From positions 620,001-684,000 of the forward strand of contig NZ_JAILWM010000001.1 of assembly GCF_025698945.1 (NCBI RefSeq): a DNA stretch of 64,000 nucleotides, given 5' to 3'. Origin of the DNA: Nitrosopumilus sp. Lineage in GTDB: Archaea > Thermoproteota > Nitrososphaeria > Nitrososphaerales > Nitrosopumilaceae. A program made the translations under genes and the position numbers. This document shows positions 1 to 64,000 of this stretch, piece by piece; the first letter of the stretch is position 1; each line of letters begins with the position of its first letter. The notes beneath the pieces are model-generated. The model did not search any database and was not told the DNA's origin. It saw nothing but the letters and a program-made list of their open reading frames with translations.

Positions 1-412
1 CCATAATGTATGCATCAAGTGCAGGAGTAGATTGTTTCATAATACCAGCTGGAGAAACCAAAATTAGTTTTTCAATATTATCAGAATGAGAAGAGGTATA
101 CTCTGCAGCAATTTGTCCTCCTAAAGAAGATCCAATAAGATTTGGACGCTTTATTCCAGATTCAATAAAAAATTTTTCCAAAAATTCTGCAAAAAAATCA
201 GGAGTATAATCAACTAATGGTTTATCACTATATCCAAATCCAATAATATCTGGAACAATTACACGATATTTTTTTGAAAAAAGAGGAATAACTTTTTCCC
301 ATCTTTCAGCAGAAGCGCCTAACCCATGAATTAACACTAAGGTGTTCCCAGAGTCACCTGATTCAAGATATCGTATCTTATTTTCTTCGATCTGAAGAAA
401 TTTTTCCTCCAC
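1..412 (-). CDS. alpha/beta hydrolase fold protein, C-terminal part cut by window edge
   Basis: The reverse strand is open from a GTG at 412 to the window edge, giving about 137 residues. I see an HGLGAS oxyanion-type loop, then a DIIGFGYSDKP segment, then the nucleophile elbow GSSLGG (G-x-S-x-G), in the order typical of alpha/beta hydrolases. The acid and histidine of the triad would lie beyond the edge. There is no ATG in frame near the start, and an in-frame stop lies upstream, so GTG is my choice; an ATT 15 bases upstream is the only other candidate. The substrate cannot be inferred. It is divergent from the stress protein at 541. Confidence 0.85.
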   Translation of the reverse strand, partial: MEEKFLQIEENKIRYLESGDSGNTLVLIHGLGASAERWEKVIPLFSKKYRVIVPDIIGFGYSDKPLVDYTPDFFAEFLEKFFIESGIKRPNLIGSSLGGQIAAEYTSSHSDNIEKLILVSPAGIMKQSTPALDAYIM

Positions 413-511
413 AGATTTAGCTTCAATGAAGATGACTAGATAAATATTAGTAATTTAGCGATCTTCAGAAGATAAATTACACATATGATAGATAGAGATT
501 CAGTAACTATC

Positions 512-520
512 TTTTTTAAG
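512..520 (+). promoter_or_regulatory. TATA-like box for the universal stress protein
   Basis: TTTTTTAAG begins 29 bases before the GTG at 541. Archaeal TATA boxes sit about 25-30 bases before the transcription start, so the mRNA is probably leaderless. This is inferred from spacing only. Confidence 0.45.
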
Positions 521-540
521 ATCATCAAAAAGTTAGATTT

Positions 541-972
541 GTGATCAAAAAGAAAATTTCAAAAATTTTGGTTCCTTTAGATGGATCTAAGAATTCCCTT
601 AGAGGTTTAGAGATGGCAATTTCATTAGCTAGGAATTGTGGAGCAACACTTACTGGAGTTTACTCACTTTACGCACCACCACATTCAGAGTTTAAAGGAG
701 TAGGCTCTGTAGAAAAGGCACTCAACACAGAGGTAAAAAAATTCATGGATGAAGCAAAAACTTTGTCTGCACAAAATGGGATAGTTTTTAATCAAAAAAT
801 CATGAGTGGGGAAATTGGATATAACATTATTAAACTTGCACATGGAAAAGATAATTTTGATATGATAGTTATAGGCTCAAGAGGAAGAAGTGCCACCAAA
901 GAGATGTTCTTTGGAAGTGTATCAAATTATGTCATACACACATCAAAAATCCCAGTAGTTATTGTAAAATAA
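541..972 (+). CDS. universal stress protein (UspA family)
   Basis: A 143-residue single-domain Usp protein with a GTG start. The N-terminus ILVPLDGS (Asp14) and the C-terminal G-x2-G-x9-G-S motif (Gly112, Gly115, Gly125-Ser126) form the ATP-binding signature of the UspA/MJ0577 class, so it should bind ATP. The length is normal for a single-domain member. It acts in the cytoplasm and its trigger is unknown. A TATA-like box 29 bases upstream suggests leaderless transcription. Its stop lies 2 bases from the end of convergent msrA. Confidence 0.93.
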   Translation: MIKKKISKILVPLDGSKNSLRGLEMAISLARNCGATLTGVYSLYAPPHSEFKGVGSVEKALNTEVKKFMDEAKTLSAQNGIVFNQKIMSGEIGYNIIKLAHGKDNFDMIVIGSRGRSATKEMFFGSVSNYVIHTSKIPVVIVK

Positions 973-974
973 TT

Positions 975-1430
975 TTATGAGAATCCGTGTTTTTTGAAAT
1001 ATTTCTGGTGATATTCTTCAGCTTTATAGAATGTGGGTGCAGGAACAATTTGTGTCACTATAGGCTTATCAAATTGGCCTGATTTTTCAATTTTTTCTTT
1101 AGATTTTTCAGCAATTTCTTTTTGCTCATCATTATGATAAAAAATTGCTGAGCGATATTGAATTCCTACATCTGGGCCTTGTCGATTTAATGTTGTAGGA
1201 TTGTGATTATTCCAAAAAACATCCAATAATTCTTCAAAAGATATTTCATCAGGGTCATATTCTACTTCTACAGCTTCTGCATGTCCAGTCTGATCAGTAC
1301 AAACTTCTTCGTATGTAGGATTAGGTAATTGACCACCAGTGTATCCAACAGTTGTTGATTTCACACCTTTTGTTTTACTAAGTAAATCTTCAACATGCCA
1401 AAAACACCCAGCACCAAAAGTTGCTTTCAT
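975..1430 (-). CDS. msrA: peptide-methionine (S)-S-oxide reductase MsrA
   Basis: This 151-residue enzyme reduces methionine-S-sulfoxide in proteins and free methionine, repairing oxidative damage. The catalytic motif GAGCFW lies at residues 6-11 (nucleophile Cys9). The family segments [14 protein letters not shown] and the YHQKYF-type C-terminus follow. I chose the ATG at 1430 because the usual MsrA N-terminus begins just before GCFW; an upstream in-frame ATG at 1445 would add five unlikely residues. It is convergent with the stress-protein gene, and both fit stress defence, but they are not co-transcribed. Confidence 0.95.
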
Positions 1431-1470
1431 AAAATAGAAACACAAAGCATAGAATTAAAACTATTCTAAA

Positions 1471-2499
1471 TCATTCAACTAAAATAATATTTTCTTGAAT
1501 AAGATATTTTATTGAGTTTATGAATTCTTGTTGTGAAATTAATTCTTTTGACCACCAGTGAGCAGTATTTCTAAACCAAGAAGGGATTTCGTCTACTGAA
1601 GTTTTTCCATAGTCTAGTCCCGGAATTGTAATAATGTTGTTATCCAACATAAAATCTAATCCAATCATAAACTCATCATCTGAAATTTGACCGGTTGCCC
1701 AATTTTGAGCATATGATTTAATCCATACAGGAATGTATGTATGAAATCCCAATACGTCATAAATGGTTCTTCCTTCAAATTGTGAGTCAAACCAAGAACG
1801 GTATTGGGATTCAGAATTGTATCTATTAATATAGTACTGAGGAGATTTATCAAATGAAGGAAAATTCTCTATATGTGTTGTTTCATATCCAACAACATCA
1901 TCGATTGAAAAGTTTGGAAACTGTGAATCAAACCATATTTTATAATCAGATTCAGAATTGTATCTATCAATATAGTATTGAGGAGATTTATCAAATGAAG
2001 GAAATCCCAACAGTTTCATTTTTGGATTAATCTTATAGAAAATTTCAGTTTCCAATTCATCATCAATTAATGAGTCATTGGTGGGAATAGTCGGGGATTG
2101 ATTTGGGGGAGAATTATCAGAAGGTTTAGTTTCGGATTCTGATTCTTTTAAATTTGTATATTGAATTGTTTTTTCAAAATTTTCACCATAACTAAGTTTT
2201 AGAGTATATTGACCATCTTCAGACCACGTAGGTCCACCAACATTAATGGACTTTGAAAAACTTCCAGAAGTTTTGGGAATTATACTATCAATATGGGCCA
2301 ATCCATTTCCACTAGGGGTAATGATTTGAAGGATTATTGAAGGAATGGAAGAATCATAAGACACACTTCCAGAAATTACAAGTGAATCTCCAAAGTAGTA
2401 TTGGGATTTGTTGGTAGAAACATTTTGAATCTCAGCATTAGAAGAGATAAATGAAACTGCAATTAAGATTGCAAAAAATAAAACAAGTAATTGATGCAT
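1471..2499 (-). CDS. exported protein with internal repeats and thaumarchaeal C-terminal WWxxG-type modules
   Basis: A 342-residue protein with a signal peptide (hydrophobic residues about 4-20), then a beta-rich domain at about 25-115 resembling the Ig-like modules of thaumarchaeal surface proteins. A Ser/Pro/Asn-rich linker at about 120-145 follows. Next come two near-identical copies of a module starting FPSFDKSPQYYI (RYNSES, WFDSQF). The C-terminus has two units of a module common in Nitrosopumilus secreted proteins (IPVWIKSYAQNWATGQISD and IPSWFRNTAHWWSKELIS). It probably acts outside the membrane as a binding or structural protein. Function unknown; no catalytic motif seen. Confidence 0.8.
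   Translation of the reverse strand: MHQLLVLFFAILIAVSFISSNAEIQNVSTNKSQYYFGDSLVISGSVSYDSSIPSIILQIITPSGNGLAHIDSIIPKTSGSFSKSINVGGPTWSEDGQYTLKLSYGENFEKTIQYTNLKESESETKPSDNSPPNQSPTIPTNDSLIDDELETEIFYKINPKMKLLGFPSFDKSPQYYIDRYNSESDYKIWFDSQFPNFSIDDVVGYETTHIENFPSFDKSPQYYINRYNSESQYRSWFDSQFEGRTIYDVLGFHTYIPVWIKSYAQNWATGQISDDEFMIGLDFMLDNNIITIPGLDYGKTSVDEIPSWFRNTAHWWSKELISQQEFINSIKYLIQENIILVE
1808..2004 (-). repeat. two copies of a 56-base direct repeat inside the exported protein gene
   Basis: Bases 1808-1863 and 1949-2004 match with two differences at an offset of 141 bases (47 codons), so the repeat is in frame. It encodes the SESxYRxW/FPSFDKSPQYYI block. Higher identity than the surrounding repeat suggests recent duplication or gene conversion. 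Confidence 0.85.
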
Positions 2500-2547
2500 A
2501 GCGGAACTCTGTGATTTTGAATTTAAGGTTTTGGTATATTTTGTATA

Positions 2548-2931
2548 TTAGTTAACATCAGTAAAAATTTCTACAACTTTTTTTGCAAGACTTTCAATAT
2601 TTACAGTAGGTTCAGCTGATATTAGTAATAGAATTTTTGTGATAGGAAATGGGAAACTCACTAAAACAGCCTTGTCACGTCTTGCAGCTAAATAATTTAT
2701 AGGACCCAGACTTTCATCAAACTCCTTTCTTATGGATGCCTTTGAAACAAATTCCAGAAAAGACTGTAGTTTAGTCTCATCATGCTCATATGGAACAAGA
2801 CCTTCCTTGAAGCCACCTGCTATTAACTGACCAGCATTATCAACAATCCCAGCAAATCGGATCTCAGATTCTTTAAGAAGTTCATTGCACTTTTCTCCAT
2901 ATAATTGAAGAAATGCATCAGAGTTTGACAT
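2548..2931 (-). CDS. DUF6659-like thaumarchaeal protein (roadblock/profilin-like), first of two paralogues
   Basis: A 127-residue soluble protein with alternating strands and helices and the pattern 'FAGIVDNAGQLIAGG' then 'ISAEPTVNIESLAKKV'. It shares this layout with the 124-residue protein at 50606-50980 (VGVIGESGELLSYTRRENLLP). Such proteins are numerous in Nitrososphaerota and I believe correspond to family DUF6659; I cannot check this. The fold impression (sensor-like, profilin/roadblock) is inference. Function unknown. Confidence 0.7.
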   Translation of the reverse strand: MSNSDAFLQLYGEKCNELLKESEIRFAGIVDNAGQLIAGGFKEGLVPYEHDETKLQSFLEFVSKASIRKEFDESLGPINYLAARRDKAVLVSFPFPITKILLLISAEPTVNIESLAKKVVEIFTDVN

Positions 2932-3030
2932 GATAATCTAATCAAAGTATCAAAAATAAAAACCTAGCCAATAAAGATCCAAGCCAGTTAATAGTAGATT
3001 GAAAATGATAGTAAAAAAATAGATTTTAAA

Positions 3031-3891
3031 TTAATCAGAATTTGAGGGCAATTGACATTTTAACAACGCATAATCAATGATCTTTTTTTGAGAAGCAGTC
3101 TTCATTTTTTTAAGGGATTTGAACAGAATTGTTTCAACATACGAAGAATATTTTTTTAAAATTAATTTTTTTAATTCTTTTCTATGCTCCACATAGTAAT
3201 CTGTTAAAGGCTCATAAACTGATGAGCCGATTAGTTTTTCTTCTAAAATGGAAAACCCTCCAAGATGAATCATTTGTCTAATTTCATCTAAACCATAATG
3301 CTCTGAAGACCACGTAAATTTTAAAATACCCAATTTTGATGATGACGGTTTGTTAATGGTGATAGGAATTGCTAAAACAAGTAAGCCGTCGTCAACCAAT
3401 ACTCTTTTTGATTCAGAAATAAATTTAGAAAAGGGTTTAAAGTGCTGTGCAGACTCCAATGCCAAAACCCTATCAACAGATTTGGTAGAAAAAGGCAATT
3501 TAGTTGATGATGAATTTACAAATTCAATATCTTGTTTTTTTTCTGATAAATAAAGTTGAGAGTAATTGGTATTTACACAAAAAATAAAGAGATTATCAAA
3601 TATATTTTTCCAATAAATTGCAGGTGCAGAAAGTCCACTTCCAACATCTAGAACTTTATTAGCTGAATCTAGATCAGCCATTTTTGCAAAAGTATAGGAT
3701 AGATTTTTTTGGGCAGATTGAGGTTCTCTGTGTTCAGAATCCCACAACCCAAAGTTTAGCATATTACCCCCAGTTGCCAGCTGCATTATTGGAGATAATG
3801 TACTGTAAAGTTGTACAACATCTCTTTCGTTTCTTCTAAGAGTCCAAAGTAAGACATCGAGGGGATTAATAGAAATCAAAAATATATTCAA
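3031..3891 (-). CDS. class I SAM-dependent methyltransferase
   Basis: A 286-residue Rossmann methyltransferase. Motif I is VLDVGSGLS at residues 80-88. It is followed by the acidic/NTN region (FCVNTNYSQL), a 'STKLPFSTKSVDRVLALES' post-I/motif II region and the 'LVDDGLLVLAIPI' motif III. This order resembles the UbiE/Coq5 and small-molecule O/C-methyltransferase groups. The N-terminal 'GGNMLNFGLWD' is also seen in sterol/tocopherol-like methyltransferases. The substrate is unknown. It stands alone between the DUF6659-like gene and a tiny zinc protein. Confidence 0.85.
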   Translation of the reverse strand: MNIFLISINPLDVLLWTLRRNERDVVQLYSTLSPIMQLATGGNMLNFGLWDSEHREPQSAQKNLSYTFAKMADLDSANKVLDVGSGLSAPAIYWKNIFDNLFIFCVNTNYSQLYLSEKKQDIEFVNSSSTKLPFSTKSVDRVLALESAQHFKPFSKFISESKRVLVDDGLLVLAIPITINKPSSSKLGILKFTWSSEHYGLDEIRQMIHLGGFSILEEKLIGSSVYEPLTDYYVEHRKELKKLILKKYSSYVETILFKSLKKMKTASQKKIIDYALLKCQLPSNSD

Positions 3892-3919
3892 ATTTAATTA
3901 AAAAACAGACTATTAATTT

Positions 3920-4051
3920 CTAGGGCAAACCTTCTGAATCATCAGCACAGTGTTTGTGAACCCATTTTTCATCATTGTTTTTTACGATTTCCTTTCCTGG
4001 TTGAATTTTATCCCCACAGGAATTACACGATGTAGCAAATTTTGCTTTCAT
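3920..4051 (-). CDS. tiny zinc-ribbon/LIM-like protein (43 aa)
   Basis: An uninterrupted 43-codon reading frame starts with ATG at 4051 (MKAKFATSCNSCGDKIQPG). It has Cys-x2-Cys near residue 9 and a downstream H-x3-H-C (WVHKHC), a plausible one-zinc site. This spacing (CxxCGxxIxxGxE...WxHxxC) is common in small archaeal zinc proteins. Its function is unknown; it may be a nucleic-acid or protein adaptor. It lies head to head with the RDD gene at 4106. Confidence 0.75.
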   Translation of the reverse strand: MKAKFATSCNSCGDKIQPGKEIVKNNDEKWVHKHCADDSEGLP

Positions 4052-4105
4052 AATTATCAATAATTTGTGAAGATATATCCACTATGTTGGACTTTTTGTT
4101 AACTA

Positions 4106-4633
4106 ATGATTAACATGTTTTATAAATTTGAAATAACTAGTTATCATGTGAGCAATCCAGATTCTAATTTATCATCAAAAATAATTATTGCAAAATGGAC
4201 AGATAGGATTTTGGCTTGGTTGATTGATTTTATCATAATCTCAATATTTTCAACAACACTGGTTTTAGTTGCCTTTGGAACAATAGACTATGAAACATCA
4301 GAAGAAATGTTTTGGGCGGAGAGTGTACAATACATTCCATCCAGTATCATTTTCTTTTCATATTGGACTATTTTAGAATATAAAACAGGTCAAACAATAG
4401 GTAAAAAAATTCTAAATCTAAAAATCACAAACATTAACGGAGATGCTCCAAGTCTAAAAGGGGTTTTGATTAGTAGTTTCGGAAAATCATTTTTGCTTCC
4501 AATAGATGTGATATTAGGCTGGGTTTTAACCAATGAAAAACGTCAAAGAGTGTTCAACAAATTAGGAGATACGTTAGTAGTTAAAATAAAAAGTTCTGAG
4601 GAAAAGTCAGGTATTGAATATTCAAAAGACTAG
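4106..4633 (+). CDS. RDD family membrane protein
   Basis: A protein of up to 175 residues with the RDD-domain landmarks: an Arg then Asp in the first hydrophobic helix (RILAWLIDFIIIS), the central 'GQTIGKKILNLKI' motif, and a C-terminal 'R..FNKLGDTLVV' segment that replaces the usual RxxHDxxxxT. I see three hydrophobic stretches (about 33-58, 77-95 and 117-137). RDD proteins are small integral membrane proteins of poorly defined transport or stress function. The start at 4106 is the first ATG; a later start is possible since the first 30 residues are polar and not conserved-looking. Confidence 0.82.
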   Translation: MINMFYKFEITSYHVSNPDSNLSSKIIIAKWTDRILAWLIDFIIISIFSTTLVLVAFGTIDYETSEEMFWAESVQYIPSSIIFFSYWTILEYKTGQTIGKKILNLKITNINGDAPSLKGVLISSFGKSFLLPIDVILGWVLTNEKRQRVFNKLGDTLVVKIKSSEEKSGIEYSKD

Positions 4634-4713
4634 ATTTTGTCATTTTTTGTTAAACAAATACTTTGAAGTTTTTACCAACAGATCTATTAGTGACAGTCGA
4701 TCATTTTTCTTGA

Positions 4714-4788
4714 ATGTCTGATAGCCAAAAGGAATGGTGGATTGGATTACCAGAAGAACTTCAAAAAGATATAGAGTTTGAAGAATAA
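4714..4788 (+). CDS. possible 24-residue microprotein
   Basis: ATG at 4714 opens a 24-codon frame (MSDSQKEWWIGLPEELQKD...). The composition looks protein-like and it lies in an otherwise empty 256-base gap. No ribosome-binding site or family is recognised, so it could be chance. Confidence 0.3.
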   Translation: MSDSQKEWWIGLPEELQKDIEFEE

Positions 4789-4898
4789 TAAATTCATCTA
4801 AATCCAAATTCCCAAAAATGGGAAATTATCATCAATAGTGTAATATTGATTATGGACGATGATTAAAGAACAAATATTGTAAAAACAAAGTGAATCAA

Positions 4899-6026
4899 AT
4901 GAAAAAGATTACTGCAATTTTCTTATCAACATTATTACTTTCATTAGTACATTCAATGAATGCTGATGCTTCATTATTAACTCCAATGAAAGAAAAAGAA
5001 AAGATCTTAGGAGAGTTAGAAGAAATTAAGAATAATTCTGAAATTTCTGAAAAAACACAGAAGAGTATAGAAGATGCCATTACAGAAATCAAGAAGAGTT
5101 TAGAACCTCAATTGTGGATAGACGAATCAACATTAAACCACAAAGAGGGGAAAAAAGTTTTTGATAATGAGGAAAAAGCTATCAAAAAATTGGATACAAT
5201 TCTAAAAGATAAAAAAGAATCAGATGAAATTAAAAGAAAACTCATTGAAATTATTAAGAAGTTATTATCATCTTCGAAAATATTAATCAATACTGCAATT
5301 GATGAATACGGTGCAGAAGTTGCAGATGAAAAAACAATTAAGAAATTTGAAAAGACAATAAAAGAATTAGAAAAAGCAGATATCTCACTACTTGAAGAAG
5401 ATTATGTAAAAACTGCCAATCATTATGGCAAAGTATGGAAACAGATTCAACATATTTTGAATGAACCACATGCTAAAAAGATGAAAACAGTAAACGAAGG
5501 TTCAGTAGATTTGAATTATGACAAAATAGATGATGTGTATATCAAAATTGTTGATTCAGGGAAAAAAGACAAACCAATTAAAATGGATATAAAAATCAGA
5601 GATGCTTGTGTAAATGGCGATATTCCAGAGGATGCTGCAATGAAAATGGCATTTATGGGACCAGGAATGTATGTAGTAAATGAAAGATTAACAGATGAAG
5701 GTTTTCATGTTACCAATGAATGGTTTAAAGAAAATGATGATGATAAGCAAATTGATCGTTTTACAGAAATAGTGACATTCTTTTCATTGCCACCTACAGG
5801 AGACGATATGATTCAGGGAACCATATCGGATGGTTCATTTGATCATAATGATAGTGGAATTAAAGAGATTGAAGGCCAAACAGGTTGGGAGGGTTCAATA
5901 GAGATCAAAGGATATCCAGGACAATACGAAATGGTCCTATTTTTTCCATTAACATCCCCTACAAATGAAGGAGATGATTGTAACATCATTTCAGCAATTT
6001 CAATACCCTTTGAAATAAATCCTTAG
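4899..6026 (+). CDS. exported protein with coiled-coil N-terminal half
   Basis: A 375-residue protein from the ATG at 4899 (an in-frame GTG lies at 4890). The signal peptide is MKKITAIFLSTLLLSLVHS, with a likely cleavage after MNADA. Residues about 30-190 are Lys/Glu-rich and predicted helical or coiled. The last 180 residues are beta-rich and acidic with Asp/Gly-rich loops (DLNYDKIDDVYIKI, GTISDGSFDHNDSG) that could bind divalent cations. It ends with a GYPGQYEMVLFFPL strand. I do not recognise a family. It is probably a secreted or cell-surface protein of the archaeon. Confidence 0.75.
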   Translation: MKKITAIFLSTLLLSLVHSMNADASLLTPMKEKEKILGELEEIKNNSEISEKTQKSIEDAITEIKKSLEPQLWIDESTLNHKEGKKVFDNEEKAIKKLDTILKDKKESDEIKRKLIEIIKKLLSSSKILINTAIDEYGAEVADEKTIKKFEKTIKELEKADISLLEEDYVKTANHYGKVWKQIQHILNEPHAKKMKTVNEGSVDLNYDKIDDVYIKIVDSGKKDKPIKMDIKIRDACVNGDIPEDAAMKMAFMGPGMYVVNERLTDEGFHVTNEWFKENDDDKQIDRFTEIVTFFSLPPTGDDMIQGTISDGSFDHNDSGIKEIEGQTGWEGSIEIKGYPGQYEMVLFFPLTSPTNEGDDCNIISAISIPFEINP

Positions 6027-6038
6027 AGGATAAATTAT

Positions 6039-7163
6039 TCAGAGAGGTAGTTTAATACTAAATGTAGTTGGTTTGTTGGATACTGAAATGGTACCACCAT
6101 GTTGTTCTATAATGCTTTTGCAAATTAATAATCCTAGACCAGTTCCTGTATTTTTTGTGGTAAACATAGGTTCAAAAATTTTTGCCATGTCTTTTTCAGG
6201 TATTCCAGGACCAGAATCTTTGACTTGAATTAGCACATGTTCGGAATCAGAAGAAATAGAAATATCAATTTCACCATTACCATTAACAGCTTCAACAGCA
6301 TTACTAAGTAAATTAGAAAAGACACCTTCCATTTTTCTAGAATCGCATTTAATTGAAACATCATTTTCAGGAAAATTAATTTTAACACCATAACTAGTAT
6401 CAACATGATTTAATGCCAATTTCATTATTCTAATCAACGAATTGGGGGATTTTTTAATTTCAGTACTTTTTGCAAAGTCCAGCACATCTTCTATAATTCG
6501 ATTCATATCCAAAATTGATGACTGCATTCGAATCCATTTTTCTTTTCCCTTAGAATCTAATTTAGAAAGAATCTCAGGTGTAAGCATTTCAGAATAGGTA
6601 TGAATTATTGTTAATGGATTTTTTAGATCATGTGCAATTCTGCTTGCCATAGTACCAATTGTGGCCAGTCGTTCAGATTTTACTAAATCTTCAGTTTTGT
6701 TTTTGATTTCAGATAATAATTGTTCATTTTGGGTAATTAGTTGTTGTTCCATTTTTAATAGTTTTTCTTGAATTTCTTTCTCTTTTGTGATATCAGTTCT
6801 AAGTGCAACATAGTTTGTGATTTTATCATTGGAATCAATAATGGGCATAATTGTTGTTTTTACCCAATAAAATGAACCATCTTTTGCACGGTTTTTAATT
6901 TCGCCATTCCAAACTTCACCATTAGAAATTGAGTTCCATAATTTTGTATAAAATTCTGGTGGATGTTCATCTGATTTTAAAATCCTGTGATTCTGTCCAA
7001 TTAATTCTTCTTCAGAATATTTTGAAATTTCACAAAACTTTTGATTTGCATATACAATATTTCCCTCTGCATCAGTTACGGCAGCAATTAGATGATCAGA
7101 CACAACATCCTCCAAATCTGAAATATTCAAATCAAGTTTTTTCAATGATGAAATTATTCCCAT
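6039..7163 (-). CDS. cytosolic PAS-domain sensor histidine kinase
   Basis: A 374-residue kinase without membrane segments. It has a PAS domain with PAC motif at about 20-130 (NIVYANQKFCEISKYSEEEL...YVALRTDITKEKE) and a coiled linker at 130-165. The HisKA H-box has the phospho-acceptor His178 (RIAHDLKNPL). The N-box is Asn284/Asn288, the G1 box DSGPGIP is at 317-322 and the G2 box TGTGLGL at 339-345. It should autophosphorylate in response to a PAS-sensed intracellular signal (redox or small ligand, unknown). No response regulator lies next to it; the nearest receiver is at 44389. Confidence 0.93.
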   Translation of the reverse strand: MGIISSLKKLDLNISDLEDVVSDHLIAAVTDAEGNIVYANQKFCEISKYSEEELIGQNHRILKSDEHPPEFYTKLWNSISNGEVWNGEIKNRAKDGSFYWVKTTIMPIIDSNDKITNYVALRTDITKEKEIQEKLLKMEQQLITQNEQLLSEIKNKTEDLVKSERLATIGTMASRIAHDLKNPLTIIHTYSEMLTPEILSKLDSKGKEKWIRMQSSILDMNRIIEDVLDFAKSTEIKKSPNSLIRIMKLALNHVDTSYGVKINFPENDVSIKCDSRKMEGVFSNLLSNAVEAVNGNGEIDISISSDSEHVLIQVKDSGPGIPEKDMAKIFEPMFTTKNTGTGLGLLICKSIIEQHGGTISVSNKPTTFSIKLPL

Positions 7164-7303
7164 ATTCTACAGTTTTTTCCTATTTGATATAATACAAGCG
7201 ATAGTATGTTATTTTCAATAACAGAGTAAATAGTGATTGCATTTAGAGGTAAAATCAAGATAATAGGCACAAATATATCAAAATGGCGTAATTTTTGGCA
7301 GTA

Positions 7304-7311
7304 TGCTTAAG
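7304..7311 (+). promoter_or_regulatory. TATA-like box
   Basis: TGCTTAAG begins 31 bases before the GTG at 7335, the spacing expected for a leaderless archaeal transcript. Confidence 0.35.
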
Positions 7312-7334
7312 TTCATTATTTATGGGTAAAATTT

Positions 7335-8012
7335 GTGAGTCAAGATCCTAACTATAAAGCAACTACTGTAATTTTAGACGATATTGAAAAACATGGATTG
7401 ATCCAGTTTAACAAGCAATATTGTGATGAGGAATTTTTTAAAAATTTCATAAAGTTTCAAACTTCTTTTTCAAATTCCATTAACAAAATTGTTATCAAAC
7501 TAGATCCTTTTGAAAAGGATTATGAGGATATGATCATCTTTACAGTTTATTCTCAATTATCATTTATCAATTCACATTTTATCATAATTAATTTATTTTT
7601 AAAAATAATCACCAACCCAGATAAACTAAAAGGGGGTTTTGATGAAAACACAACTTTGAGTAACATGGTCAAAAAAATTTGTAATAAAATGCAATATCCT
7701 GAAAAATTAAAAAGATCAATAAGAGGTTTATTTTTACAAGATTTTAGAGATGCAATATCAAATCAACAGTACATAATGGATAAAAAAGGATTTTTAGTGA
7801 TTTATCCAAAAGATCCAGATTTGAAAAAAAAACTAACAGTGAAAAATTTAGCAGATTACTCTATACAAATAATGTCAATATTTGAGGCCATGATGGATTG
7901 GGCAGATGGCAATAATTCTAAGAATACAAAACCAGAAAAAATGGAGAACATAGTTTATGATTTATTAAATCAGATTGAGTTGTTGGATAAAAAATTAAAA
8001 AATCTTTCATGA
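7335..8012 (+). CDS. hypothetical protein, 225 aa
   Basis: A GTG start that fits a TATA-like box 31 bases upstream. The product is soluble, mostly helical, Lys/Ile/Asn-rich, without signal peptide or clear motif. Its hydrophobic stretch (FTVYSQLSFINSHFIIINLFLKIIT) is amphipathic rather than a clean membrane span. I do not recognise the family. It ends just upstream of the rRNA operon's 3' end (convergent), with about 180 bases of repeat-bearing trailer between. Confidence 0.65.
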   Translation: MSQDPNYKATTVILDDIEKHGLIQFNKQYCDEEFFKNFIKFQTSFSNSINKIVIKLDPFEKDYEDMIIFTVYSQLSFINSHFIIINLFLKIITNPDKLKGGFDENTTLSNMVKKICNKMQYPEKLKRSIRGLFLQDFRDAISNQQYIMDKKGFLVIYPKDPDLKKKLTVKNLADYSIQIMSIFEAMMDWADGNNSKNTKPEKMENIVYDLLNQIELLDKKLKNLS

Positions 8013-8043
8013 AAAAATTATGAAAGATTTTATTTTTAAAATT

Positions 8044-8176
8044 TAGTCGTGTATAGTTTTCACTAGGTGGCATTCAAAAATAAATAATTCATAGCATTCG
8101 CTATGAATGATTAAAAATGAATCATCGTACAAGTCGTGTATATTTTTCCACTTGATGAATTAAAAATGAATCATCG
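8044..8176 (-). repeat. imperfect tandem repeat in the 23S trailer
   Basis: On the minus (RNA) strand the trailer holds two copies of a unit that starts CGATGATTCATTTTTAAT and ends with TATACACGACT. Landmarks on the plus strand: GAATCATCG at 8119-8127 and 8168-8176; AGTCGTGTA at 8045-8053 and 8132-8140. Only the distal copy carries an inserted hairpin (8087-8108). Both landmarks are complementary to sequence in the 16S-23S spacer. Confidence 0.75.
8087..8108 (-). terminator. hairpin downstream of 23S, possible transcription end
   Basis: A perfect 9-bp stem (8087-8095 with 8100-8108) closes a 4-base loop. On the RNA strand it is followed by T-rich sequence (TTATTTATTTTT), which suits archaeal termination of the rRNA operon. 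Function inferred. Confidence 0.45.
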
Positions 8177-8185
8177 CGCATAGTC
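8169..8185 (-). other. 3' arm of the 23S processing stem
   Basis: These 17 bases pair with 11208-11224 across the whole 23S gene, using a few G-U pairs. Archaeal 23S precursors are cut in such stems, usually at a bulge-helix-bulge, by the splicing endonuclease. Confidence 0.7.
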
Positions 8186-8194
8186 TCTATGTAA

Positions 8195-11198
<3,004 letters not shown>

Positions 11199-11207
11199 AT
11201 ATTACAC

Positions 11208-11224
11208 GACTATGCACGACGATC
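11208..11224 (-). other. 5' arm of the 23S processing stem
   Basis: Pairs with 8169-8185 over 17 bases (with wobble pairs). Adjacent bases 11203-11212 (RNA sense TAGTCGTGTA) can instead pair with TACACGACT elements further downstream at 8045-8053 and 8132-8140. Confidence 0.7.
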
Positions 11225-11297
11225 ATCGCAAGTCTCCTGGCAGAGACCCGCTACATCCTTCATACATCACTTTCGTGATGCATTGCATCGATGATTC

Positions 11298-11320
11298 AAT
11301 GTGAAGATTAGTGCATCCGT
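11298..11320 (-). other. 3' arm of the 16S processing stem
   Basis: This 23-base arm pairs with 12859-12882 with one single-base bulge, bracketing the whole 16S gene. It matches the long bulged stem from which archaeal pre-16S is excised. Confidence 0.85.
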
Positions 11321-11334
11321 ACACTTTCCATGTC

Positions 11335-12806
<1,472 letters not shown>

Positions 12807-12858
12807 TCTGATCATTAATTTTGATTATTGAAGTACATGTTGTACTAAATTGGAATTG

Positions 12859-12882
12859 ACGGATGCACATAATCTTCACATT
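12859..12882 (-). other. 5' arm of the 16S processing stem
   Basis: Pairs with 11298-11320 over 23 bp with one bulged base. It lies about 52 bases upstream of mature 16S. Confidence 0.85.
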
Positions 12883-13020
12883 TCAGAAATGATCATTTGA
12901 TCAGATCCTCATTTTGTATGCGTAACTGGAGGCCCATGAATCACAAAATGGCATAATACCATACTTCATCACAAGCGCCGCCTATTGCGTTACGTATGCA
13001 GAAGGTGAAGAATGTAGAAA

Positions 13021-13030
13021 CCATATAAAC
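13021..13030 (-). promoter_or_regulatory. TATA box of the rRNA operon
   Basis: GTTTATATGG on the minus strand is the best TATA match in the 376-base gap between 16S and the next gene. It predicts transcription starting near 12998, leaving a leader of about 190 bases. The leader contains pairs of related GTTACG/CGTAAC-type segments (12917-12927 and about 12987-12999) that could form a hairpin. Confidence 0.5.
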
Positions 13031-13090
13031 CATGCGTGATTTTATGCCTGATCGGTATGATTTATTGAAAAAATTACAAGAAAATTTTTA

Positions 13091-13103
13091 CCCCCCCCCC
13101 CCC
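13091..13103. repeat. homopolymer run of 13 C
   Basis: Thirteen consecutive C on the plus strand (13 G on the rRNA-sense strand) lie in AT-rich DNA, about 60 bases upstream of the rRNA TATA box and 80 bases upstream of the next gene. Exact length may be affected by sequencing error. Confidence 0.9.
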
Positions 13104-13151
13104 TTAGGCACAGGTTACGCACAAAAGAAGGTCAATTTAGAGCACTTTTGA

Positions 13152-13159
13152 TACTTAAA
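13152..13159 (+). promoter_or_regulatory. TATA-like box for the aminotransferase gene
   Basis: TACTTAAA begins 31 bases before the TTG at 13183, supporting that non-ATG start as a leaderless one. Confidence 0.4.
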
Positions 13160-13182
13160 ATGGATGAGTTAATCTTGTTCAA

Positions 13183-14478
13183 TTGCTTTTGGACTATACT
13201 AAAGAATACAAGAAAAAGACAAAAAAATCTGCAAAGTTATTTTCAAAATCTGCAAAGTTACATGTTAATGGTGTTTCTCATAACATAAGATTTTATGAAC
13301 CATATCCATTTGTTGTAAAATCATCTGCTGGAAAAAATTTAGTTGATGTTGATAATAACAAATACACAGATTACTGGATGGGCCACTGGAGTTTGATTTT
13401 AGGTCATGGTCCAAAAAAAGTCAAAGAATCACTCAAAAAACAAATTGAGAAGAGTTGGATGTATGGAACTGTAAATGAGCAGACCATATCATTATCTGAA
13501 TTAATTTCCAAAAACGTTCCAGTAGCTGAAAAGATTCGCTATGTTACATCAGGTACTGAAGCTACAATGTATGCAGTAAGACTAGCACGTTCAGTAACTG
13601 GTAAAAAAATTATTGCAAAGATTGATGGTGGATGGCATGGATATACATCGGATTTGCTAAAATCAGTAAACTGGCCATTTTCTGAATCTGAAAGTAGTGG
13701 CGTAATTAATGAGGAGCAGATTGTATCAATTCCATACAATGACTTGGAGAAATCATTAGAGATACTATCAAGGCATTCAAAGGACTTGGCCGGTGTAATC
13801 GTAGAACCAGTTTTAGGCGGCGGAGGATGTATTCCTGCAACTGCAGATTATCTAAAGGGAATACAAGAGTTTTGCAAGAAAAATAATTCATTGTTTATTT
13901 TAGATGAGATAGTTACAGGATTTCGATTTAGATTTGGATGTTTGTATCCTACCATGAATCTTGATCCTGACATTGTCACACTTGGAAAAATTGTTGGTGG
14001 CGGAATGGCAATTGGTGTAATGTGTGGCAAAAAAGAGATCATGGAATATGCTGACACTAGAGGCAAGAAGAAATCAGAGAGAAGTTATGTTGGTGGCGGA
14101 ACGTTTTCTGCAAATCCAACCTCTATGACATCAGGGTTTGCAACACTTAGTCATTTAAAATCAAAAAAATCAATCTATTCTAAAATTAATGAGTTGGGGA
14201 AATATACTAGAAAGGAATTAACAAAGACATTTGATGGCAAAGTAATTGTTACTGGTAAGGGCTCATTGTTTATGACTCATTTTGTTTCAGATGAGATAAC
14301 AGAGATTACAAACTCTGTGCAGGCTGCAAAATGCGACAGTTCCATGCTGCAGAAATATCATTTCAAATTAATTGCACATGATGGAATATTCTTTTTGCCT
14401 GGAAAACTTGGTGCAATATCTGATGCCCATACTAAAGATGACATCAAGAAAATGCTAAAGGCATCTGAAGAATTCTAA
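13183..14478 (+). CDS. class III aminotransferase, glutamate-1-semialdehyde 2,1-aminomutase-like
   Basis: A 431-residue PLP enzyme of the HemL type. It shows '[14 protein letters not shown]' (phosphate binding), '[10 protein letters not shown]' and '[15 protein letters not shown]'. It also shows '[12 protein letters not shown]' (Asp binding the PLP nitrogen), the Schiff-base lysine in '[14 protein letters not shown]' and '[12 protein letters not shown]'. These match glutamate-1-semialdehyde aminomutase, which makes 5-aminolevulinate for haem/cobalamin. No other tetrapyrrole gene is nearby, so it could be a paralogue with another amino substrate. The TTG start at 13183 fits the TATA spacing; TTG 13189 is an alternative. 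Its stop overlaps the convergent gene by 4 bases. Confidence 0.85.
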
Positions 14479-14828
14479 GATTCTGGAAAATTTGTTTTTC
14501 TCCAAGCAATTAATTTATTGAATATTTCCAAGTAATCATCCTCATTCATTGTAATGTGAACATGTGCAAAGAATTGCCCAAACTGGGATTCAAAGATCAT
14601 TCTAAACTCATCATTGAAGAACGGGACTGATATTCCAATCTTTTTTAGAGTGTGAAATTCTGTGTCTTGAATTTGTACTGTATTTTCTTTGATGATTACT
14701 CTCTTTTTTTGAGGATTTTTGTTAATGGATTTATCAATGTCATCTTTTGTGTCATTTCCCCACAATGGCGGATCATGGGGCCATCTATGAACAAACACTT
14801 TTTGCGCTAGAAATGAAATTTCAGACAC
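14475..14828 (-). CDS. hypothetical protein, 117 aa
   Basis: A soluble protein with an aromatic-rich N-terminus ([13 protein letters not shown]) and a C-terminal helix ([16 protein letters not shown]). No cysteines and no catalytic signature. The family is not recognised, though the composition and start (ATG 14828) look genuine. It overlaps the end of the aminotransferase by 4 bases on the opposite strand. Confidence 0.65.
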
Positions 14829-14975
14829 AACAAAAATAATTTCTAATCAGAATTAAGCCTATCTTAGGGCATACAAACAATAATTCATACAGAGGTGTTA
14901 TCCATTTGGAAAAATCCTATGGGTTTTGTCAAATTGAACCCACCATTATTTGATAATCCTAAATTTCACAGGTGG

Positions 14976-14983
14976 TTTTATAA
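14976..14983 (+). promoter_or_regulatory. TATA box of the methyltransferase-like gene
   Basis: TTTTATAA begins 35 bases before ATG 15011. The surrounding sequence (GGTGGTTTTATAACTGGT) strongly resembles the promoter at 15943. Confidence 0.6.
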
Positions 14984-15010
14984 CTGGTCCTATGATAATA
15001 TTTTGTCAAT

Positions 15011-15868
15011 ATGGAAGAGTTGGAAGTAAAAAAAGATTTTACAAATATTTACACAAAAAAATTTCCTGATGCATATCTTAAAGAAATGAAAAAATTAGAT
15101 TACCGAATTCCTGATAAAACCAAACCTCTCTACATGTCTCTTGCAAAACAACTTTACAAAAAATTTTCAAGAGTAATTAAAATTTTAGATATTGGTAGTT
15201 CATATGGAATTAATGCAGCATTAATGAAATATGATTTGAAGATGTCTGATCTGGATGAGTTTTTTTTAAAAACATCACCATCTAAAGAACAAACCAAGCA
15301 ATTCTTTGAAGAACTTCCTACCGATAACACATTAAGTTTTAATCAAATTGACATATCTGAGCCTGCTTTAACATTCTCCGAAGATGTCAAATTATGCAAA
15401 AAAGGAATATGTGTTAATTTAGAGACTGGAAATCTGCCAATAAAAGAAATACCTCGCTCAGATATGATTATTGCAACTGGTTGTATAGGATACATTGGAT
15501 ACAAGGCATTCTCAAATCTCTTTGAGCTGATCAAAAAACAGCAATCTAACTTTTCCTCAAACCCAAATCAATGGCCAATATTTGCATTTTCAGTTTTAAG
15601 AATTTTTGATATGGAAAAAATTAAAAAAACTTTTGATGAATATGGCTATTCTATTATAAAAAGTGACATAAAACCAATTCGTCAAAGGAGATTCTCAGAC
15701 TTGGACGAGCAATACAAGACATTATCTCTTTTGCATGATAATAACTTGGATACTGATGAATTTGAGGATGATGGTCATTTTTATGCTGATTTTTATATTG
15801 CAAGTCCCAAAAAACTGGAATCACAATTAATTACAATGTCTAAAAACATGAAAATGTGTACTAATTAA
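15011..15868 (+). CDS. SAM-dependent methyltransferase-like protein
   Basis: A 285-residue protein with a Rossmann-type motif I (VIKILDIGSSYGINAALM, about residues 54-71). The acidic motif II and the 'SDMIIATGCIGYIGYKAF' segment fit a motif II/III region of class I methyltransferases. A Cys-x4-Cys pair (LCKKGICV) is unusual. The C-terminal half has a FSDLDEQY segment and an acidic DEFEDDGHFYADFY stretch. Substrate unknown. The promoter resembles that of the following TFB gene, hinting at shared control. Alternatively a non-catalytic SAM-binding protein. Confidence 0.65.
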   Translation: MEELEVKKDFTNIYTKKFPDAYLKEMKKLDYRIPDKTKPLYMSLAKQLYKKFSRVIKILDIGSSYGINAALMKYDLKMSDLDEFFLKTSPSKEQTKQFFEELPTDNTLSFNQIDISEPALTFSEDVKLCKKGICVNLETGNLPIKEIPRSDMIIATGCIGYIGYKAFSNLFELIKKQQSNFSSNPNQWPIFAFSVLRIFDMEKIKKTFDEYGYSIIKSDIKPIRQRRFSDLDEQYKTLSLLHDNNLDTDEFEDDGHFYADFYIASPKKLESQLITMSKNMKMCTN

Positions 15869-15942
15869 TTTTGAATTTTAATGATTGACAAGTTTTTTAC
15901 TCATTTGCAACTGTGATCTTGTTTGTCTATTCTTATCGATGG

Positions 15943-15950
15943 TTTTATAA
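15943..15950 (+). promoter_or_regulatory. TATA box upstream of the TFB gene
   Basis: TTTTATAA begins exactly 35 bases before ATG 15978, the same offset as in the preceding methyltransferase promoter. A start near 15973 would make the short ORF at 15978 the first thing translated. Confidence 0.6.
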
Positions 15951-15977
15951 CAGGTGCTGGGATAACAATACCCCAAC

Positions 15978-16034
15978 ATGGAAAGTTATACTGTGAATAA
16001 AATAAAATCCGGAGCATTATCATGTCTATGCTAA
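15978..16034 (+). CDS. 18-residue upstream ORF overlapping the TFB start
   Basis: ATG 15978 opens MESYTVNKIKSGALSCLC and stops at TAA 16032-16034. The stop overlaps the first codons of TFB in another frame (TFB Met1 at 16022, Met3 at 16028, giving an ATGCTAA start/stop overlap). Placement at the leaderless position relative to the TATA box suggests a translated leader or a relic of a duplicated promoter-plus-start. Translation is unproven. Confidence 0.35.
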   Translation: MESYTVNKIKSGALSCLC

Positions 16035-16927
16035 AAGAAAAATGTCTTAGATGTGGCAAAGATTCTTTGATGACTGATATTGATTCCCACGAAGTATTCT
16101 GCTCAAAATGCGGTATGGTAATTAATGAAAGTGTTTTTGATAGCAGACCCGAAAGAACATTTACAAATTCTTCTACAAACAAATCTCATACAGGGAACAA
16201 GACATCACTAACTAGTCATGATCGTGGTCTTAGCACGATGATTAATTCTTCTAACAAAGACTCTTCAGGACATGTTTTATCATCTTCTATGAAATCCTCA
16301 CTCAAACAGCTTCGAAAACTAGATTCTCAGAGCAAAACTAAAACCAGCAAAGACAGGAATCTCCAAAATGCACTAGCAGAATTACTAAAAATGAAAGACA
16401 AACTATCTTTGTCTGAGGCAATCATAGAAAAGGCAGCATATATCTACAGAAAAGCATTAGATAAGAAATTGATTAGAGGACGTTCCATTGCGTCCGTTAT
16501 TGCAGCATCGCTTTATGCAGCATGTCGCGAATCTGAAACTCCTAGAACGATAAAAGAGGTTGCAACATCTATTGGCATAAAAAGAAAAGATCTTACCGTC
16601 TGTTATAGAGTGATATTTAGAGAATTGGAATTAAAGATGCCTGTAGTTGATTCTGTTTCGTGTATTTCAAAAATTGCAAGCGGTGCGGATTTATCAGAAA
16701 AAGTAAAACGAAATGCAATTAAAATTCTTAACAAAGCAAAAAAAGAAAACGCTCTTGCAGGAAAACACCCAATGGGGGTTGCAGCATCTGCGTTGTATCT
16801 TGCAAGTATTGATCAAGGGGATCGCACCACTCAAAAAGAAATTGCAGACGCTGCAGGAATCACTGAGGTAACAGTAAGAAACAGATGCAGTGGTCTCAAA
16901 AAAGCACTTTTGATTAAAATTAGATGA
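16022..16927 (+). CDS. tfb: transcription initiation factor IIB (TFB)
   Basis: A 301-residue TFIIB homologue that recruits RNA polymerase to TBP-bound promoters. The N-terminal zinc ribbon uses Cys8, Cys11, Cys27 and Cys30. A Ser/Thr/Lys-rich linker (about 45-95) covers the B-reader/linker region. Two cyclin repeats follow at about 110-200 and 205-300, with landmarks GRSIASVIAASLYAACR and MGVAASALYLASI. Members of this phylum carry several TFB paralogues. The start could be Met1 (16022) or Met3 (16028), and the upstream short ORF may couple its translation. Confidence 0.96.
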   Translation: MSMLKEKCLRCGKDSLMTDIDSHEVFCSKCGMVINESVFDSRPERTFTNSSTNKSHTGNKTSLTSHDRGLSTMINSSNKDSSGHVLSSSMKSSLKQLRKLDSQSKTKTSKDRNLQNALAELLKMKDKLSLSEAIIEKAAYIYRKALDKKLIRGRSIASVIAASLYAACRESETPRTIKEVATSIGIKRKDLTVCYRVIFRELELKMPVVDSVSCISKIASGADLSEKVKRNAIKILNKAKKENALAGKHPMGVAASALYLASIDQGDRTTQKEIADAAGITEVTVRNRCSGLKKALLIKIR

Positions 16928-17049
16928 TTATTACAAACAAATGACATTTCATCATAGGAATTTTATCCTAAATAGATTTTTCTCTGATTAATCAAAATCC
17001 CGACACTCTTGTTGAATTTTTTGATACAAGTTTGTAATCATAAATATTT

Positions 17050-17175
17050 TTATGAATTTACAAAATCATTCATCAATCGTTTTATTTTTTTTCTTGAAAC
17101 ATTTTTTCCATCATCTAGTTTTGCTTTCATTATTTTTTGAAGTTCTTCTACAGATGACGTTTTTTTAACATTCAT
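17050..17175 (-). CDS. small basic protein, 41 aa
   Basis: ATG 17175 opens MNVKKTSSVEELQKIMKAKL followed by a Lys/Arg-rich helix (KNVSRKKIKRLMNDF). It is the only protein-like frame in the 354-base gap between TFB and the next gene. It looks like a short helical peptide, perhaps nucleic-acid binding. Not recognised. Confidence 0.5.
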   Translation of the reverse strand: MNVKKTSSVEELQKIMKAKLDDGKNVSRKKIKRLMNDFVNS

Positions 17176-17281
17176 AATTACCAATATTCGTATTATCTAA
17201 TAATATTCACTAAGCTAATTACAATAATTTCAGCTATTTTGCTAATTCATCATGATATAGTATACATTTGTAAATAGTTGT

Positions 17282-17788
17282 ATGACAACGCAAAAACAAA
17301 TCCAAGCATCACGACAAAATATTAGGAAGGCTCAAAAAGCTTGGCAAGATATGACTTCTCATCAAAGATCTCTTCGTCAACCCGAAGGAAGATCAAGAAA
17401 GAAGCCAGGAACAGGTAAAAATGCAAAGTATTATAGAATTATTGTTAGACCAAAATCTGAATTCACAGCATTTCGTATACATGATGTAGGAAGAACAGGA
17501 CATACTCTAAGAATTGCAGGAAAACGCTCTAGTGGGAGTTGGGCAACTCATTCATGGTTAATCAGCAAAAAAGATGCATATGTAGAAAATGGGTACTTGA
17601 AAACAAATATTTCAAAAATAAAGAAAGTCTTACAAAATTTAAGAGGTTCAATTAAAAAATCTAAAGGCAGTATTTTTATTGCAAAACCAAGAAAAAATAT
17701 TCCTGAAAAGGACAAACCAACAAAAAAGCAACAAAGAGCCAGACAAAAAAATATCAAAAAAGCACAAAAGAGTAGAAAGAAGAAATAA
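17282..17788 (+). CDS. very basic 168-aa protein, unknown
   Basis: Lys, Arg, Gln and Ser rich throughout. A central, more ordered domain (about 50-125; YYRIIVRPKSEFTAFRIHDV, SSGSWATHSWLIS) is flanked by similar basic helices: RQNIRKAQKAW near the N-terminus and RQKNIKKAQKSRKKK at the very end. The charge suggests nucleic-acid association (chromatin, ribosome or RNA), but no known histone, Alba or ribosomal protein signature is seen. The genus-typical distribution is an impression only. Confidence 0.7.
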   Translation: MTTQKQIQASRQNIRKAQKAWQDMTSHQRSLRQPEGRSRKKPGTGKNAKYYRIIVRPKSEFTAFRIHDVGRTGHTLRIAGKRSSGSWATHSWLISKKDAYVENGYLKTNISKIKKVLQNLRGSIKKSKGSIFIAKPRKNIPEKDKPTKKQQRARQKNIKKAQKSRKKK

Positions 17789-18039
17789 TTTTTAAAAATA
17801 TTCCGAAGAGATTATCATGAATATTGACTCTACGAATTTAATTAAATAACTCATCCAGTTTGGAAAGGAGTGACTTATCGAAGAAATTCCAGGAAAAATA
17901 GACTGAAGAGTTTACAAAAATTGAATCAGGCATAGCCATCCTCATGCATTTTAGTTGTATAAGTAAAAATATTAATTCAACTAACTGTAGTGACATGAAA
18001 TCATAGTCAAATAGGATATAATTTCCAAAGAATTTTAGA

Positions 18040-18369
18040 TTATTTGCGAGTAACCTTTAGTTCCAATTTACCGTCAAATGTTGCATGTATTGCCTGTACC
18101 CTACTTTTGTATAGAAAGTATTTCTTCCCATCTTCAGTAATACTTCCGCTTGTATGTACTAGTTTTTGGTCTTGTAATTCCTGCATTCGTCTGTAAACTG
18201 TACTTATGGGGATTTTTGTCTCTATGCTAATCTCTACGCATGACATTGGTTTTTCCTTTATGGTTTCAAGTATTTTACGACAATATGAATCCGCAAGAAT
18301 CCATAATACTGATGACATATGTTCAACATCTAGTTGACATTCTTTTTGTTGTGTTTGTTCTACAAACAT
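18040..18369 (-). CDS. winged-helix transcriptional regulator
   Basis: A 109-residue protein with one winged helix-turn-helix. Helix 1 is 'ADSYCRKILETIKEKPMS', followed by 'CVEISIETKIPISTVYRRMQELQDQKLV' (recognition helix STVYRRMQEL) and a wing 'HTSGSITEDGKKYFLY'. It resembles ArsR/TrmB-like archaeal regulators. Two Cys (Cys11, Cys29) and another at 'SCVEIS' could respond to redox or metal, which is speculative. It sits alone, divergent from the proline dehydrogenase at 18630, which it might control. Confidence 0.8.
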   Translation of the reverse strand: MFVEQTQQKECQLDVEHMSSVLWILADSYCRKILETIKEKPMSCVEISIETKIPISTVYRRMQELQDQKLVHTSGSITEDGKKYFLYKSRVQAIHATFDGKLELKVTRK

Positions 18370-18629
18370 TGAAACATAATATAGTCAAAATCATAAATAA
18401 ATCTATTCAAAAAACACACATAATTCTAAAACGTATAGATATTCAATAACTGTTCAAACTCACTTCTAGTAGGCATATAGTTGAAATAACAGATACATCA
18501 GCAATCCCTGAATTTCAAACAATTGCAATGATGATTTTAATATCTGTTGATTGTTAAGATCTCAATCACATTTCAAACTTTTAAGAAATAGATAATACTA
18601 ATTCTGTACTACATGGGTTAAGATCAAAT

Positions 18630-19502
18630 TTGGTTTCTGGAACTCAACTAATGGAAAAAGTGTTATTCCGATTTGCTAAACAATGGATTGCTGGAAGTAC
18701 ACTCGAAGATGCTTTAAAATCGGCCAAGATTGCTTATGATAATGGACGACACGCAATAGTCAACAAACTAGGAGAATATCATACAGAACAAAAACCAATT
18801 GATGAAGCAATTACAGAGTATAATGAAATCATCAATTCATTTAGAAGATGGAAGATCCGAGGAGCCATTTCCATAAAACCGACACAGCTTGGACAGTCTA
18901 TTTCTCACAAAGAATGTTTGAAAAACTTTGAAGACATAATCAAGACTGCAACAAAATCGCATGTTTTTGTATGGATTGATATGGAGTCCTCAGAACATAC
19001 GGATGAAACGCTTGTTATGTATTATGATTTGTTCTCAAGATATGAGAGAATTGGGATTGCTATGCAAGCCAACCTTAAACGAACATTAAATGACGTTAAA
19101 GATTTGATTAAGCACTGTGCAAAAATCCGTCTAGTAAAGGGGGCATACAAAGAAGATGAGGAGATTGCGTTTACAACAAAGCAAGATGTAGATTCTAACT
19201 ATGAAAAAATTATGAGACTGTTGTTTGAAACAGGAAATGAGTTTGGAATTGCCACACATGACGCTACTCTAATCAATCTAGCAGTAAAACTAGCACAAGA
19301 AAATGATGTCAAGTTTGAATTTCAGTTTCTAAAAGGAGTACGAGATGAATTAAAACTAAAACTAGTAAAACAAGGATTTGTAGTATCTGACTACATCCCT
19401 TATGGTACAAATTGGCTTCCTTACTCCATTAGGAGGCTAAAGGAGAGAAAGCGGAATATTTTGCTTCTTGGAAACTCCTTTATTCAGTCACACAAGGTTT
19501 GA
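18630..19502 (+). CDS. proline dehydrogenase
   Basis: A 290-residue FAD-dependent PRODH that oxidises proline to pyrroline-5-carboxylate, feeding electrons to quinone. The TIM-barrel landmarks are present: 'AISIKPTQLG', 'FVWIDMESSEHTDETL', 'GIAMQANLKRT', 'IRLVKGAYKE', 'FGIATHDATLI' and 'FEFQFLKGVRDELK'. They end in the substrate-loop 'YIPYGTNWLPYSIRRLKER'. The size fits the monofunctional enzyme. The start is TTG 18630, or ATG 18651. It ends in a 19-base antisense overlap with the P5C dehydrogenase gene, the next pathway step. Confidence 0.93.
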   Translation: MVSGTQLMEKVLFRFAKQWIAGSTLEDALKSAKIAYDNGRHAIVNKLGEYHTEQKPIDEAITEYNEIINSFRRWKIRGAISIKPTQLGQSISHKECLKNFEDIIKTATKSHVFVWIDMESSEHTDETLVMYYDLFSRYERIGIAMQANLKRTLNDVKDLIKHCAKIRLVKGAYKEDEEIAFTTKQDVDSNYEKIMRLLFETGNEFGIATHDATLINLAVKLAQENDVKFEFQFLKGVRDELKLKLVKQGFVVSDYIPYGTNWLPYSIRRLKERKRNILLLGNSFIQSHKV

Positions 19503-21055
19503 GTTTGCGCCCTCAAAAACTGCTGCAAATAATTTTCCCCTCCGGCTCCTTTTCCAGTTGTTCCTGATGCCTTCCATCCAACAAAGGGCTGAGCTTGAAC
19601 TAGAGCTGCAGTAGTTGCACTGGATGCACGATTAGCATATACTGTTCCTGCCTGAATCTTTTTGAAAAATTCATCAATTTGTTGTTTGTCTTCAGAAAAT
19701 ATTCCTGCTGTTAATCCATACTCTGTATTATTTGCAAGATCTATCGCATCATCAAAGTCATCATATGTGTCTATGCACAGAAATGGCAAAAACAATTCCT
19801 CGGTAATTAATTTGTGGTTTTTTGGAAGATTAGTTACAATAGTTGGTTCAACAAAAAATCCCGAGTCATAATCAGAATTTTTTAGAATATTTCCGCCAAA
19901 AATTATCTTGCCATCTTTTTTTGCCATCTCGACAGATCTTTCAAATTTGTCTACTGCTTCTTTGTTTATTACAGGACCCAAAAATGAATCTTGCAACCAA
20001 GGCTTTCCAATTTTTAGTGATTTTGTTTTTTCTAAAATCTTTTCAGTAAATTCATTTAGAATTTCTTTTTGAACATATACTCTAGAACAGGCACTACATT
20101 TTTGGCCTCCATATCCAAACGCTGCCCTCATTACCCCTTCTGCTGCTTTTTCTAGATCTGCATTTTTAGTTACAATTACTGGGTTTTTACCTCCCATTTC
20201 TGCAATGAATGGTTTTGGATTTTTTTCTGTAAATTTTTTTGCTCCTGCTACTCCAACATCACGTGATCCTGTAAAAGCAATTCCTTCGATGTTGGGATTT
20301 TCAACAAGTGATTTTCCAACAACTGAACCGCTTCCGGTTACAAAATTTATTGTGCCTGCAGGAACATGCTCAAACAAATTCTCTACAAAAAAGTAAGATG
20401 AAAGGGGTGTTGCACTAGCAGGCTTTAGCACTGCAGTATTACCAGTAATTAATGCACCAGTGGTCATCCCTATTGCTATTGCAGATGGAAAATTAAAGGG
20501 AGCAATTATTCCCCATACCCCATATGGTTTTAGCACTGTCATAGTTTTTTCTCTAGGATTAGGATGAGGTGTTTTTTTACAGAATCCTTCGTTTTTTTCT
20601 AGTTGGTATGAATAAAAGCGCAAAAAGTCTATTGCTTCATCAACATCATTCATTGCCTCTATCCTATTTTTTCCGTTCTCAAAAGTCATGGATGCTGCAA
20701 GATAGAATTTTTGTTTAGACATGGCATCTGCACAATTACAAAATATCTTTACTCTGTCCTGGTATGGAATGACACTCCACTTGTAAAATGCTGCTTTTGC
20801 ACTATTTGCAGCATCAAGTACATTTTCTTCAGTACAGTTTGGGAATTCTGCAAGAACTAGATTTGTGTCTGCAGGAGATCTTACTTTAAAACAATCATCT
20901 GAAAATATCTTTTTTCCATTAATTATCATTGGGTATTTTTTTCCAAAGTTGGACTTTACCTGTTTTATTGCTTTTTCAAACAAGTCATGGAATTTATCAA
21001 CTGTATTTTGTGATACTGCATTTCCCCAAGTGAATTCATTTTCAAATTCAACCAT
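19484..21055 (-). CDS. L-glutamate gamma-semialdehyde (1-pyrroline-5-carboxylate) dehydrogenase
   Basis: A 523-residue aldehyde dehydrogenase with catalytic Cys320 (GGQKCSACSR) and general base Glu286 (AEMGGKNP). The NAD-binding run is 'FNFPSAIAIG' to 'FTGSRDVGV'. The GGQKCSA context is that of the P5C dehydrogenase (PutA/RocA) branch, oxidising glutamate semialdehyde to glutamate. I chose ATG 21055, since the longer frame to 21088 intrudes into the upstream gene. It overlaps the ureohydrolase end by 8 bases, implying coupled translation. Adjacency with proline dehydrogenase supports a proline-to-glutamate route. Confidence 0.94.
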   Translation of the reverse strand: MVEFENEFTWGNAVSQNTVDKFHDLFEKAIKQVKSNFGKKYPMIINGKKIFSDDCFKVRSPADTNLVLAEFPNCTEENVLDAANSAKAAFYKWSVIPYQDRVKIFCNCADAMSKQKFYLAASMTFENGKNRIEAMNDVDEAIDFLRFYSYQLEKNEGFCKKTPHPNPREKTMTVLKPYGVWGIIAPFNFPSAIAIGMTTGALITGNTAVLKPASATPLSSYFFVENLFEHVPAGTINFVTGSGSVVGKSLVENPNIEGIAFTGSRDVGVAGAKKFTEKNPKPFIAEMGGKNPVIVTKNADLEKAAEGVMRAAFGYGGQKCSACSRVYVQKEILNEFTEKILEKTKSLKIGKPWLQDSFLGPVINKEAVDKFERSVEMAKKDGKIIFGGNILKNSDYDSGFFVEPTIVTNLPKNHKLITEELFLPFLCIDTYDDFDDAIDLANNTEYGLTAGIFSEDKQQIDEFFKKIQAGTVYANRASSATTAALVQAQPFVGWKASGTTGKGAGGENYLQQFLRAQTQTLCD

Positions 21056-21899
21056 TTTGAGTCTCCGAGGAATACAGAACCTCTCCAATTAACCTTGATG
21101 CTAAGTGCGATGTTCTATCCTTTACATCAAAGCTGGGACAAACTTCCATGATATCCATACCTACAATACCTCTTTGTGCAATTTTTTGTAATAAATATAC
21201 GGCATCATTGCTGTCAATACCCAGAGGTACAGGAACAGATACACCTGGTGCAAATGATGGATCTATACAATCCATGTCAAATGAAATGTAGACTCTGTCT
21301 CCAAGTTTGTCTAAAATATTCCTTGCAATACTTTTGATTCCTTTTTCTTTAATGTCTATGGGAGTGATGATTTCTAAATTGTATTTTTTTATGTTGTCTA
21401 ACTCTTCTTGTTCTGGAGTACGAATACCTATCTCCAAGCTTGAATCTATGTGGATGTTAGATAAAACATCATTTACCACAGAACCATAGTAATTTGTAGA
21501 GGAACTAACAAAATCTGGGTGTGCATCAAAATAAACAAGTGAAATTTTTCCTCTATGTTTTGCTATTGTGTTAATTATTTTACTTGTCAAGGAGTGATCT
21601 CCTCCAATAGTTATTGGTATCTTTGATTGAGAAATCTTCTCATAGACTGATTCTATTTGGTCTCTTGTGATATCACCGTAATCGTATACATTTTTTTCAG
21701 TACCATGTGTTGGTCTTCCGAGTATGATTTTATCTTCTCTTGAATAGGTGTCTCTCTGATTAGATATTTGTCGAATTCTAGATGGCGCCTCTTCTGTTCC
21801 CCTTCTTAGTGCATGAGATTGAGATTCATCAGGTATGCCTATGACAACAAACTCTGCATCTTCAAAATTCTCTTTATTTGCCCAAGAAATTTTTTCCAT
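21048..21899 (-). CDS. ureohydrolase (agmatinase/arginase family)
   Basis: A 283-residue binuclear-manganese hydrolase. Metal ligands are intact: His102 (GGDHS), Asp125-x-His127-x-Asp129 (FDAHPDF) and Asp208-x-Asp210 (SFDMDCIDP). The APG loop follows. Members release urea from agmatine, arginine or related guanidino compounds; the exact substrate is undecided. The first gene of a two-gene unit with P5C dehydrogenase, so arginase chemistry (ornithine toward glutamate semialdehyde) or polyamine synthesis via agmatine are both possible. Urea would also be a usable ammonia source for an ammonia oxidiser. Confidence 0.9.
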   Translation of the reverse strand: MEKISWANKENFEDAEFVVIGIPDESQSHALRRGTEEAPSRIRQISNQRDTYSREDKIILGRPTHGTEKNVYDYGDITRDQIESVYEKISQSKIPITIGGDHSLTSKIINTIAKHRGKISLVYFDAHPDFVSSSTNYYGSVVNDVLSNIHIDSSLEIGIRTPEQEELDNIKKYNLEIITPIDIKEKGIKSIARNILDKLGDRVYISFDMDCIDPSFAPGVSVPVPLGIDSNDAVYLLQKIAQRGIVGMDIMEVCPSFDVKDRTSHLASRLIGEVLYSSETQNG

Positions 21900-22167
21900 A
21901 GTATAACTTGTCTTATTGCTCTTCTAAGTTTTCTCATTGTTTGGATATTTTATTTTCCAAATTATTCAATAATTCTTTCAAGATGATAATTTCTTGTTTA
22001 AGATGAGCATTTTTTCTTTTAAATCATTATTTTTGCCAGCCTAAATATTGTAACAAAAATGGAAAGCATTTAACATATCTGACAAAGCCGTTGGAGATTA
22101 GAATTCTAACCAACTATTTTGTGTTGCTTCAAAGGGATTTTATATTTTAGTTCAAGAATGAAATAGT

Positions 22168-22284
22168 ATGAAGAAAAAAGAAGAAAAAGAAGCATATGCC
22201 ACGGATGATCCAACAAATACCTCTGCCAAAGAACAAGAAGAAATGGCAAAAGAGGCAATAAAGAAATTCAAATCTTTAGGCTAA
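22168..22284 (+). CDS. small charged protein, 38 aa
   Basis: ATG 22168 opens MKKKEEKEAYATDDPTNTSA followed by an amphipathic helix (QEEMAKEAIKKFKSLG). It is 37 bases upstream of the TPR gene on the same strand and probably co-transcribed. The remaining 268 bases upstream hold nothing convincing. Function unknown. Confidence 0.6.
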   Translation: MKKKEEKEAYATDDPTNTSAKEQEEMAKEAIKKFKSLG

Positions 22285-22321
22285 GCCAAACTTTCAATAG
22301 CAGTACATTATTTTCAAAATT

Positions 22322-23143
22322 ATGGGACTGTTTGGCTCAAAAGAAAACATTGAAGATTTGCTCTATAATGCAATGTCACTAATGGAGAAGAGCCAACCAA
22401 AGGGGGCAATCTCACTATTTAACAAAGTTCTAAAACAAGATTCCAAAAACGCATCAGCATTATACAATAAGGGATTGGCACTAAATCAAATCAAAAAGTA
22501 TAGTGATGCAGTCACATGTTTTGATAAATTACTTGAAATCAATCCAAAAGATGCACAAGCATACAACAATAAAGGAATTGCAATGGCTGAGATGGGAAAT
22601 ATTCAAGATGCTGCAGAATGTTATGACAAGGCAATTGAGGCAGACCCAAAACATGCTCCGTCATATTTTAACAAAGGAGTCTTACTTGATAAACTCCAAG
22701 AACACGAAGAAGCAATTACAACATTAGAAAAGGCAATAACAATTGAACCAAGAAAACCAAATGCATTATTTTACAAGGGAATAATCTTAGGCAAACTCAA
22801 AAGACATGAGGAGGCACTGAATTGTTTTGATAGTGTTTACAAAAATAATCCAAGTCACATGGATGCATTATTTCACAGAGGAATTGAGCTTGCAGAGTTA
22901 GGCAAACATGAAAAGGCAATTGAGATTTTTGACAAGATTCTATCAAAGCACAAGGACAATGTAAATATCATTTATGCAAAATCAAGAAGTAAAGCAGAGT
23001 TGGGAAGTCTTTCAGAGTCATTAAATCTGCTAAGACAAGCAATTTCTAAAAATCCTAAAATCATTCGCAAGTGGGCAAAAGAAGAAAAGATATTTGAAAA
23101 ACTTCACAGTAATGACGAGTTTAGAAAACTAGTAAAATTATAG
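22322..23143 (+). CDS. tetratricopeptide repeat protein
   Basis: A 273-residue protein made of about six to seven TPR units from residue about 35 on. Each has the W/G/Y/A/F/A/P pattern (for example 'ASALYNKGLALNQIKKYSDAV', 'APSYFNKGVLLDKLQEHEEAI'). The N-terminus MGLFGSKENIEDLLY is short and soluble. TPRs form protein-binding superhelices; the partner is unknown. Its end overlaps the convergent gene at 23138 by 6 bases. Confidence 0.93.
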   Translation: MGLFGSKENIEDLLYNAMSLMEKSQPKGAISLFNKVLKQDSKNASALYNKGLALNQIKKYSDAVTCFDKLLEINPKDAQAYNNKGIAMAEMGNIQDAAECYDKAIEADPKHAPSYFNKGVLLDKLQEHEEAITTLEKAITIEPRKPNALFYKGIILGKLKRHEEALNCFDSVYKNNPSHMDALFHRGIELAELGKHEKAIEIFDKILSKHKDNVNIIYAKSRSKAELGSLSESLNLLRQAISKNPKIIRKWAKEEKIFEKLHSNDEFRKLVKL

Positions 23144-23845
23144 AATCTTTTTTCTTACTGCATCTATTCTAATAATTTCAACTTTCTTTTTTGGATCAGA
23201 TAATCGTGCTTCAAAAATTGGAACATAAACTTCTGTTAAATCATGTAATACAAAGTCCTCTTTAAGATCTCTTACTTCAGGATCTAGTGGTTTTTTTAGA
23301 TGAATTTTGAGTTTCTCAATTCCAGACTCGTATGGAAATTCAAGCTTTTTTACAGTATGCTGATTCTCTTCTAGTATTCTTTGGGGATAGTTCTCAATGC
23401 TCTTTGAGTCAATTTTGAATGGAAGTTCTGTTTCCATCCCATGATTGTCAAATGTCAATTCGTCTTCTTCTTCAACAAATACATGCTCCTCTAGATTGAT
23501 ATCGACTTTGTTTTTTCCTCGTTTTCCAACAAAGGTTTTCTCCAATCCAGATTTTGAGCGAACCGGGAAAATGCCATCACCGATTACAATCTCATGAACA
23601 TTAGAATCAACATCAATTGTATGTACGGCTTTTCTGAAATAATCTGCACTGTATTTTGCTGAGATAACTAATGAGCACTCATAGTATAACTTCATAGAAT
23701 CAAGATGAATGTCTTCTTTTTTTGGTCTTGATAGTAGTGATTTGAAAGGATCAGTCTTTTTTTGCTCAATTACTTTTAGAGCTTCATCTTCCTCCATATT
23801 TTTTCTAATTACGATTGTTTTTACATCAAAATTCTTCTCTGTCAA
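23138..23845 (-). CDS. conserved-looking hypothetical protein, 235 aa
   Basis: A soluble, acidic, beta-rich protein with charged segments (EEHVFVEEEDELTFD, KKLEFPYESGIEKLKIHLKK). No cysteine-rich, nucleotide-binding or membrane motifs. The N-terminal part (residues about 1-45) looks like a flexible tail. I do not recognise the family. It overlaps the TPR gene end by 6 bases on the other strand. Confidence 0.65.
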   Translation of the reverse strand: MTEKNFDVKTIVIRKNMEEDEALKVIEQKKTDPFKSLLSRPKKEDIHLDSMKLYYECSLVISAKYSADYFRKAVHTIDVDSNVHEIVIGDGIFPVRSKSGLEKTFVGKRGKNKVDINLEEHVFVEEEDELTFDNHGMETELPFKIDSKSIENYPQRILEENQHTVKKLEFPYESGIEKLKIHLKKPLDPEVRDLKEDFVLHDLTEVYVPIFEARLSDPKKKVEIIRIDAVRKKIL

Positions 23846-23926
23846 AACTAACTAAATTATGTATTTCCTTGTATTAAACCAATTCAGAAAAGAAAGAGAT
23901 AATAGAATTAAGATTAAACAAGAATC

Positions 23927-24292
23927 ATGGCAACAGCAAAAAAAGGCGGATATATTGGACGGTTTTTAAAAAAAGCAGACAAGGCAATTCAAGAAGGAAT
24001 TAAAAAAGCAGATGAAGCATTAGATGAAGCAGTTGAACTTGGAGAACTAACTGCAAAGGAAGCATCAAAAGTTAGCAAAGAATTGTCAGCAAAAGCAAAG
24101 AAAGAGAGTATGGAATTAAAAAAGAAAGGAGTCAATAAAATCAGTGAAGGTATGGCATCTGCAAAAAAGATGACAACTAGTACACAAGAAGAATTAGAAT
24201 TACTTGAAAAACTTGGTCAATTAAAAAAATCAGGAGTTATCACTCAAAAGGAATTTCTAGAAAAGAAAAAGAAGATACTGAGTAAGATTTAG
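23927..24292 (+). CDS. SHOCT-domain protein with helical Lys/Ala-rich N-terminus
   Basis: A 121-residue protein. Residues about 10-85 form a long Lys/Glu/Ala amphipathic helix region, possibly membrane- or nucleic-acid-associated. The last 30 residues (LELLEKLGQLKKSGVITQKEFLEKKKKIL) match the SHOCT short C-terminal domain, a helical oligomerisation module. Only one base separates its stop from the next gene, so the two are in one operon with the second cupin. Confidence 0.75.
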   Translation: MATAKKGGYIGRFLKKADKAIQEGIKKADEALDEAVELGELTAKEASKVSKELSAKAKKESMELKKKGVNKISEGMASAKKMTTSTQEELELLEKLGQLKKSGVITQKEFLEKKKKILSKI

Positions 24293-24293
24293 T

Positions 24294-24749
24294 ATGAAAA
24301 AATCAAACATTTTTGGTTCTGGAGATAAAAGAAAAGTAAATCCAAATTGGTTTACAGGTAAAACATGGATGAAGGTCTTATCAGAGAAAATAAAATCAAA
24401 AGATCAAGACATCTATCATGTACACTTTGAGAATGGCTCTAGAACAAAGCTTCATGAGCACGATGGAAATCAGGTATTAATGGTAACAAAAGGAAAAGGG
24501 AGTCTTGAGATTTTTAGAAAATACGGTACAAGAAAATCAGACTTTAAAATAAAAAGAACAGAGAGAATTTCACTTAATGAAGGAGACATTGTACATATTC
24601 CTGCCCATGTTTTGCACACTCATGGTTCAATTGACAAGAAAAAGACATTCTCACATATTGCAATAAATATTCTACCTAAAAAAAATGCATCATACAAAAC
24701 TACTTGGTATGAATCAGATTTTAAAACTAATGTTTCCAACATCATTTAG
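24294..24749 (+). CDS. cupin-domain protein (first of pair)
   Basis: A 151-residue single cupin. Motif 1 appears as G(S)xxxxHxH with 'NGSRTKLHEHDGNQVLMVTKGKG', and motif 2 as 'LNEGDIVHIPAHVLHTHG'. The His/Glu set could bind one divalent metal. The fold includes enzymes and sensors, so the role is open. It is translated right after the SHOCT gene and 5 bases before a second cupin gene, suggesting a joint product or complex. Confidence 0.8.
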   Translation: MKKSNIFGSGDKRKVNPNWFTGKTWMKVLSEKIKSKDQDIYHVHFENGSRTKLHEHDGNQVLMVTKGKGSLEIFRKYGTRKSDFKIKRTERISLNEGDIVHIPAHVLHTHGSIDKKKTFSHIAINILPKKNASYKTTWYESDFKTNVSNII

Positions 24750-24754
24750 AAACA

Positions 24755-25117
24755 ATGTCATTGAGAAAAAATTCTGAAATAGAATCGATTCAAGGCGATG
24801 AAGGAACAAACATCAAGCAATATTTTCATCCTCACAATACCCTAAATGGAATCAATTACAGTTTAGCTCAATTCACACTAGAGCCGGGGAAAAAATCTAA
24901 ACTTCACAAAATCAAATCATCAGAAATTTATTATATTTTAGAAGGTAGTGGGAGACTCAAAGTAGATGATGAATTTTTCAATCTTCAAAAAGATGACTCT
25001 ATTTTTGTCCCTCCAAATTCAGAGCAATTTATTGAAAACACAGGAACAGTAGATTTGAGATTTTTATGCATAGTTGAACCTGCCTGGAAGGCAACCGATG
25101 AAACAATCCTAGAATAA
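24755..25117 (+). CDS. cupin-domain protein (second of pair)
   Basis: A 120-residue cupin. Motif 1: 'LEPGKKSKLHKIKSSEIYYILEGSGRL'; motif 2: 'LQKDDSIFVPPNSEQFIENTG'. Compared with the usual metal site, one His of HxH is replaced (LHKIKSSE) and motif 2 lacks the His (PPNSEQ). The metal site is therefore incomplete and it may be non-catalytic or bind a ligand directly. It lies 5 bases after the first cupin. Confidence 0.8.
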   Translation: MSLRKNSEIESIQGDEGTNIKQYFHPHNTLNGINYSLAQFTLEPGKKSKLHKIKSSEIYYILEGSGRLKVDDEFFNLQKDDSIFVPPNSEQFIENTGTVDLRFLCIVEPAWKATDETILE

Positions 25118-25147
25118 TTTCAAACCAGGTTTGATTTAGGCAAATTA

Positions 25148-25155
25148 TTTTTAAG
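25148..25155 (+). promoter_or_regulatory. TATA-like box for the J-domain-ferredoxin gene
   Basis: TTTTTAAG begins 30 bases before GTG 25178, giving a leaderless arrangement and separating this gene from the cupin operon. Confidence 0.45.
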
Positions 25156-25177
25156 ATACAACCAGGTTGTAGTTTTA

Positions 25178-25846
25178 GTGAATACATACCAAGCTGTTAA
25201 GATATTAAAAGTAAATCATGATTCATCACAAGAAGAGATCAAGGCAGCCTACAGAAAACTGGCATTAGAATATCATCCTGACAAAAATAAGGGCCTAAAA
25301 GAAGATTCGGAATTTAAGAAAATTACAGAAGCATATCACATGCTAAAAAATAATCAAACTACAAATTCTGAAAACAAAAAAGATGGAGAATACAAATCAA
25401 GTGCAAAAACAGACTATAGAAGAAAACCACAGTGGGGAGCACCAGAAGACATCCCTCAGCAAGACTGGGGAAAATACACTAGAGAGTTTGAGGAGGGGGA
25501 TCCTGATTTTTGGAAAGAGTATGAACGAAAATTCTGGGAGGACTATAACGCGCGAGTACGTGCAGATGGCAAGAATGGGGAATTTGATAAAGCCAAAGAA
25601 CCAAAACAGCAACCAAATCTTTTTGTCGATGTCGATAAAAGCAGATGCATAGGATGCTGTAGTTGTGAAATTATTGCACCAGATGTTTTTCTAATCAATA
25701 AAGAATCAAAATCAAATCCAAAATCATCAGTAATTAATCAAAGAGGAGCAGGAGTAAATAAAATCATGAATGCAGCAGAGACTTGCCCAACAAAAGCAAT
25801 CATTGTAGAAAATAGCGATACAAAAGAAAGACTGTATCCTTATTGA
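25178..25846 (+). CDS. J-domain-ferredoxin fusion protein
   Basis: A 222-residue protein. Residues 1-57 are a J-domain with the HPD tripeptide at 33-35, needed to stimulate Hsp70/DnaK ATPase. Residues about 85-125 are Trp/Asp/Glu-rich (QDWGKYTREFEEGDPDFWKEY). Residues 148-210 form a ferredoxin-like [4Fe-4S] domain with Cys157, Cys160, Cys163 and Cys203-Pro204. It may recruit the chaperone to iron-sulphur proteins, or sense redox/cluster state; this is inference. The GTG start suits the TATA spacing. It is independent of typical dnaK-dnaJ-grpE genes, none of which is in the window. Confidence 0.88.
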   Translation: MNTYQAVKILKVNHDSSQEEIKAAYRKLALEYHPDKNKGLKEDSEFKKITEAYHMLKNNQTTNSENKKDGEYKSSAKTDYRRKPQWGAPEDIPQQDWGKYTREFEEGDPDFWKEYERKFWEDYNARVRADGKNGEFDKAKEPKQQPNLFVDVDKSRCIGCCSCEIIAPDVFLINKESKSNPKSSVINQRGAGVNKIMNAAETCPTKAIIVENSDTKERLYPY

Positions 25847-25848
25847 AG

Positions 25849-26256
25849 TTAGTTTTTTAGTTTATTGTACAATTCATCAATTTCATTTTCAGAGAGTTTC
25901 AATGTAGAGTTAAACATGCTGTGAATGGCACCAGCTGAGTCAGAACTACTTCGTGGAACTAGATGCACATGAACATGTGGTACTTCCTGTCCTGCATCTT
26001 TGCCATTGTGAATTGCAACCAATGTCGCACCAGTTATTGAATCTACTTTAGATATCATAGAATGCACTAGTGAAAACAAATCAGCATTCTCCCCAACACT
26101 CATGTCCTGAATTTTTTGATGATGATTTTTTGGAATTACAAGCACATGTCCCTTTGCTAGCGGAAACGCATCAAGAAAAGATATTGAGTGCTCAGTTTGG
26201 CTTAGAATTTTAGCTGGAATATCCCCTGAAATAATTTTACAAAATATACAATCCAC
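25849..26256 (-). CDS. HIT (histidine triad) family nucleotide hydrolase/transferase
   Basis: A 135-residue Hint-like protein. It begins with 'CIFCKIISGDIPAKIL' (two Cys that bind zinc in some members). The catalytic triad is HVHVHLVP near residue 100, and 'NDGKDAGQEVPH' appears here as 'HNGKDAGQEVPHVH'. Such enzymes hydrolyse nucleoside phosphoramidates such as AMP-lysine. The start is ATG 26256. Convergent with the J-domain-ferredoxin gene, 2 bases apart. Confidence 0.94.
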   Translation of the reverse strand: MDCIFCKIISGDIPAKILSQTEHSISFLDAFPLAKGHVLVIPKNHHQKIQDMSVGENADLFSLVHSMISKVDSITGATLVAIHNGKDAGQEVPHVHVHLVPRSSSDSAGAIHSMFNSTLKLSENEIDELYNKLKN

Positions 26257-26294
26257 ATTTGAAATTTGAATAATCAGAATATTAAATCATCTAT

Positions 26295-26573
26295 TTATGG
26301 GCTGACAATGCTTGCCCATGCTAAACCTTGACCAAATTTGATTGTGGCAGTATCACCAGGATTTAGATTGCAATTCTCAATTATTTTCGGAATACTATCA
26401 CTAGTCTCAATATAGCAAACTCCATTATCGTTACTCAAAATAACCACTTCTTCAAAGACATCTTCTCTAATTAGATTCCAAAATGGGAATACAAGTGTGG
26501 ACAGTACTATTCCTGCTACAACAAATGCACCCCCAAAAACTAATCCTGCCTTTTGGCTAGAACTTAGTTCCAT
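26295..26573 (-). CDS. small membrane-anchored protein, 92 aa
   Basis: From ATG 26573: a short polar start (MELSSSQKAG), one hydrophobic helix (LVFGGAFVVAGIVLSTLVFPFW), then about 65 residues probably outside the membrane with two Cys (VCYIE, ENCNLN). I preferred this start because the preceding zinc-finger gene stops 2 bases upstream. An earlier ATG at 26600 lies within that gene. Unknown function. Confidence 0.7.
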   Translation of the reverse strand: MELSSSQKAGLVFGGAFVVAGIVLSTLVFPFWNLIREDVFEEVVILSNDNGVCYIETSDSIPKIIENCNLNPGDTATIKFGQGLAWASIVSP

Positions 26574-26574
26574 G

Positions 26575-26742
26575 TTACCATGTACCGCCATCTCCTGCAT
26601 TTGGATCTAATTTCTTTGCAGGTACATTTCCATGTGCTTTTTTCATATGTCGTTTCAAGCGTTCAGGATCATGTAATTCTGTACCACATGTTTCACATTT
26701 GGTTTGATTCTCATCATCTTTCTTACGTTTGAACAAGCCCAT
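26575..26742 (-). CDS. C2H2 zinc-finger protein, 55 aa
   Basis: ATG 26742 opens MGLFKRKKDD; the finger is Cys16-x2-Cys19-x12-His32-x4-His37 (KCETCGTELHDPERLKRHMK). A Gly/Pro-rich tail ends DGGTW. It is translated just ahead of the membrane protein at 26573 (stop and start 1 base apart), so the two form an operon. It resembles the two-finger protein at 29536. Likely DNA-, RNA- or protein-binding. Confidence 0.8.
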   Translation of the reverse strand: MGLFKRKKDDENQTKCETCGTELHDPERLKRHMKKAHGNVPAKKLDPNAGDGGTW

Positions 26743-26766
26743 GGTTTTCTAAAATTTGGAAATACA

Positions 26767-26774
26767 TTATAAAG
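26767..26774 (+). promoter_or_regulatory. TATA box for the hydroxyacyl-CoA dehydrogenase
   Basis: TTATAAAG begins 29 bases before GTG 26796; leaderless start inferred. Confidence 0.5.
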
Positions 26775-26795
26775 GATACTCGATTTTTTAGAGCA

Positions 26796-27938
26796 GTGTC
26801 AATTAAAAACATCACAGTTTTAGGGTCTGGAGTAATGGGGCATGGAATTGCTCAAGTTTCAGCAACTGCAGGATATAATGTAGTTCTAAGAGATATCGAG
26901 CAGTCATTTTTAGACAAAGCAATGGAGAAAATAAAATGGAGTTTAGACAAACTAGTTTCTAAAGAAAAAATTTCTAAAGAAGAAAGAGATGCAATTTTTT
27001 CAAGAATTAAACCAGTAGTTGATTTAACTGAAGCAGTAAAAGATGCAGAACTCGTAATTGAAGTAGTTCCAGAAATTATGGATTTAAAGAAAAAAGTATA
27101 TGCTGAATTAGACAAAGTAGCAGCACCTGGAGTGATTTTTGCATCAAATACAAGCACACTTCCAATAACAGAGATTGCAAACACAACTTCTCGTCCTGAA
27201 AAATTTATTGGGATTCATTTTTTCAACCCACCACAACTGATGAAGTTAGTTGAGATAATTCCTGGAGAAAAAACAAGTAAAGAAGTTACAGAACTTACAC
27301 AAGATTATGTAAAATCAGTGAACAAACAAGCAGTTATTTGCAGAAAAGATGTTCCAGGTTTTATCATTAATCGATTATTCATTCCAATGGTTCATGAGGC
27401 ATGTTATCTAAAAGACAGAACTGGTGCCACTCTTGAAGAAATAGATTCAGCAGTAAAATTCAAGCTAGGATTCCCAATGGGAATATTTGAGTTGGCAGAT
27501 TTTACTGGAATGGATGTTATTCACAAAGCTACAGTAGAGATGCATTTAAGAGATAAAAAAGTAATCAACCCACACCCACTTGTTGAGAAAATGTTTGATG
27601 AGAAAAAACTTGGACAAAAATCGGGCGAGGGATTTTACAAATATTCTGATGACAAATATGAGAGAGTTACACTTTCTGAAGAATTGGCAACAAAGTGTGA
27701 TCCTATTCAGTTAGTTGCAAACATTCTAAACAATGCAGCATGGCTTGTCACAAATGGTGCAAGCGACATTGAAGAAATCGAAAAGGCTGCACAATTAGGA
27801 TTAGGATTGAAAAAACCATTATTTGAAACAGCAAAACAAATAGGAATTAAAAATATTGTCAATGAATTAAACAAACTAGCTGAGAAGAATGGAGAATTTT
27901 ACAAACCAGATCCATTACTAGTGTCTATGAGTAGTTAA
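26796..27938 (+). CDS. 3-hydroxyacyl-CoA (3-hydroxybutyryl-CoA) dehydrogenase
   Basis: A 380-residue NAD-dependent enzyme. The N-terminal Rossmann domain has VLGSGVMGHGIAQ (GxGxxG); catalytic His is in 'GIHFFNPPQLMKLVEI'; the C-terminal helical 3HCDH domain starts at 'VPGFIINRLFIP'. A second, partial C-terminal domain follows (about 290-370). It oxidises 3-hydroxybutyryl-CoA to acetoacetyl-CoA, a step of the 3-hydroxypropionate/4-hydroxybutyrate cycle by which these archaea fix carbon. The enoyl-CoA hydratase is not in the window. The end overlaps a LOG-like gene by 21 bases on the other strand. Confidence 0.93.
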   Translation: MSIKNITVLGSGVMGHGIAQVSATAGYNVVLRDIEQSFLDKAMEKIKWSLDKLVSKEKISKEERDAIFSRIKPVVDLTEAVKDAELVIEVVPEIMDLKKKVYAELDKVAAPGVIFASNTSTLPITEIANTTSRPEKFIGIHFFNPPQLMKLVEIIPGEKTSKEVTELTQDYVKSVNKQAVICRKDVPGFIINRLFIPMVHEACYLKDRTGATLEEIDSAVKFKLGFPMGIFELADFTGMDVIHKATVEMHLRDKKVINPHPLVEKMFDEKKLGQKSGEGFYKYSDDKYERVTLSEELATKCDPIQLVANILNNAAWLVTNGASDIEEIEKAAQLGLGLKKPLFETAKQIGIKNIVNELNKLAEKNGEFYKPDPLLVSMSS

Positions 27939-28439
27939 TTCCAGAATTTTTTCCACCGCTTCTTTGGAAGAATCAACGCCAATTATCTTGATATTTTCTC
28001 TATGATCAAGAAAGCCATCAATGTATGGTTCAACTGTACCTCCCATTTTTCTGATTGCAACCATGGGTTTTTTGTGCATGTAAGCTGCACATACTTCAGA
28101 TAGAGTTCCAGAACCTCCACCAATAATTATCACACCATCTGCACTTAGAGCATTGAGAAAATCTCGTGTTAGACCCATTCCAGTAGGAATTACAATATCA
28201 CAGTATTCATTTGCCATTTTTGGATCATCCTGAGGAATAATTCCAACTGCAATTCCATTAGAGTCATGTACACCATGAGCAACTGCATTCATCACTCCAC
28301 CCAATCCACCACAAATCAAAACAGATTTGGATTTGGCAATTTCAACGCCCACCTCATAAGCAATTTTTTCATGCTCAGGTCTGCAACCATTAGTATTATG
28401 TCCAATTACTAGTATCTGACATTTCTTTGTCATATCCAA
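27918..28439 (-). CDS. TIGR00725/LOG-like Rossmann protein
   Basis: A 173-residue protein of the lysine-decarboxylase-like/DprA-related fold. It has 'ICGGLGGVMNAVAHG' and the signature 'IIGGGSGTLSEV', which replaces PGGxGTxxE of the LOG cytokinin enzymes. Members bind nucleotides such as AMP; the archaeal role is not established. It overlaps the 3' end of the dehydrogenase gene by 21 bases, convergent. Confidence 0.88.
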   Translation of the reverse strand: MDMTKKCQILVIGHNTNGCRPEHEKIAYEVGVEIAKSKSVLICGGLGGVMNAVAHGVHDSNGIAVGIIPQDDPKMANEYCDIVIPTGMGLTRDFLNALSADGVIIIGGGSGTLSEVCAAYMHKKPMVAIRKMGGTVEPYIDGFLDHRENIKIIGVDSSKEAVEKILELTTHRH

Positions 28440-28545
28440 GATTGAGAAATTGGGTTGAAAAATCTTCGTATTTTTACAAGTAATTTTACAATTTTTCTTG
28501 AAAAATCAGAGAAAAGGATATTAGTTAAAAATACAAGGATCATTC

Positions 28546-28668
28546 ATGGAAAGACGTTCAATGCCAGTATGTTTTACAGAAAAACAATACAAAATGATCG
28601 AAGAATTTGCCAAGAGAAATGGCATGCTTAATGCAAGTCAGGCCCTTGAGAAAATCTTAAAACAATAA
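28546..28668 (+). CDS. short ribbon-helix-helix-like protein, 40 aa
   Basis: ATG 28546 opens MERRSMPVCFTEKQYKMIEE and continues through a second helix to LEKILKQ. The pattern beta strand (MPVCFT), helix (EKQYKMIEEFAKRNG), helix (NASQALEKIL) fits a minimal RHH DNA-binding dimer. It is isolated, so its target may be its own promoter. Function inferred from pattern alone. Confidence 0.6.
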   Translation: MERRSMPVCFTEKQYKMIEEFAKRNGMLNASQALEKILKQ

Positions 28669-28797
28669 TACAATTTTGTTTTTATTATTTTTATTTTCTA
28701 AATGAGGGTATTTTATGCATATAATTTTACAATTAGCTAATTGATTTGTAAGATATCTAACTAGTTGTTATGAGTTATTTTTGCACAATAAGAGATA

Positions 28798-29070
28798 ATG
28801 TCAGGAATTAATTTCATAGACACCATTGTCGTGAGAAGTACCGGAAAAGGGACTCATACAATAAAAGAATCTCTGAAATCAATGAATTGGGCTGGCGAAA
28901 GTTTCAAGAAATCACAAGAGGGAAAACTTGGAAAAATTAGTGGTCTGAAGATCCAAAGCGCAAAGGGAACATCTAAGATAGAACTTGGAAAAATGTACAA
29001 AACAAGTATTCCAAAAGTAGATGGGATGTACATTTCAGTCAACAGAGGAACAGGGTTACTAAAACTCTAA
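28798..29070 (+). CDS. hypothetical protein, 90 aa
   Basis: A soluble, basic protein with many Gly, Lys and Ser (STGKGTHTIKESLKSMNWAG; LKIQSAKGTSKIELGKMYK). No cysteines or membrane segments. Family not recognised. The ATG at 28798 follows an AT-rich 129-base gap. Confidence 0.6.
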   Translation: MSGINFIDTIVVRSTGKGTHTIKESLKSMNWAGESFKKSQEGKLGKISGLKIQSAKGTSKIELGKMYKTSIPKVDGMYISVNRGTGLLKL

Positions 29071-29122
29071 TTCTCTATTTTTTATTACATTTAATAATTA
29101 ATTTATTGAAATTAACATAGAC

Positions 29123-29533
29123 ATGGGACTATTTTCCAAAAAGCCATCATATTGTAGCATTTGTAATAAGGAACTAACTCACAAACACAAACCAAAACGA
29201 GAATGGAATGTTAAGGGTCCGCTTTGTGGAGATTGTCACTTTGACAAATCAAAAGAATACTATGAAGGTAAAGTTCGACAGCCATGTGTAGAGTGTGGTA
29301 ATACTCAAAAGATTACAGATTTGTGGGAACCGCGTTGGCAATGGGATATGGAAGGATTGTTATGCAAAACATGTTTTGATAAAAAAGAAGAATCACACGG
29401 AAAAGCAAAAAACTTTTGTGCAATATGTGGAGGAAAAATGGGATTAATCAGATACAACCCAAAAGGCAAATGGAAAATAGAAGGGCAGTTATGTAGAACT
29501 TGTTGGGATGAAAAGAAAGCAGAGTTTGGATAA
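29123..29533 (+). CDS. triple zinc-ribbon protein, 136 aa
   Basis: Three similar units of about 43 residues, each with two CxxC pairs: CSICNK/CGDCHF, CVECGN/CKTCFD and CAICGG/CRTCWD. Between pairs the shared core is 'W..(K/M)(G/E)G.LC..C'. Each unit should bind one zinc. The architecture is of a protein- or nucleic-acid-binding adaptor. Two bases separate its stop from the C2H2 gene that follows. Confidence 0.8.
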   Translation: MGLFSKKPSYCSICNKELTHKHKPKREWNVKGPLCGDCHFDKSKEYYEGKVRQPCVECGNTQKITDLWEPRWQWDMEGLLCKTCFDKKEESHGKAKNFCAICGGKMGLIRYNPKGKWKIEGQLCRTCWDEKKAEFG

Positions 29534-29535
29534 TC

Positions 29536-29733
29536 TTGGGATTTTTTAGAAAAAGTAAATGCGACATCTGTGAGAAAAAATTCTCAAAAGAAGAAGAGTT
29601 GATGAATCATAAACAAATTGTTCATGGAAAAGATTTAGAATATGATTGTAAAGAATGTAACAAATATTTTTCAAATATGGAAGATATGAGAACGCATTTG
29701 CAAAGAGAACACAGTTACAAAAAAGACAGATAA
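29536..29733 (+). CDS. two-finger C2H2 zinc-finger protein, 65 aa
   Basis: Two fingers: CDICEKKFSKEEELMNHKQIVH and CKECNKYFSNMEDMRTHLQREH, with the classical F and L positions and x3-4 His spacing. The TTG start at 29536 lies 2 bases behind the triple zinc-ribbon gene, indicating co-translation. Classical C2H2 pairs of this kind are uncommon outside eukaryotes but recur in archaea. Its end abuts the RpoP gene. Confidence 0.8.
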   Translation: MGFFRKSKCDICEKKFSKEEELMNHKQIVHGKDLEYDCKECNKYFSNMEDMRTHLQREHSYKKDR

Positions 29734-29928
29734 TTAAATTGCTTTTATTGTCTTTACTACTGGTGGTCGTACTTTAGTAAAGACTCTAAATCCACAGATG
29801 CATTTGATTTCAGGCAATCGAGATAGTTCAGTATTTGAAACAGTTGTCCCACATCTAAGACAGGAATAATTTACGTCAAATGTCTCAACAGGAGTTTCTT
29901 CTACTTCATCAAAGTTATCTTCAACCAT
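29734..29928 (-). CDS. rpoP: DNA-directed RNA polymerase subunit P (Rpb12-like)
   Basis: A 64-residue protein from ATG 29928 (ATG 29940 in frame would add four residues). The core 'YSCLRCGTTV...EIKCICGFRVFTKVRPP' matches the RpoP/Rpb12 zinc ribbon (CxxC...CxCGxRxxxKxRP). One Cys spacing, CICG, is CxC rather than CxxC, as is often seen. An acidic N-terminal tail (DEVEETPVETF) precedes it. It follows uS10 at 38 bases on the same strand. Confidence 0.85.
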   Translation of the reverse strand: MVEDNFDEVEETPVETFDVNYSCLRCGTTVSNTELSRLPEIKCICGFRVFTKVRPPVVKTIKAI

Positions 29929-29966
29929 GTTTATCATCAAAATTTCTATAATTTAAGGCTACCAGA

Positions 29967-30275
29967 TTATGTAAGAGAGAGTTCAATGTATACATCATCA
30001 GGAATTTTCAGTCGCATCAGTTGTCTAATTGCTTTATCATCAGCGTTGATATTGATTATTCTTCTATGCATTTTCATCTCCCATTTTTCATAGGTTTCAG
30101 TTCCGTTTCCACATGGAGATTTTCTTGTAGCAACATGCAATCGTTTCACAGGGAGTGGAGTTGGACCTTTAACTTTGACACCAGTTTTTTTACCAATACC
30201 CATTATTTCACCGCATACACCATCTAATTTTGGAAGACTGGTGGAAGTGAGTTTAACACGGGCGGTTTGTGTCAT
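29967..30275 (-). CDS. rps10: 30S ribosomal protein uS10
   Basis: 102 residues from ATG 30275 (a longer frame to 30359 would run into EF-1A). Core motifs 'ARVKLTSTSLPKLDGVCGEI', 'PTPLPVKRLHVATRKSPCG' and 'HRRIININ' are uS10. It sits in the small-subunit head and, with archaeal EF-1A upstream by 10 bases, forms the conserved archaeal tuf-rps10 pair. Confidence 0.97.
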   Translation of the reverse strand: MTQTARVKLTSTSLPKLDGVCGEIMGIGKKTGVKVKGPTPLPVKRLHVATRKSPCGNGTETYEKWEMKMHRRIININADDKAIRQLMRLKIPDDVYIELSLT

Positions 30276-30285
30276 AAATATACGC

Positions 30286-31584
30286 CTATGGTTTGTACTC
30301 TTCAGTAATCTCTTTAACGATTCCTGCTGCGATAGTTGCGCCCATATCTCTGAGAGCAAATCTACCCATTTCAGGGAAATCTTTGAAAGTTTCTATGCAA
30401 GTTGGTCTTACTGGTCTGATTTTTACAATTGCAGAATCTCCAACTTTAAGGAACTTTGGATTTTCTTCCTCAACAGCTCCAGTTGCTGGGTTGATCTTTT
30501 GGAGGAACTCAGTAACAGTTGCTGCAACTTGTGCAGTGTGTGCGTGCATTACTGGTGTATAACCAGGTGCAATTGCTGTTGGGTGATGAATTACAATAAT
30601 TTGTGCTTTGAATTCTTTTGCAACCATTGGAGGTGCATCAGGAGTACCAAGAACATCTCCTCTCTTGATATCTTTCTTTTCAATACCTCTCAAGTTGAAA
30701 CCAATGTTATCACCTGCTTCTGCAGATGGCATTTCAGTGTGGTGAGTTTCAATTGATTTGATTTCACCTTGTGCGCCAGATGGCATCACGACGATTTTTT
30801 GATTGGCTTTCATTACACCGGTTTCTACTCTACCTACAGGCACAGTTCCTACACCAGTGATTGTATAAACATCTTGAATTGGAACACGTAGTGGTTTACC
30901 AATTGGTTTTTCAGCTACTGTAAAGTCATCAAATGCTTCAAGTAATGTCTTTCCTTTGTACCAAGCCATATTCTCAGATTTTTTAACCAAGTTATCGCCT
31001 TTCCATCCAGAAACTGGAATGAATGGTACGTTTTCTAGTTTGTAACCTACAGATTTTACTAATTTTTCACCTTTTTCTTTTGCTGCATTGTATGCATCTT
31101 CTTTGTAGTCTACTGCATCCATCTTGTTGATTGCAACAATTAGTTGGCCTACACCGAGTGTCTTTAGCAAGAATGCGTGTTCTCTTGCTTGACCACCTGC
31201 AGCAATTGCTGTATCGGTTTCACCCTCTTTTGCTGATAGTACTAAAACAGCTGCATCTGCTTCAGAAGCGCCAGTAATCATGTTTTTAATAAAGTCCCTG
31301 TGACCAGGAGCGTCAATCAAAGTAAAGAAGTACTTTGGAGACTCAAACTTTTGGAAAGCTAGATCGATTGTAATACCTCTCTCTCTTTCATCTTTAATGT
31401 TATCCATAACCCATGCATACTTGAAAGTATCACCTTTTCCGGTCTTCTCGGATTCGGCTCCGTGTGCTGCAATTGTTCTTTCATCTACAACACCAAGATC
31501 CATCAAGAAATGACCCATAGTTGTTGATTTTCCATTATCAATATGACCTGTAACAATCAGGTTCAAGTGTGGTTTATCTGCCAT
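30286..31584 (-). CDS. tuf: translation elongation factor 1-alpha (aEF1A)
   Basis: 432 residues from ATG 31584; the longer frame is an upstream run-on into the FBP aldolase region. GTPase motifs are complete: GHIDNGKST (G1), DAPGHRDF (G3) and NKMD (G4). Domains II and III follow. It delivers aminoacyl-tRNA to the ribosome. First gene of the EF-1A, uS10, RpoP operon. It is divergent from FBP aldolase/phosphatase, with 121 bases between. Confidence 0.98.
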   Translation of the reverse strand: MADKPHLNLIVTGHIDNGKSTTMGHFLMDLGVVDERTIAAHGAESEKTGKGDTFKYAWVMDNIKDERERGITIDLAFQKFESPKYFFTLIDAPGHRDFIKNMITGASEADAAVLVLSAKEGETDTAIAAGGQAREHAFLLKTLGVGQLIVAINKMDAVDYKEDAYNAAKEKGEKLVKSVGYKLENVPFIPVSGWKGDNLVKKSENMAWYKGKTLLEAFDDFTVAEKPIGKPLRVPIQDVYTITGVGTVPVGRVETGVMKANQKIVVMPSGAQGEIKSIETHHTEMPSAEAGDNIGFNLRGIEKKDIKRGDVLGTPDAPPMVAKEFKAQIIVIHHPTAIAPGYTPVMHAHTAQVAATVTEFLQKINPATGAVEEENPKFLKVGDSAIVKIRPVRPTCIETFKDFPEMGRFALRDMGATIAAGIVKEITEEYKP

Positions 31585-31705
31585 ATGAAGAGCGTATTTG
31601 AGGGCATTTATTACTGTTATGAATTTTTGAAGAAAAATTAAAAAAAAATCAATTAATTTCAGATCACAAGACTTTGCTAAAAGCACATAAATCAAAGGGG
31701 CAAAA

Positions 31706-32848
31706 ATGGTAGATATGAAAATTACAGTTTCCGTTATCAAAGCAGACGTTGGAGGAGTTGGAGGCCACACAAAACCAAGCGACAGACTACTTGATGCAAT
31801 TAAAAATACAGTAAAAAATTCTTCAGACTTGCTCATAGATCACTATATCGGTTATTGTGGAGACGATACCCACATTGTAATGACACATACACATGGGGTG
31901 GACAATCAACAGATCCACAAGTTAGCATGGGATGCTTTCATGGCAGGAACCAAAGTTGCAAAAGAAGAAGGACTCTATGGAGCAGGACAAGATTTGCTTA
32001 AAGATTCATTTTCAGGAAATGTAAAAGGAATGGGCCCAGGAGTTGCAGAATTAGAATTTGAGGAAAGGCCAAATGAAGCATTTACAGTATTTGCAGCAGA
32101 TAAAACAGAACCAGGGGCATTTAATTATCCAATTTACAGAATGTTTGTAGATGCACTTAGCAATACAGGATTAATTGTAAACAAAAGTCTTGCCAAAGGT
32201 GTCAAATTCCACATTATGGATGTAGAAAAAGCTCAGATTGCAGAATTAGAATTATGGGAAGACAAACCAACATTGGAAGCTGCATTAATGTATCCTGGCA
32301 GATATGTAGTAGATTCTGTTTATACAAAAGATGGAGAACCAATTCTTGATGCATCTACAGACAGACTACACAATATTGCAGGCACATATGTTGGAAAGGA
32401 TGATCCAATTTGCATCGTTAGAACTCAAAAGAATTTTCCAGCTACTGAAGAAGTAGGAAGTGTATTTAACAATCCACATTTTGTTGCAGGAAATACCAGA
32501 GGCAGTCACAACATGCCATTGATGCCTGTAAAACTAAACTCAGCTGCTACAATCAACTTTTGTATTCCAATAGTAGAGGCATTAGTGTTTAGCATGCATA
32601 ATGGAAAGCTAACTGGTCCATTTGATGGATTCTCAACACCTGATTGGGACTACATTAGAGAGATTGCAACAAAGAAAGCAATGGCAATTAGAAGTCAAGG
32701 ATTCATTCATCCGGCAACACTTGTTCCATCAGAATTAGAATATGCTGAAGGATACAGAGCTAGAATGGATGTTCTAGAAAGTAAGATGAAACCTATGGAA
32801 GAAACTTCCAGTGGTGAAAAGAAAGAAAATTACGAAGATCCAGATTAG
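31706..32848 (+). CDS. fbp: bifunctional fructose-1,6-bisphosphate aldolase/phosphatase
   Basis: A 380-residue archaeal-type FBPA/P that makes fructose-6-phosphate from triose phosphates, the unidirectional gluconeogenic enzyme. Recognisable blocks: 'ITVSVIKADVGGVGGHTKPS', 'YCGDDTHIVMTHTHG', 'NTRGSHNMPLMPV' and the 'GPFDGFSTPDWDYI' C-terminal block. The Mg-binding Asp/His residues appear retained. Start at ATG 31706, or at 31715 (M4). The charged C-terminal tail is variable. It fits autotrophic growth. Confidence 0.97.
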   Translation: MVDMKITVSVIKADVGGVGGHTKPSDRLLDAIKNTVKNSSDLLIDHYIGYCGDDTHIVMTHTHGVDNQQIHKLAWDAFMAGTKVAKEEGLYGAGQDLLKDSFSGNVKGMGPGVAELEFEERPNEAFTVFAADKTEPGAFNYPIYRMFVDALSNTGLIVNKSLAKGVKFHIMDVEKAQIAELELWEDKPTLEAALMYPGRYVVDSVYTKDGEPILDASTDRLHNIAGTYVGKDDPICIVRTQKNFPATEEVGSVFNNPHFVAGNTRGSHNMPLMPVKLNSAATINFCIPIVEALVFSMHNGKLTGPFDGFSTPDWDYIREIATKKAMAIRSQGFIHPATLVPSELEYAEGYRARMDVLESKMKPMEETSSGEKKENYEDPD

Positions 32849-32912
32849 CCATATTACTAGATTCAATCATAGGGAATAGTTAATAGCCAAAACAACGTAC
32901 CAAAATTACACA

Positions 32913-33323
32913 ATGATTGGTTTTCAAAAAATCTTTGATTGGAAAACTTACATATTCACAGCACTAGCGGTAATTTCGTTTTCAAATTTCATGGCAGTTT
33001 TGTTTGGTCAAACTATCCCAGGAATAATTTTAGCATTTTTCAAAATAGCTGGAGAGTATGTGATTTTAGGAGCAGTGTTTATTTTTGCACTAGCATGGCT
33101 TCTCAAAGCTAAACCTCATAATCGCCCCAAGCAATATTCAGTGGTGGTTTTTGATGTGTTTGGAAAAAAATCAAAGATAGATGGAATAAGAACTGAATTC
33201 AAAACTCATGACGTGGCATGGAGTTTTATGAAACAATACAAAAAAGATTACCCGTTATGCAATTTTGCCCTTGTATCAGATCTTCCAAAATCAGACAAAC
33301 CAACAATTTTCAGATACATTTAA
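32913..33323 (+). CDS. small membrane protein with cytosolic C-terminal domain
   Basis: A 136-residue protein with two hydrophobic helices (about 12-34: TYIFTALAVISFSNFMAVLF; about 35-62: IILAFFKIAGEYVILGAVFI). A soluble domain follows (VVVFDVFGKKSKIDG, KSDKPTIFRYI). No family recognised. It lies between FBPA/P and DNA ligase on the same strand. Confidence 0.7.
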   Translation: MIGFQKIFDWKTYIFTALAVISFSNFMAVLFGQTIPGIILAFFKIAGEYVILGAVFIFALAWLLKAKPHNRPKQYSVVVFDVFGKKSKIDGIRTEFKTHDVAWSFMKQYKKDYPLCNFALVSDLPKSDKPTIFRYI

Positions 33324-33361
33324 GATTCATACTTTTATTCGGGAATAGATTATGATTTAGA

Positions 33362-35128
33362 ATGGAGTTCTCCATCTTAGCTGATTCTTTTTTCAAAATG
33401 GAATCAACTGCAAAGAGGTTAGAGTTGACAAAAATTCTAGTCGAATTGTTTGAAAAAACACCTCACAATGTTATTTCAAAAATCGTATATCTATTGCAAG
33501 GAAAGTTAAGACCAGATTTTGAAGGAATTGAGTTAGGCGTTGCAGAAAAACTTGCAATAAGGGCCATTGCAAAATCTTCAGGAATTCAGATTAAAAAAAT
33601 AGAAGACGAATATAGAAAAGGCGGAGATATTGGGCATGCAGCAGCAATTATTTTAGAACAGAAAACACAAACAACATTTCTTGTAGAAGACATTACAGTA
33701 GAGAGAGTGTACGAGACACTGTTTAAAATTTCAAAATCAGAAGGATCACGCTCTCAAGACATGAAGATGAAATACATCTCCAGTTTACTAAATGATGCAA
33801 CACCATTAGAGGCCAGTTATATTTTGAAGATTTTATTGGGAACTTTGCGTTTAGGAATTGCTGAGAATACAGTAATGGATGCATTAGCAATAGCTTTTTC
33901 TGGAAACAAAGAGAATAGAAAAATTTTAGAACATGCATACAATGTTTCAAGTGATTTAGGAAAAGTTGCAGAAACAATTGCAACAAAAGGGATTTTAGGT
34001 ATAGAGAAATTTGAAATTATTTTATTTAATCCAATCAGACCAATGCTTGCAGATAGGGTGAAGAGTGAACAAGAAGCAATTGAAAAACTAGGAAATGAAT
34101 TTGCAGCTGAATACAAATTAGATGGAGAGAGAGTGCAAATTCACGTAGAAGGAAATAAAGTAATATTATTCTCAAGAAGCTTAGAAAATATTTCAAGTTA
34201 CTATCCAGACATCATTGAAAAAATTCCGCAATGCATTCAGGCAGATAACGCAATTCTAGAGGCCGAAGCTGTTGCAATCAATGAGAACACGGGAGAATTT
34301 TTACCGTTTCAAGAATTAATGCATAGAAGACGAAAATACAAAATCGAAAAAGCAGTTACACAGTATCCAATTACAGTTAATTTTTTTGATATACTGTATT
34401 GCAATGATAAAAGTTGTTTGAAGTTAAGTTATGAAGAAAGGAGGGATAAATTAGAAAAAATTGTCAAAGAAGATGATTTTGCAAAATACATACCAATGAA
34501 AGTAGTTAGAAACGAAAATGACATTGAGGACTTTTTAGAGAACAGTATCAATTCTGGAAGCGAGGGTCTGATGTTAAAACAGTTAGACAAACCATATCAA
34601 GCAGGTTCAAGAGGAAGTTATTGGTTAAAGCTAAAAAGAGAGTATCAAAACGAATTAGGAGATAGTTTAGATCTGGTTGTAGTAGGCGGGTTTTTTGGAA
34701 AAGGAAGAAGAACTGGAAATTATGGAACACTATTGCTTGCAACATATGATGATGATGAAGATGTTTTCACAAGTATTTGCAAAGTCGGGACAGGGTTTTC
34801 AGATGATAGTTTAGATCAATTATATCAAATCCTAAATCCCAAAGTCACAATCAAAAAAAACCCTCGAATTCAGAGCGAGATGGAAGCTGATGTTTGGTTT
34901 GAGCCAGAATTAGTTATCGAAGTTGTAGCTTCAGAAATTACACTCAGCCCAATTCACAAAGCTGCAAGAGATGTAATTAGAAAAGGAGTAGGACTAGCTT
35001 TGAGATTTCCAAAGTTTACTGGGAAGATTAGATTAGAAAAAGCAGCTGAAGATGCATCAACTAATGAAGAGGTAATTACACTTTACAAAGGGCAAAAAAA
35101 AGTGGCACATGATAAAAATTTGATATAA
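33362..35128 (+). CDS. lig: ATP-dependent DNA ligase
   Basis: A 588-residue archaeal replicative ligase. The N-terminal DNA-binding domain (1-220, helical) is followed by motif I with AMP-accepting Lys252 (EYKLDGERVQIH). Motif III is near 'TVNFFDILYC', motif IV 'NSGSEGLMLKQ', and motif V/VI 'GSYWLKLKREY' with 'LRFPKF' in the OB domain. It seals nicks in Okazaki-fragment maturation and repair. Start ATG 33362. Standalone gene between small membrane and PhoU-like genes. Confidence 0.97.
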   Translation: MEFSILADSFFKMESTAKRLELTKILVELFEKTPHNVISKIVYLLQGKLRPDFEGIELGVAEKLAIRAIAKSSGIQIKKIEDEYRKGGDIGHAAAIILEQKTQTTFLVEDITVERVYETLFKISKSEGSRSQDMKMKYISSLLNDATPLEASYILKILLGTLRLGIAENTVMDALAIAFSGNKENRKILEHAYNVSSDLGKVAETIATKGILGIEKFEIILFNPIRPMLADRVKSEQEAIEKLGNEFAAEYKLDGERVQIHVEGNKVILFSRSLENISSYYPDIIEKIPQCIQADNAILEAEAVAINENTGEFLPFQELMHRRRKYKIEKAVTQYPITVNFFDILYCNDKSCLKLSYEERRDKLEKIVKEDDFAKYIPMKVVRNENDIEDFLENSINSGSEGLMLKQLDKPYQAGSRGSYWLKLKREYQNELGDSLDLVVVGGFFGKGRRTGNYGTLLLATYDDDEDVFTSICKVGTGFSDDSLDQLYQILNPKVTIKKNPRIQSEMEADVWFEPELVIEVVASEITLSPIHKAARDVIRKGVGLALRFPKFTGKIRLEKAAEDASTNEEVITLYKGQKKVAHDKNLI

Positions 35129-35173
35129 TCGTGCTCAAAAAATATCAAAAATCATAGAGGATTTAAATTACCT

Positions 35174-35848
35174 GTGGATTTTTTACATTCTGTTATGTAT
35201 AGCGGAGAGCTTGAAGTTCAAGCAAAAAGAAAGGCTATAGCAGTTTTACAAGACGAAATAAACAGAATCCTAAATGCTGCCAGAGAACTAGCAACACTTC
35301 CAGATCTAATGATGAAGAAAGACAAAACTGGAATCAAAAACACTCTTGAACAAATTTCTACAATAGAAGAAGAGGTAGAAAATCTAAGAAGAAAGATCAC
35401 AAGAGAAGTTGCAGATGTTGGAGGATTAATCATGAATCGAGAAAATCTTCTAAATACAGCATATACAATGGATGAAATAGCAGGTTACATCACAGGAATT
35501 TCATTCAAGCTTTCAAATGTAAAACCAACTACATTAAAGAGTGCAAAACTTGACAAAGATCTTACCAAGTTAATCGAACTTGTTGTAGATGAAGTATACA
35601 AATTGAATGAAATCATTCGAAGTCTTAATACAAACACTGCTAATGCAATTGAATTGGCTCAAGAAACTCAAACCATCGAAAGAGAAATTGACATAAAATA
35701 CAGACAAGCAACAATAAAACTTCTAAACGAAGTATCAAATACAAAAGAGCTTATGTTAATGAAAGATGTAATTGAAGGAATTGAAGAGATGGCAGATAAA
35801 TGCCAACGAGTATCAGATTCCTTTATTTTACTTGCGTTGAGTCTTTAA
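35174..35848 (+). CDS. PhoU/DUF47-like helical protein
   Basis: A 224-residue all-helical protein with a GTG start. Heptad-rich helices run 'ERKAIAVLQDEINRILNAAREL', 'IEEEVENLRRKITREVADVGG' and 'DVIEGIEEMADKCQRVSDSFIL'. The last resembles the conserved E..ADx..D metal-binding motif of PhoU-like DUF47 proteins, which partner phosphate transporters. The partner transporter is not next to it here. A role in phosphate-transport control is the best guess. Confidence 0.8.
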   Translation: MDFLHSVMYSGELEVQAKRKAIAVLQDEINRILNAARELATLPDLMMKKDKTGIKNTLEQISTIEEEVENLRRKITREVADVGGLIMNRENLLNTAYTMDEIAGYITGISFKLSNVKPTTLKSAKLDKDLTKLIELVVDEVYKLNEIIRSLNTNTANAIELAQETQTIEREIDIKYRQATIKLLNEVSNTKELMLMKDVIEGIEEMADKCQRVSDSFILLALSL

Positions 35849-35924
35849 AAACACCATTTCACATTTTACTTTATTTTTATGTTGTACATTAGAATTCATA
35901 TACACTAAACATTACAAATTAACT

Positions 35925-36461
35925 ATGAAAAGCGAATTAATTGAAAACAGAATAATTGTTTGGAACATCGAGGATTCTAGAAAACTTTTCAGCCAAGGGT
36001 ATTATGGAAAACCGATTGGAATACCAAAACCAATACCAGAAGAAATTGATGCTCCTCTAATTTTAGATCTAATTGAAGGGTTGTATCTTCTTGAAAATAA
36101 AAAAATTACAATAGATACAAAAAAACAAAAGTTAACAGCAGAACAACTAATTGAAATTTGTAAAAAAGAGTATCATGATTTTGATAAAAAATATTTAGTG
36201 TATAAAAATTTCAGAGACAAAGGATACATCATAAACCCAGGAATAAAGTTTGGATGTGACTTTGCAGTGTATGAAAAAGGGCCAGGAATTGATCATGCCC
36301 CATATCTGATTCAAGTATACAACAGAACAGAATCTATTTCATCTACAGGAATAGTTCTTGCAGGAAGACTTGCAACTACAGTTAGAAAACAATTCATCTT
36401 AGCAATTCCAAAAGGAAAAGACAAGGTCGATTTTCTTGCTTTAGATTGGTGGAAGGCTTAG
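35925..36461 (+). CDS. endA: tRNA-splicing (intron) endonuclease
   Basis: A 178-residue archaeal EndA, a homodimer-type splicing nuclease that cuts bulge-helix-bulge junctions in pre-tRNA and rRNA precursors. The triad is Tyr116 (FAVYEKGPG), His124 (GIDHAPYL) and Lys155 (TTVRKQFILAI). Its likely substrates include the rRNA stems mapped at 11208-12882. It overlaps the next convergent gene by 4 bases. Confidence 0.95.
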   Translation: MKSELIENRIIVWNIEDSRKLFSQGYYGKPIGIPKPIPEEIDAPLILDLIEGLYLLENKKITIDTKKQKLTAEQLIEICKKEYHDFDKKYLVYKNFRDKGYIINPGIKFGCDFAVYEKGPGIDHAPYLIQVYNRTESISSTGIVLAGRLATTVRKQFILAIPKGKDKVDFLALDWWKA

Positions 36462-36835
36462 ATAGATTTTATGTGGCCAGCTATTTTATCATAAATTTCA
36501 AAAAGTTCTTTTGATATTCCAAAAGAAATATGATTATCCCATTTACTCCTAATTCTCACTGCACCATCTGTAGGTTCAACATAGATTGTTGCATCTTTTA
36601 GGGATTGCTTTGCAATTAATTCATTTAATTCAAGATCACCATTTAGTTTTGTTGCAAGACTTCCGGGTCCATCCCACTCTACTTTGACTATTCTTTTAGA
36701 ACCAAAATGTCCCTTTGTTGTCAATTTTGTCTTTGCAACATAATTACCAACAGAATTTCCAACATCCTTTCTTACAATAAAATGTGCTTGAAATCTATCT
36801 AGTGCACCCCAAGGCATTGGATTTGGATCTTGCAT
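36458..36835 (-). CDS. hypothetical protein, 125 aa
   Basis: A soluble alpha/beta protein with 'KRIVKVEWDGPGSLATKLNGD' and 'GAVRIRSKWDNHISFGISKELF'. No cysteines or membrane helix. It is downstream of, and 2 bases from, the gene at 36838 on the same strand, so they form a two-gene unit. Function not recognised. Confidence 0.7.
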   Translation of the reverse strand: MQDPNPMPWGALDRFQAHFIVRKDVGNSVGNYVAKTKLTTKGHFGSKRIVKVEWDGPGSLATKLNGDLELNELIAKQSLKDATIYVEPTDGAVRIRSKWDNHISFGISKELFEIYDKIAGHIKSI

Positions 36836-36837
36836 TT

Positions 36838-37152
36838 TTATCCCTTCTGAATAATTTGAATTACGTCGATATTAGAGTTCTTAACATCAAGACATCCTCT
36901 ATTTGTTATCATTCTAGGGGTTTGAGCAAAATATCTACTATAGTAATCACCTTTTTCAACTTCATCAGTTCCAATATCTTTTGATACAGAATCTATGCCG
37001 ATCTCCTTTAGCATACTTGAAAACTTCTCAGGCCATGTTTGATATACAAAAGTGTCAGGTTCTGAATCATGCATATAAAATCTTGAAGGGTACCCACAAA
37101 TAAAGATATCAAGAAAAAATGAGTCACTAAGATCAATCGAATTAAATATCAC
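36838..37152 (-). CDS. hypothetical protein, 104 aa
   Basis: Contains 'YPSRFYMHDSEPDTFVYQTW' and 'DYYSRYFAQTPRMITNRGCLDV', with a single Cys besides one near residue 19. It is soluble and has no recognisable family. It starts at ATG 37152 and is divergent from the SDR gene at 37174 with 21 bases between. First gene of the pair with 36458. Confidence 0.65.
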   Translation of the reverse strand: MIFNSIDLSDSFFLDIFICGYPSRFYMHDSEPDTFVYQTWPEKFSSMLKEIGIDSVSKDIGTDEVEKGDYYSRYFAQTPRMITNRGCLDVKNSNIDVIQIIQKG

Positions 37153-37173
37153 AAAAGTTTTGACAGTTTATCT

Positions 37174-38943
37174 ATGCTAAAATTTCAAAATAAAATTGCT
37201 CTTGTAACAGGTAGTGGTACAGGTATAGGTAAAGCCATTGCTACAAAATTTATTGAAAACGGAGCAAGTGTAATCATTCTTGGAAGAAGAAAAGAACCAC
37301 TCCAAGAAGCAGCAAAAGAGTTAGAATCAAAAATCCCTCAAGGTAGCGTGGCATCTGTTAAAATTTTTGCCGGAGTTGACGTAGCCGATGAAACAGCAAT
37401 GAATGAGATGTTTAACACTTTAAAAAATGAAAATACTACCGTTGATTATATTATTAATAACGCAGGAGTATCAGGTCCTGTAACTTGTTTTGCAAATGCT
37501 CCATTAGAGGATTTTAAAAGCACTGTAGCAATACACCTTACTGGGACATTTTGGGGTTCTGTTCAAGCACTAAAAGTAATGAAAGAAGGAGGAAAAATAA
37601 TTACAATTTCAACTTTCTTTACTGAAGAAAGACCCCTAGAGCAAAGACCTTACAGATTTAGAAGTCCATATACTGCATCTCAAGGTGCAAAAAACAGATT
37701 AGCTGAAGCAATGTCATGGGAGCTAACCGATAAAGGCATCATATCAATTGCAACAAATCCAGGCCCGGTTCATTCAGATAGAATTTACAAAACAGTTTAT
37801 CCAAAAGCAGCAGCAGAGTTTATGAGAGTTAGTGGTTTTGAAGATCTTTCACCAGTAGAAGTAGATAAAGCCAATAGAGAATTACTAGAATTATTAGGCG
37901 AAGATGATAATACAATCAAAGAAGGGATTGCAAAAGCAGCAGCAAAACTTGCAAATGGTAAAGACGTATCCAAATTAACTGAGACATTTACAAATCTACT
38001 AAACAAAATCCAAACAATTGCAGAAAAAGTGCAAAACAACACATCACATATGATTGCAAACAGAGAATTTCTTTCACAAGGTCAAGTTGCAGAATCAGTT
38101 TTGAATTTGTGTGATGATGAGATTGCAAAGATACTAAACGGCAAAGTGATTCCTGGAGACAGGGTCTTCTATCCAGTAAAACCACACATTGGAACCACAA
38201 CTCCGGGTGTTCATCAACCAGACTTTGCGGGAAAAGCAATCGTGTTAACAATAGATGCAACAGATAAGGCAGATGCAGACAGAGTAGAATTTTTGGCCCA
38301 ACATATTGTGGAGAATGGTGGAAAAGTAGCTTGTTTTATTTCAGAGTCAACCCCAAAAGAACTCCAAGAGCAGATTAGCAGTAAATTTCATTCACATGTA
38401 GTAGATATTAGAAATCCAGGAGATGTAGAAAGATGGCTAAATACTGCCAAAACCAACATTGGAGAAATATTAGCAGTAATTCATGTCACTGGAAAACTAC
38501 CAGAAATATCAAAATTAACTGAACAAACAAGGGCAAAATGGGAAGAACTAACAGCAAAATTCATTTTGACTCCTGCAACAGTCGCACAAAGAGCACTTGA
38601 ACACTTTGTTCCAGGAGGAGCAAAAGATCCAAGATTATACAAAGATGCCAAAGGTGCAATCATGATAATTGGTCCGGATTTACCAGTAGACCGTAAAGTT
38701 ACAGGTACACAAAGAGCTCAAGTTGAAGTTTTCAGAGGAGCGCTAAGACCATTTACAACAACTGTAAATCAAGAATTAAGTGATGTTCTAAATTCTAAAA
38801 TTAGATTATTTACAATATTCCCAGGAACTGTTACAGGAACAGAACCTAGCAATCAACGAATTGCAGATGCACTAAATTTCCTCGTATCAGATAGTGCTGC
38901 TTCATCAGCAGAAGTAACTTTCTGTGTTGATGAATCAAGATAG
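37174..38943 (+). CDS. tandem short-chain dehydrogenase/reductase protein with altered catalytic site
   Basis: A 589-residue protein of two SDR-like halves. The first has the NAD(P) motif TGSGTGIG (12-19), NNAG (95-98) and catalytic Ser146 (IITISTFF). In the YxxxK motif it reads Tyr166-T-A-S-Gln170: the lysine codon position is CAA (37681-37683), and Lys173 lies one turn on. The second half (from about 340) keeps a Rossmann strand pattern but has no glycine motif. Two SDRs in this order match the N-terminal half of Chloroflexus malonyl-CoA reductase (my recollection). A role in malonate-semialdehyde or related chemistry is possible but unproven. Confidence 0.8.
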   Translation: MLKFQNKIALVTGSGTGIGKAIATKFIENGASVIILGRRKEPLQEAAKELESKIPQGSVASVKIFAGVDVADETAMNEMFNTLKNENTTVDYIINNAGVSGPVTCFANAPLEDFKSTVAIHLTGTFWGSVQALKVMKEGGKIITISTFFTEERPLEQRPYRFRSPYTASQGAKNRLAEAMSWELTDKGIISIATNPGPVHSDRIYKTVYPKAAAEFMRVSGFEDLSPVEVDKANRELLELLGEDDNTIKEGIAKAAAKLANGKDVSKLTETFTNLLNKIQTIAEKVQNNTSHMIANREFLSQGQVAESVLNLCDDEIAKILNGKVIPGDRVFYPVKPHIGTTTPGVHQPDFAGKAIVLTIDATDKADADRVEFLAQHIVENGGKVACFISESTPKELQEQISSKFHSHVVDIRNPGDVERWLNTAKTNIGEILAVIHVTGKLPEISKLTEQTRAKWEELTAKFILTPATVAQRALEHFVPGGAKDPRLYKDAKGAIMIIGPDLPVDRKVTGTQRAQVEVFRGALRPFTTTVNQELSDVLNSKIRLFTIFPGTVTGTEPSNQRIADALNFLVSDSAASSAEVTFCVDESR

Positions 38944-38946
38944 ATA

Positions 38947-39399
38947 ATGAAAAAAATTTCTGAATTAAAAGTTGGAGATAGTTTTTTTTCAACATGTAGT
39001 ATTTCAGACAAAGAGTTAGAAGAGTATCTCAACTTTTCAAGAGTGAAAAATGCATTTTTGGAACAAAAACAAAAAGGAGAACAACAGATAGTTTCAGGTA
39101 GAGCAATTTTATCAAGAATGGAAGGAGAATTTACAAGACTAAGTCAAATTTATGGAAATCATATTATTTTTCTAGGAACCGATGGAGATCCTGAATGGAA
39201 GAATAGAAACACTAGATTTCTAAAACCATTTTATACTGATCAAGTCTTGAAATTAAAATTTACAATTTCTCAAAAAGAAGACATAGATGATGAGTTTGGA
39301 AAAATAGCAGTAGATTTTGAGGGAACAACTCAAGAGAACGAAACAGTAGTACTTTCAAAGAGAAACATTTACAGAATCAAAAAAGAACCACCAAGATAA
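38947..39399 (+). CDS. hotdog-fold (MaoC-like) protein
   Basis: A 150-residue protein with the N-terminal 'LKVGDSFFSTCSISDKELEEY' start typical of MaoC/hydratase proteins, then 'QIVSGRAILSRMEGEFTRL' and a beta strand 'FYTDQVLKLKFTIS'. The expected Asp-x4-His hydratase dyad is not clear, so it may act as a thioesterase-like or non-catalytic partner. It begins 3 bases after the tandem SDR stop and is clearly coupled to it. Confidence 0.75.
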   Translation: MKKISELKVGDSFFSTCSISDKELEEYLNFSRVKNAFLEQKQKGEQQIVSGRAILSRMEGEFTRLSQIYGNHIIFLGTDGDPEWKNRNTRFLKPFYTDQVLKLKFTISQKEDIDDEFGKIAVDFEGTTQENETVVLSKRNIYRIKKEPPR

Positions 39400-39410
39400 T
39401 ACAAAACCGA

Positions 39411-39431
39411 GGAGCCGACTAGTCTCCTCAG
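39411..39431. terminator. hairpin between convergent genes
   Basis: GAGGAG (39411-39416) and CTCCTC (39426-39431) form a 6-bp stem, extended to 8 on the minus strand with a wobble. It lies in a GC-richer pocket of the 105-base convergent gap, so a bidirectional terminator is plausible. A small RNA cannot be excluded. Confidence 0.35.
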
Positions 39432-39504
39432 CCGTCAAATCCTAAGACTCAACGAACAACATGTATTACAAAATAAGTATAAAAATACAAATCAAAAACA
39501 GAGG

Positions 39505-40278
39505 CTAAAATCCAAAGAGTGGGAAATTTTCACTTAGGGAATCAAGAAATAGTTTTCCTGCTGCAATCAAGATTACAACTGATACTAGTATCTGCAGATA
39601 TCTCTCCTTTACATCAAGGGATAATCTTGCACCAACTAATCCACCAATAAAAGAACCAATTGCTAAAAATCCTGCTTGAAGAAAATCAGGATGTCCTAAC
39701 AAACTATGCACGACTACTCCTGATGATGATGCAAATAACAATATTAGTTGTGATGTAGGTGCCGCTTTTTTCATAGCCATACCCATTCCAACTACCATTA
39801 ATGGCACAAAGATTATACCGCCACCAATACCAAAGAATGAAGAAATTATTCCAGCAAAGAAACTAGCACCAACTGCAAATAACATCATTTGTTTTGATAA
39901 AATTTTATCTTTGGTTTGGATTTTCTTTCTCAAAAAAATGTACACAGCAGATGCAATCAATACAAACCCAAATAATATTTTAAAAACAATTGGAGTGACA
40001 TCAGTGGAAATCAGTGCACCCAAAACAGTTCCAGGAATAGATAACAATCCAAGTTTTAATCCCAAAGAAAATTCAATTCTCTTTTGCTTTGTGTAAGAGA
40101 TAGTAGACGCAATTGAATTGCTAAGAGCAGCAAAGAGGCTATTACTTGCTGCAGCAGTAGGTGGAAATCCTAGAAAAGTCAATACAGGAACAACTATTAT
40201 TCCACCCCCAAGGCCAATCATAGAACCTAAAATTCCCGCAGCAAATCCCAATAGAATTAGCCATAATTGATCAATCAT
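39505..40278 (-). CDS. TSUP (TauE/SafE) family sulphite/organic anion transporter
   Basis: A 257-residue integral membrane protein with about eight hydrophobic helices in two mirrored halves. Each half carries the TSUP signature: 'GFAAGILGSMIGLGGGIIVVP' and 'FFAGIISSFFGIGGGIIFVP'. The family exports sulphite, sulphonates or small anions; the substrate here is unknown. Start ATG 40278. Confidence 0.93.
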   Translation of the reverse strand: MIDQLWLILLGFAAGILGSMIGLGGGIIVVPVLTFLGFPPTAAASNSLFAALSNSIASTISYTKQKRIEFSLGLKLGLLSIPGTVLGALISTDVTPIVFKILFGFVLIASAVYIFLRKKIQTKDKILSKQMMLFAVGASFFAGIISSFFGIGGGIIFVPLMVVGMGMAMKKAAPTSQLILLFASSSGVVVHSLLGHPDFLQAGFLAIGSFIGGLVGARLSLDVKERYLQILVSVVILIAAGKLFLDSLSENFPLFGF

Positions 40279-40319
40279 TGTAATTCGTCAATCAACTAAT
40301 TTTGTAGTATATAATTAGA

Positions 40320-40955
40320 CTACTTTAGAACAATTAATGTCCAAAGATATGCATCTCCAGTTGCAGAAACTTCTAAAATAATCTTTTTTTGAGCCAAACC
40401 AGAAATTTCTGATTTAAGAGAAGAACTCTGATCAGATTCTGCAAAGTGTCTTTCTGCAGCATTAATCCATTCTTGTACTGTTTCAAAATTTCCAGGTTGT
40501 TTTTCTGCCCAACAATCACAAACTAGAGTTTCAATCATAGCCTCAAAAATAGCATCAACCTCATCTTTACTTGAATCTAAAAATGGAGATGATTCTATCA
40601 GAGCAACTGCCATAATGGGCCCTCCATTAATGGTTCCTCCCATATTGATATTGCCAATAGAGTCACCGTCAGAGTTGACAATAGCAGTAGTGGTACAATA
40701 TTCTACAAATTTCTGCACGTCATTTGAATCAAAATAAGTGCAGTATTGGTCTTTAGTGTGATCAGTGATTGCAGTAGGAGAAGACATTGTAATGTTTTGC
40801 ATTCCAAGTTTTGTCTTTATCTTCTCAGCATCATAAAAAGTAAAACCTTCATCAGTTAGTGGTGTAGGGTTTGTATCTTCAGAGATCAACATTAATGACA
40901 AAGAAAGTACTGCTGCAATGCCAAGGATTACAGGAATTAAAATTAGTTTATTCAC
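40320..40955 (-). CDS. membrane-anchored extracytoplasmic protein, 211 aa
   Basis: One N-terminal helix (LILIPVILGIAAVLSLSLMLI) is followed by about 185 extracytoplasmic residues. The domain holds six cysteines including YCTYFD, YCTTTA and a CDCW cluster, so disulphides or metal binding are possible. It also has a 'GNINMGGTINGGPIMAVALI' stretch. Family not recognised. It is in a same-strand row with the DUF192 gene. Confidence 0.7.
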   Translation of the reverse strand: MNKLILIPVILGIAAVLSLSLMLISEDTNPTPLTDEGFTFYDAEKIKTKLGMQNITMSSPTAITDHTKDQYCTYFDSNDVQKFVEYCTTTAIVNSDGDSIGNINMGGTINGGPIMAVALIESSPFLDSSKDEVDAIFEAMIETLVCDCWAEKQPGNFETVQEWINAAERHFAESDQSSSLKSEISGLAQKKIILEVSATGDAYLWTLIVLK

Positions 40956-40996
40956 TAATAGTAATTTTTAGCATCTTAAAATAAGGCTTTGGAATT

Positions 40997-41488
40997 TTAG
41001 ATCGAAATAATAGTCAAAACAGAATCTTTTGTAATGTTATTTTGCTCAACAAATCCTGCCGTGACCTCTAAAACATAAGTTGCTTCATTGTCAGGAACAA
41101 TACTTTGACAAGTTGTGATTTCTAATGCAGTTCTACACGGAGTGATATTAGTTTCAATATGAACAACTTTACCATCATCATCAAACCAAATCATATCTAG
41201 TGGGAATTGCATGTTTAACATCCAAAGAGAGTAAAGCCCAGGTTGATCAAATACAAAGATCATTCCTTGATCATATGGTAATTGATCTTGAAACATCAAT
41301 CCCCTCACACGTCGAGGTTCAGTATCAGCAATTTGCACTTCAAGTGGAATGTCATCAATTTTGATAGTACCTCTTGGAAATTCAACTGACTCTAATTTAC
41401 TCTCACTTGGTAGCGACAGTATTCCTACCACACCAATTATCACAGCAGCAATAGTAATTGGAATTAATGCTTGAGCCCTTGTAGTCAT
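40997..41488 (-). CDS. DUF192 family exported protein
   Basis: A 163-residue protein with an N-terminal anchor (ALIPITIAAVIIGVVGILSL). The DUF192 core 'RVRGLMFQDQLPYDQGMIFVFD', 'SLWMLNMQFPLDMIWFDDDGKVVHIE' and 'YVLEVTAGF' is complete. It is probably a small extracytoplasmic domain of unknown function, found in many archaea and bacteria. It is next to another anchored protein gene on the same strand. Confidence 0.9.
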   Translation of the reverse strand: MTTRAQALIPITIAAVIIGVVGILSLPSESKLESVEFPRGTIKIDDIPLEVQIADTEPRRVRGLMFQDQLPYDQGMIFVFDQPGLYSLWMLNMQFPLDMIWFDDDGKVVHIETNITPCRTALEITTCQSIVPDNEATYVLEVTAGFVEQNNITKDSVLTIISI

Positions 41489-41526
41489 AATCTAAATTCT
41501 CCTAGTCCTATTAAAAACCAAGAGTG

Positions 41527-41877
41527 TTAAAAAACAGAATTCTTAAAATCGTTAATTGATGAAATTGTATTCTTTGTTTGATGACCAATATCATGTATGG
41601 TAGTACCGTTGTATTTTTTGTCAAGATATCTTCCGGCTACTATCATGGGGGCACCAATTGCACATGTAACACCAGTAGGTTCAGGAATCCATAGCATCAA
41701 AAATCCTATTTTTTGGAGTTTTTTACCAGGTGCTGGTGCTTTTTGAAGTGCACCTAAAGAAGAACCAGTATGTTTATCATCAATTTTGGCAATATCAGAA
41801 TACAAATTTGCTCGACGATGGGCAGAGCCAGATAATTTTTTAATTTTATCTAGTCGTTCCTTTAGGGGATCAACCAT
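41527..41877 (-). CDS. hypothetical protein, 116 aa
   Basis: The basic, helical N-terminal half (DPLKERLDKIKKLSGSAHRRANLY) is followed by a weakly hydrophobic stretch (IGFLMLWIPEPTGVTCAIGAPMIVAGRYL) that could be a peripheral membrane segment. Contains one Cys. Not recognised; start ATG 41877. Confidence 0.65.
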   Translation of the reverse strand: MVDPLKERLDKIKKLSGSAHRRANLYSDIAKIDDKHTGSSLGALQKAPAPGKKLQKIGFLMLWIPEPTGVTCAIGAPMIVAGRYLDKKYNGTTIHDIGHQTKNTISSINDFKNSVF

Positions 41878-42012
41878 TCCAGTTACTGCTTTAAAGAAAA
41901 TTAGTTAAGAATCGAAGATCAATATCTGTCACATCCAAGTCAACAAAGAGTAACCATGGCTAGCAGAAGAGACACTCAATTATACTAGCTTTGATTTAGT
42001 TACAAGAAATAG

Positions 42013-42477
42013 ATGAAATCCAAAAATACAAAGAGACTAGATTCAATTAAAGCAGCTCATCAATCAGAAAGAACTCGTTCTAGTACAAGAATGGAAGATT
42101 ATTTGGAAATTATTTCAGAACTAGTAGAATTAAAAGGATATGCAACTACACTAGACATTTCCAGATACATGCATGTTAGTGCACCAAGTGTTACAAAAAT
42201 GCTTCAAAGATTAGACGAGAATGGGTTCTTAGAATATGAAAAGTATCATGGAATAAATCTTACAAGTAAAGGTTCTGAGATTGCTAAAGGCATAAGACAA
42301 AAGCATGGTATTTTATTAGAATTTTTTGAGATATTAGGCATCGGGTATGATACTGCAAACCAAGATACAGAAGGAATAGAACATCATCTAAACCCAAAAA
42401 CAATAAAGCAGTTAAGAAAATTTATTACTTTTCTAAAAGCAAATCCAAAAATTATTGAAAATTTTAAAAATCTCTAA
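42013..42477 (+). CDS. DtxR/MntR family metal-dependent regulator
   Basis: A 154-residue protein: N-terminal winged helix ('YATTLDISRYMHVSAPSVTKMLQRLDENGFLEYEKY', recognition helix PSVTKMLQRL) then the DtxR metal-binding/dimerisation domain ('EIAKGIRQKHGILLEFFEILGIGYDTANQDTEGIEHHLN'). The His/Glu positions could bind Mn or Fe. It controls metal uptake in relatives. It overlaps the convergent PIN-ATPase gene by 14 bases. Confidence 0.93.
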   Translation: MKSKNTKRLDSIKAAHQSERTRSSTRMEDYLEIISELVELKGYATTLDISRYMHVSAPSVTKMLQRLDENGFLEYEKYHGINLTSKGSEIAKGIRQKHGILLEFFEILGIGYDTANQDTEGIEHHLNPKTIKQLRKFITFLKANPKIIENFKNL

Positions 42478-44284
42478 GAACTAATTTAATTTCGTTTTTA
42501 GTTGATGCGTTATTCATTATACTTCGTGCAATATCAGAACGTTTGGGAATTTTTATCTGTCCCTTCTTTCCAATTCGCAATGAACCTAGATTTCTCCCAT
42601 TAACATAAACATCAACATACATAGAGGTATACTCTCGATTAACTGTCAGAAGGAATGAAGTTTTTGATTCTGAAAAAGTGAATTGTAAATCATTATCAGA
42701 TTCTATAGAGTCATCAGAATTTTTTTCTACAACATCAATGTGTACTTTGAGAAATTTTTCTATCTCATTGATATTTGAGCCTCCCTTCCCAATTATGGAT
42801 GCAATGTTGTGCTCATTTACAAGGACCTTAACTCTATTATCAGATAAAATTTCAACTTCTACATGAGGATCATATTTTCTAAACACCTCCTTTATCTTAT
42901 CTTCGGCAAGTTTTTCAATCCCAATTTTTTGGGTTTTTTTACTTACTGGAACAATTACATTTTCTTCTCCAAAAGTGTAAATTTCATGCTCTAATTCCTT
43001 ATCTTCAAAATTTCTAATCTCAATTACAGGCCTTGCAAGATCTGATTCAGTCATACCTGTAGGAACCTTGACTTTTAGTTCTAATTCATAGACTTTTGCA
43101 ATCTTTCCATCTTTGATAAAGACTACAGTATCCAAAATATTTGGAATTATTCCAAGTTCAATTTTTCCAATAAATCTCTGAATGGCATCTAATGGAGAAT
43201 TTGCATGGACAACACCAACCATCCCAACGCCAGTTAATCGTAAATCTGCAAATGTTCTAAAATCCTCTCTTCGTCTTACTTCATCAAAAATAGTATAATC
43301 TGGACGAACAAGCAGCAAAATATCGGCAGTATTATCAAAGCTTCCTTCCAATTTACTATATTGTGTAATTCCTGAATTTACTTGCAAATCTCGAGGAGAT
43401 TCAAATGTTTTAACAATTTTTCCCAGACTATGGTAATAATTTGCAAGACCAGAGGCAAGTGTGCTTTTACCAGATCCTGGGGCACCAGAAATTACAATTC
43501 CTTCAGCACTATTAGAGAATCTATCCATTAATTGTTCAGATAAATCATAATCATCCAAAGATAATTTCACTATCGGATGAACAATGGTTATTTCAAAAGA
43601 TTCTGAGAAAGGAGGATGGGTAATTGCAATGCGATAATCTTCATGTTGAATTACAGAAGCTCCAGTCTTTGAGATTTCAATGGTGCTTGAATCAGAGATA
43701 TTTGCAACATCTAGTATTTGAGAAGAGATCATTTCCAAATAACTCCTAGTCAGTAATGTATCATCAATCTGAGTTAAGATAAAATTTCCAGGTTTTCCTT
43801 TTTTTGCAAGTGGGAATTGATTTTCTTTAAGATGAACACTCATGGTTTCAGAATCAAAGAATTTTATAAATTCCATTTTTGTATCTTTGATAAGGGATTT
43901 TAGGAATATTGTTTCCACACCCTCAGCTTGAGCAACTAAATGCTGAACATTATCAGATGTGTAAAGTATCGATTCAGTCTGTTTAGCTAAATCGATAATC
44001 AAAGCATCAATTCTTCCACTACCTGCAAGTTTAATGTCATCATTAGATGGGTGCACTCCCTTTATGGTTATGGTAATACCAAAACTCCCTGATAGTTCTT
44101 TTAGTTTTCTAATTTTTTCTAATCCAACAAATCCCTGCTCTTTTTTACCTGAAGCCTGAGATTGTAATTCATCAAAGACGGCCTGAGGAATTATTATTTC
44201 GGCATTTCGGATTGAACCGGACTCAATTTGTGCAATCAATTGCCCATTAATGATTACGCTTGTATCAGATACTATTTTAGACAA
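42464..44284 (-). CDS. PIN-domain ATPase with KH domain (PINA-like)
   Basis: A 606-residue archaeal protein. PIN domain at 1-135 with acidic residues Asp7, Asp38/Glu39, Asp93 and Asp111 for ribonuclease activity. The ATPase domain has Walker A GAPGSGKST (267-275) and a 'TIFDEVRRREDF' Walker-B-like segment. A KH domain with GKGG ('IASIIGKGGSNINEIEKFLK') follows, then a C-terminal beta domain. This architecture matches PINA, a hexameric ATPase/helicase of archaea involved in DNA repair with Hjc. Start ATG 44284. Confidence 0.93.
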   Translation of the reverse strand: MSKIVSDTSVIINGQLIAQIESGSIRNAEIIIPQAVFDELQSQASGKKEQGFVGLEKIRKLKELSGSFGITITIKGVHPSNDDIKLAGSGRIDALIIDLAKQTESILYTSDNVQHLVAQAEGVETIFLKSLIKDTKMEFIKFFDSETMSVHLKENQFPLAKKGKPGNFILTQIDDTLLTRSYLEMISSQILDVANISDSSTIEISKTGASVIQHEDYRIAITHPPFSESFEITIVHPIVKLSLDDYDLSEQLMDRFSNSAEGIVISGAPGSGKSTLASGLANYYHSLGKIVKTFESPRDLQVNSGITQYSKLEGSFDNTADILLLVRPDYTIFDEVRRREDFRTFADLRLTGVGMVGVVHANSPLDAIQRFIGKIELGIIPNILDTVVFIKDGKIAKVYELELKVKVPTGMTESDLARPVIEIRNFEDKELEHEIYTFGEENVIVPVSKKTQKIGIEKLAEDKIKEVFRKYDPHVEVEILSDNRVKVLVNEHNIASIIGKGGSNINEIEKFLKVHIDVVEKNSDDSIESDNDLQFTFSESKTSFLLTVNREYTSMYVDVYVNGRNLGSLRIGKKGQIKIPKRSDIARSIMNNASTKNEIKLVLRDF

Positions 44285-44388
44285 GTTTACTCTTCATATT
44301 ACCTTAAAGACAAGACCCTAAATTACTTTGTTAAAACATTCAATAATTAATTCAGGGATTGTTACTTTAATTATACAAATTAGGAGGA

Positions 44389-44748
44389 TTATTGTGCAAT
44401 TTCTGTAATGGTTTTTAACACTCCGTTAAAATCAAAAGGTTTTGAGATATAAGATGATGCACCACACTCTAAGCATTGATTAATTACTTTTTGATCATCG
44501 CTTGCAGTAATTAGAATAATTTTTGCGTTAGGATCATATGCAATCACTTCCTTAACAACAGTCAGACCATCTTTACGAGGCATTGCCAAATCCAATAATA
44601 AAATTTGAGGATTATGTTTTTGATAAAGTTCAACAGCTTCTGCTCCATCAATTGCTTCTGCAATAACATTATGTTCACCAATAGACAAAATATCTTTTAA
44701 GACCAGTCGGATTGCATCAGAATCATCAGCAATCAGGATATCGGCCAT
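44389..44748 (-). CDS. CheY-like response regulator receiver protein
   Basis: A 119-residue single receiver domain from ATG 44748 (an in-frame ATG at 44769 adds seven odd residues). Asp8/Asp9 acid pocket, phospho-acceptor Asp53 (LLDLAMP), Thr in 'ITAS' and Lys in 'ISKPFDF'. It has no output domain, so it acts by protein interaction. It lies 33 bases after the Hpt gene, with the sensor kinase divergent beyond. Together they look like a phosphorelay. Confidence 0.94.
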   Translation of the reverse strand: MADILIADDSDAIRLVLKDILSIGEHNVIAEAIDGAEAVELYQKHNPQILLLDLAMPRKDGLTVVKEVIAYDPNAKIILITASDDQKVINQCLECGASSYISKPFDFNGVLKTITEIAQ

Positions 44749-44781
44749 AGGTGTTCTACTATAATTCAATATAAAAAATAT

Positions 44782-45144
44782 TTAGAGGCGTTCATTTGAC
44801 AAAACCTGTTCAATTCTCTGAATTATTTGACTTAATTCATAATTAGGCTCATTAAGAGAATGTCGCATGTCATCTACAACAGGACTTAGGATGATGAAAA
44901 TATTTTCATACTGAGTACCAGAGATCATGTTTTTAAAAAGTGAATCAAGAGATGCAGATAGCATCCCTAACTTCTCTTTGCCCATCATTGGTGCTAGACC
45001 CTTGATTTTGTGTGTGTGTATTTGAAATTTTGAAGCATTTCCAAAAACATCATCATCGGTTTTGCATGAATTCATGATTTTTTCAATTTGCGCAATATCA
45101 GAGGCAATCTCATTTGTGGCAACCTCAATAAATTCATCATTCAT
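44782..45144 (-). CDS. histidine phosphotransfer (Hpt) domain protein
   Basis: A 120-residue all-helical protein. The motif 'HTHKIKGLAPMMGKEKLG' carries the HxxKG signature with phospho-His45 and the usual following Gly-rich turn. It should shuttle a phosphoryl group between a kinase and a receiver. Followed on the same strand by the CheY-like gene; divergent from the kinase at 45205, 60 bases apart. Confidence 0.85.
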   Translation of the reverse strand: MNDEFIEVATNEIASDIAQIEKIMNSCKTDDDVFGNASKFQIHTHKIKGLAPMMGKEKLGMLSASLDSLFKNMISGTQYENIFIILSPVVDDMRHSLNEPNYELSQIIQRIEQVLSNERL

Positions 45145-45204
45145 TATTAATTACTAAACAAAATTTACCATTATTTTTATACTCTATGCAAAGTCTTAGG
45201 GTTT

Positions 45205-47088
45205 ATGAAGATAGTCACCAAGGCATATCTTTTAATTGCAATTTTAATTGCTGTTGCAGCATTTAACTTATTATTACTATACCAAGATGACAAATCCGAT
45301 GTATCTCAATCATATTCAATAATTAGAGCAGGAGATGTTAAAGTGAAAGCAGAGTTAATTTCATCATTAGCAACTTCAATTGCAAGTGGAAATGTAGAAG
45401 ACAAGGATGACTTTGTGAATCAAGTTGAAGAAATTGAATCAACTCTTTCAAAAATAAAAAATGGAGGGATAATTAAAAATCAGTTACTTGAAAGGATACC
45501 TCCAACACTAATCAATGATTACAATAGAGTAGAAACCTCTTGGCAGAAATACAAAGATAGTGTTTTAGAAGTCGAAAAGTCTTCTATATTTGATCCAGAG
45601 GCCACTGCTGCCATGAATTACATTCTACAAAAAAATCAAGATTTAGTATTACTTACAAACAATATGGTAAATGAATTTGAAGGACTAGATAGAAACTTCA
45701 ATGAACACAAACAAATTGCTAAGGATTTAGCAGAGTGTGCTAAAATAATTGGTCAACAGACATTATTGTTATCAATTGGAGAAGAAGAAGATGCTCAAAG
45801 TGAGCTTGTAGAAAAAAATCTAAAGTTTGAGATAGGAATCAGAAAACTCTTACAGGTATCAACTTTAGATCTAGATGTCGAAAGTGTGGGTGCAACTCAT
45901 GAGGAATTAGAACCAATTCCAAGGGAGAATTCAGAGGCATTAAGAAAGTTAGATCCATTATGGGAAGCAATCAAATTAAGAGTTCAAACCCTAGAGGAGA
46001 AATCACTCTTATCCCCAGAATTTAATTCAGCAAAAATTGAAATGAATTTGCAAAAAAATATACTATTTGAAGAAATTGATAGTCTGCTTAACGCATGGAA
46101 TAATGAAATCACAAGCAAAGGTTCTGAGAAATTTATCATAATACAGATTCTACTAATAGTAGATATTGCAGTATTCTTCTTGGTTCTCTTTATCATCAGA
46201 CAGTCATTATCTCCATTAGAAATAATTACCAAAGCACTCTCAAAAGTAAAGGAAGGAATCTATGGTGAAAAAATACAATATTCCGGTACTGATGAGATTG
46301 GTCAATTAATTGATAACTTCAACATAATGTCAGATACAATCAAAATCAAAGAAGAAGAAGCTAAAAAGACAGATATTGCAAAAGATGAATTCCTCGCAAT
46401 GATTACTCACGAACTAAAAACACCATTAGTTCCTATCCAAGGATATGCAGATATTTTACTTGGAGAACATTTAGGAAAGTTAACAGAGAAACAAAGAGAA
46501 AGAATAGGAATTATCAAGTCAAGTTCAGAAACTTTGCTATCGATTATATCAGATTTGCTTGATGCACAAAAGTTAGATTTAGGTCAATTAAAAATGAAAA
46601 AACAACTGGCCAACATAAAAGAAACAATCGATAAAGCAATCACATCATTTAAACCAGAATTTGAAAAAAATAATGTAGAGGTCACAACCAATTTGGTGGA
46701 TGTGAAAATCAATCATGATCCAGAAAGAATAGAACAAGTGATGACAAATCTAATCAAAAATAGTTTGAATGTGATCAAACCGGGTTCAGGAAAAATCGAC
46801 ATACAATTAGAAGACAGCCCAAGTGAGATCAAAGTAAGTGTAAAAGATAACGGGGTAGGAATTCCCAAGGAAAAGCAAAACGATCTGTTTAAAAAATTCT
46901 ATCAGGTTGATGCAACACTTACTAGAGAAAAAGGAGGTAGTGGTCTTGGACTAGCAATTTGTAAGGGAATTATAGATAATCACCAGGGAGTAATTTCAGT
47001 ATCAAGTGCTCCAAATCAAGGAGCAACCTTCTCATTTACCATTCCTAAAGAAGAGTCAAAATCTACAAAATCACCAGTTTCAACTTAA
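45205..47088 (+). CDS. transmembrane sensor histidine kinase
   Basis: A 627-residue kinase. TM1 at about 7-27, a roughly 285-residue external helical sensor, TM2 at about 313-334 (IIIQILLIVDIAVFFLVLF), HAMP (SLSPLEIITKALSKVKEG), HisKA with His402 (MITHELKTPL), and HATPase with NLIKNSL, DNGVGIP and GGSGLGLAI. No receiver or Hpt on the chain, but both genes lie divergently 60 bases away. The external ligand is unknown. Confidence 0.95.
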   Translation: MKIVTKAYLLIAILIAVAAFNLLLLYQDDKSDVSQSYSIIRAGDVKVKAELISSLATSIASGNVEDKDDFVNQVEEIESTLSKIKNGGIIKNQLLERIPPTLINDYNRVETSWQKYKDSVLEVEKSSIFDPEATAAMNYILQKNQDLVLLTNNMVNEFEGLDRNFNEHKQIAKDLAECAKIIGQQTLLLSIGEEEDAQSELVEKNLKFEIGIRKLLQVSTLDLDVESVGATHEELEPIPRENSEALRKLDPLWEAIKLRVQTLEEKSLLSPEFNSAKIEMNLQKNILFEEIDSLLNAWNNEITSKGSEKFIIIQILLIVDIAVFFLVLFIIRQSLSPLEIITKALSKVKEGIYGEKIQYSGTDEIGQLIDNFNIMSDTIKIKEEEAKKTDIAKDEFLAMITHELKTPLVPIQGYADILLGEHLGKLTEKQRERIGIIKSSSETLLSIISDLLDAQKLDLGQLKMKKQLANIKETIDKAITSFKPEFEKNNVEVTTNLVDVKINHDPERIEQVMTNLIKNSLNVIKPGSGKIDIQLEDSPSEIKVSVKDNGVGIPKEKQNDLFKKFYQVDATLTREKGGSGLGLAICKGIIDNHQGVISVSSAPNQGATFSFTIPKEESKSTKSPVST

Positions 47089-47156
47089 AGAAAACAAACT
47101 TTGAGAACTAAAAACACTCACTCTCTTTAAAAAATGCAGATTTTGAGACGAAAAAC

Positions 47157-47303
47157 ATGCCAAATGAATTCGAAAAAAACAAGGAATTTTACAAAAATTG
47201 TACGTCATATTTTGAATATTTGCGCAAAAAAGGCACTTCAGATTACGATTTTGAAGACGAGTACTATTTTACCATGCCTGCAATTTCCAATAGTCAATCA
47301 TAG
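47157..47303 (+). CDS. small acidic aromatic protein, 48 aa
   Basis: ATG 47157 opens MPNEFEKNKEFYKNCTSYFE and continues with DYDFEDEYYFTMPAI. The composition fits a protein better than the overlapping alternative frame (47134-47331), which is rich in Lys/Ile/Arg from shadow codons. It lies directly before tldD, 31 bases upstream. Not recognised. Confidence 0.5.
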   Translation: MPNEFEKNKEFYKNCTSYFEYLRKKGTSDYDFEDEYYFTMPAISNSQS

Positions 47304-47334
47304 AAGATTTACGAGCCCAGAAACACAATAGATC

Positions 47335-48750
47335 ATGGATTCATCCATCGAAGATTTAGCAGATAAAGCCATCAATTATGCAGTTGGTTTAGGAGTTCAG
47401 TATTGTGATGCACGCGCAGAGTATCAAGAAAGAAAATCAGTACTAATTGAGAATGGAGAAATTGAGCACTCTAAGATTGTTCACGATAAAGGAATAGGTA
47501 TTAGATTAATTAAAAATGGAATGTGGAGTTTTTGCTCCATTACAAATCCAGAGTCTTTTGATAAGATAAAACAAGTATTAGATAACACAATTAAAAATAC
47601 TTCAACTCATAATGAGAATAATAAAATCAATCTCTCGCAAATAACTTGTGAAAACAAAAAGATAGATTATCCCATAATTAAAAAACCAGAAATTGAAGAG
47701 TTAACAACTCTTGGATTAGAATGCAATAAAATAATTTTAGACACGCCAAAAATAATAAAATCAATTGTTAATCCATGGTATACTATAAATTCAAAATATT
47801 TTGTAAGTAGTGAAGGCTCACACATTAAGCAAAACTATACTGACGTTGTTGTAGATATGATAGCAACAGCTCATGAAGGAGGACTTACACAATCAGTAAA
47901 CATTACAGAAGGAGGAAGAGGCGGAGTAGAGCAATTAACAAACAATGATAAAATTCAAAGAAGCGCTAATAAAATTTCTACAAAGGCATCTAGTTTGATT
48001 AACGCAAAGCCAGCAAAAGAAGAAAAGGCAACAGTAGTAATGAATCCAGATTTTGTGTCATTGCTAACACATGAGATTTTAGGTCATCCATCTGAAGCTG
48101 ACAGAGTTATGGGAAAGGAGATGGCGTGGGCAGGTGGTGCTTGGTGGAAAGGGAAGATAGGAGAAAGAATTGGTTCAGAGCATCTCAATGTTTTTGATGA
48201 TCCTACAATCAAAGAGAGTTTAGGATGGTATGAGTTTGATGATGAGGGAGTTAAAAGTAAAAAAACACATCTTGTTGAGAAAGGAATTCTAAAAAACCAT
48301 ATGCAAAACAGAGAAACTGCAGAATTTTTTAACACACTTCCAACTGGAAACATGAGGGCCACAAACTATCGATTCATGCCACTAATTCGAATGGCATGTA
48401 CGTGTATTGGGAATGGAGATAGAAATGTAGAAGAAATTATCAAAGATGTAAAAAATGGATATTTGATTTCAAATATGAAAATCCCATCAATTGATATGAA
48501 CCGATATAATTGGAGTATTTCTTGTCAATATGCACAAAAAATTGAGAATGGAGAGACCACAGATTTGCTCAGAGATGTAATTGTAGTTGGAACTGCACCG
48601 GAATTTTTTGAATCAATTGATGCCTGTGGTAATGACTTTACTGTAAGACCCATAACTAATTGTGGCAAAGGAGATCCTATGCAATCAATGATAATGGGCA
48701 ATGGCGGTCCAACAATTAGAGGGATTGCAACAGTAAAGAGTGTGAATTAA
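47335..48750 (+). CDS. tldD: TldD-type metalloprotease
   Basis: A 471-residue TldD/PmbA family protease. The HExxxH motif HEILGH (His246-Glu247-His251) binds the catalytic zinc. The long TldD C-terminal domain follows with a 'GRGGVEQLTNNDK' region and 'GGSGPTIRG'-like end (MGNGGPTIRGIATV). TldD with TldE degrades unfolded or modified peptides in bacteria; a TldE partner is not in the window. It is separated from the next gene by 3 bases. Confidence 0.94.
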   Translation: MDSSIEDLADKAINYAVGLGVQYCDARAEYQERKSVLIENGEIEHSKIVHDKGIGIRLIKNGMWSFCSITNPESFDKIKQVLDNTIKNTSTHNENNKINLSQITCENKKIDYPIIKKPEIEELTTLGLECNKIILDTPKIIKSIVNPWYTINSKYFVSSEGSHIKQNYTDVVVDMIATAHEGGLTQSVNITEGGRGGVEQLTNNDKIQRSANKISTKASSLINAKPAKEEKATVVMNPDFVSLLTHEILGHPSEADRVMGKEMAWAGGAWWKGKIGERIGSEHLNVFDDPTIKESLGWYEFDDEGVKSKKTHLVEKGILKNHMQNRETAEFFNTLPTGNMRATNYRFMPLIRMACTCIGNGDRNVEEIIKDVKNGYLISNMKIPSIDMNRYNWSISCQYAQKIENGETTDLLRDVIVVGTAPEFFESIDACGNDFTVRPITNCGKGDPMQSMIMGNGGPTIRGIATVKSVN

Positions 48751-48753
48751 AAA

Positions 48754-49347
48754 ATGAGTCAAAAATTAGAAGTAATCAAACAAAATGTTATAGAATGTAC
48801 AAAATGTGATCTCTGCCAAACTAGAACAAATGCAGTACCAGGCAAGGGCAATTTTCACTCAGATGTGATCTTTGTAGGAGAAGCGCCTGGAAGAAATGAA
48901 GATGTCAGAGGAGAGCCATTTGTAGGAGTGGCAGGAAAAAAATTATCATTTGCACTTGAAGAAGCAGGGATTTCTAGAGATGATGTGTATATCACAAATA
49001 TTGTAAAATGCAGACCACCAAAAAACAGAGTACCAACAGTTATGGAAAGAGATACATGCAAAAATTATCTCAATGAAGAAATTGCCATAATCAAACCAAA
49101 ATTAATCTGCATATTAGGAAATACTGCCTTTAATTCATTGTTAGGAGGTTCTGAGATAACTAAATTCAGAGGAAAACTAGTTAGAAAAGACAATCAGTTT
49201 TATTTCCTAACGGTGCATCCAGCAGCTACAATATACAATCAAGAGTTAATTGAGGTTTTAAAGGGAGATATCAAAAAACTCTTTGAATTAATAACAGAGT
49301 TAAAAAATGGCAACGAGATCAAAGTAGATATTGAATATTCTTCCTAG
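48754..49347 (+). CDS. type 4 uracil-DNA glycosylase
   Basis: A 197-residue iron-sulphur UDG. Cys15, Cys18 (CTKC) and later Cys residues bind the [4Fe-4S] cluster. The active-site loop is GEAPGRNEDVRGEPFVG and the C-terminal motif is LTVHPAATIYN. It removes uracil from DNA, countering cytosine deamination. It overlaps the methyladenine glycosylase gene by 17 bases and follows tldD by 3, so these three form an operon. Confidence 0.96.
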   Translation: MSQKLEVIKQNVIECTKCDLCQTRTNAVPGKGNFHSDVIFVGEAPGRNEDVRGEPFVGVAGKKLSFALEEAGISRDDVYITNIVKCRPPKNRVPTVMERDTCKNYLNEEIAIIKPKLICILGNTAFNSLLGGSEITKFRGKLVRKDNQFYFLTVHPAATIYNQELIEVLKGDIKKLFELITELKNGNEIKVDIEYSS

Positions 49348-49885
49348 AGATTTTTATTTACAAGACACAGTTACCGTTGCAAAAAATTTACTTGGAAAAA
49401 GACTAGTGAGAAAAATTGGAAGAGTTGAAGTTTCAGGAATTATTATTGAAACTGAAGCATACAAACACAAAGAAGATCCTGCAAGTCACGCATTTAGAAA
49501 TATCACAGAAAGAAACAAGGCAATGTTTGGAGAAGTAGGGCATTCGTATGTGTATTTTACATATGGAATGCATTATTGTTTTAATGTAGTAGCAAGAAAT
49601 TCAAAAACTGCTGCAGGAGCTGTATTGATTCGAGCAATTATGCCTGAGAAAGGAATAGAAAAGATGATTGCAAATAGAAAAATCTCAGATTTTAAAAATC
49701 TAACAAATGGACCTGCAAAATTAACACAGGCCTTGGAAATTACAAAAGAGCATTATGGGGTGGATTTAACTAAAAATTCTAAATTATTCATTACAGAAGG
49801 AGCTAAACCTAATAAAATTATAAAATCATCACGAATTGGAATAAGAGAAGCAACTGAAAAGTTATGGAATTTTAAAAGTATCTAG
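49331..49885 (+). CDS. 3-methyladenine DNA glycosylase (AAG/MPG family)
   Basis: A 184-residue alkyladenine glycosylase. Landmarks: 'PRDFYLQDTVTVAKNLLGK', the catalytic-region 'GIIIETEAYKHKEDPASHA', 'GHSYVYFTYGMHYCFNVV', 'AGAVLIRAIMP' and 'LTNGPAKLTQAL'. It flips and removes alkylated purines. It starts at TTG 49331 inside the UDG gene (17-base overlap) and ends in a 4-base overlap with the convergent membrane gene. Confidence 0.95.
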   Translation: MNILPRDFYLQDTVTVAKNLLGKRLVRKIGRVEVSGIIIETEAYKHKEDPASHAFRNITERNKAMFGEVGHSYVYFTYGMHYCFNVVARNSKTAAGAVLIRAIMPEKGIEKMIANRKISDFKNLTNGPAKLTQALEITKEHYGVDLTKNSKLFITEGAKPNKIIKSSRIGIREATEKLWNFKSI

Positions 49886-50514
49886 TCCTTATTGTTTTCA
49901 TCTAGTGTCCAAGGAGCAAACTTGCCAAGTACTCTTTGCCAATCCAATCTTAAAAGCAAAACAACAACAGCAGTCATCATTGCGCCAAAAATAATTATTC
50001 CAACATAAACAGGAGTTGCATCATCAATGTTTTCAAGAAATGGTTCTACTAAAGACAATCCAAGGTAATGAGACACAAAAACAATAACATAACTTAGTAC
50101 TATTTTTCCAGTAAGAGTAGCAATGAAAAATCTTTTTGGATTATATTTTGCAAGTCCTAAAGGAACATAAACCAAATCATCTGGAATGGGAGTTGCAGCA
50201 GCAAAAAATGCAGCCCCTGCGCCATATCGTTTTACTAGTCTTTCAAACGGACGCATTCTCTTTCGAGTTTTTTCATTGATAATCTTTCTTCCCCCATAAC
50301 TCACATAGAAGATTATTTGTTTTGCAACAGTTGCAGTGATTGCAGAGAGTAAAGCCAAAACATGAAGATCAAACTGATTTCCAACTGCCATGGTAGCCAA
50401 TAGTAAGAATCCAGGTAATGGAACAAAAGGCACAAGAGAGCCAAAGAAGTTTACAAGCGATAAACTAAGATAACCTACTTCTGGTGCAAATGGAAATAGG
50501 TCAACAAAATCCAC
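49882..50514 (-). CDS. VTT/DedA-like membrane protein
   Basis: A 210-residue polytopic membrane protein with about five hydrophobic helices. The core 'FAAATPIPDDLVYVPLGLAKYNPKRFF' contains the conserved Pro/Asp pattern of VTT (SNARE-associated/DedA/YqaA) proteins. Members are lipid scramblases or transporters. The function here is unknown. Start ATG 50514; divergent from the DUF6659-like gene at 50606. Confidence 0.85.
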   Translation of the reverse strand: MDFVDLFPFAPEVGYLSLSLVNFFGSLVPFVPLPGFLLLATMAVGNQFDLHVLALLSAITATVAKQIIFYVSYGGRKIINEKTRKRMRPFERLVKRYGAGAAFFAAATPIPDDLVYVPLGLAKYNPKRFFIATLTGKIVLSYVIVFVSHYLGLSLVEPFLENIDDATPVYVGIIIFGAMMTAVVVLLLRLDWQRVLGKFAPWTLDENNKD

Positions 50515-50605
50515 TAAAGAATCTCAAATCATGCTTTATTTAATTAAATCTAGATGGAATTTTAGTTGTAATCATTAAAATATCATCTATTTTCAATCCC
50601 AGTAA

Positions 50606-50980
50606 TTGACAAAAAAAGACTATCAACAAATTTGTGATGCAATTTCAACAATTAGTCCATTTATCAGATTTGTAGGCGTGATTGGTGAGAGTGGGGAATT
50701 ATTATCATACACTAGAAGAGAAAATCTACTGCCATTACTAAATGCAAAAAATACTCAGTATCAATTTTCACATATTGCAATCAAGACAGATTTAGAGAGC
50801 TTTTTTGATAAGAATCTAGGAGAAATTGAATTTGTCTGGGAGGAAAGAAAAAAGGTTCAGATTATTTCATTTGCCATCAAAAAACTAAGAGTTTGGATAT
50901 CAATTGATAAAAAAGTAATCAGATCTGAAGTTCTAAGAATTATTGATTCTTGTCTTCCATTGGTTAAAAAATACTCTTAG
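50606..50980 (+). CDS. DUF6659-like thaumarchaeal protein, second paralogue
   Basis: A 124-residue protein with TTG start. It shares the layout of the protein at 2548: an initial helix, 'FVGVIGESGELLSYTRREN' (sensor-like strand-turn), 'LESFFDKNLGEIEFVWEERKKVQIISFA' and a C-terminal helix. Unlike 2548 it has Arg/Glu in the turn. Likely the same protein family (DUF6659); function unknown. Confidence 0.65.
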   Translation: MTKKDYQQICDAISTISPFIRFVGVIGESGELLSYTRRENLLPLLNAKNTQYQFSHIAIKTDLESFFDKNLGEIEFVWEERKKVQIISFAIKKLRVWISIDKKVIRSEVLRIIDSCLPLVKKYS

Positions 50981-50993
50981 TTACAGAATTACA

Positions 50994-51089
50994 TTGAAGT
51001 GTCCATATTGCGATATTAATTTGGATGCACTAAGTATGACAGATGGTCTCAAACATATTTTAGAGCATAAAAAACAAAATCAAAATTAA
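50994..51089 (+). CDS. tiny single zinc-finger protein, 31 aa
   Basis: From TTG 50994: LKCPYCDINLDALSMTDGLK then HILEHKKQNQN. Cys3-x2-Cys6 with His21 and His25 (spacing x14, x3) makes a minimal C2H2 site, close to the one in the SWIM and C2H2 genes. It lies 13 bases after the DUF6659-like gene. Unproven. Confidence 0.5.
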   Translation: MKCPYCDINLDALSMTDGLKHILEHKKQNQN

Positions 51090-51116
51090 CTTATTTTAGT
51101 TATTTTTATTAAAAAT

Positions 51117-51410
51117 ATGAAAGAACCTGATGAACTTGAAAAACTAATTGACGATATCAGTTTTAGAAAAGCCGAATCAAAAAATTACAAAGATATGAAA
51201 ATAGAACAGATCAGTCAAGAGCTACAAAACGTCATGAAATTTGAACAAGAATCACTAAGAAAAATCGAAAAGTTTGGGAAAATCAAACAAGACGAAGAAC
51301 TAATTACTTATTTGAAAATGATTTGCAGAAATACAATAGAAAGAGAGATTACTCAAATCCAAGAGATTTATTTACAAAAAATTGATAAAGAGTATCTAAA
51401 TTCAAAATAA
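51117..51410 (+). CDS. hypothetical protein, 97 aa
   Basis: All-helical, charged, Glu/Lys-rich (ELEKLIDDISFRKAESKNYKD, FGKIKQDEELITYLKMICRN). One Cys. Coiled-coil-like. Not recognised. It ends 2 bases from the end of the convergent ABC ATPase gene. Confidence 0.65.
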   Translation: MKEPDELEKLIDDISFRKAESKNYKDMKIEQISQELQNVMKFEQESLRKIEKFGKIKQDEELITYLKMICRNTIEREITQIQEIYLQKIDKEYLNSK

Positions 51411-51412
51411 AA

Positions 51413-52339
51413 TTATTCATACAGCCAACATCTCACATATCCAGTTTTAGTTTTTAATTTTGTTGGAAGTGTTTTACATTTTTCAATTGCCAATGGACAT
51501 CTATCAATGAAACGGCATTGTGTAGGTGGTTCTAGCAAACTTGGGGGATTACCCTTTATGTATTTTGGAGTATTTCCATTCAGAGTCGGAATTGATTCTA
51601 ACAGTGCTTTAGTGTATGGATGTTTAGGATTTTTGTAAATCTCTTCAGAAGAACCAAATTCTACAATTTGCCCACCATACATTATTCCAATTTTATCGGC
51701 AATCTCAGATAAAACAGCCAAATCGTGCGTAATTAGCATAAAAGACATGCCAAGTTTTTTGAGATTTTTTAATAGATTAATTATTTGAGCTTGGATTAGG
51801 ACATCAAGTGCTGTGGTTGGCTCATCAGCAATAACAAATTTTGGTTTTAAAATTAAAGCCATCGCAATTACAACACGCTGTTTCATTCCACCGCTAAGCT
51901 CATGTGGATATTTTTTCAATATAGATTCATCCAGACTTACTGAACGTATTGAATCAAATATCATCTTATCAGAGTCACCTTCAAATTTATGTTGTTTTAT
52001 TATTTCCAAAAATTGCTCCTTTATTGTAAACACAGGATCTAAAGAATTCATTGCACCCTGAAAAATCATTGAAATCTTTTTCCAACGATATTTGGAATTA
52101 AAATCAGATTCACTTTCCTCCAATATTGATTCACCATCAAAGAGAATCTTGCCTGTTGTTTTTCCACCAGACATCATTCTGATAATTGAAAGTCCCAAAG
52201 TACTTTTTCCACATGCACTCTCACCTGCAATTCCAATAGATTCACCATCATTGAGATCAAATGAGACATCATCAACTGCATAAACAGGTCCCTGTGATGA
52301 GGAATATCTAGATGACAATGAATCAACTGATAATTTCAT
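51413..52339 (-). CDS. oligopeptide/dipeptide ABC transporter ATP-binding protein
   Basis: A 308-residue Opp/Dpp-type ATPase: Walker A GESACGKST, ABC signature LSGGMKQRV, Walker B 'FVIADEPTTALD' and switch His (LITHD). The C-terminal oligo_HPY domain has Cys pattern 'CRFIDRCPLAIEKC...CWLYE', which may bind an Fe-S cluster. It should power peptide or nickel-chelate uptake. No permease or binding protein gene is next to it. Start ATG 52339. Confidence 0.93.
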   Translation of the reverse strand: MKLSVDSLSSRYSSSQGPVYAVDDVSFDLNDGESIGIAGESACGKSTLGLSIIRMMSGGKTTGKILFDGESILEESESDFNSKYRWKKISMIFQGAMNSLDPVFTIKEQFLEIIKQHKFEGDSDKMIFDSIRSVSLDESILKKYPHELSGGMKQRVVIAMALILKPKFVIADEPTTALDVLIQAQIINLLKNLKKLGMSFMLITHDLAVLSEIADKIGIMYGGQIVEFGSSEEIYKNPKHPYTKALLESIPTLNGNTPKYIKGNPPSLLEPPTQCRFIDRCPLAIEKCKTLPTKLKTKTGYVRCWLYE

Positions 52340-52421
52340 ATTCTCTTAGATCCCAACTAGAATTTCTGTTTTTCACTAAGGGATATAAACAAGATTATTT
52401 CAAATAAAAAAGTCGATTCAA

Positions 52422-52934
52422 ATGAAACTTCCAATTTGTGGTTTTGATGCAAAAAATGCCGTACTATGTCCTCAATGTGAGGGAAAGGTAGAAGCAGGCA
52501 TACTCTCAAAGGCAGATGTTGATGCATCAATTATCCTTGCAAAGATTGCCAAATCAAATAGCGAGATAGAAAGTTTTAGTCTTTATTCATGCAAAGAGTT
52601 TGATGGAAATTTTGTTTTATCATTAGCAAAAAACGACATTATGATAATTAGACAAAGCCGCACACTCTATCGAACTTTGCAAGAGAAATTCAAAGGTAAA
52701 ATTTGGCTAGTTGAGGCTGATGAGACAGATAAGAAATTCATAGAAGATTTGTTTTTTCCCACAAAAATCCTATCAATTAATTCAGTTTGGGCCCCAGGGG
52801 GTGTTCAAAAGACTAAAGCAGTAGTTTCAGGCAAATGGACCCCAAGATTTCCAATAGATACAGAAAAAGTAGTTCAAATTGTAAAAAATGCCCGAAACCT
52901 TGACATTGAGATAGAATTTGAGGATAAAAGATAG
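52422..52934 (+). CDS. archaeal NusA-like KH-domain protein
   Basis: A 170-residue protein. An N-terminal CxxC pair (VLCPQCEGKVEAG) is followed by an alpha/beta region. A KH/NusA-like segment 'FPTKILSINSVWAPGGVQKTKAVV' is usually annotated as a NusA-like transcription elongation protein in archaea. Its end overlaps the AspRS frame's upstream codons. AspRS start ATG 52945 lies 10 bases after its stop. Confidence 0.7.
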   Translation: MKLPICGFDAKNAVLCPQCEGKVEAGILSKADVDASIILAKIAKSNSEIESFSLYSCKEFDGNFVLSLAKNDIMIIRQSRTLYRTLQEKFKGKIWLVEADETDKKFIEDLFFPTKILSINSVWAPGGVQKTKAVVSGKWTPRFPIDTEKVVQIVKNARNLDIEIEFEDKR

Positions 52935-52944
52935 GAATAAGATT

Positions 52945-54231
52945 ATGGTTTTTGTAAAAACTCACGACATCAATGAACTAACAACAGAATTAATTGGCAA
53001 GCAAGTTGTCTTAGGTGGATGGATTGAAGATCTTAGAAAACTAGGCAAGATGACATTTATCACATTGCGTGATGTCTCAGGAATTTCTCAAGTAATTGTA
53101 AAAGGAGAACTAAATGACAATTTAGGAGAGATAAATCGCCAAAGTGTCGTGAGTGTAAAGGGAATTGTTCAAGAAACCAAAGCTAGAGACTTTGCATTTG
53201 AAATCAAAGCTGAGGAAATTGAAGTTTTAGGAAAAGCAGTTCACCCATTACCAGTTGATCCAATTGGAAGATTAGAGAGTAATATCGACACAAGATTAAA
53301 TCATAGAGCACTAGATATGAGAAACCAAAAGACAGCGTCAATTTTCAAATTAAGACATCATGTATTGCAAATTTTACGAAAGACACTTGCTGATAAAAAA
53401 TTCATAGAAATAACAACCCCAAAAATTATTGGAAGTGCTAGTGAAGGCGGTGCAAATCTATTCTCCTTGGATTACTTTGGGAAAAAGGCATACCTAGCAC
53501 AAAGCCCACAACTCTACAAAGAACAAATGACAATAGGACTAGAAAGAGTATTTGAGATTTCAAATTTTTACAGAGCAGAAAATTCCCACACTGGAAGACA
53601 TCTTAGTGAATTTACAAGTATTGACATTGAAGCAGCATTTATGGATTACAATGATGTCATGGATGTTTTAGAATCATTAGTAATGGAGGTTTACAAATTC
53701 ACATCAGAGAACTGTAAAGCAGAACAAGAAGTGATTGAGCATAAAATAGTGATTCCAAAATCACCATTTGAAAGAATTACTTACAATCAATGTGTTGAGG
53801 AATTAAAAAAAGAAGGAGAAAAGATAGAATTTGGCGATGATTTGCTTGATTCACATTTGAGAATTATTGGAAAAAATCATCCAGGATTTTTCTTTTTAAC
53901 TGATTGGCCAATGAAACTAAAGCCATTTTACATTCGAGAAAAAGATGAAGATAAAACATTATCTCGTTCATTTGATTTGCAGTATGGATATCTAGAATTA
54001 TCATCAGGAGGGACTCGACTTCACAATCCTGAAATGCTAAAAGAGAGGCTAAAAGAACAGGGATTAGACCCCAATCAGTTTACTGATCATCTCAAAGCCT
54101 TTGATTGGGGAATGCCACCACATTCAGGATGGGGTATGGGATTAGATAGATTGATGACCACACTTATTGGAATTGATAATGTACGAGAGGTGGTCTTGTA
54201 TCCAAGAGACCCAGACAGATTAAGTCCATAG
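52945..54231 (+). CDS. aspS: aspartyl-tRNA synthetase (archaeal type)
   Basis: 428 residues from ATG 52945 (a longer frame from 52918 overlaps the previous gene). An N-terminal OB-fold tRNA-binding domain (residues about 1-105) is followed by class II motifs: motif 2 'FEISNFYRAENSHTGRHLSEFTSIDIE' and motif 3 'HSGWGMGLDRL'. The archaeal enzyme lacks the bacterial GAD insert. In archaea without AsnRS it may be non-discriminating. Confidence 0.95.
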   Translation: MVFVKTHDINELTTELIGKQVVLGGWIEDLRKLGKMTFITLRDVSGISQVIVKGELNDNLGEINRQSVVSVKGIVQETKARDFAFEIKAEEIEVLGKAVHPLPVDPIGRLESNIDTRLNHRALDMRNQKTASIFKLRHHVLQILRKTLADKKFIEITTPKIIGSASEGGANLFSLDYFGKKAYLAQSPQLYKEQMTIGLERVFEISNFYRAENSHTGRHLSEFTSIDIEAAFMDYNDVMDVLESLVMEVYKFTSENCKAEQEVIEHKIVIPKSPFERITYNQCVEELKKEGEKIEFGDDLLDSHLRIIGKNHPGFFFLTDWPMKLKPFYIREKDEDKTLSRSFDLQYGYLELSSGGTRLHNPEMLKERLKEQGLDPNQFTDHLKAFDWGMPPHSGWGMGLDRLMTTLIGIDNVREVVLYPRDPDRLSP

Positions 54232-54269
54232 CAGTTCAGATTTTTATTGTAATAAGATTATCAAAAGTC

Positions 54270-54515
54270 ATGATAGAAAAAGAGGATGCAAAAAAAGTAG
54301 TTGAAGTTATTGGAAATAATCTAATTGGCGTATCTCATGATTCAAATAGTTTTCAAAAACTTCCAGATTCTTTTTGGGGATATTTTGCAAGAGGCCATGA
54401 CAAAAAGGGAACATTTGGAGTTATTTTGACCTATTCAGAAGACGGCAAAGACGTTGATGAATTAATCAAGATGTATGAAAAGTGGGCAGAGAAGAATAAA
54501 ACAAAATCAGAATGA
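54270..54515 (+). CDS. hypothetical protein, 81 aa
   Basis: A soluble protein (KKVVEVIGNNLIGVSHDSNS, WGYFARGHDKKGTFGVILTY). No cysteine. Ends one base from the convergent zinc protein gene. Family not recognised. Confidence 0.6.
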   Translation: MIEKEDAKKVVEVIGNNLIGVSHDSNSFQKLPDSFWGYFARGHDKKGTFGVILTYSEDGKDVDELIKMYEKWAEKNKTKSE

Positions 54516-54647
54516 CTATTTTGTTTCCTTCAAAAGCTTGCGATATCCTTGGCATTCTTTACAAATAGGCTTTCCTTTGTACTTTGGATTGCCATCAGTG
54601 ATTTTTAGTGTCCCTTCAGCAATCTTGCAGATACAACAAACTACCAT
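54516..54647 (-). CDS. tiny zinc-ribbon protein, 43 aa
   Basis: ATG 54647 opens MVVCCICKIAEGTLKITDGN and continues with KGKPICKECQGYRKL. CxxC (Cys5-Ile-Cys7 cluster) and CKEC form a four-cysteine zinc-ribbon. It resembles the ribbon units at 29123. Probably a nucleic-acid or protein-binding module. Confidence 0.7.
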   Translation of the reverse strand: MVVCCICKIAEGTLKITDGNPKYKGKPICKECQGYRKLLKETK

Positions 54648-54727
54648 GCAGGGTATCAATAAAATGCAATTTATAAAAATTGATAATTATCAAAAATAGA
54701 TAAATTCAAAGAAGATCTACTAATCTA

Positions 54728-55084
54728 GTGTACAAATGTGATTTTTGTGGATCAGCATTTGGAGAAAGAATTTGTTACTTTTGTGAAAAAAATTGCTGCA
54801 CATCATGTATGGTAGATGATAAAACACGTTGCAAAAGCTGCTACATTCACAAACAAAAACTAGGATGGAAAAAACTAGTTAAAAAGAACAAAGTAGTTTT
54901 GATATTTATTGCATTTTTGTGGCTGTATGCAGTTTTTCCAGGGCCATTAATTCCAGGATTGGATCCAGGATTTTACACTATTTCAATAATTGCGGCAGTG
55001 CTTATTATGATTCCAGTAGGATTGGCTTTATTTTTCTGGTCATTGAATCCTCCCACATCAGATATCAAAAAAAGGAAAGACTAA
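54728..55084 (+). CDS. zinc-binding membrane protein, 118 aa
   Basis: GTG start. The first 45 residues hold about nine Cys in CxxC pairs (CDFCGSAFGERICYFCEKNCCTSC...CKSC), similar to a B-box or FYVE-like zinc domain. Two membrane helices follow (about 54-72 and 83-107). The Cys-rich end is probably cytosolic. Function unknown. Confidence 0.75.
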   Translation: MYKCDFCGSAFGERICYFCEKNCCTSCMVDDKTRCKSCYIHKQKLGWKKLVKKNKVVLIFIAFLWLYAVFPGPLIPGLDPGFYTISIIAAVLIMIPVGLALFFWSLNPPTSDIKKRKD

Positions 55085-55145
55085 GAACCCTTCAATCAAA
55101 TTTTTTACACTTTGATTAGTTTAAAAAAATAAATAATTATTTTTT

Positions 55146-55229
55146 ATGGACGCAAATTATGAGATATTTTTGTGGATAATTCAAAATCAAAAAAAGATTC
55201 ATGAAGAATACATTGAGAGAATTTCTTAG
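55146..55229 (+). CDS. possible 27-residue microprotein
   Basis: ATG 55146 opens MDANYEIFLWIIQNQKKIHE and stops at 55227-55229, overlapping the leuB end by 4 bases on the other strand. A plausible single helix; little supports it beyond an open frame. Confidence 0.35.
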   Translation: MDANYEIFLWIIQNQKKIHEEYIERIS

Positions 55230-56239
55230 AGGTTATCTGTAATCTGCTTTGTGAATTCAGTTGTACTCATAGTACCACCAATATCCTTGGTCTTCATTCC
55301 TGATTTTACCAAATCAAAAATTGTTGCTTCTAGTTTTTCTCCAACTTCAATGCATTTGGAATGATTATTTTTAGAACCTAGCCAATCACACATCATTTTA
55401 ATAGATAACAAAAATGAAGAGGGGTTTGCAATATTTTGTCCGGCAATATCAAATGCAGCACCATGAACTGGTTCAAACAATGCAAAAGAGTCACCAATAT
55501 TTGCAGCAGGGGCCATTCCTAATCCGCCAACGACCTGAGACGATTCATCAGATAAAATATCACCAAACAAATTTGTTGTAACTATAACATCAAACTGTTC
55601 AGGCTGGCGAATTAAATTCATGGCACAAGCATCAACATACATCTCCTCAAAAATAATATCAGGATATTCTTTTGATACTTCATTACATGATTTAGCAAAC
55701 AACCCATCAGTTACTCGCATAACATTAGATTTATGAACACATGTTACTTTTCTCATGGAATCACGACGTTTTGCAGTCTCAAATGCATATTTTGCAATAC
55801 GTTTGGATGCTTTTTCAGAAATTATTCGTAGGGCAACTGCAGAATCCCCAACTGAGAATTCTTTTCCAGTGTAAAGATCTTCGGTGTTCTCTCTGACGAT
55901 TACCATATCAATATCATCTCTTAAAGCAGGCATGTGAGGATAGGATTTTGCAGGACGGATATTTGCATACAAATCAAGCATTCTACGTAACACTACAATA
56001 ACATCCGCAGCTGATTCTCCAACAGGGGCTTTCATGCAAGCATCAGATTGTTTTATCACATCAATTGTTTCATCAGGTAATGCTTTTCCAGTTTCTTCAA
56101 GTGCCTTATCACCAGCAGATAATTTTGTAACATCAAATTTCAAATCAAGTTTGTCATGTATTGCATCAAGAACAGAAATTGCAGATTCAGATAATTCAGG
56201 CCCTATTCCATCACCAGTAATTAATGAGATTTTATACAT
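55226..56239 (-). CDS. leuB: 3-isopropylmalate dehydrogenase
   Basis: A 337-residue NAD-dependent decarboxylating dehydrogenase. Landmarks: 'ITGDGIGPELSESA', 'RPAKSYPHMPALR', 'VIVRENTEDLYTGKEF' and 'NLFGDILSDESSQVVGGLGMAPAANIG'. It converts 3-isopropylmalate to 2-ketoisocaproate in leucine synthesis. Related homoisocitrate or isocitrate enzymes have the same fold. The operon context (leuA, ilvN, ilvB) supports leucine. It lies 32 bases after leuA. Isopropylmalate isomerase (leuCD) is not in the window. Confidence 0.9.
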   Translation of the reverse strand: MYKISLITGDGIGPELSESAISVLDAIHDKLDLKFDVTKLSAGDKALEETGKALPDETIDVIKQSDACMKAPVGESAADVIVVLRRMLDLYANIRPAKSYPHMPALRDDIDMVIVRENTEDLYTGKEFSVGDSAVALRIISEKASKRIAKYAFETAKRRDSMRKVTCVHKSNVMRVTDGLFAKSCNEVSKEYPDIIFEEMYVDACAMNLIRQPEQFDVIVTTNLFGDILSDESSQVVGGLGMAPAANIGDSFALFEPVHGAAFDIAGQNIANPSSFLLSIKMMCDWLGSKNNHSKCIEVGEKLEATIFDLVKSGMKTKDIGGTMSTTEFTKQITDNL

Positions 56240-56271
56240 ATTATCACACCAATCAAAGAGAATTTTAGGAT

Positions 56272-57786
56272 TTAGCTAACCTGCTTTTCTTGTAGCATTT
56301 TTTTGAGCATTATTCTGTTAATAGCGTCAATTACAGCCTTAACTGATGTTGTAACAATGTCCTCACCAACTGATTTTGCTGATACCTTGTTTCCTAATGC
56401 ATCTTCAACTTTTACAGTAACCTCACATAATGCGCTAGATCCACCTGAAATTGATGCCAATCCGTAATCTTTAATTCTAATTTCAGATATCTTTCCAGTA
56501 ATTTTTTGGATAGCATTTAATGCGGCATCAACTGGGCCAACACCATAATCAGTTCCAATATGATCCTGACCATCAATGTTTAATTTTACAAATGCATAAG
56601 GCATGGTTCCAATTCCTGTTGAAACTGAAAATCCTGTCAACTGTACTATTCTTTTTAGTTCCTTTTCACCTAAGACATCACTTGCAATGGATAACAACTC
56701 CACATCTGTGATTTGTTTACCAGCATCACCTAACACTTTGACTTTCTCTAAGATTTTTTGTGATTGCTCTTCAGTTGGTTTTATACCATACTCTGCAAGC
56801 ATTGCATTCATTCCATGAACTCCTGCATGTTTACCAACTTGGAGCCACCTCTTTCTTCCAACTAATTCAGGACTAATTGGCTCGTATGTGAGAGGATTAC
56901 TCAACACACCATGAGTATGAATGCCTGATTCATGACCAAATGCATTGGTTCCAACTATTGCTTTGTTAGGCTGAACGATTATTCCAACAGTCTTGGAGAT
57001 GAATCTAGATGTGTCATAAATTAATTCAGATTTGATGTTTGTCTCATATTTCTGCTCAAATGGAAGACACTTCAATGCCATTGAGAATTCTTCTAATGAA
57101 GCATTGCCAGCTCTCTCCCCAATCCCATTAATTGTTACATGTGCACAAGATGCACCAGCTTGAATTCCAGCTAAAGAATTTGCAACTGCTAATCCAAAAT
57201 CATTATGACAGTGAACACTTACTGGAAGTTTTGTAGCTTCAACTGTATCTTTAGTAATTGCTGCCATGTATTCTGGAGTAGAGTATCCCACAGTGTCAGG
57301 AATATTGACTCTATCGGCTCCTGCTTTTGCAACATCACCAAATACTTTTTTTAAGAATTCCCTATCAGTTCTCGAAGCATCTTCAGCAGAAAACTCTACT
57401 TGAAGACCTCGTGATTTTCCATATTCAACTGCCTCAATAGCCTTTTCAAGTGCTTGATCACGTGTCATTTTGAGTTTGTACTCCAAATGAATATCAGAAG
57501 TTGCAATGAATGTGTGAATGTAATTTAGTCCAGCATCAACTGCAGCATCAATATCTTTTTTGATAGTTCTAGTTAATCCTGCAATTTCACAAGACAATCC
57601 TTCAGAAGTAATCATCTTAACGGCTTTGAATTCCCCATCGGAAATTACAGGAAATCCAGCTTCAATAGCATCAACTCCCAATTCATCAAGTTTTTTTGCA
57701 ATTGCTAATTTTTGATCTGGAGATAGTGATACTCCAATAGTTTGCTCGCCATCTCTTAATGTTGTATCAAATATTCTAACTTTCAT
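56272..57786 (-). CDS. leuA: 2-isopropylmalate synthase
   Basis: A 504-residue DRE-TIM synthase. The active site starts 'FDTTLRDGEQTIGVSLSPDQ' and has the metal motif HxH ('SVHCHNDFGLAVAN') and 'GIGERAGNASLEE'. The C-terminal LeuA regulatory domain (about 385-500) is present, with 'GIGTMPYAFVKLN' and 'GGSSALCEVTVKV'. The full length favours leucine synthase over the related citramalate synthase, though the latter is a possible alternative. It begins inside the ilvN stop (4-base ATGA overlap), so translation is coupled. Confidence 0.9.
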   Translation of the reverse strand: MKVRIFDTTLRDGEQTIGVSLSPDQKLAIAKKLDELGVDAIEAGFPVISDGEFKAVKMITSEGLSCEIAGLTRTIKKDIDAAVDAGLNYIHTFIATSDIHLEYKLKMTRDQALEKAIEAVEYGKSRGLQVEFSAEDASRTDREFLKKVFGDVAKAGADRVNIPDTVGYSTPEYMAAITKDTVEATKLPVSVHCHNDFGLAVANSLAGIQAGASCAHVTINGIGERAGNASLEEFSMALKCLPFEQKYETNIKSELIYDTSRFISKTVGIIVQPNKAIVGTNAFGHESGIHTHGVLSNPLTYEPISPELVGRKRWLQVGKHAGVHGMNAMLAEYGIKPTEEQSQKILEKVKVLGDAGKQITDVELLSIASDVLGEKELKRIVQLTGFSVSTGIGTMPYAFVKLNIDGQDHIGTDYGVGPVDAALNAIQKITGKISEIRIKDYGLASISGGSSALCEVTVKVEDALGNKVSAKSVGEDIVTTSVKAVIDAINRIMLKKMLQEKQVS

Positions 57787-58268
57787 GCCGCCCCACTCCT
57801 CTGTAATGCAGCTACACCAGTTCTTGCAACATCAAGTATTCCAAATGGTCTTGCTAATTCTTCAAATGCCTGAATCTGATCAGGTGTTGCAGTTAATTCA
57901 ACCATAATGGAGTCTTTCTTCACATCATGAACTTTGCCACCATATGCATTGGCCAGTTTATTAATTTCCATACTATCATTAGCATTACTTAGTTTAATCT
58001 TAAAAAGACTAAGTTCTCGATAAACAGTTTTGTGCTCATCTAAATGCTTGACTTCTACAGTATCAATCATTTTATCGAGTTGTTTTACAATCTGTTCAAC
58101 TTGTTTTTCATCACCATATGTGGTGATAGTCATCCTAGAATATTCTGGATTTTCAGTAACTCCTACCGAGATACTATCAATATTGAAATTCCTTGATCTG
58201 AAAAGATGAGTTACCTTAAACAAGATACCAGGTTTGTTTTCAACTAAAATAGAAAGAATTGCCCACAT
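57783..58268 (-). CDS. ilvN: acetolactate synthase small subunit
   Basis: A 161-residue regulatory subunit with an N-terminal ACT domain (ILVENKPGILFKVTHLFRSR) that senses valine or leucine. A C-terminal ACT-like domain follows. It binds the IlvB catalytic subunit. It lies 9 bases after ilvB and overlaps leuA by 4 bases. Confidence 0.95.
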   Translation of the reverse strand: MWAILSILVENKPGILFKVTHLFRSRNFNIDSISVGVTENPEYSRMTITTYGDEKQVEQIVKQLDKMIDTVEVKHLDEHKTVYRELSLFKIKLSNANDSMEINKLANAYGGKVHDVKKDSIMVELTATPDQIQAFEELARPFGILDVARTGVAALQRSGAA

Positions 58269-58277
58269 TTCAAATCA

Positions 58278-59990
58278 CTATGATGGTAATATCATATCCG
58301 AAAGCGAAGTTCCAGGAGCGACAAATGGCAAGACATCCTCTTCAGGATCAATTGGAATATCAATTACTGTAGCAACATCACTACTTAATGCAGTTTTTAT
58401 TGCTTTATCAAGTTCATCCATTGATTGTGCTCTAAGTCCTTGAGCTCCGTAAGATTCAGCTAATTTAACATAATCAGGACATTTTCCTTGATCAACTCCA
58501 ATCATTCTTCTATCATAGAAAGTTCTCTGCCATTGAGCTACCATTCCCAATGTAAAGTTGTTTAAGAGAAATACAATTACTGGAATGTCTTCTAAGACAG
58601 CAGTTGCAAGTGAATTTTCTGTCATGCTAAAGCTTCCATCACCGGCAATATCCACAACAGGAACATCAGGTTTAGCTACTTTGGCACCAATGGCTGCTGG
58701 AAATCCCCAACCCATTGTTCCAAGACCAGTTGAACTAAAGAAAGTTCCAGGTTGAATTACATCATAAAATAATGATGCCCACATTTGATGTTGTCCTACT
58801 TCAGTTGTAACAATTGATTCTTTAGGTAATAATTCTCTAAGTTTTCTTAAAATTTTTGCCGCACCCATTTCTCCTGGATGGAGTTTCAAGTTTTCTTTCC
58901 AGTATGCTTTAGTTTCCTTTACATGTTTAATCCAAGTGGTCTCTTCTGTTTTCTTTATTGAACGTTGTAAAAGCAATTTAACCATGATTCTAAGTGATGC
59001 TCTAACATCACCAACTACGGCAACTGATGTTGTTTGGTTTTTACCAATCTCTGCAGGGTCTACATCCATATGAATAATTTTTAATCTCTTCTCAAATGCT
59101 TCAAATGTTCCAACAGACCTATCTGAGAATCTAGTACCAATTGCTAAAACACAATCAGCTTCTGCCATCATTTTATTTGCCTCTGCATGTCCATGCATTC
59201 CAATTGGCCCCAATGACAACGGATGGTTTTCAGGAAAGGCTCCTTTACCTTTGAATGTTGTAACTACTGGAAGCATCAATGTTTCAGCAATTGCCTGTAA
59301 TTCGGCAAATGCTGATGAAATTATTGCTCCACCACCAGCTAAGATAATGGGTTTTTCCGAATTAAGTAACATATCAATTGCTTTTTCAACTGCAACGATG
59401 TCTGGATCATTCCATGGATGATAACCTTGAATTTTAAATTCATCAGGAAATATCATCTGTGCTTCATTTGTTTGAACATCTTTTGGGATATCAATTAGTA
59501 CTGGTCCGGGTCTTCCGGTTTCAGCAATGTAGAATCCTTTTCTTACTGCCATTGGTACTTCTTCAGCACTTCTTGGTTGAAATGCGTATTTTACAACAGG
59601 ATTTGCCATTCCAATAATATCACTTTCCTGAAAGGCATCGCGTCCAATCATTGCAACTGGTACTTGGCCAGTTACTGCGATCATTGGAGCTGAATCAGCT
59701 TGGGCAGTAGCAATTCCAGTCAAAATATTTGTAGCACCAGGACCAGATGTTGCAAAACATACACCAGGTTTTCTGCTCACTCTACCAAAACCATCTGCCA
59801 TATGTGCTGCAGATTGTTCATGTCTAACCAAAATATGTCTAATATCACATCTGGCAAATTCATCATACATTGGAAGATTTGCACCTCCCGGTAAACCAAA
59901 TACTTGTTTGACGCCTTCTTTTTCCATGGCTGTCATCAAAGCCTTTGCACCTGTCATAGTTTCCATTTTATTCATCAAATTAATCGCCAT
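58278..59990 (-). CDS. ilvB: acetolactate synthase large subunit
   Basis: A 570-residue TPP enzyme for the first committed step to branched-chain amino acids. Catalytic Glu in 'VRHEQSAAHMADGFGRV', the central FAD-binding region, and the TPP motif 'GDGSFSMTENSLATAVLEDIPVI' are present. First gene of ilvB-ilvN-leuA-leuB. Ketol-acid reductoisomerase and dihydroxyacid dehydratase are elsewhere. Start ATG 59990; the divergent promoter region is 59991-60197. Confidence 0.97.
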   Translation of the reverse strand: MAINLMNKMETMTGAKALMTAMEKEGVKQVFGLPGGANLPMYDEFARCDIRHILVRHEQSAAHMADGFGRVSRKPGVCFATSGPGATNILTGIATAQADSAPMIAVTGQVPVAMIGRDAFQESDIIGMANPVVKYAFQPRSAEEVPMAVRKGFYIAETGRPGPVLIDIPKDVQTNEAQMIFPDEFKIQGYHPWNDPDIVAVEKAIDMLLNSEKPIILAGGGAIISSAFAELQAIAETLMLPVVTTFKGKGAFPENHPLSLGPIGMHGHAEANKMMAEADCVLAIGTRFSDRSVGTFEAFEKRLKIIHMDVDPAEIGKNQTTSVAVVGDVRASLRIMVKLLLQRSIKKTEETTWIKHVKETKAYWKENLKLHPGEMGAAKILRKLRELLPKESIVTTEVGQHQMWASLFYDVIQPGTFFSSTGLGTMGWGFPAAIGAKVAKPDVPVVDIAGDGSFSMTENSLATAVLEDIPVIVFLLNNFTLGMVAQWQRTFYDRRMIGVDQGKCPDYVKLAESYGAQGLRAQSMDELDKAIKTALSSDVATVIDIPIDPEEDVLPFVAPGTSLSDMILPS

Positions 59991-60197
59991 AATTTTAATG
60001 TGTTAAAATTAAGCACACTTTACAATAGAAGATCAACTAACAATACTATGTCATGTTGTCCTGTAATTTTTGTGCTCATTGAAATCAAAAAAGAAACCAT
60101 TTGATAATTAATAAAGATTATCAGAGAAATAATCGGTATTTTAGTCATCATTTTCATAAGACTTAAACTGAGAATTTTCATATTTGAAACGAGTGTT

Positions 60198-60596
60198 TTG
60201 ACTGATAATGAAGAAATAATTAGAATTATTGAAACACTCTTTGAAGCAGGAATATCAAAGGATTTGTCTGTTCTAAAGGACATACACCTAGATGATTCAA
60301 AATTTTCAAGTTTTAGTGATTTGCCACCTTATGATCTTAAAGATTACAAAACCACAATAGAGCTAGAAGAGTTAAGATTTGTTAGTATTTCGGATTATTC
60401 TTATGAGATTAAAAATCCAAAGATTAGTGTTTTTGGAGATACAGCAGTTGTAGCATTAGAATTAATTCAGAAAGGAATGCTAGTAGATAACAAAGCATAC
60501 ACAGGGGAACACATGATCATTAATGGTCGGGCAACATTTGTTTTAGTAAAACAACAAACATGGAAAATTGCCCACATTCATCTATCAAAAATATAG
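60198..60596 (+). CDS. NTF2/SnoaL-like protein
   Basis: A 132-residue protein with TTG start. It begins with the helix 'DNEEIIRIIETLFEAGISKDLSVL', then beta strands 'ISDYSYEIKNPKISVFGDTAVVALELIQKG' and ends 'WKIAHIHLSKI', the SnoaL/DUF4440-like NTF2 pattern. Such domains bind small molecules or isomerise them; the ligand is unknown. Convergent with the aldolase gene by 5 bases. Confidence 0.75.
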   Translation: MTDNEEIIRIIETLFEAGISKDLSVLKDIHLDDSKFSSFSDLPPYDLKDYKTTIELEELRFVSISDYSYEIKNPKISVFGDTAVVALELIQKGMLVDNKAYTGEHMIINGRATFVLVKQQTWKIAHIHLSKI

Positions 60597-60601
60597 AAAC
60601 T

Positions 60602-61582
60602 CTAGTTTTTAGGTTTGTTTTGTGGTTTGTTTGATTTGTTTTGATTAGGTTTGTTTTGTGGTTTGTTTGATTTGTTTTGATTAGGTTTGTTTTGTGGTTT
60701 GTTTGATTTGTTTTGATTAGGTTTGTTTTGTGGTTTGTTTGATTTGTTTTGATTAGGTTTGTTTTTGAACTTGTTATTTTTGGATTTGAATTTTGATTCT
60801 TCATTAACCAATTTTTTGTATAAATTGAATGCTTGTTCCACATTCATGTTTCCATGTACAATAGAGCGCACTGCTCTAATCATAGCAACTGGATGTTCTG
60901 ATTGCCAAATATTTCGTCCCATATCAACTCCAACGGCTCCGCCTTTGATTGAATTATACGTTAATTGTAATGCATCTCTTTCAGGAATCTTCTTTCCACC
61001 TGCAACAATTATTGGAACAGGACATGATTGAACAACTTTTTCAAAATTTTCACAATAGTATGTTTTGACAATATGTGCACCTTGCTCAGCTGCAATTCTA
61101 CAAGCCAATGAAAGATAACGAGCATCTTTGCCTAGCTCCTTTCCTACTGCAGTAACTGCTAAAACTGGAATTCCATATTTTGTAGCCTCACTTACTAGTT
61201 TTCCAAGATTCACAATAGTTTGATACTCATATTTTGAGCCAACAAAGATAGACATTGCTAATGCACTTGCGTTTAGTCGTATTGCATCTTGAATTGATAC
61301 AGTGATGTCTTCTTGAGATAAATCATCACCTATAATACTTGAACCACCAGAAACTCTCAAAACCATTGGAGTACTAGTTGTTGCAGAAACACAAGTTCTT
61401 TGAACACCTCGTGTAAGCATCAAAGAGTCACAGTGTTTCAATAATGGCCCAATTACTTTTTTTGGATTTTCTAATTTTTCAGTAGGCCCTAGAAAATATC
61501 CATGATCAACTGCAAGCATCAAAGCTCGATTATTTTGTGGTTTTATGATGCTTGCAAGTCTATTTTCTAATCCCCAATCCAT
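60602..61582 (-). CDS. class I aldolase of the LsrF/DhnA type with a repeat C-terminal tail
   Basis: A 326-residue TIM-barrel enzyme. Residues 1-265 match the LsrF/FBA-class-I group: 'LMLAVDHGYFLGP', 'LMLTRGVQRT', 'IVKTYYCENF' (Schiff-base lysine in VKTYY), 'IIVAGGKKIPERDALQ' and 'GAVGVDMGRNIWQSEHP'. It could serve as fructose-bisphosphate aldolase, LsrF-like thiolase or ADTH synthase; the LsrF-like match is the strongest. The last 60 residues are a 12-residue repeat of N/K/Q/P/S only. It follows the zinc alcohol dehydrogenase by 45 bases on the same strand. Confidence 0.88.
   Translation of the reverse strand: MDWGLENRLASIIKPQNNRALMLAVDHGYFLGPTEKLENPKKVIGPLLKHCDSLMLTRGVQRTCVSATTSTPMVLRVSGGSSIIGDDLSQEDITVSIQDAIRLNASALAMSIFVGSKYEYQTIVNLGKLVSEATKYGIPVLAVTAVGKELGKDARYLSLACRIAAEQGAHIVKTYYCENFEKVVQSCPVPIIVAGGKKIPERDALQLTYNSIKGGAVGVDMGRNIWQSEHPVAMIRAVRSIVHGNMNVEQAFNLYKKLVNEESKFKSKNNKFKNKPNQNKSNKPQNKPNQNKSNKPQNKPNQNKSNKPQNKPNQNKSNKPQNKPKN
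60612..60765 (-). repeat. 36-base minisatellite in the aldolase gene
   Basis: Four identical 36-base units start at 60612, 60648, 60684 and 60720, followed by a partial unit to about 60765. Each encodes NKPNQNKSNKPQ (12 residues) in frame. Perfect identity implies recent expansion. It is not a CRISPR array because no spacers separate the units. Confidence 0.95.
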
Positions 61583-61627
61583 ATCTCTTCGATTTTGAAA
61601 GAATAGAAATACCTTTCTTAAGCCTTT

Positions 61628-62656
61628 TTATTTTGTGATAATTATTTTCATTGCATTATCACCGGTGCGTGCATGATCAAATGCTTTTTGTGAATCGTCA
61701 ATATTGTAAGTGTGAGTGATTAGTTGTTTCACATCAATCTGAGAACTCTCAATTAGATCCAATGCGGATTTTGTGTCTTGATCAGAAGCAGCATAACTTG
61801 TTACAAGTGTAATTTCTTTAGAATAGATTTTACTCATATCAAGTTTCAATGATGCACCTTTTGAAGGAACACCAAACATCATGATTGCCCCACCTTTTCT
61901 AACAATATCTATAGCATCATCTAAAGCCTTTAGACTACTAGTAGCAATAATAGCAACATCTACTCCTTCCCCAGCTGTTTGTTCCAGTATTTTTTGTTTC
62001 CTTGAATCATCTTTTGAATTAATAGAATCAGTGATATTGAATTTTTTAGCAAAATTAAGCCTAAACTCATTTACATCCAAACAAAATATTTTTGAAAATT
62101 TCTTTGCATGAGCTAACATCACATGCATCATGCCTGTAGGACCCACACCAAAAATAGCAACAGAATCATTTTCGCGATAAGAAAACTTTGTCCAAGCACG
62201 AACACAGCATGCCAATGGTTCAATCATCGCAGCTTCTTGAAAACTTAACGAATCTGAAATTTTTAGAACACCACCATGAGACACATTCCATGCTGGAACA
62301 ACATACTCTTCAGATAATCCACAAGGAGAAAGGTTTGTTTCATAATATTTTTTACACATAGTTTCGTTTCCATGTTTACAAAAATGACAATCATAACATG
62401 GAACATGATGATGAGTAAATACCCTATCACCTTTTTTGAATTCAGTAACACCAGAACCAACATCAATAACAATACCTGCGGGTTCATGTCCCAAACGCAT
62501 TGATGGTTGACCATATTGTCCAAATACTTTTTCTAGATCAGAGCCACAAATACCACAAGCTTGCATTTGAACTAAAATATCACCATTCCCTAAGACAGGT
62601 TTTTCTGTTTCATCTATAGAAATTTTTGATGGCTCTTTTACAAAAGCTGTTTTCAT
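61628..62656 (-). CDS. zinc-dependent alcohol dehydrogenase (MDR family)
   Basis: A 342-residue medium-chain dehydrogenase: catalytic zinc site 'CGICGSD', 'GHEPAGIVIDVG', structural-zinc lobe 'CYDCHFCKHGNETMC' and the NAD motif 'AIFGVGPTGMMHVML'. Family members include threonine, sorbitol and alcohol dehydrogenases. The substrate is unknown; context with the aldolase suggests sugar- or aldehyde-related metabolism. Start ATG 62656. Confidence 0.92.
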   Translation of the reverse strand: MKTAFVKEPSKISIDETEKPVLGNGDILVQMQACGICGSDLEKVFGQYGQPSMRLGHEPAGIVIDVGSGVTEFKKGDRVFTHHHVPCYDCHFCKHGNETMCKKYYETNLSPCGLSEEYVVPAWNVSHGGVLKISDSLSFQEAAMIEPLACCVRAWTKFSYRENDSVAIFGVGPTGMMHVMLAHAKKFSKIFCLDVNEFRLNFAKKFNITDSINSKDDSRKQKILEQTAGEGVDVAIIATSSLKALDDAIDIVRKGGAIMMFGVPSKGASLKLDMSKIYSKEITLVTSYAASDQDTKSALDLIESSQIDVKQLITHTYNIDDSQKAFDHARTGDNAMKIIITK

Positions 62657-62697
62657 GGAATGACAATAAATGATTGATTATAAGTAGATTAAAGCAA

Positions 62698-62991
62698 TTA
62701 GACTCCAAGAATCTTCTTGAGCATTAATCTATAATCAACTTCAGTTTTTTCACTTCCAGTAGCAGGCAATGCAAAAACCAGAGTTGATTTTTCTGCTCTG
62801 AGCTCTGTTAATTCGTCATTTATGGATTCTGTAATATCATCACTAACTAGAACCAATCCAACATCTGAATCATCAGTTAATTTCCTGATTTCATCAAGTG
62901 CTTTTTGCGGAGTTTCAGAAATTACTCCTGGAACACCAGCTAATTGAAAACTAGTGACAAAGGATTTGCTACCAACAGTGAAGATTTTCAC
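62698..62991 (-). CDS. A-type ATP synthase subunit F
   Basis: 97 residues from GTG 62991 (a longer frame continues upstream to 63096 but reads as low-quality sequence). The fold starts 'KIFTVGSKSFVTSFQLAGV' with 'DVGLVLVSDDI' and 'STLVFALPATGSE', the pattern of V/A-ATPase subunit F, which sits in the central stalk. No other ATP synthase subunit is nearby. It is divergent from 63080, with 88 bases between. Confidence 0.88.
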   Translation of the reverse strand: MKIFTVGSKSFVTSFQLAGVPGVISETPQKALDEIRKLTDDSDVGLVLVSDDITESINDELTELRAEKSTLVFALPATGSEKTEVDYRLMLKKILGV

Positions 62992-63079
62992 AGTTAAAAT
63001 TTTTCTGCATTCTAATTTAACCCTTTTTGGCAGGCATTTAGCAAGAAAGATTGATTTACTCAAAAAAATCAGTGAACTC

Positions 63080-63376
63080 ATGGCAGAAATTGACACTCAG
63101 AAAGATATCTATCTATTTCTTCATGGAAGAATGGATCTAAAAGAAAAGGCAACAAATGCACTGACTACAAAGGGATTTTCTAATGAGAGAATCATCATGG
63201 CATTACCTAACAAAGTAGGAAATGTGGGAGATTATATGGCAATGTTATGGATGCCACCAAATCCAGATCACATCAAAATTCAACAAATTACTAAAGTTGA
63301 ACAAGTTGAACCAGAAGGAATGATCGGACTCTGGAAAGGTGTTTCAAAAGACGATATTGATACAGTTCAACTTTAA
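63080..63376 (+). CDS. hypothetical protein, 98 aa
   Basis: From ATG 63080: 'EIDTQKDIYLFLHGRMDLKE' then 'RIIMALPNKVGNVGDYMAMLWMPP'. The longer frame starting at 62954 covers the ATP synthase promoter region and is unlikely. Soluble, no Cys. It ends 3 bases from the convergent gene. Not recognised. Confidence 0.7.
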   Translation: MAEIDTQKDIYLFLHGRMDLKEKATNALTTKGFSNERIIMALPNKVGNVGDYMAMLWMPPNPDHIKIQQITKVEQVEPEGMIGLWKGVSKDDIDTVQL

Positions 63377-63379
63377 GAA

Positions 63380-63631
63380 CTAACTAAATCCAGCACCAAA
63401 TTCAGTTCCTTTGTTTAACAGATCACCAGAATCAGAATTTTTTAATTTTCTAAACAACAAAGTCTCATAAACTAACTTCATTGCTTCTTCATCATCGACA
63501 TTACAATCTTCTTTGATTAGATTTTTGTATTTCTCTAGTTTTTCAGCATCTTGTTCATCAGGAGAAATATTATCATGTACCATAAGATTTGCAATTTTTT
63601 CTATTTCAGAATTTTGTTGGTCATCATTCAT
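63380..63631 (-). CDS. hypothetical protein, 83 aa
   Basis: An acidic helical protein (EIEKIANLMVHDNISPDEQD, EEAMKLVYETLLFRKLKN). One Cys. No family recognised; start ATG 63631. Convergent with the gene at 63080. Confidence 0.6.
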   Translation of the reverse strand: MNDDQQNSEIEKIANLMVHDNISPDEQDAEKLEKYKNLIKEDCNVDDEEAMKLVYETLLFRKLKNSDSGDLLNKGTEFGAGFS

Positions 63632-63676
63632 AATTTTGCATATAGGTTCTAGTTATTAACACATTCGAATAATTTA

Positions 63677-63979
63677 CTACAAATCTGAAATTAATCCTGA
63701 AACAAAATCAGAAAATTCTTCATCTGAGAAAATAATTTCCTCGGTTTGATTTTGACTCTGTGCTAGCTTTGCAGATTCTAAATGATAGCAAGTTTTTTTC
63801 CCATTAATCACTCCAAAATAGAATCCAGGACATGAACAAAAATTATTTTCAGGATCAATCCAATACTCTTCCCCTTTACCAACGACAGTCCAAATTTTTC
63901 GTTGACTAGGCTCAAAAGTGTGAATTTTTACACGCTTTTCAGATACGATTGATTCTAGTCTATCAAAATCTTTGTTCAT
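63677..63979 (-). CDS. SWIM zinc-finger protein, 100 aa
   Basis: The SWIM motif CxC-x(n)-CxH appears as 'CSCPGFYFGVINGKKTCYHL', so it should bind one zinc and perhaps DNA or a protein partner. The N-terminal part 'RKIWTVVGKGEEYWIDPENNF' fits the SWIM-domain beta hairpin. It stands alone rather than fused to a transposase or helicase. Start ATG 63979; the last 21 bases of the window hold nothing further. Confidence 0.85.
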   Translation of the reverse strand: MNKDFDRLESIVSEKRVKIHTFEPSQRKIWTVVGKGEEYWIDPENNFCSCPGFYFGVINGKKTCYHLESAKLAQSQNQTEEIIFSDEEFSDFVSGLISDL

Positions 63980-64000
63980 AAGGATTTAATCAGATATCTT

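Follow-up and report, generated by a model that had tools for sequence, protein, structure and literature searches.

Which protein reduces malonyl-CoA in the CO2-fixation cycle of the ammonia-oxidizing archaea (AOA), and could a tandem short-chain dehydrogenase (SDR) of Nitrosopumilus sp. be that enzyme? AOA perform much of the dark-ocean carbon fixation, and their cycle has been called the most energy-efficient route of aerobic CO2 fixation. Malonyl-CoA reductase activity is present in extracts of N. maritimus, but a 2018 paper lists its gene, together with that for succinyl-CoA reductase, as unidentified (PMC6038301), and a 2020 paper does the same for the malonyl-CoA reductase gene of AOA (PMC6964070). 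A 2025 study named Asd and GabD as putative candidates, without saying in its text which step each would serve, and reported that in N. viennensis Asd rises under carbon limitation alongside proteins known from the cycle (PMC12542715); its Asd is read here as the candidate for malonyl-CoA reductase. In N. maritimus, reduction of malonate semialdehyde has been assigned to Nmar_1110, an iron-dependent alcohol dehydrogenase (Otte 2015, cited in PMC7845616 and PMC5797428). SDRs with about 30% identity to Caur_2614 have also been put forward as possible malonate-semialdehyde reductases (PMC5797428), so SDRs resembling malonyl-CoA reductase (MCR) had already been noticed, for the other step. Among the papers searched, none joined malonyl-CoA reductase, Nitrosopumilus and short-chain dehydrogenase.

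Gene and domain organization

The gene lies in the window, i.e., the whole 64,000-nucleotide stretch of Nitrosopumilus sp. DNA that was analyzed. Its features are as follows.

37174..38943, + strand: whole gene, tandem-SDR protein of 589 aa plus stop, MCR-half-like (ORF, model, fold search)
37174..37788, + strand: catalytic SDR domain, residues 1-205 (PF00106 and alignment A1)
37612..37614, + strand: Thr147, at the catalytic Ser/Thr position (Ser731 / Thr165 in Roseiflexus MCR; invariant, alignment)
37651..37671, + strand: YRFRSPY, residues 160-166, the malonate-binding motif YxxRxxY of MCR (Y160, R163, Y166; invariant, motif per PMC10470521)
37681..37683, + strand: Gln170, replacing the catalytic Lys of YxxxK (invariant, 140/140)
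37690..37692, + strand: Lys173, one helical turn past Gln170 (invariant, alignment)
37756..37788, + strand: NPGPVHSDRIY, residues 195-205, with R203 aligned to R773 (Chloroflexus) / R785 (Roseiflexus) (alignment)
37789..38073, + strand: helical insert, residues 206-300, placed like the extra domain of the C-terminal half of MCR (AlphaFold2 model)
38221..38940, + strand: second, degenerate SDR domain, residues 350-589 (model and weak PF00106 match)

Domain 1 is a complete SDR, with a PF00106 match over residues 7-202 (E 1e-42) and, according to PF00106 and alignment A1, the landmarks TGSGTGIG (12-19), R38-R39, D69, NNAG (95-98) and H121. Among the classical SDR features TGxxxGxG and NNAG are present, whereas YxxxK is absent, its Lys being Gln. 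The AlphaFold2 model, built from 30 orthologues (pLDDT 88.7, pTM 0.89; residues 150-157, directly before YxxRxxY, poorly modelled with pLDDT <50), places the helices of the insert at 202-220, 227-240, 245-259 and 265-292, with residues 354-589 forming a second Rossmann domain. The weak PF00106 match of domain 2 was detected separately in several orthologues. These matches bear out an earlier note on this DNA, which had described two SDR halves in the order complete then degenerate; the PGPIESDRI-type segment that it pointed out was likewise recovered, NPGPVHSDRIY aligning with PGPIESDRI and PGPVEGDRL of MCR. An NCBIfam search of the 589-aa protein gave no model at its cut-off. The protein belongs to PF00106 and lacks the characters of both PF02774, the aspartate-semialdehyde dehydrogenase (ASD) fold family of the Sulfolobales-type enzyme, and PF00465, the family of Nmar_1110.

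Conservation of the active site

Orthologues were gathered from 400 genomes of the class Nitrososphaeria and from genome contigs. Thr147, Tyr166, Gln170, Gly171 and Lys173 are invariant in 140 orthologues, down to about 44% identity, as is the segment PVHSDRIY (198-205); in the 30-row alignment A1 (overall identity down to 44%) nearly all of EQRPYRFR-PYT-QG-KNR is invariant, including Tyr160 and Arg163. The replacement of the YxxxK Lys by Gln170, recorded in the earlier note, thus holds throughout the family (Gln in 140/140), and orthologues with Lys at this position, which it had proposed to look for, were sought among the 140 and none was found. Because Gln170, Tyr166 and Lys173 are each present in 140/140, a sequencing or strain error at Gln170 is excluded; because Gln170 is invariant while overall identity drops to 44%, the change from Lys to Gln is old and has been kept. 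Other AOA SDRs have Lys at the same position in 28 of 29 cases. Positions 170 and 173 of the helix read Gln then Lys here, versus Lys then Gln in MCR SDR3. Y166-x6-K173 has the spacing of the FabI-type Y-x6-K, but the ungapped alignment sets Gln170, not Lys173, on the classical Lys column.

Resemblance to malonyl-CoA reductase

A Foldseek search against the PDB yielded MCR entries at all of ranks 1-25 (E 4e-27 to 4e-20, TMq 0.68-0.75), followed by MFE-2 (E 4e-19, TMq 0.56) and then single SDRs (about 1e-14). An unrelated single-SDR family without a tandem partner is ruled out by this fold result, whereas single-domain sequence scores do not discriminate. The top PDB matches by sequence were the bifunctional MCRs 8hjw and 8hi4, partly because two SDR domains of each match; domain 1 is by sequence no nearer to MCR SDRs than to ordinary SDRs (MCR SDR3, 86.6 bits; 4iuy, 93.6 bits). 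Sequence similarity of the insert and second domain to the extra domain (ED) and SDR4 of MCR was sought and none was found, domain 2 being nearer to generic SDRs. A plasmid search for bacterial half-MCR homologues returned generic SDRs only, with no record covering 80% of the protein.

Structure, simulation and mutation show that YxxRxxY holds malonate or malonate semialdehyde in MCR; in the Roseiflexus enzyme SDR1 reduces malonate semialdehyde and SDR3, which requires the extra domain, reduces malonyl-CoA, both using YxxRxxY for the malonyl group (PMC10470521). YxxRxxYxxxK was found in 0/42 comparison SDRs (28 from AOA, one of 29 having been dropped, 10 plasmid SDRs among the closest, and 4 PDB domains, two of which are partial and end short of the motif). 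R203 is invariant and aligned to the CoA-binding Arg after PGPV of MCR (R773 / R785), while R218 and K285 are possible counterparts only of the MCR extra-domain residues Arg799/Lys807/Lys919, the insert having no sequence similarity. In the tree the AOA family groups with MCR SDR1 and SDR3 (support 98/95; 96/80 with more outgroups). This grouping is lost yet not rejected once the motif columns are removed (p-AU 0.59, the likelihood being slightly better if it is enforced), so the signal in the core domain is too weak, and the case for kinship with MCR is built on the fold and on the region of the active site. With bifunctional MCRs the protein shares YxxRxxY, the Arg after PGPV and the overall tandem fold. 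It is nevertheless described as MCR-half-like and not placed in the bifunctional family, because four SDR domains (about 1200 aa; here 589 aa and one tandem pair) and the catalytic Lys (Lys182 / Lys753; here Gln170, 140/140) are lacking.

Distribution among archaea

The SDR gene was found in 268/400 Nitrososphaeria genomes, and in 171 of the 220 near-complete ones; amoA was found in 249/400. Both genes occur in 235 genomes, neither in 118, the SDR gene only in 33 and amoA only in 14 (Fisher p ~1e-53, relatedness uncorrected). Most of the 14 amoA-only genomes are incomplete drafts; among those that were rechecked, two carry fragments of the SDR gene at contig ends. No match at E 1e-35 was found outside the ammonia-oxidizing families in a phylum-wide sample, and the gene is retained in genomes of 0.8 Mb. 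Co-occurrence of this kind with amoA would fit any core AOA gene.

Pathway candidates and proposed function

The Asd-family proteins of the genome are one Asd and one ArgC only. Asd scores 381 bits against TIGR00978 (cut-off 301) and matches the ASD of Methanocaldococcus (291 bits) better than the malonyl-CoA reductase of Sulfolobus (189 bits), and is therefore likely needed for amino-acid synthesis; judged by these scores, the Asd-family candidate is likely a true aspartate-semialdehyde dehydrogenase, with a double role possible. The genome also encodes an iron-dependent alcohol dehydrogenase of 315 aa, from the Nmar_1110 family of known malonate-semialdehyde reductase, and a separate glycerol-1-phosphate dehydrogenase. 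An aldehyde dehydrogenase (PF00171) at window positions 19502-20893 (- strand) is one of two in the genome, and the second, on contig 4, resembles succinate-semialdehyde dehydrogenase. The GabD candidate that the literature names for the AOA cycle may be one or the other.

Based on sequence, conservation, motif, predicted fold and distribution, we infer with moderate confidence that the SDR gene encodes a stand-alone, NADPH-dependent malonyl-CoA reductase, a variant of an MCR half with Gln at the position of the catalytic Lys. Succinyl-CoA is perhaps also a substrate of this candidate enzyme. NADPH would bind to domain 1 through TGxxxGIG and Arg38-Arg39, Tyr160, Arg163 and Tyr166 would grip the free carboxylate of malonyl-CoA, and Arg203 and lid residues would hold CoA; hydride would attack the thioester, malonate semialdehyde would be released, and 3-hydroxypropionate would then be made by the separate iron alcohol dehydrogenase. 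Roles for Gln170 and Lys173 are put forward tentatively: the lost Lys supports reduction of a carbonyl to an alcohol, and an enzyme ending its reaction at the aldehyde could do without it. The weak points of this reading are that the Lys essential in MCR (Lys753) is Gln, and that, for the insert and domain 2, the match to MCR lies in the fold and not in the sequence. A doubtful extension is that the half-MCR with Gln for Lys is locked into the thioester-to-aldehyde step for malonyl-CoA and succinyl-CoA alike, and would serve both reductive CoA-acylating steps of the AOA cycle.

An alternative reading is that succinyl-CoA, alone or along with malonyl-CoA, is what the enzyme converts to a semialdehyde. 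The chemistry would be the same, YxxRxxY again gripping a free carboxylate. In Sulfolobus a single promiscuous reductase handles both malonyl-CoA and succinyl-CoA, the AOA cycle already has a known promiscuous enzyme in Crt, and the succinyl-CoA reductase gene of AOA is also unproven (PMC6038301). We nevertheless consider this reading unlikely: YxxRxxY is documented for malonate and malonate semialdehyde only, and there is already a candidate in a GabD-type aldehyde dehydrogenase, which responds to carbon limitation (PMC12542715) and of which the genome encodes one.

Comparison with the two halves of MCR and related enzymes

For the preferred reading as a malonyl-CoA reductase, the half of MCR that the protein resembles matters. 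The Chloroflexus MCR probe sequence matches PDB chain 8hjw over all 1219 positions. Y160/R163/Y166 align to Y731/R734/Y737 of its SDR3, and R203 to R773. The spacing from Thr147 to Tyr160 is 13 residues, compared with 12 in SDR3 and 7 in SDR1, and about 145 aa separate PGPxxxDR from domain 2, compared with about 176 aa in the C-half and about 86 aa in the N-half. Profile scores (159.8 for the C-half, 149.2 for the N-half) show a slight preference for the C-half, and Thr147 is the sole feature fitting SDR1.

The C-half (Chloroflexus aurantiacus Caur_2614, 8a30; Roseiflexus, 8hi5; Porphyrobacter, 6k8s), arranged as SDR3-ED-SDR4, has in common with the AOA protein an SDR followed by a helical insert and a degenerate SDR, YxxRxxY, the Arg after PGPV and the spacing from Ser/Thr to the motif. 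The AOA protein differs in being archaeal and stand-alone (589 aa), in having Gln for the YxxxK Lys and Thr for Ser, and in its shorter insert; insert and second domain are unrecognizable by sequence. The N-half (8aew, 8hi6, 6k8v), arranged as SDR1-SDR2 and acting as malonate-semialdehyde reductase, shares the tandem SDR, YxxRxxY, the Thr and PGPIESDRI, but has the 7-residue spacing, a much shorter insert, and Lys. The C-half is slightly the better match, and assignment to the N-half the weaker of the two. The earlier note had likened the protein to the N-half: the resemblance to MCR stands (25/25 top folds MCR, YxxRxxY kept), and the choice of half is the less well supported part, spacing, insert and scores favoring the C-half. 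Fold and profile scores alike place the C-half slightly first.

As the equivalent of the N-half, the protein would be a malonate-semialdehyde reductase, the role that the earlier note had favored. YxxRxxY and Thr are as in MCR SDR1, and Nitrosocaldus is without the Nmar_1110 type, SDRs about 30% identical to Caur_2614 having been proposed for this step (PMC5797428). This role is improbable, however, since the step is already assigned to Nmar_1110, of whose family a member is in the genome, the loop and insert lengths fit the C-half, and alcohol formation is what most needs the missing Lys.

The Sulfolobales malonyl-CoA/succinyl-CoA reductase (4dpk, ASD family) shares the proposed reaction and pathway with the AOA protein, but its fold family is unrelated. 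The peroxisomal MFE-2, a tandem (3R)-hydroxyacyl-CoA dehydrogenase (2et6), shares the tandem SDR and His for Asn in the tetrad, but its fold match is clearly weaker. To our knowledge, both SDRs of MFE-2 are active, with the Lys kept and no YxxRxxY.

Gene neighborhood

The SDR gene is followed after 3 bases by a second gene.

38947..39399, + strand: 150-aa MaoC-type hot-dog protein (fold; hydratase motif absent)

In Nitrosopumilaceae the MaoC-like gene directly follows the SDR gene in 77/110 loci, and the two are probably co-transcribed; it is apparently lost or truncated in some loci of this family (L054, L059, L084, L085, L092) and does not adjoin the SDR gene in the other AOA families. SGRA and EGEFTRL are invariant in the MaoC-like protein, which has no Pfam or NCBIfam match and lacks the Asp/His motif of hydratases. 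The operon was rejected as a functional clue, the arrangement being confined to Nitrosopumilaceae and the catalytic motif missing. A MAG titled Nitrososphaeraceae (L095) carries both the SDR gene and the MaoC-like gene at identities on the level of Nitrosopumilaceae (80% / 75%) and is therefore probably mislabelled or chimeric.

A PhoU-like gene and the tRNA intron endonuclease gene endA lie upstream of the SDR gene (window 35174-36461, + strand). Both stay near it in Nitrosopumilaceae, and at certain loci from other AOA families as well (e.g., L130, L143), and this closeness in several families makes the locus look ancestral to AOA. A short divergent ORF (window 36838-37152, - strand), whose listed GTG start is 21 bases from the SDR start codon, is conserved in Nitrosopumilaceae and has no family match; its start codon is probably misplaced.

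The hot-dog fold of the adjoining gene, MFE-2 being the next fold match after MCR, and His121 for Asn as in MFE-2 would suit action on another CoA thioester or carbonyl, e.g., a 3-oxoacyl/3-hydroxyacyl-CoA step carried out with the MaoC-like protein in the manner of MFE-2. We give this little credence, as the MFE-2 fold match is clearly worse, MFE-2 keeps the Lys and is not known to have YxxRxxY, and the MaoC-like protein is without the hydratase motif and adjoins in Nitrosopumilaceae only. Least probable is a catalytically dead or a regulatory or structural pseudo-enzyme, which is suggested because the SDR Lys is lost (Lys753 to Ala inactivates MCR; PMC10470521) and domain 2 is degenerate, but the cofactor motif, Thr147, Tyr160, Arg163, Tyr166, Gln170, Lys173 and Arg203 are invariant across families at 44% identity, which is not a pattern of relaxed constraint.

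Implications

A candidate malonyl-CoA reductase with a conserved malonate-binding site would help to close a step of AOA CO2 fixation that has been tentatively Asd's at most, and would open that step to direct testing. If the assignment is true, bacteria and AOA would share the same SDR solution, while the Sulfolobales use an enzyme of the ASD family. It would also be mechanistically unusual for an SDR to work with Gln where Lys is expected.
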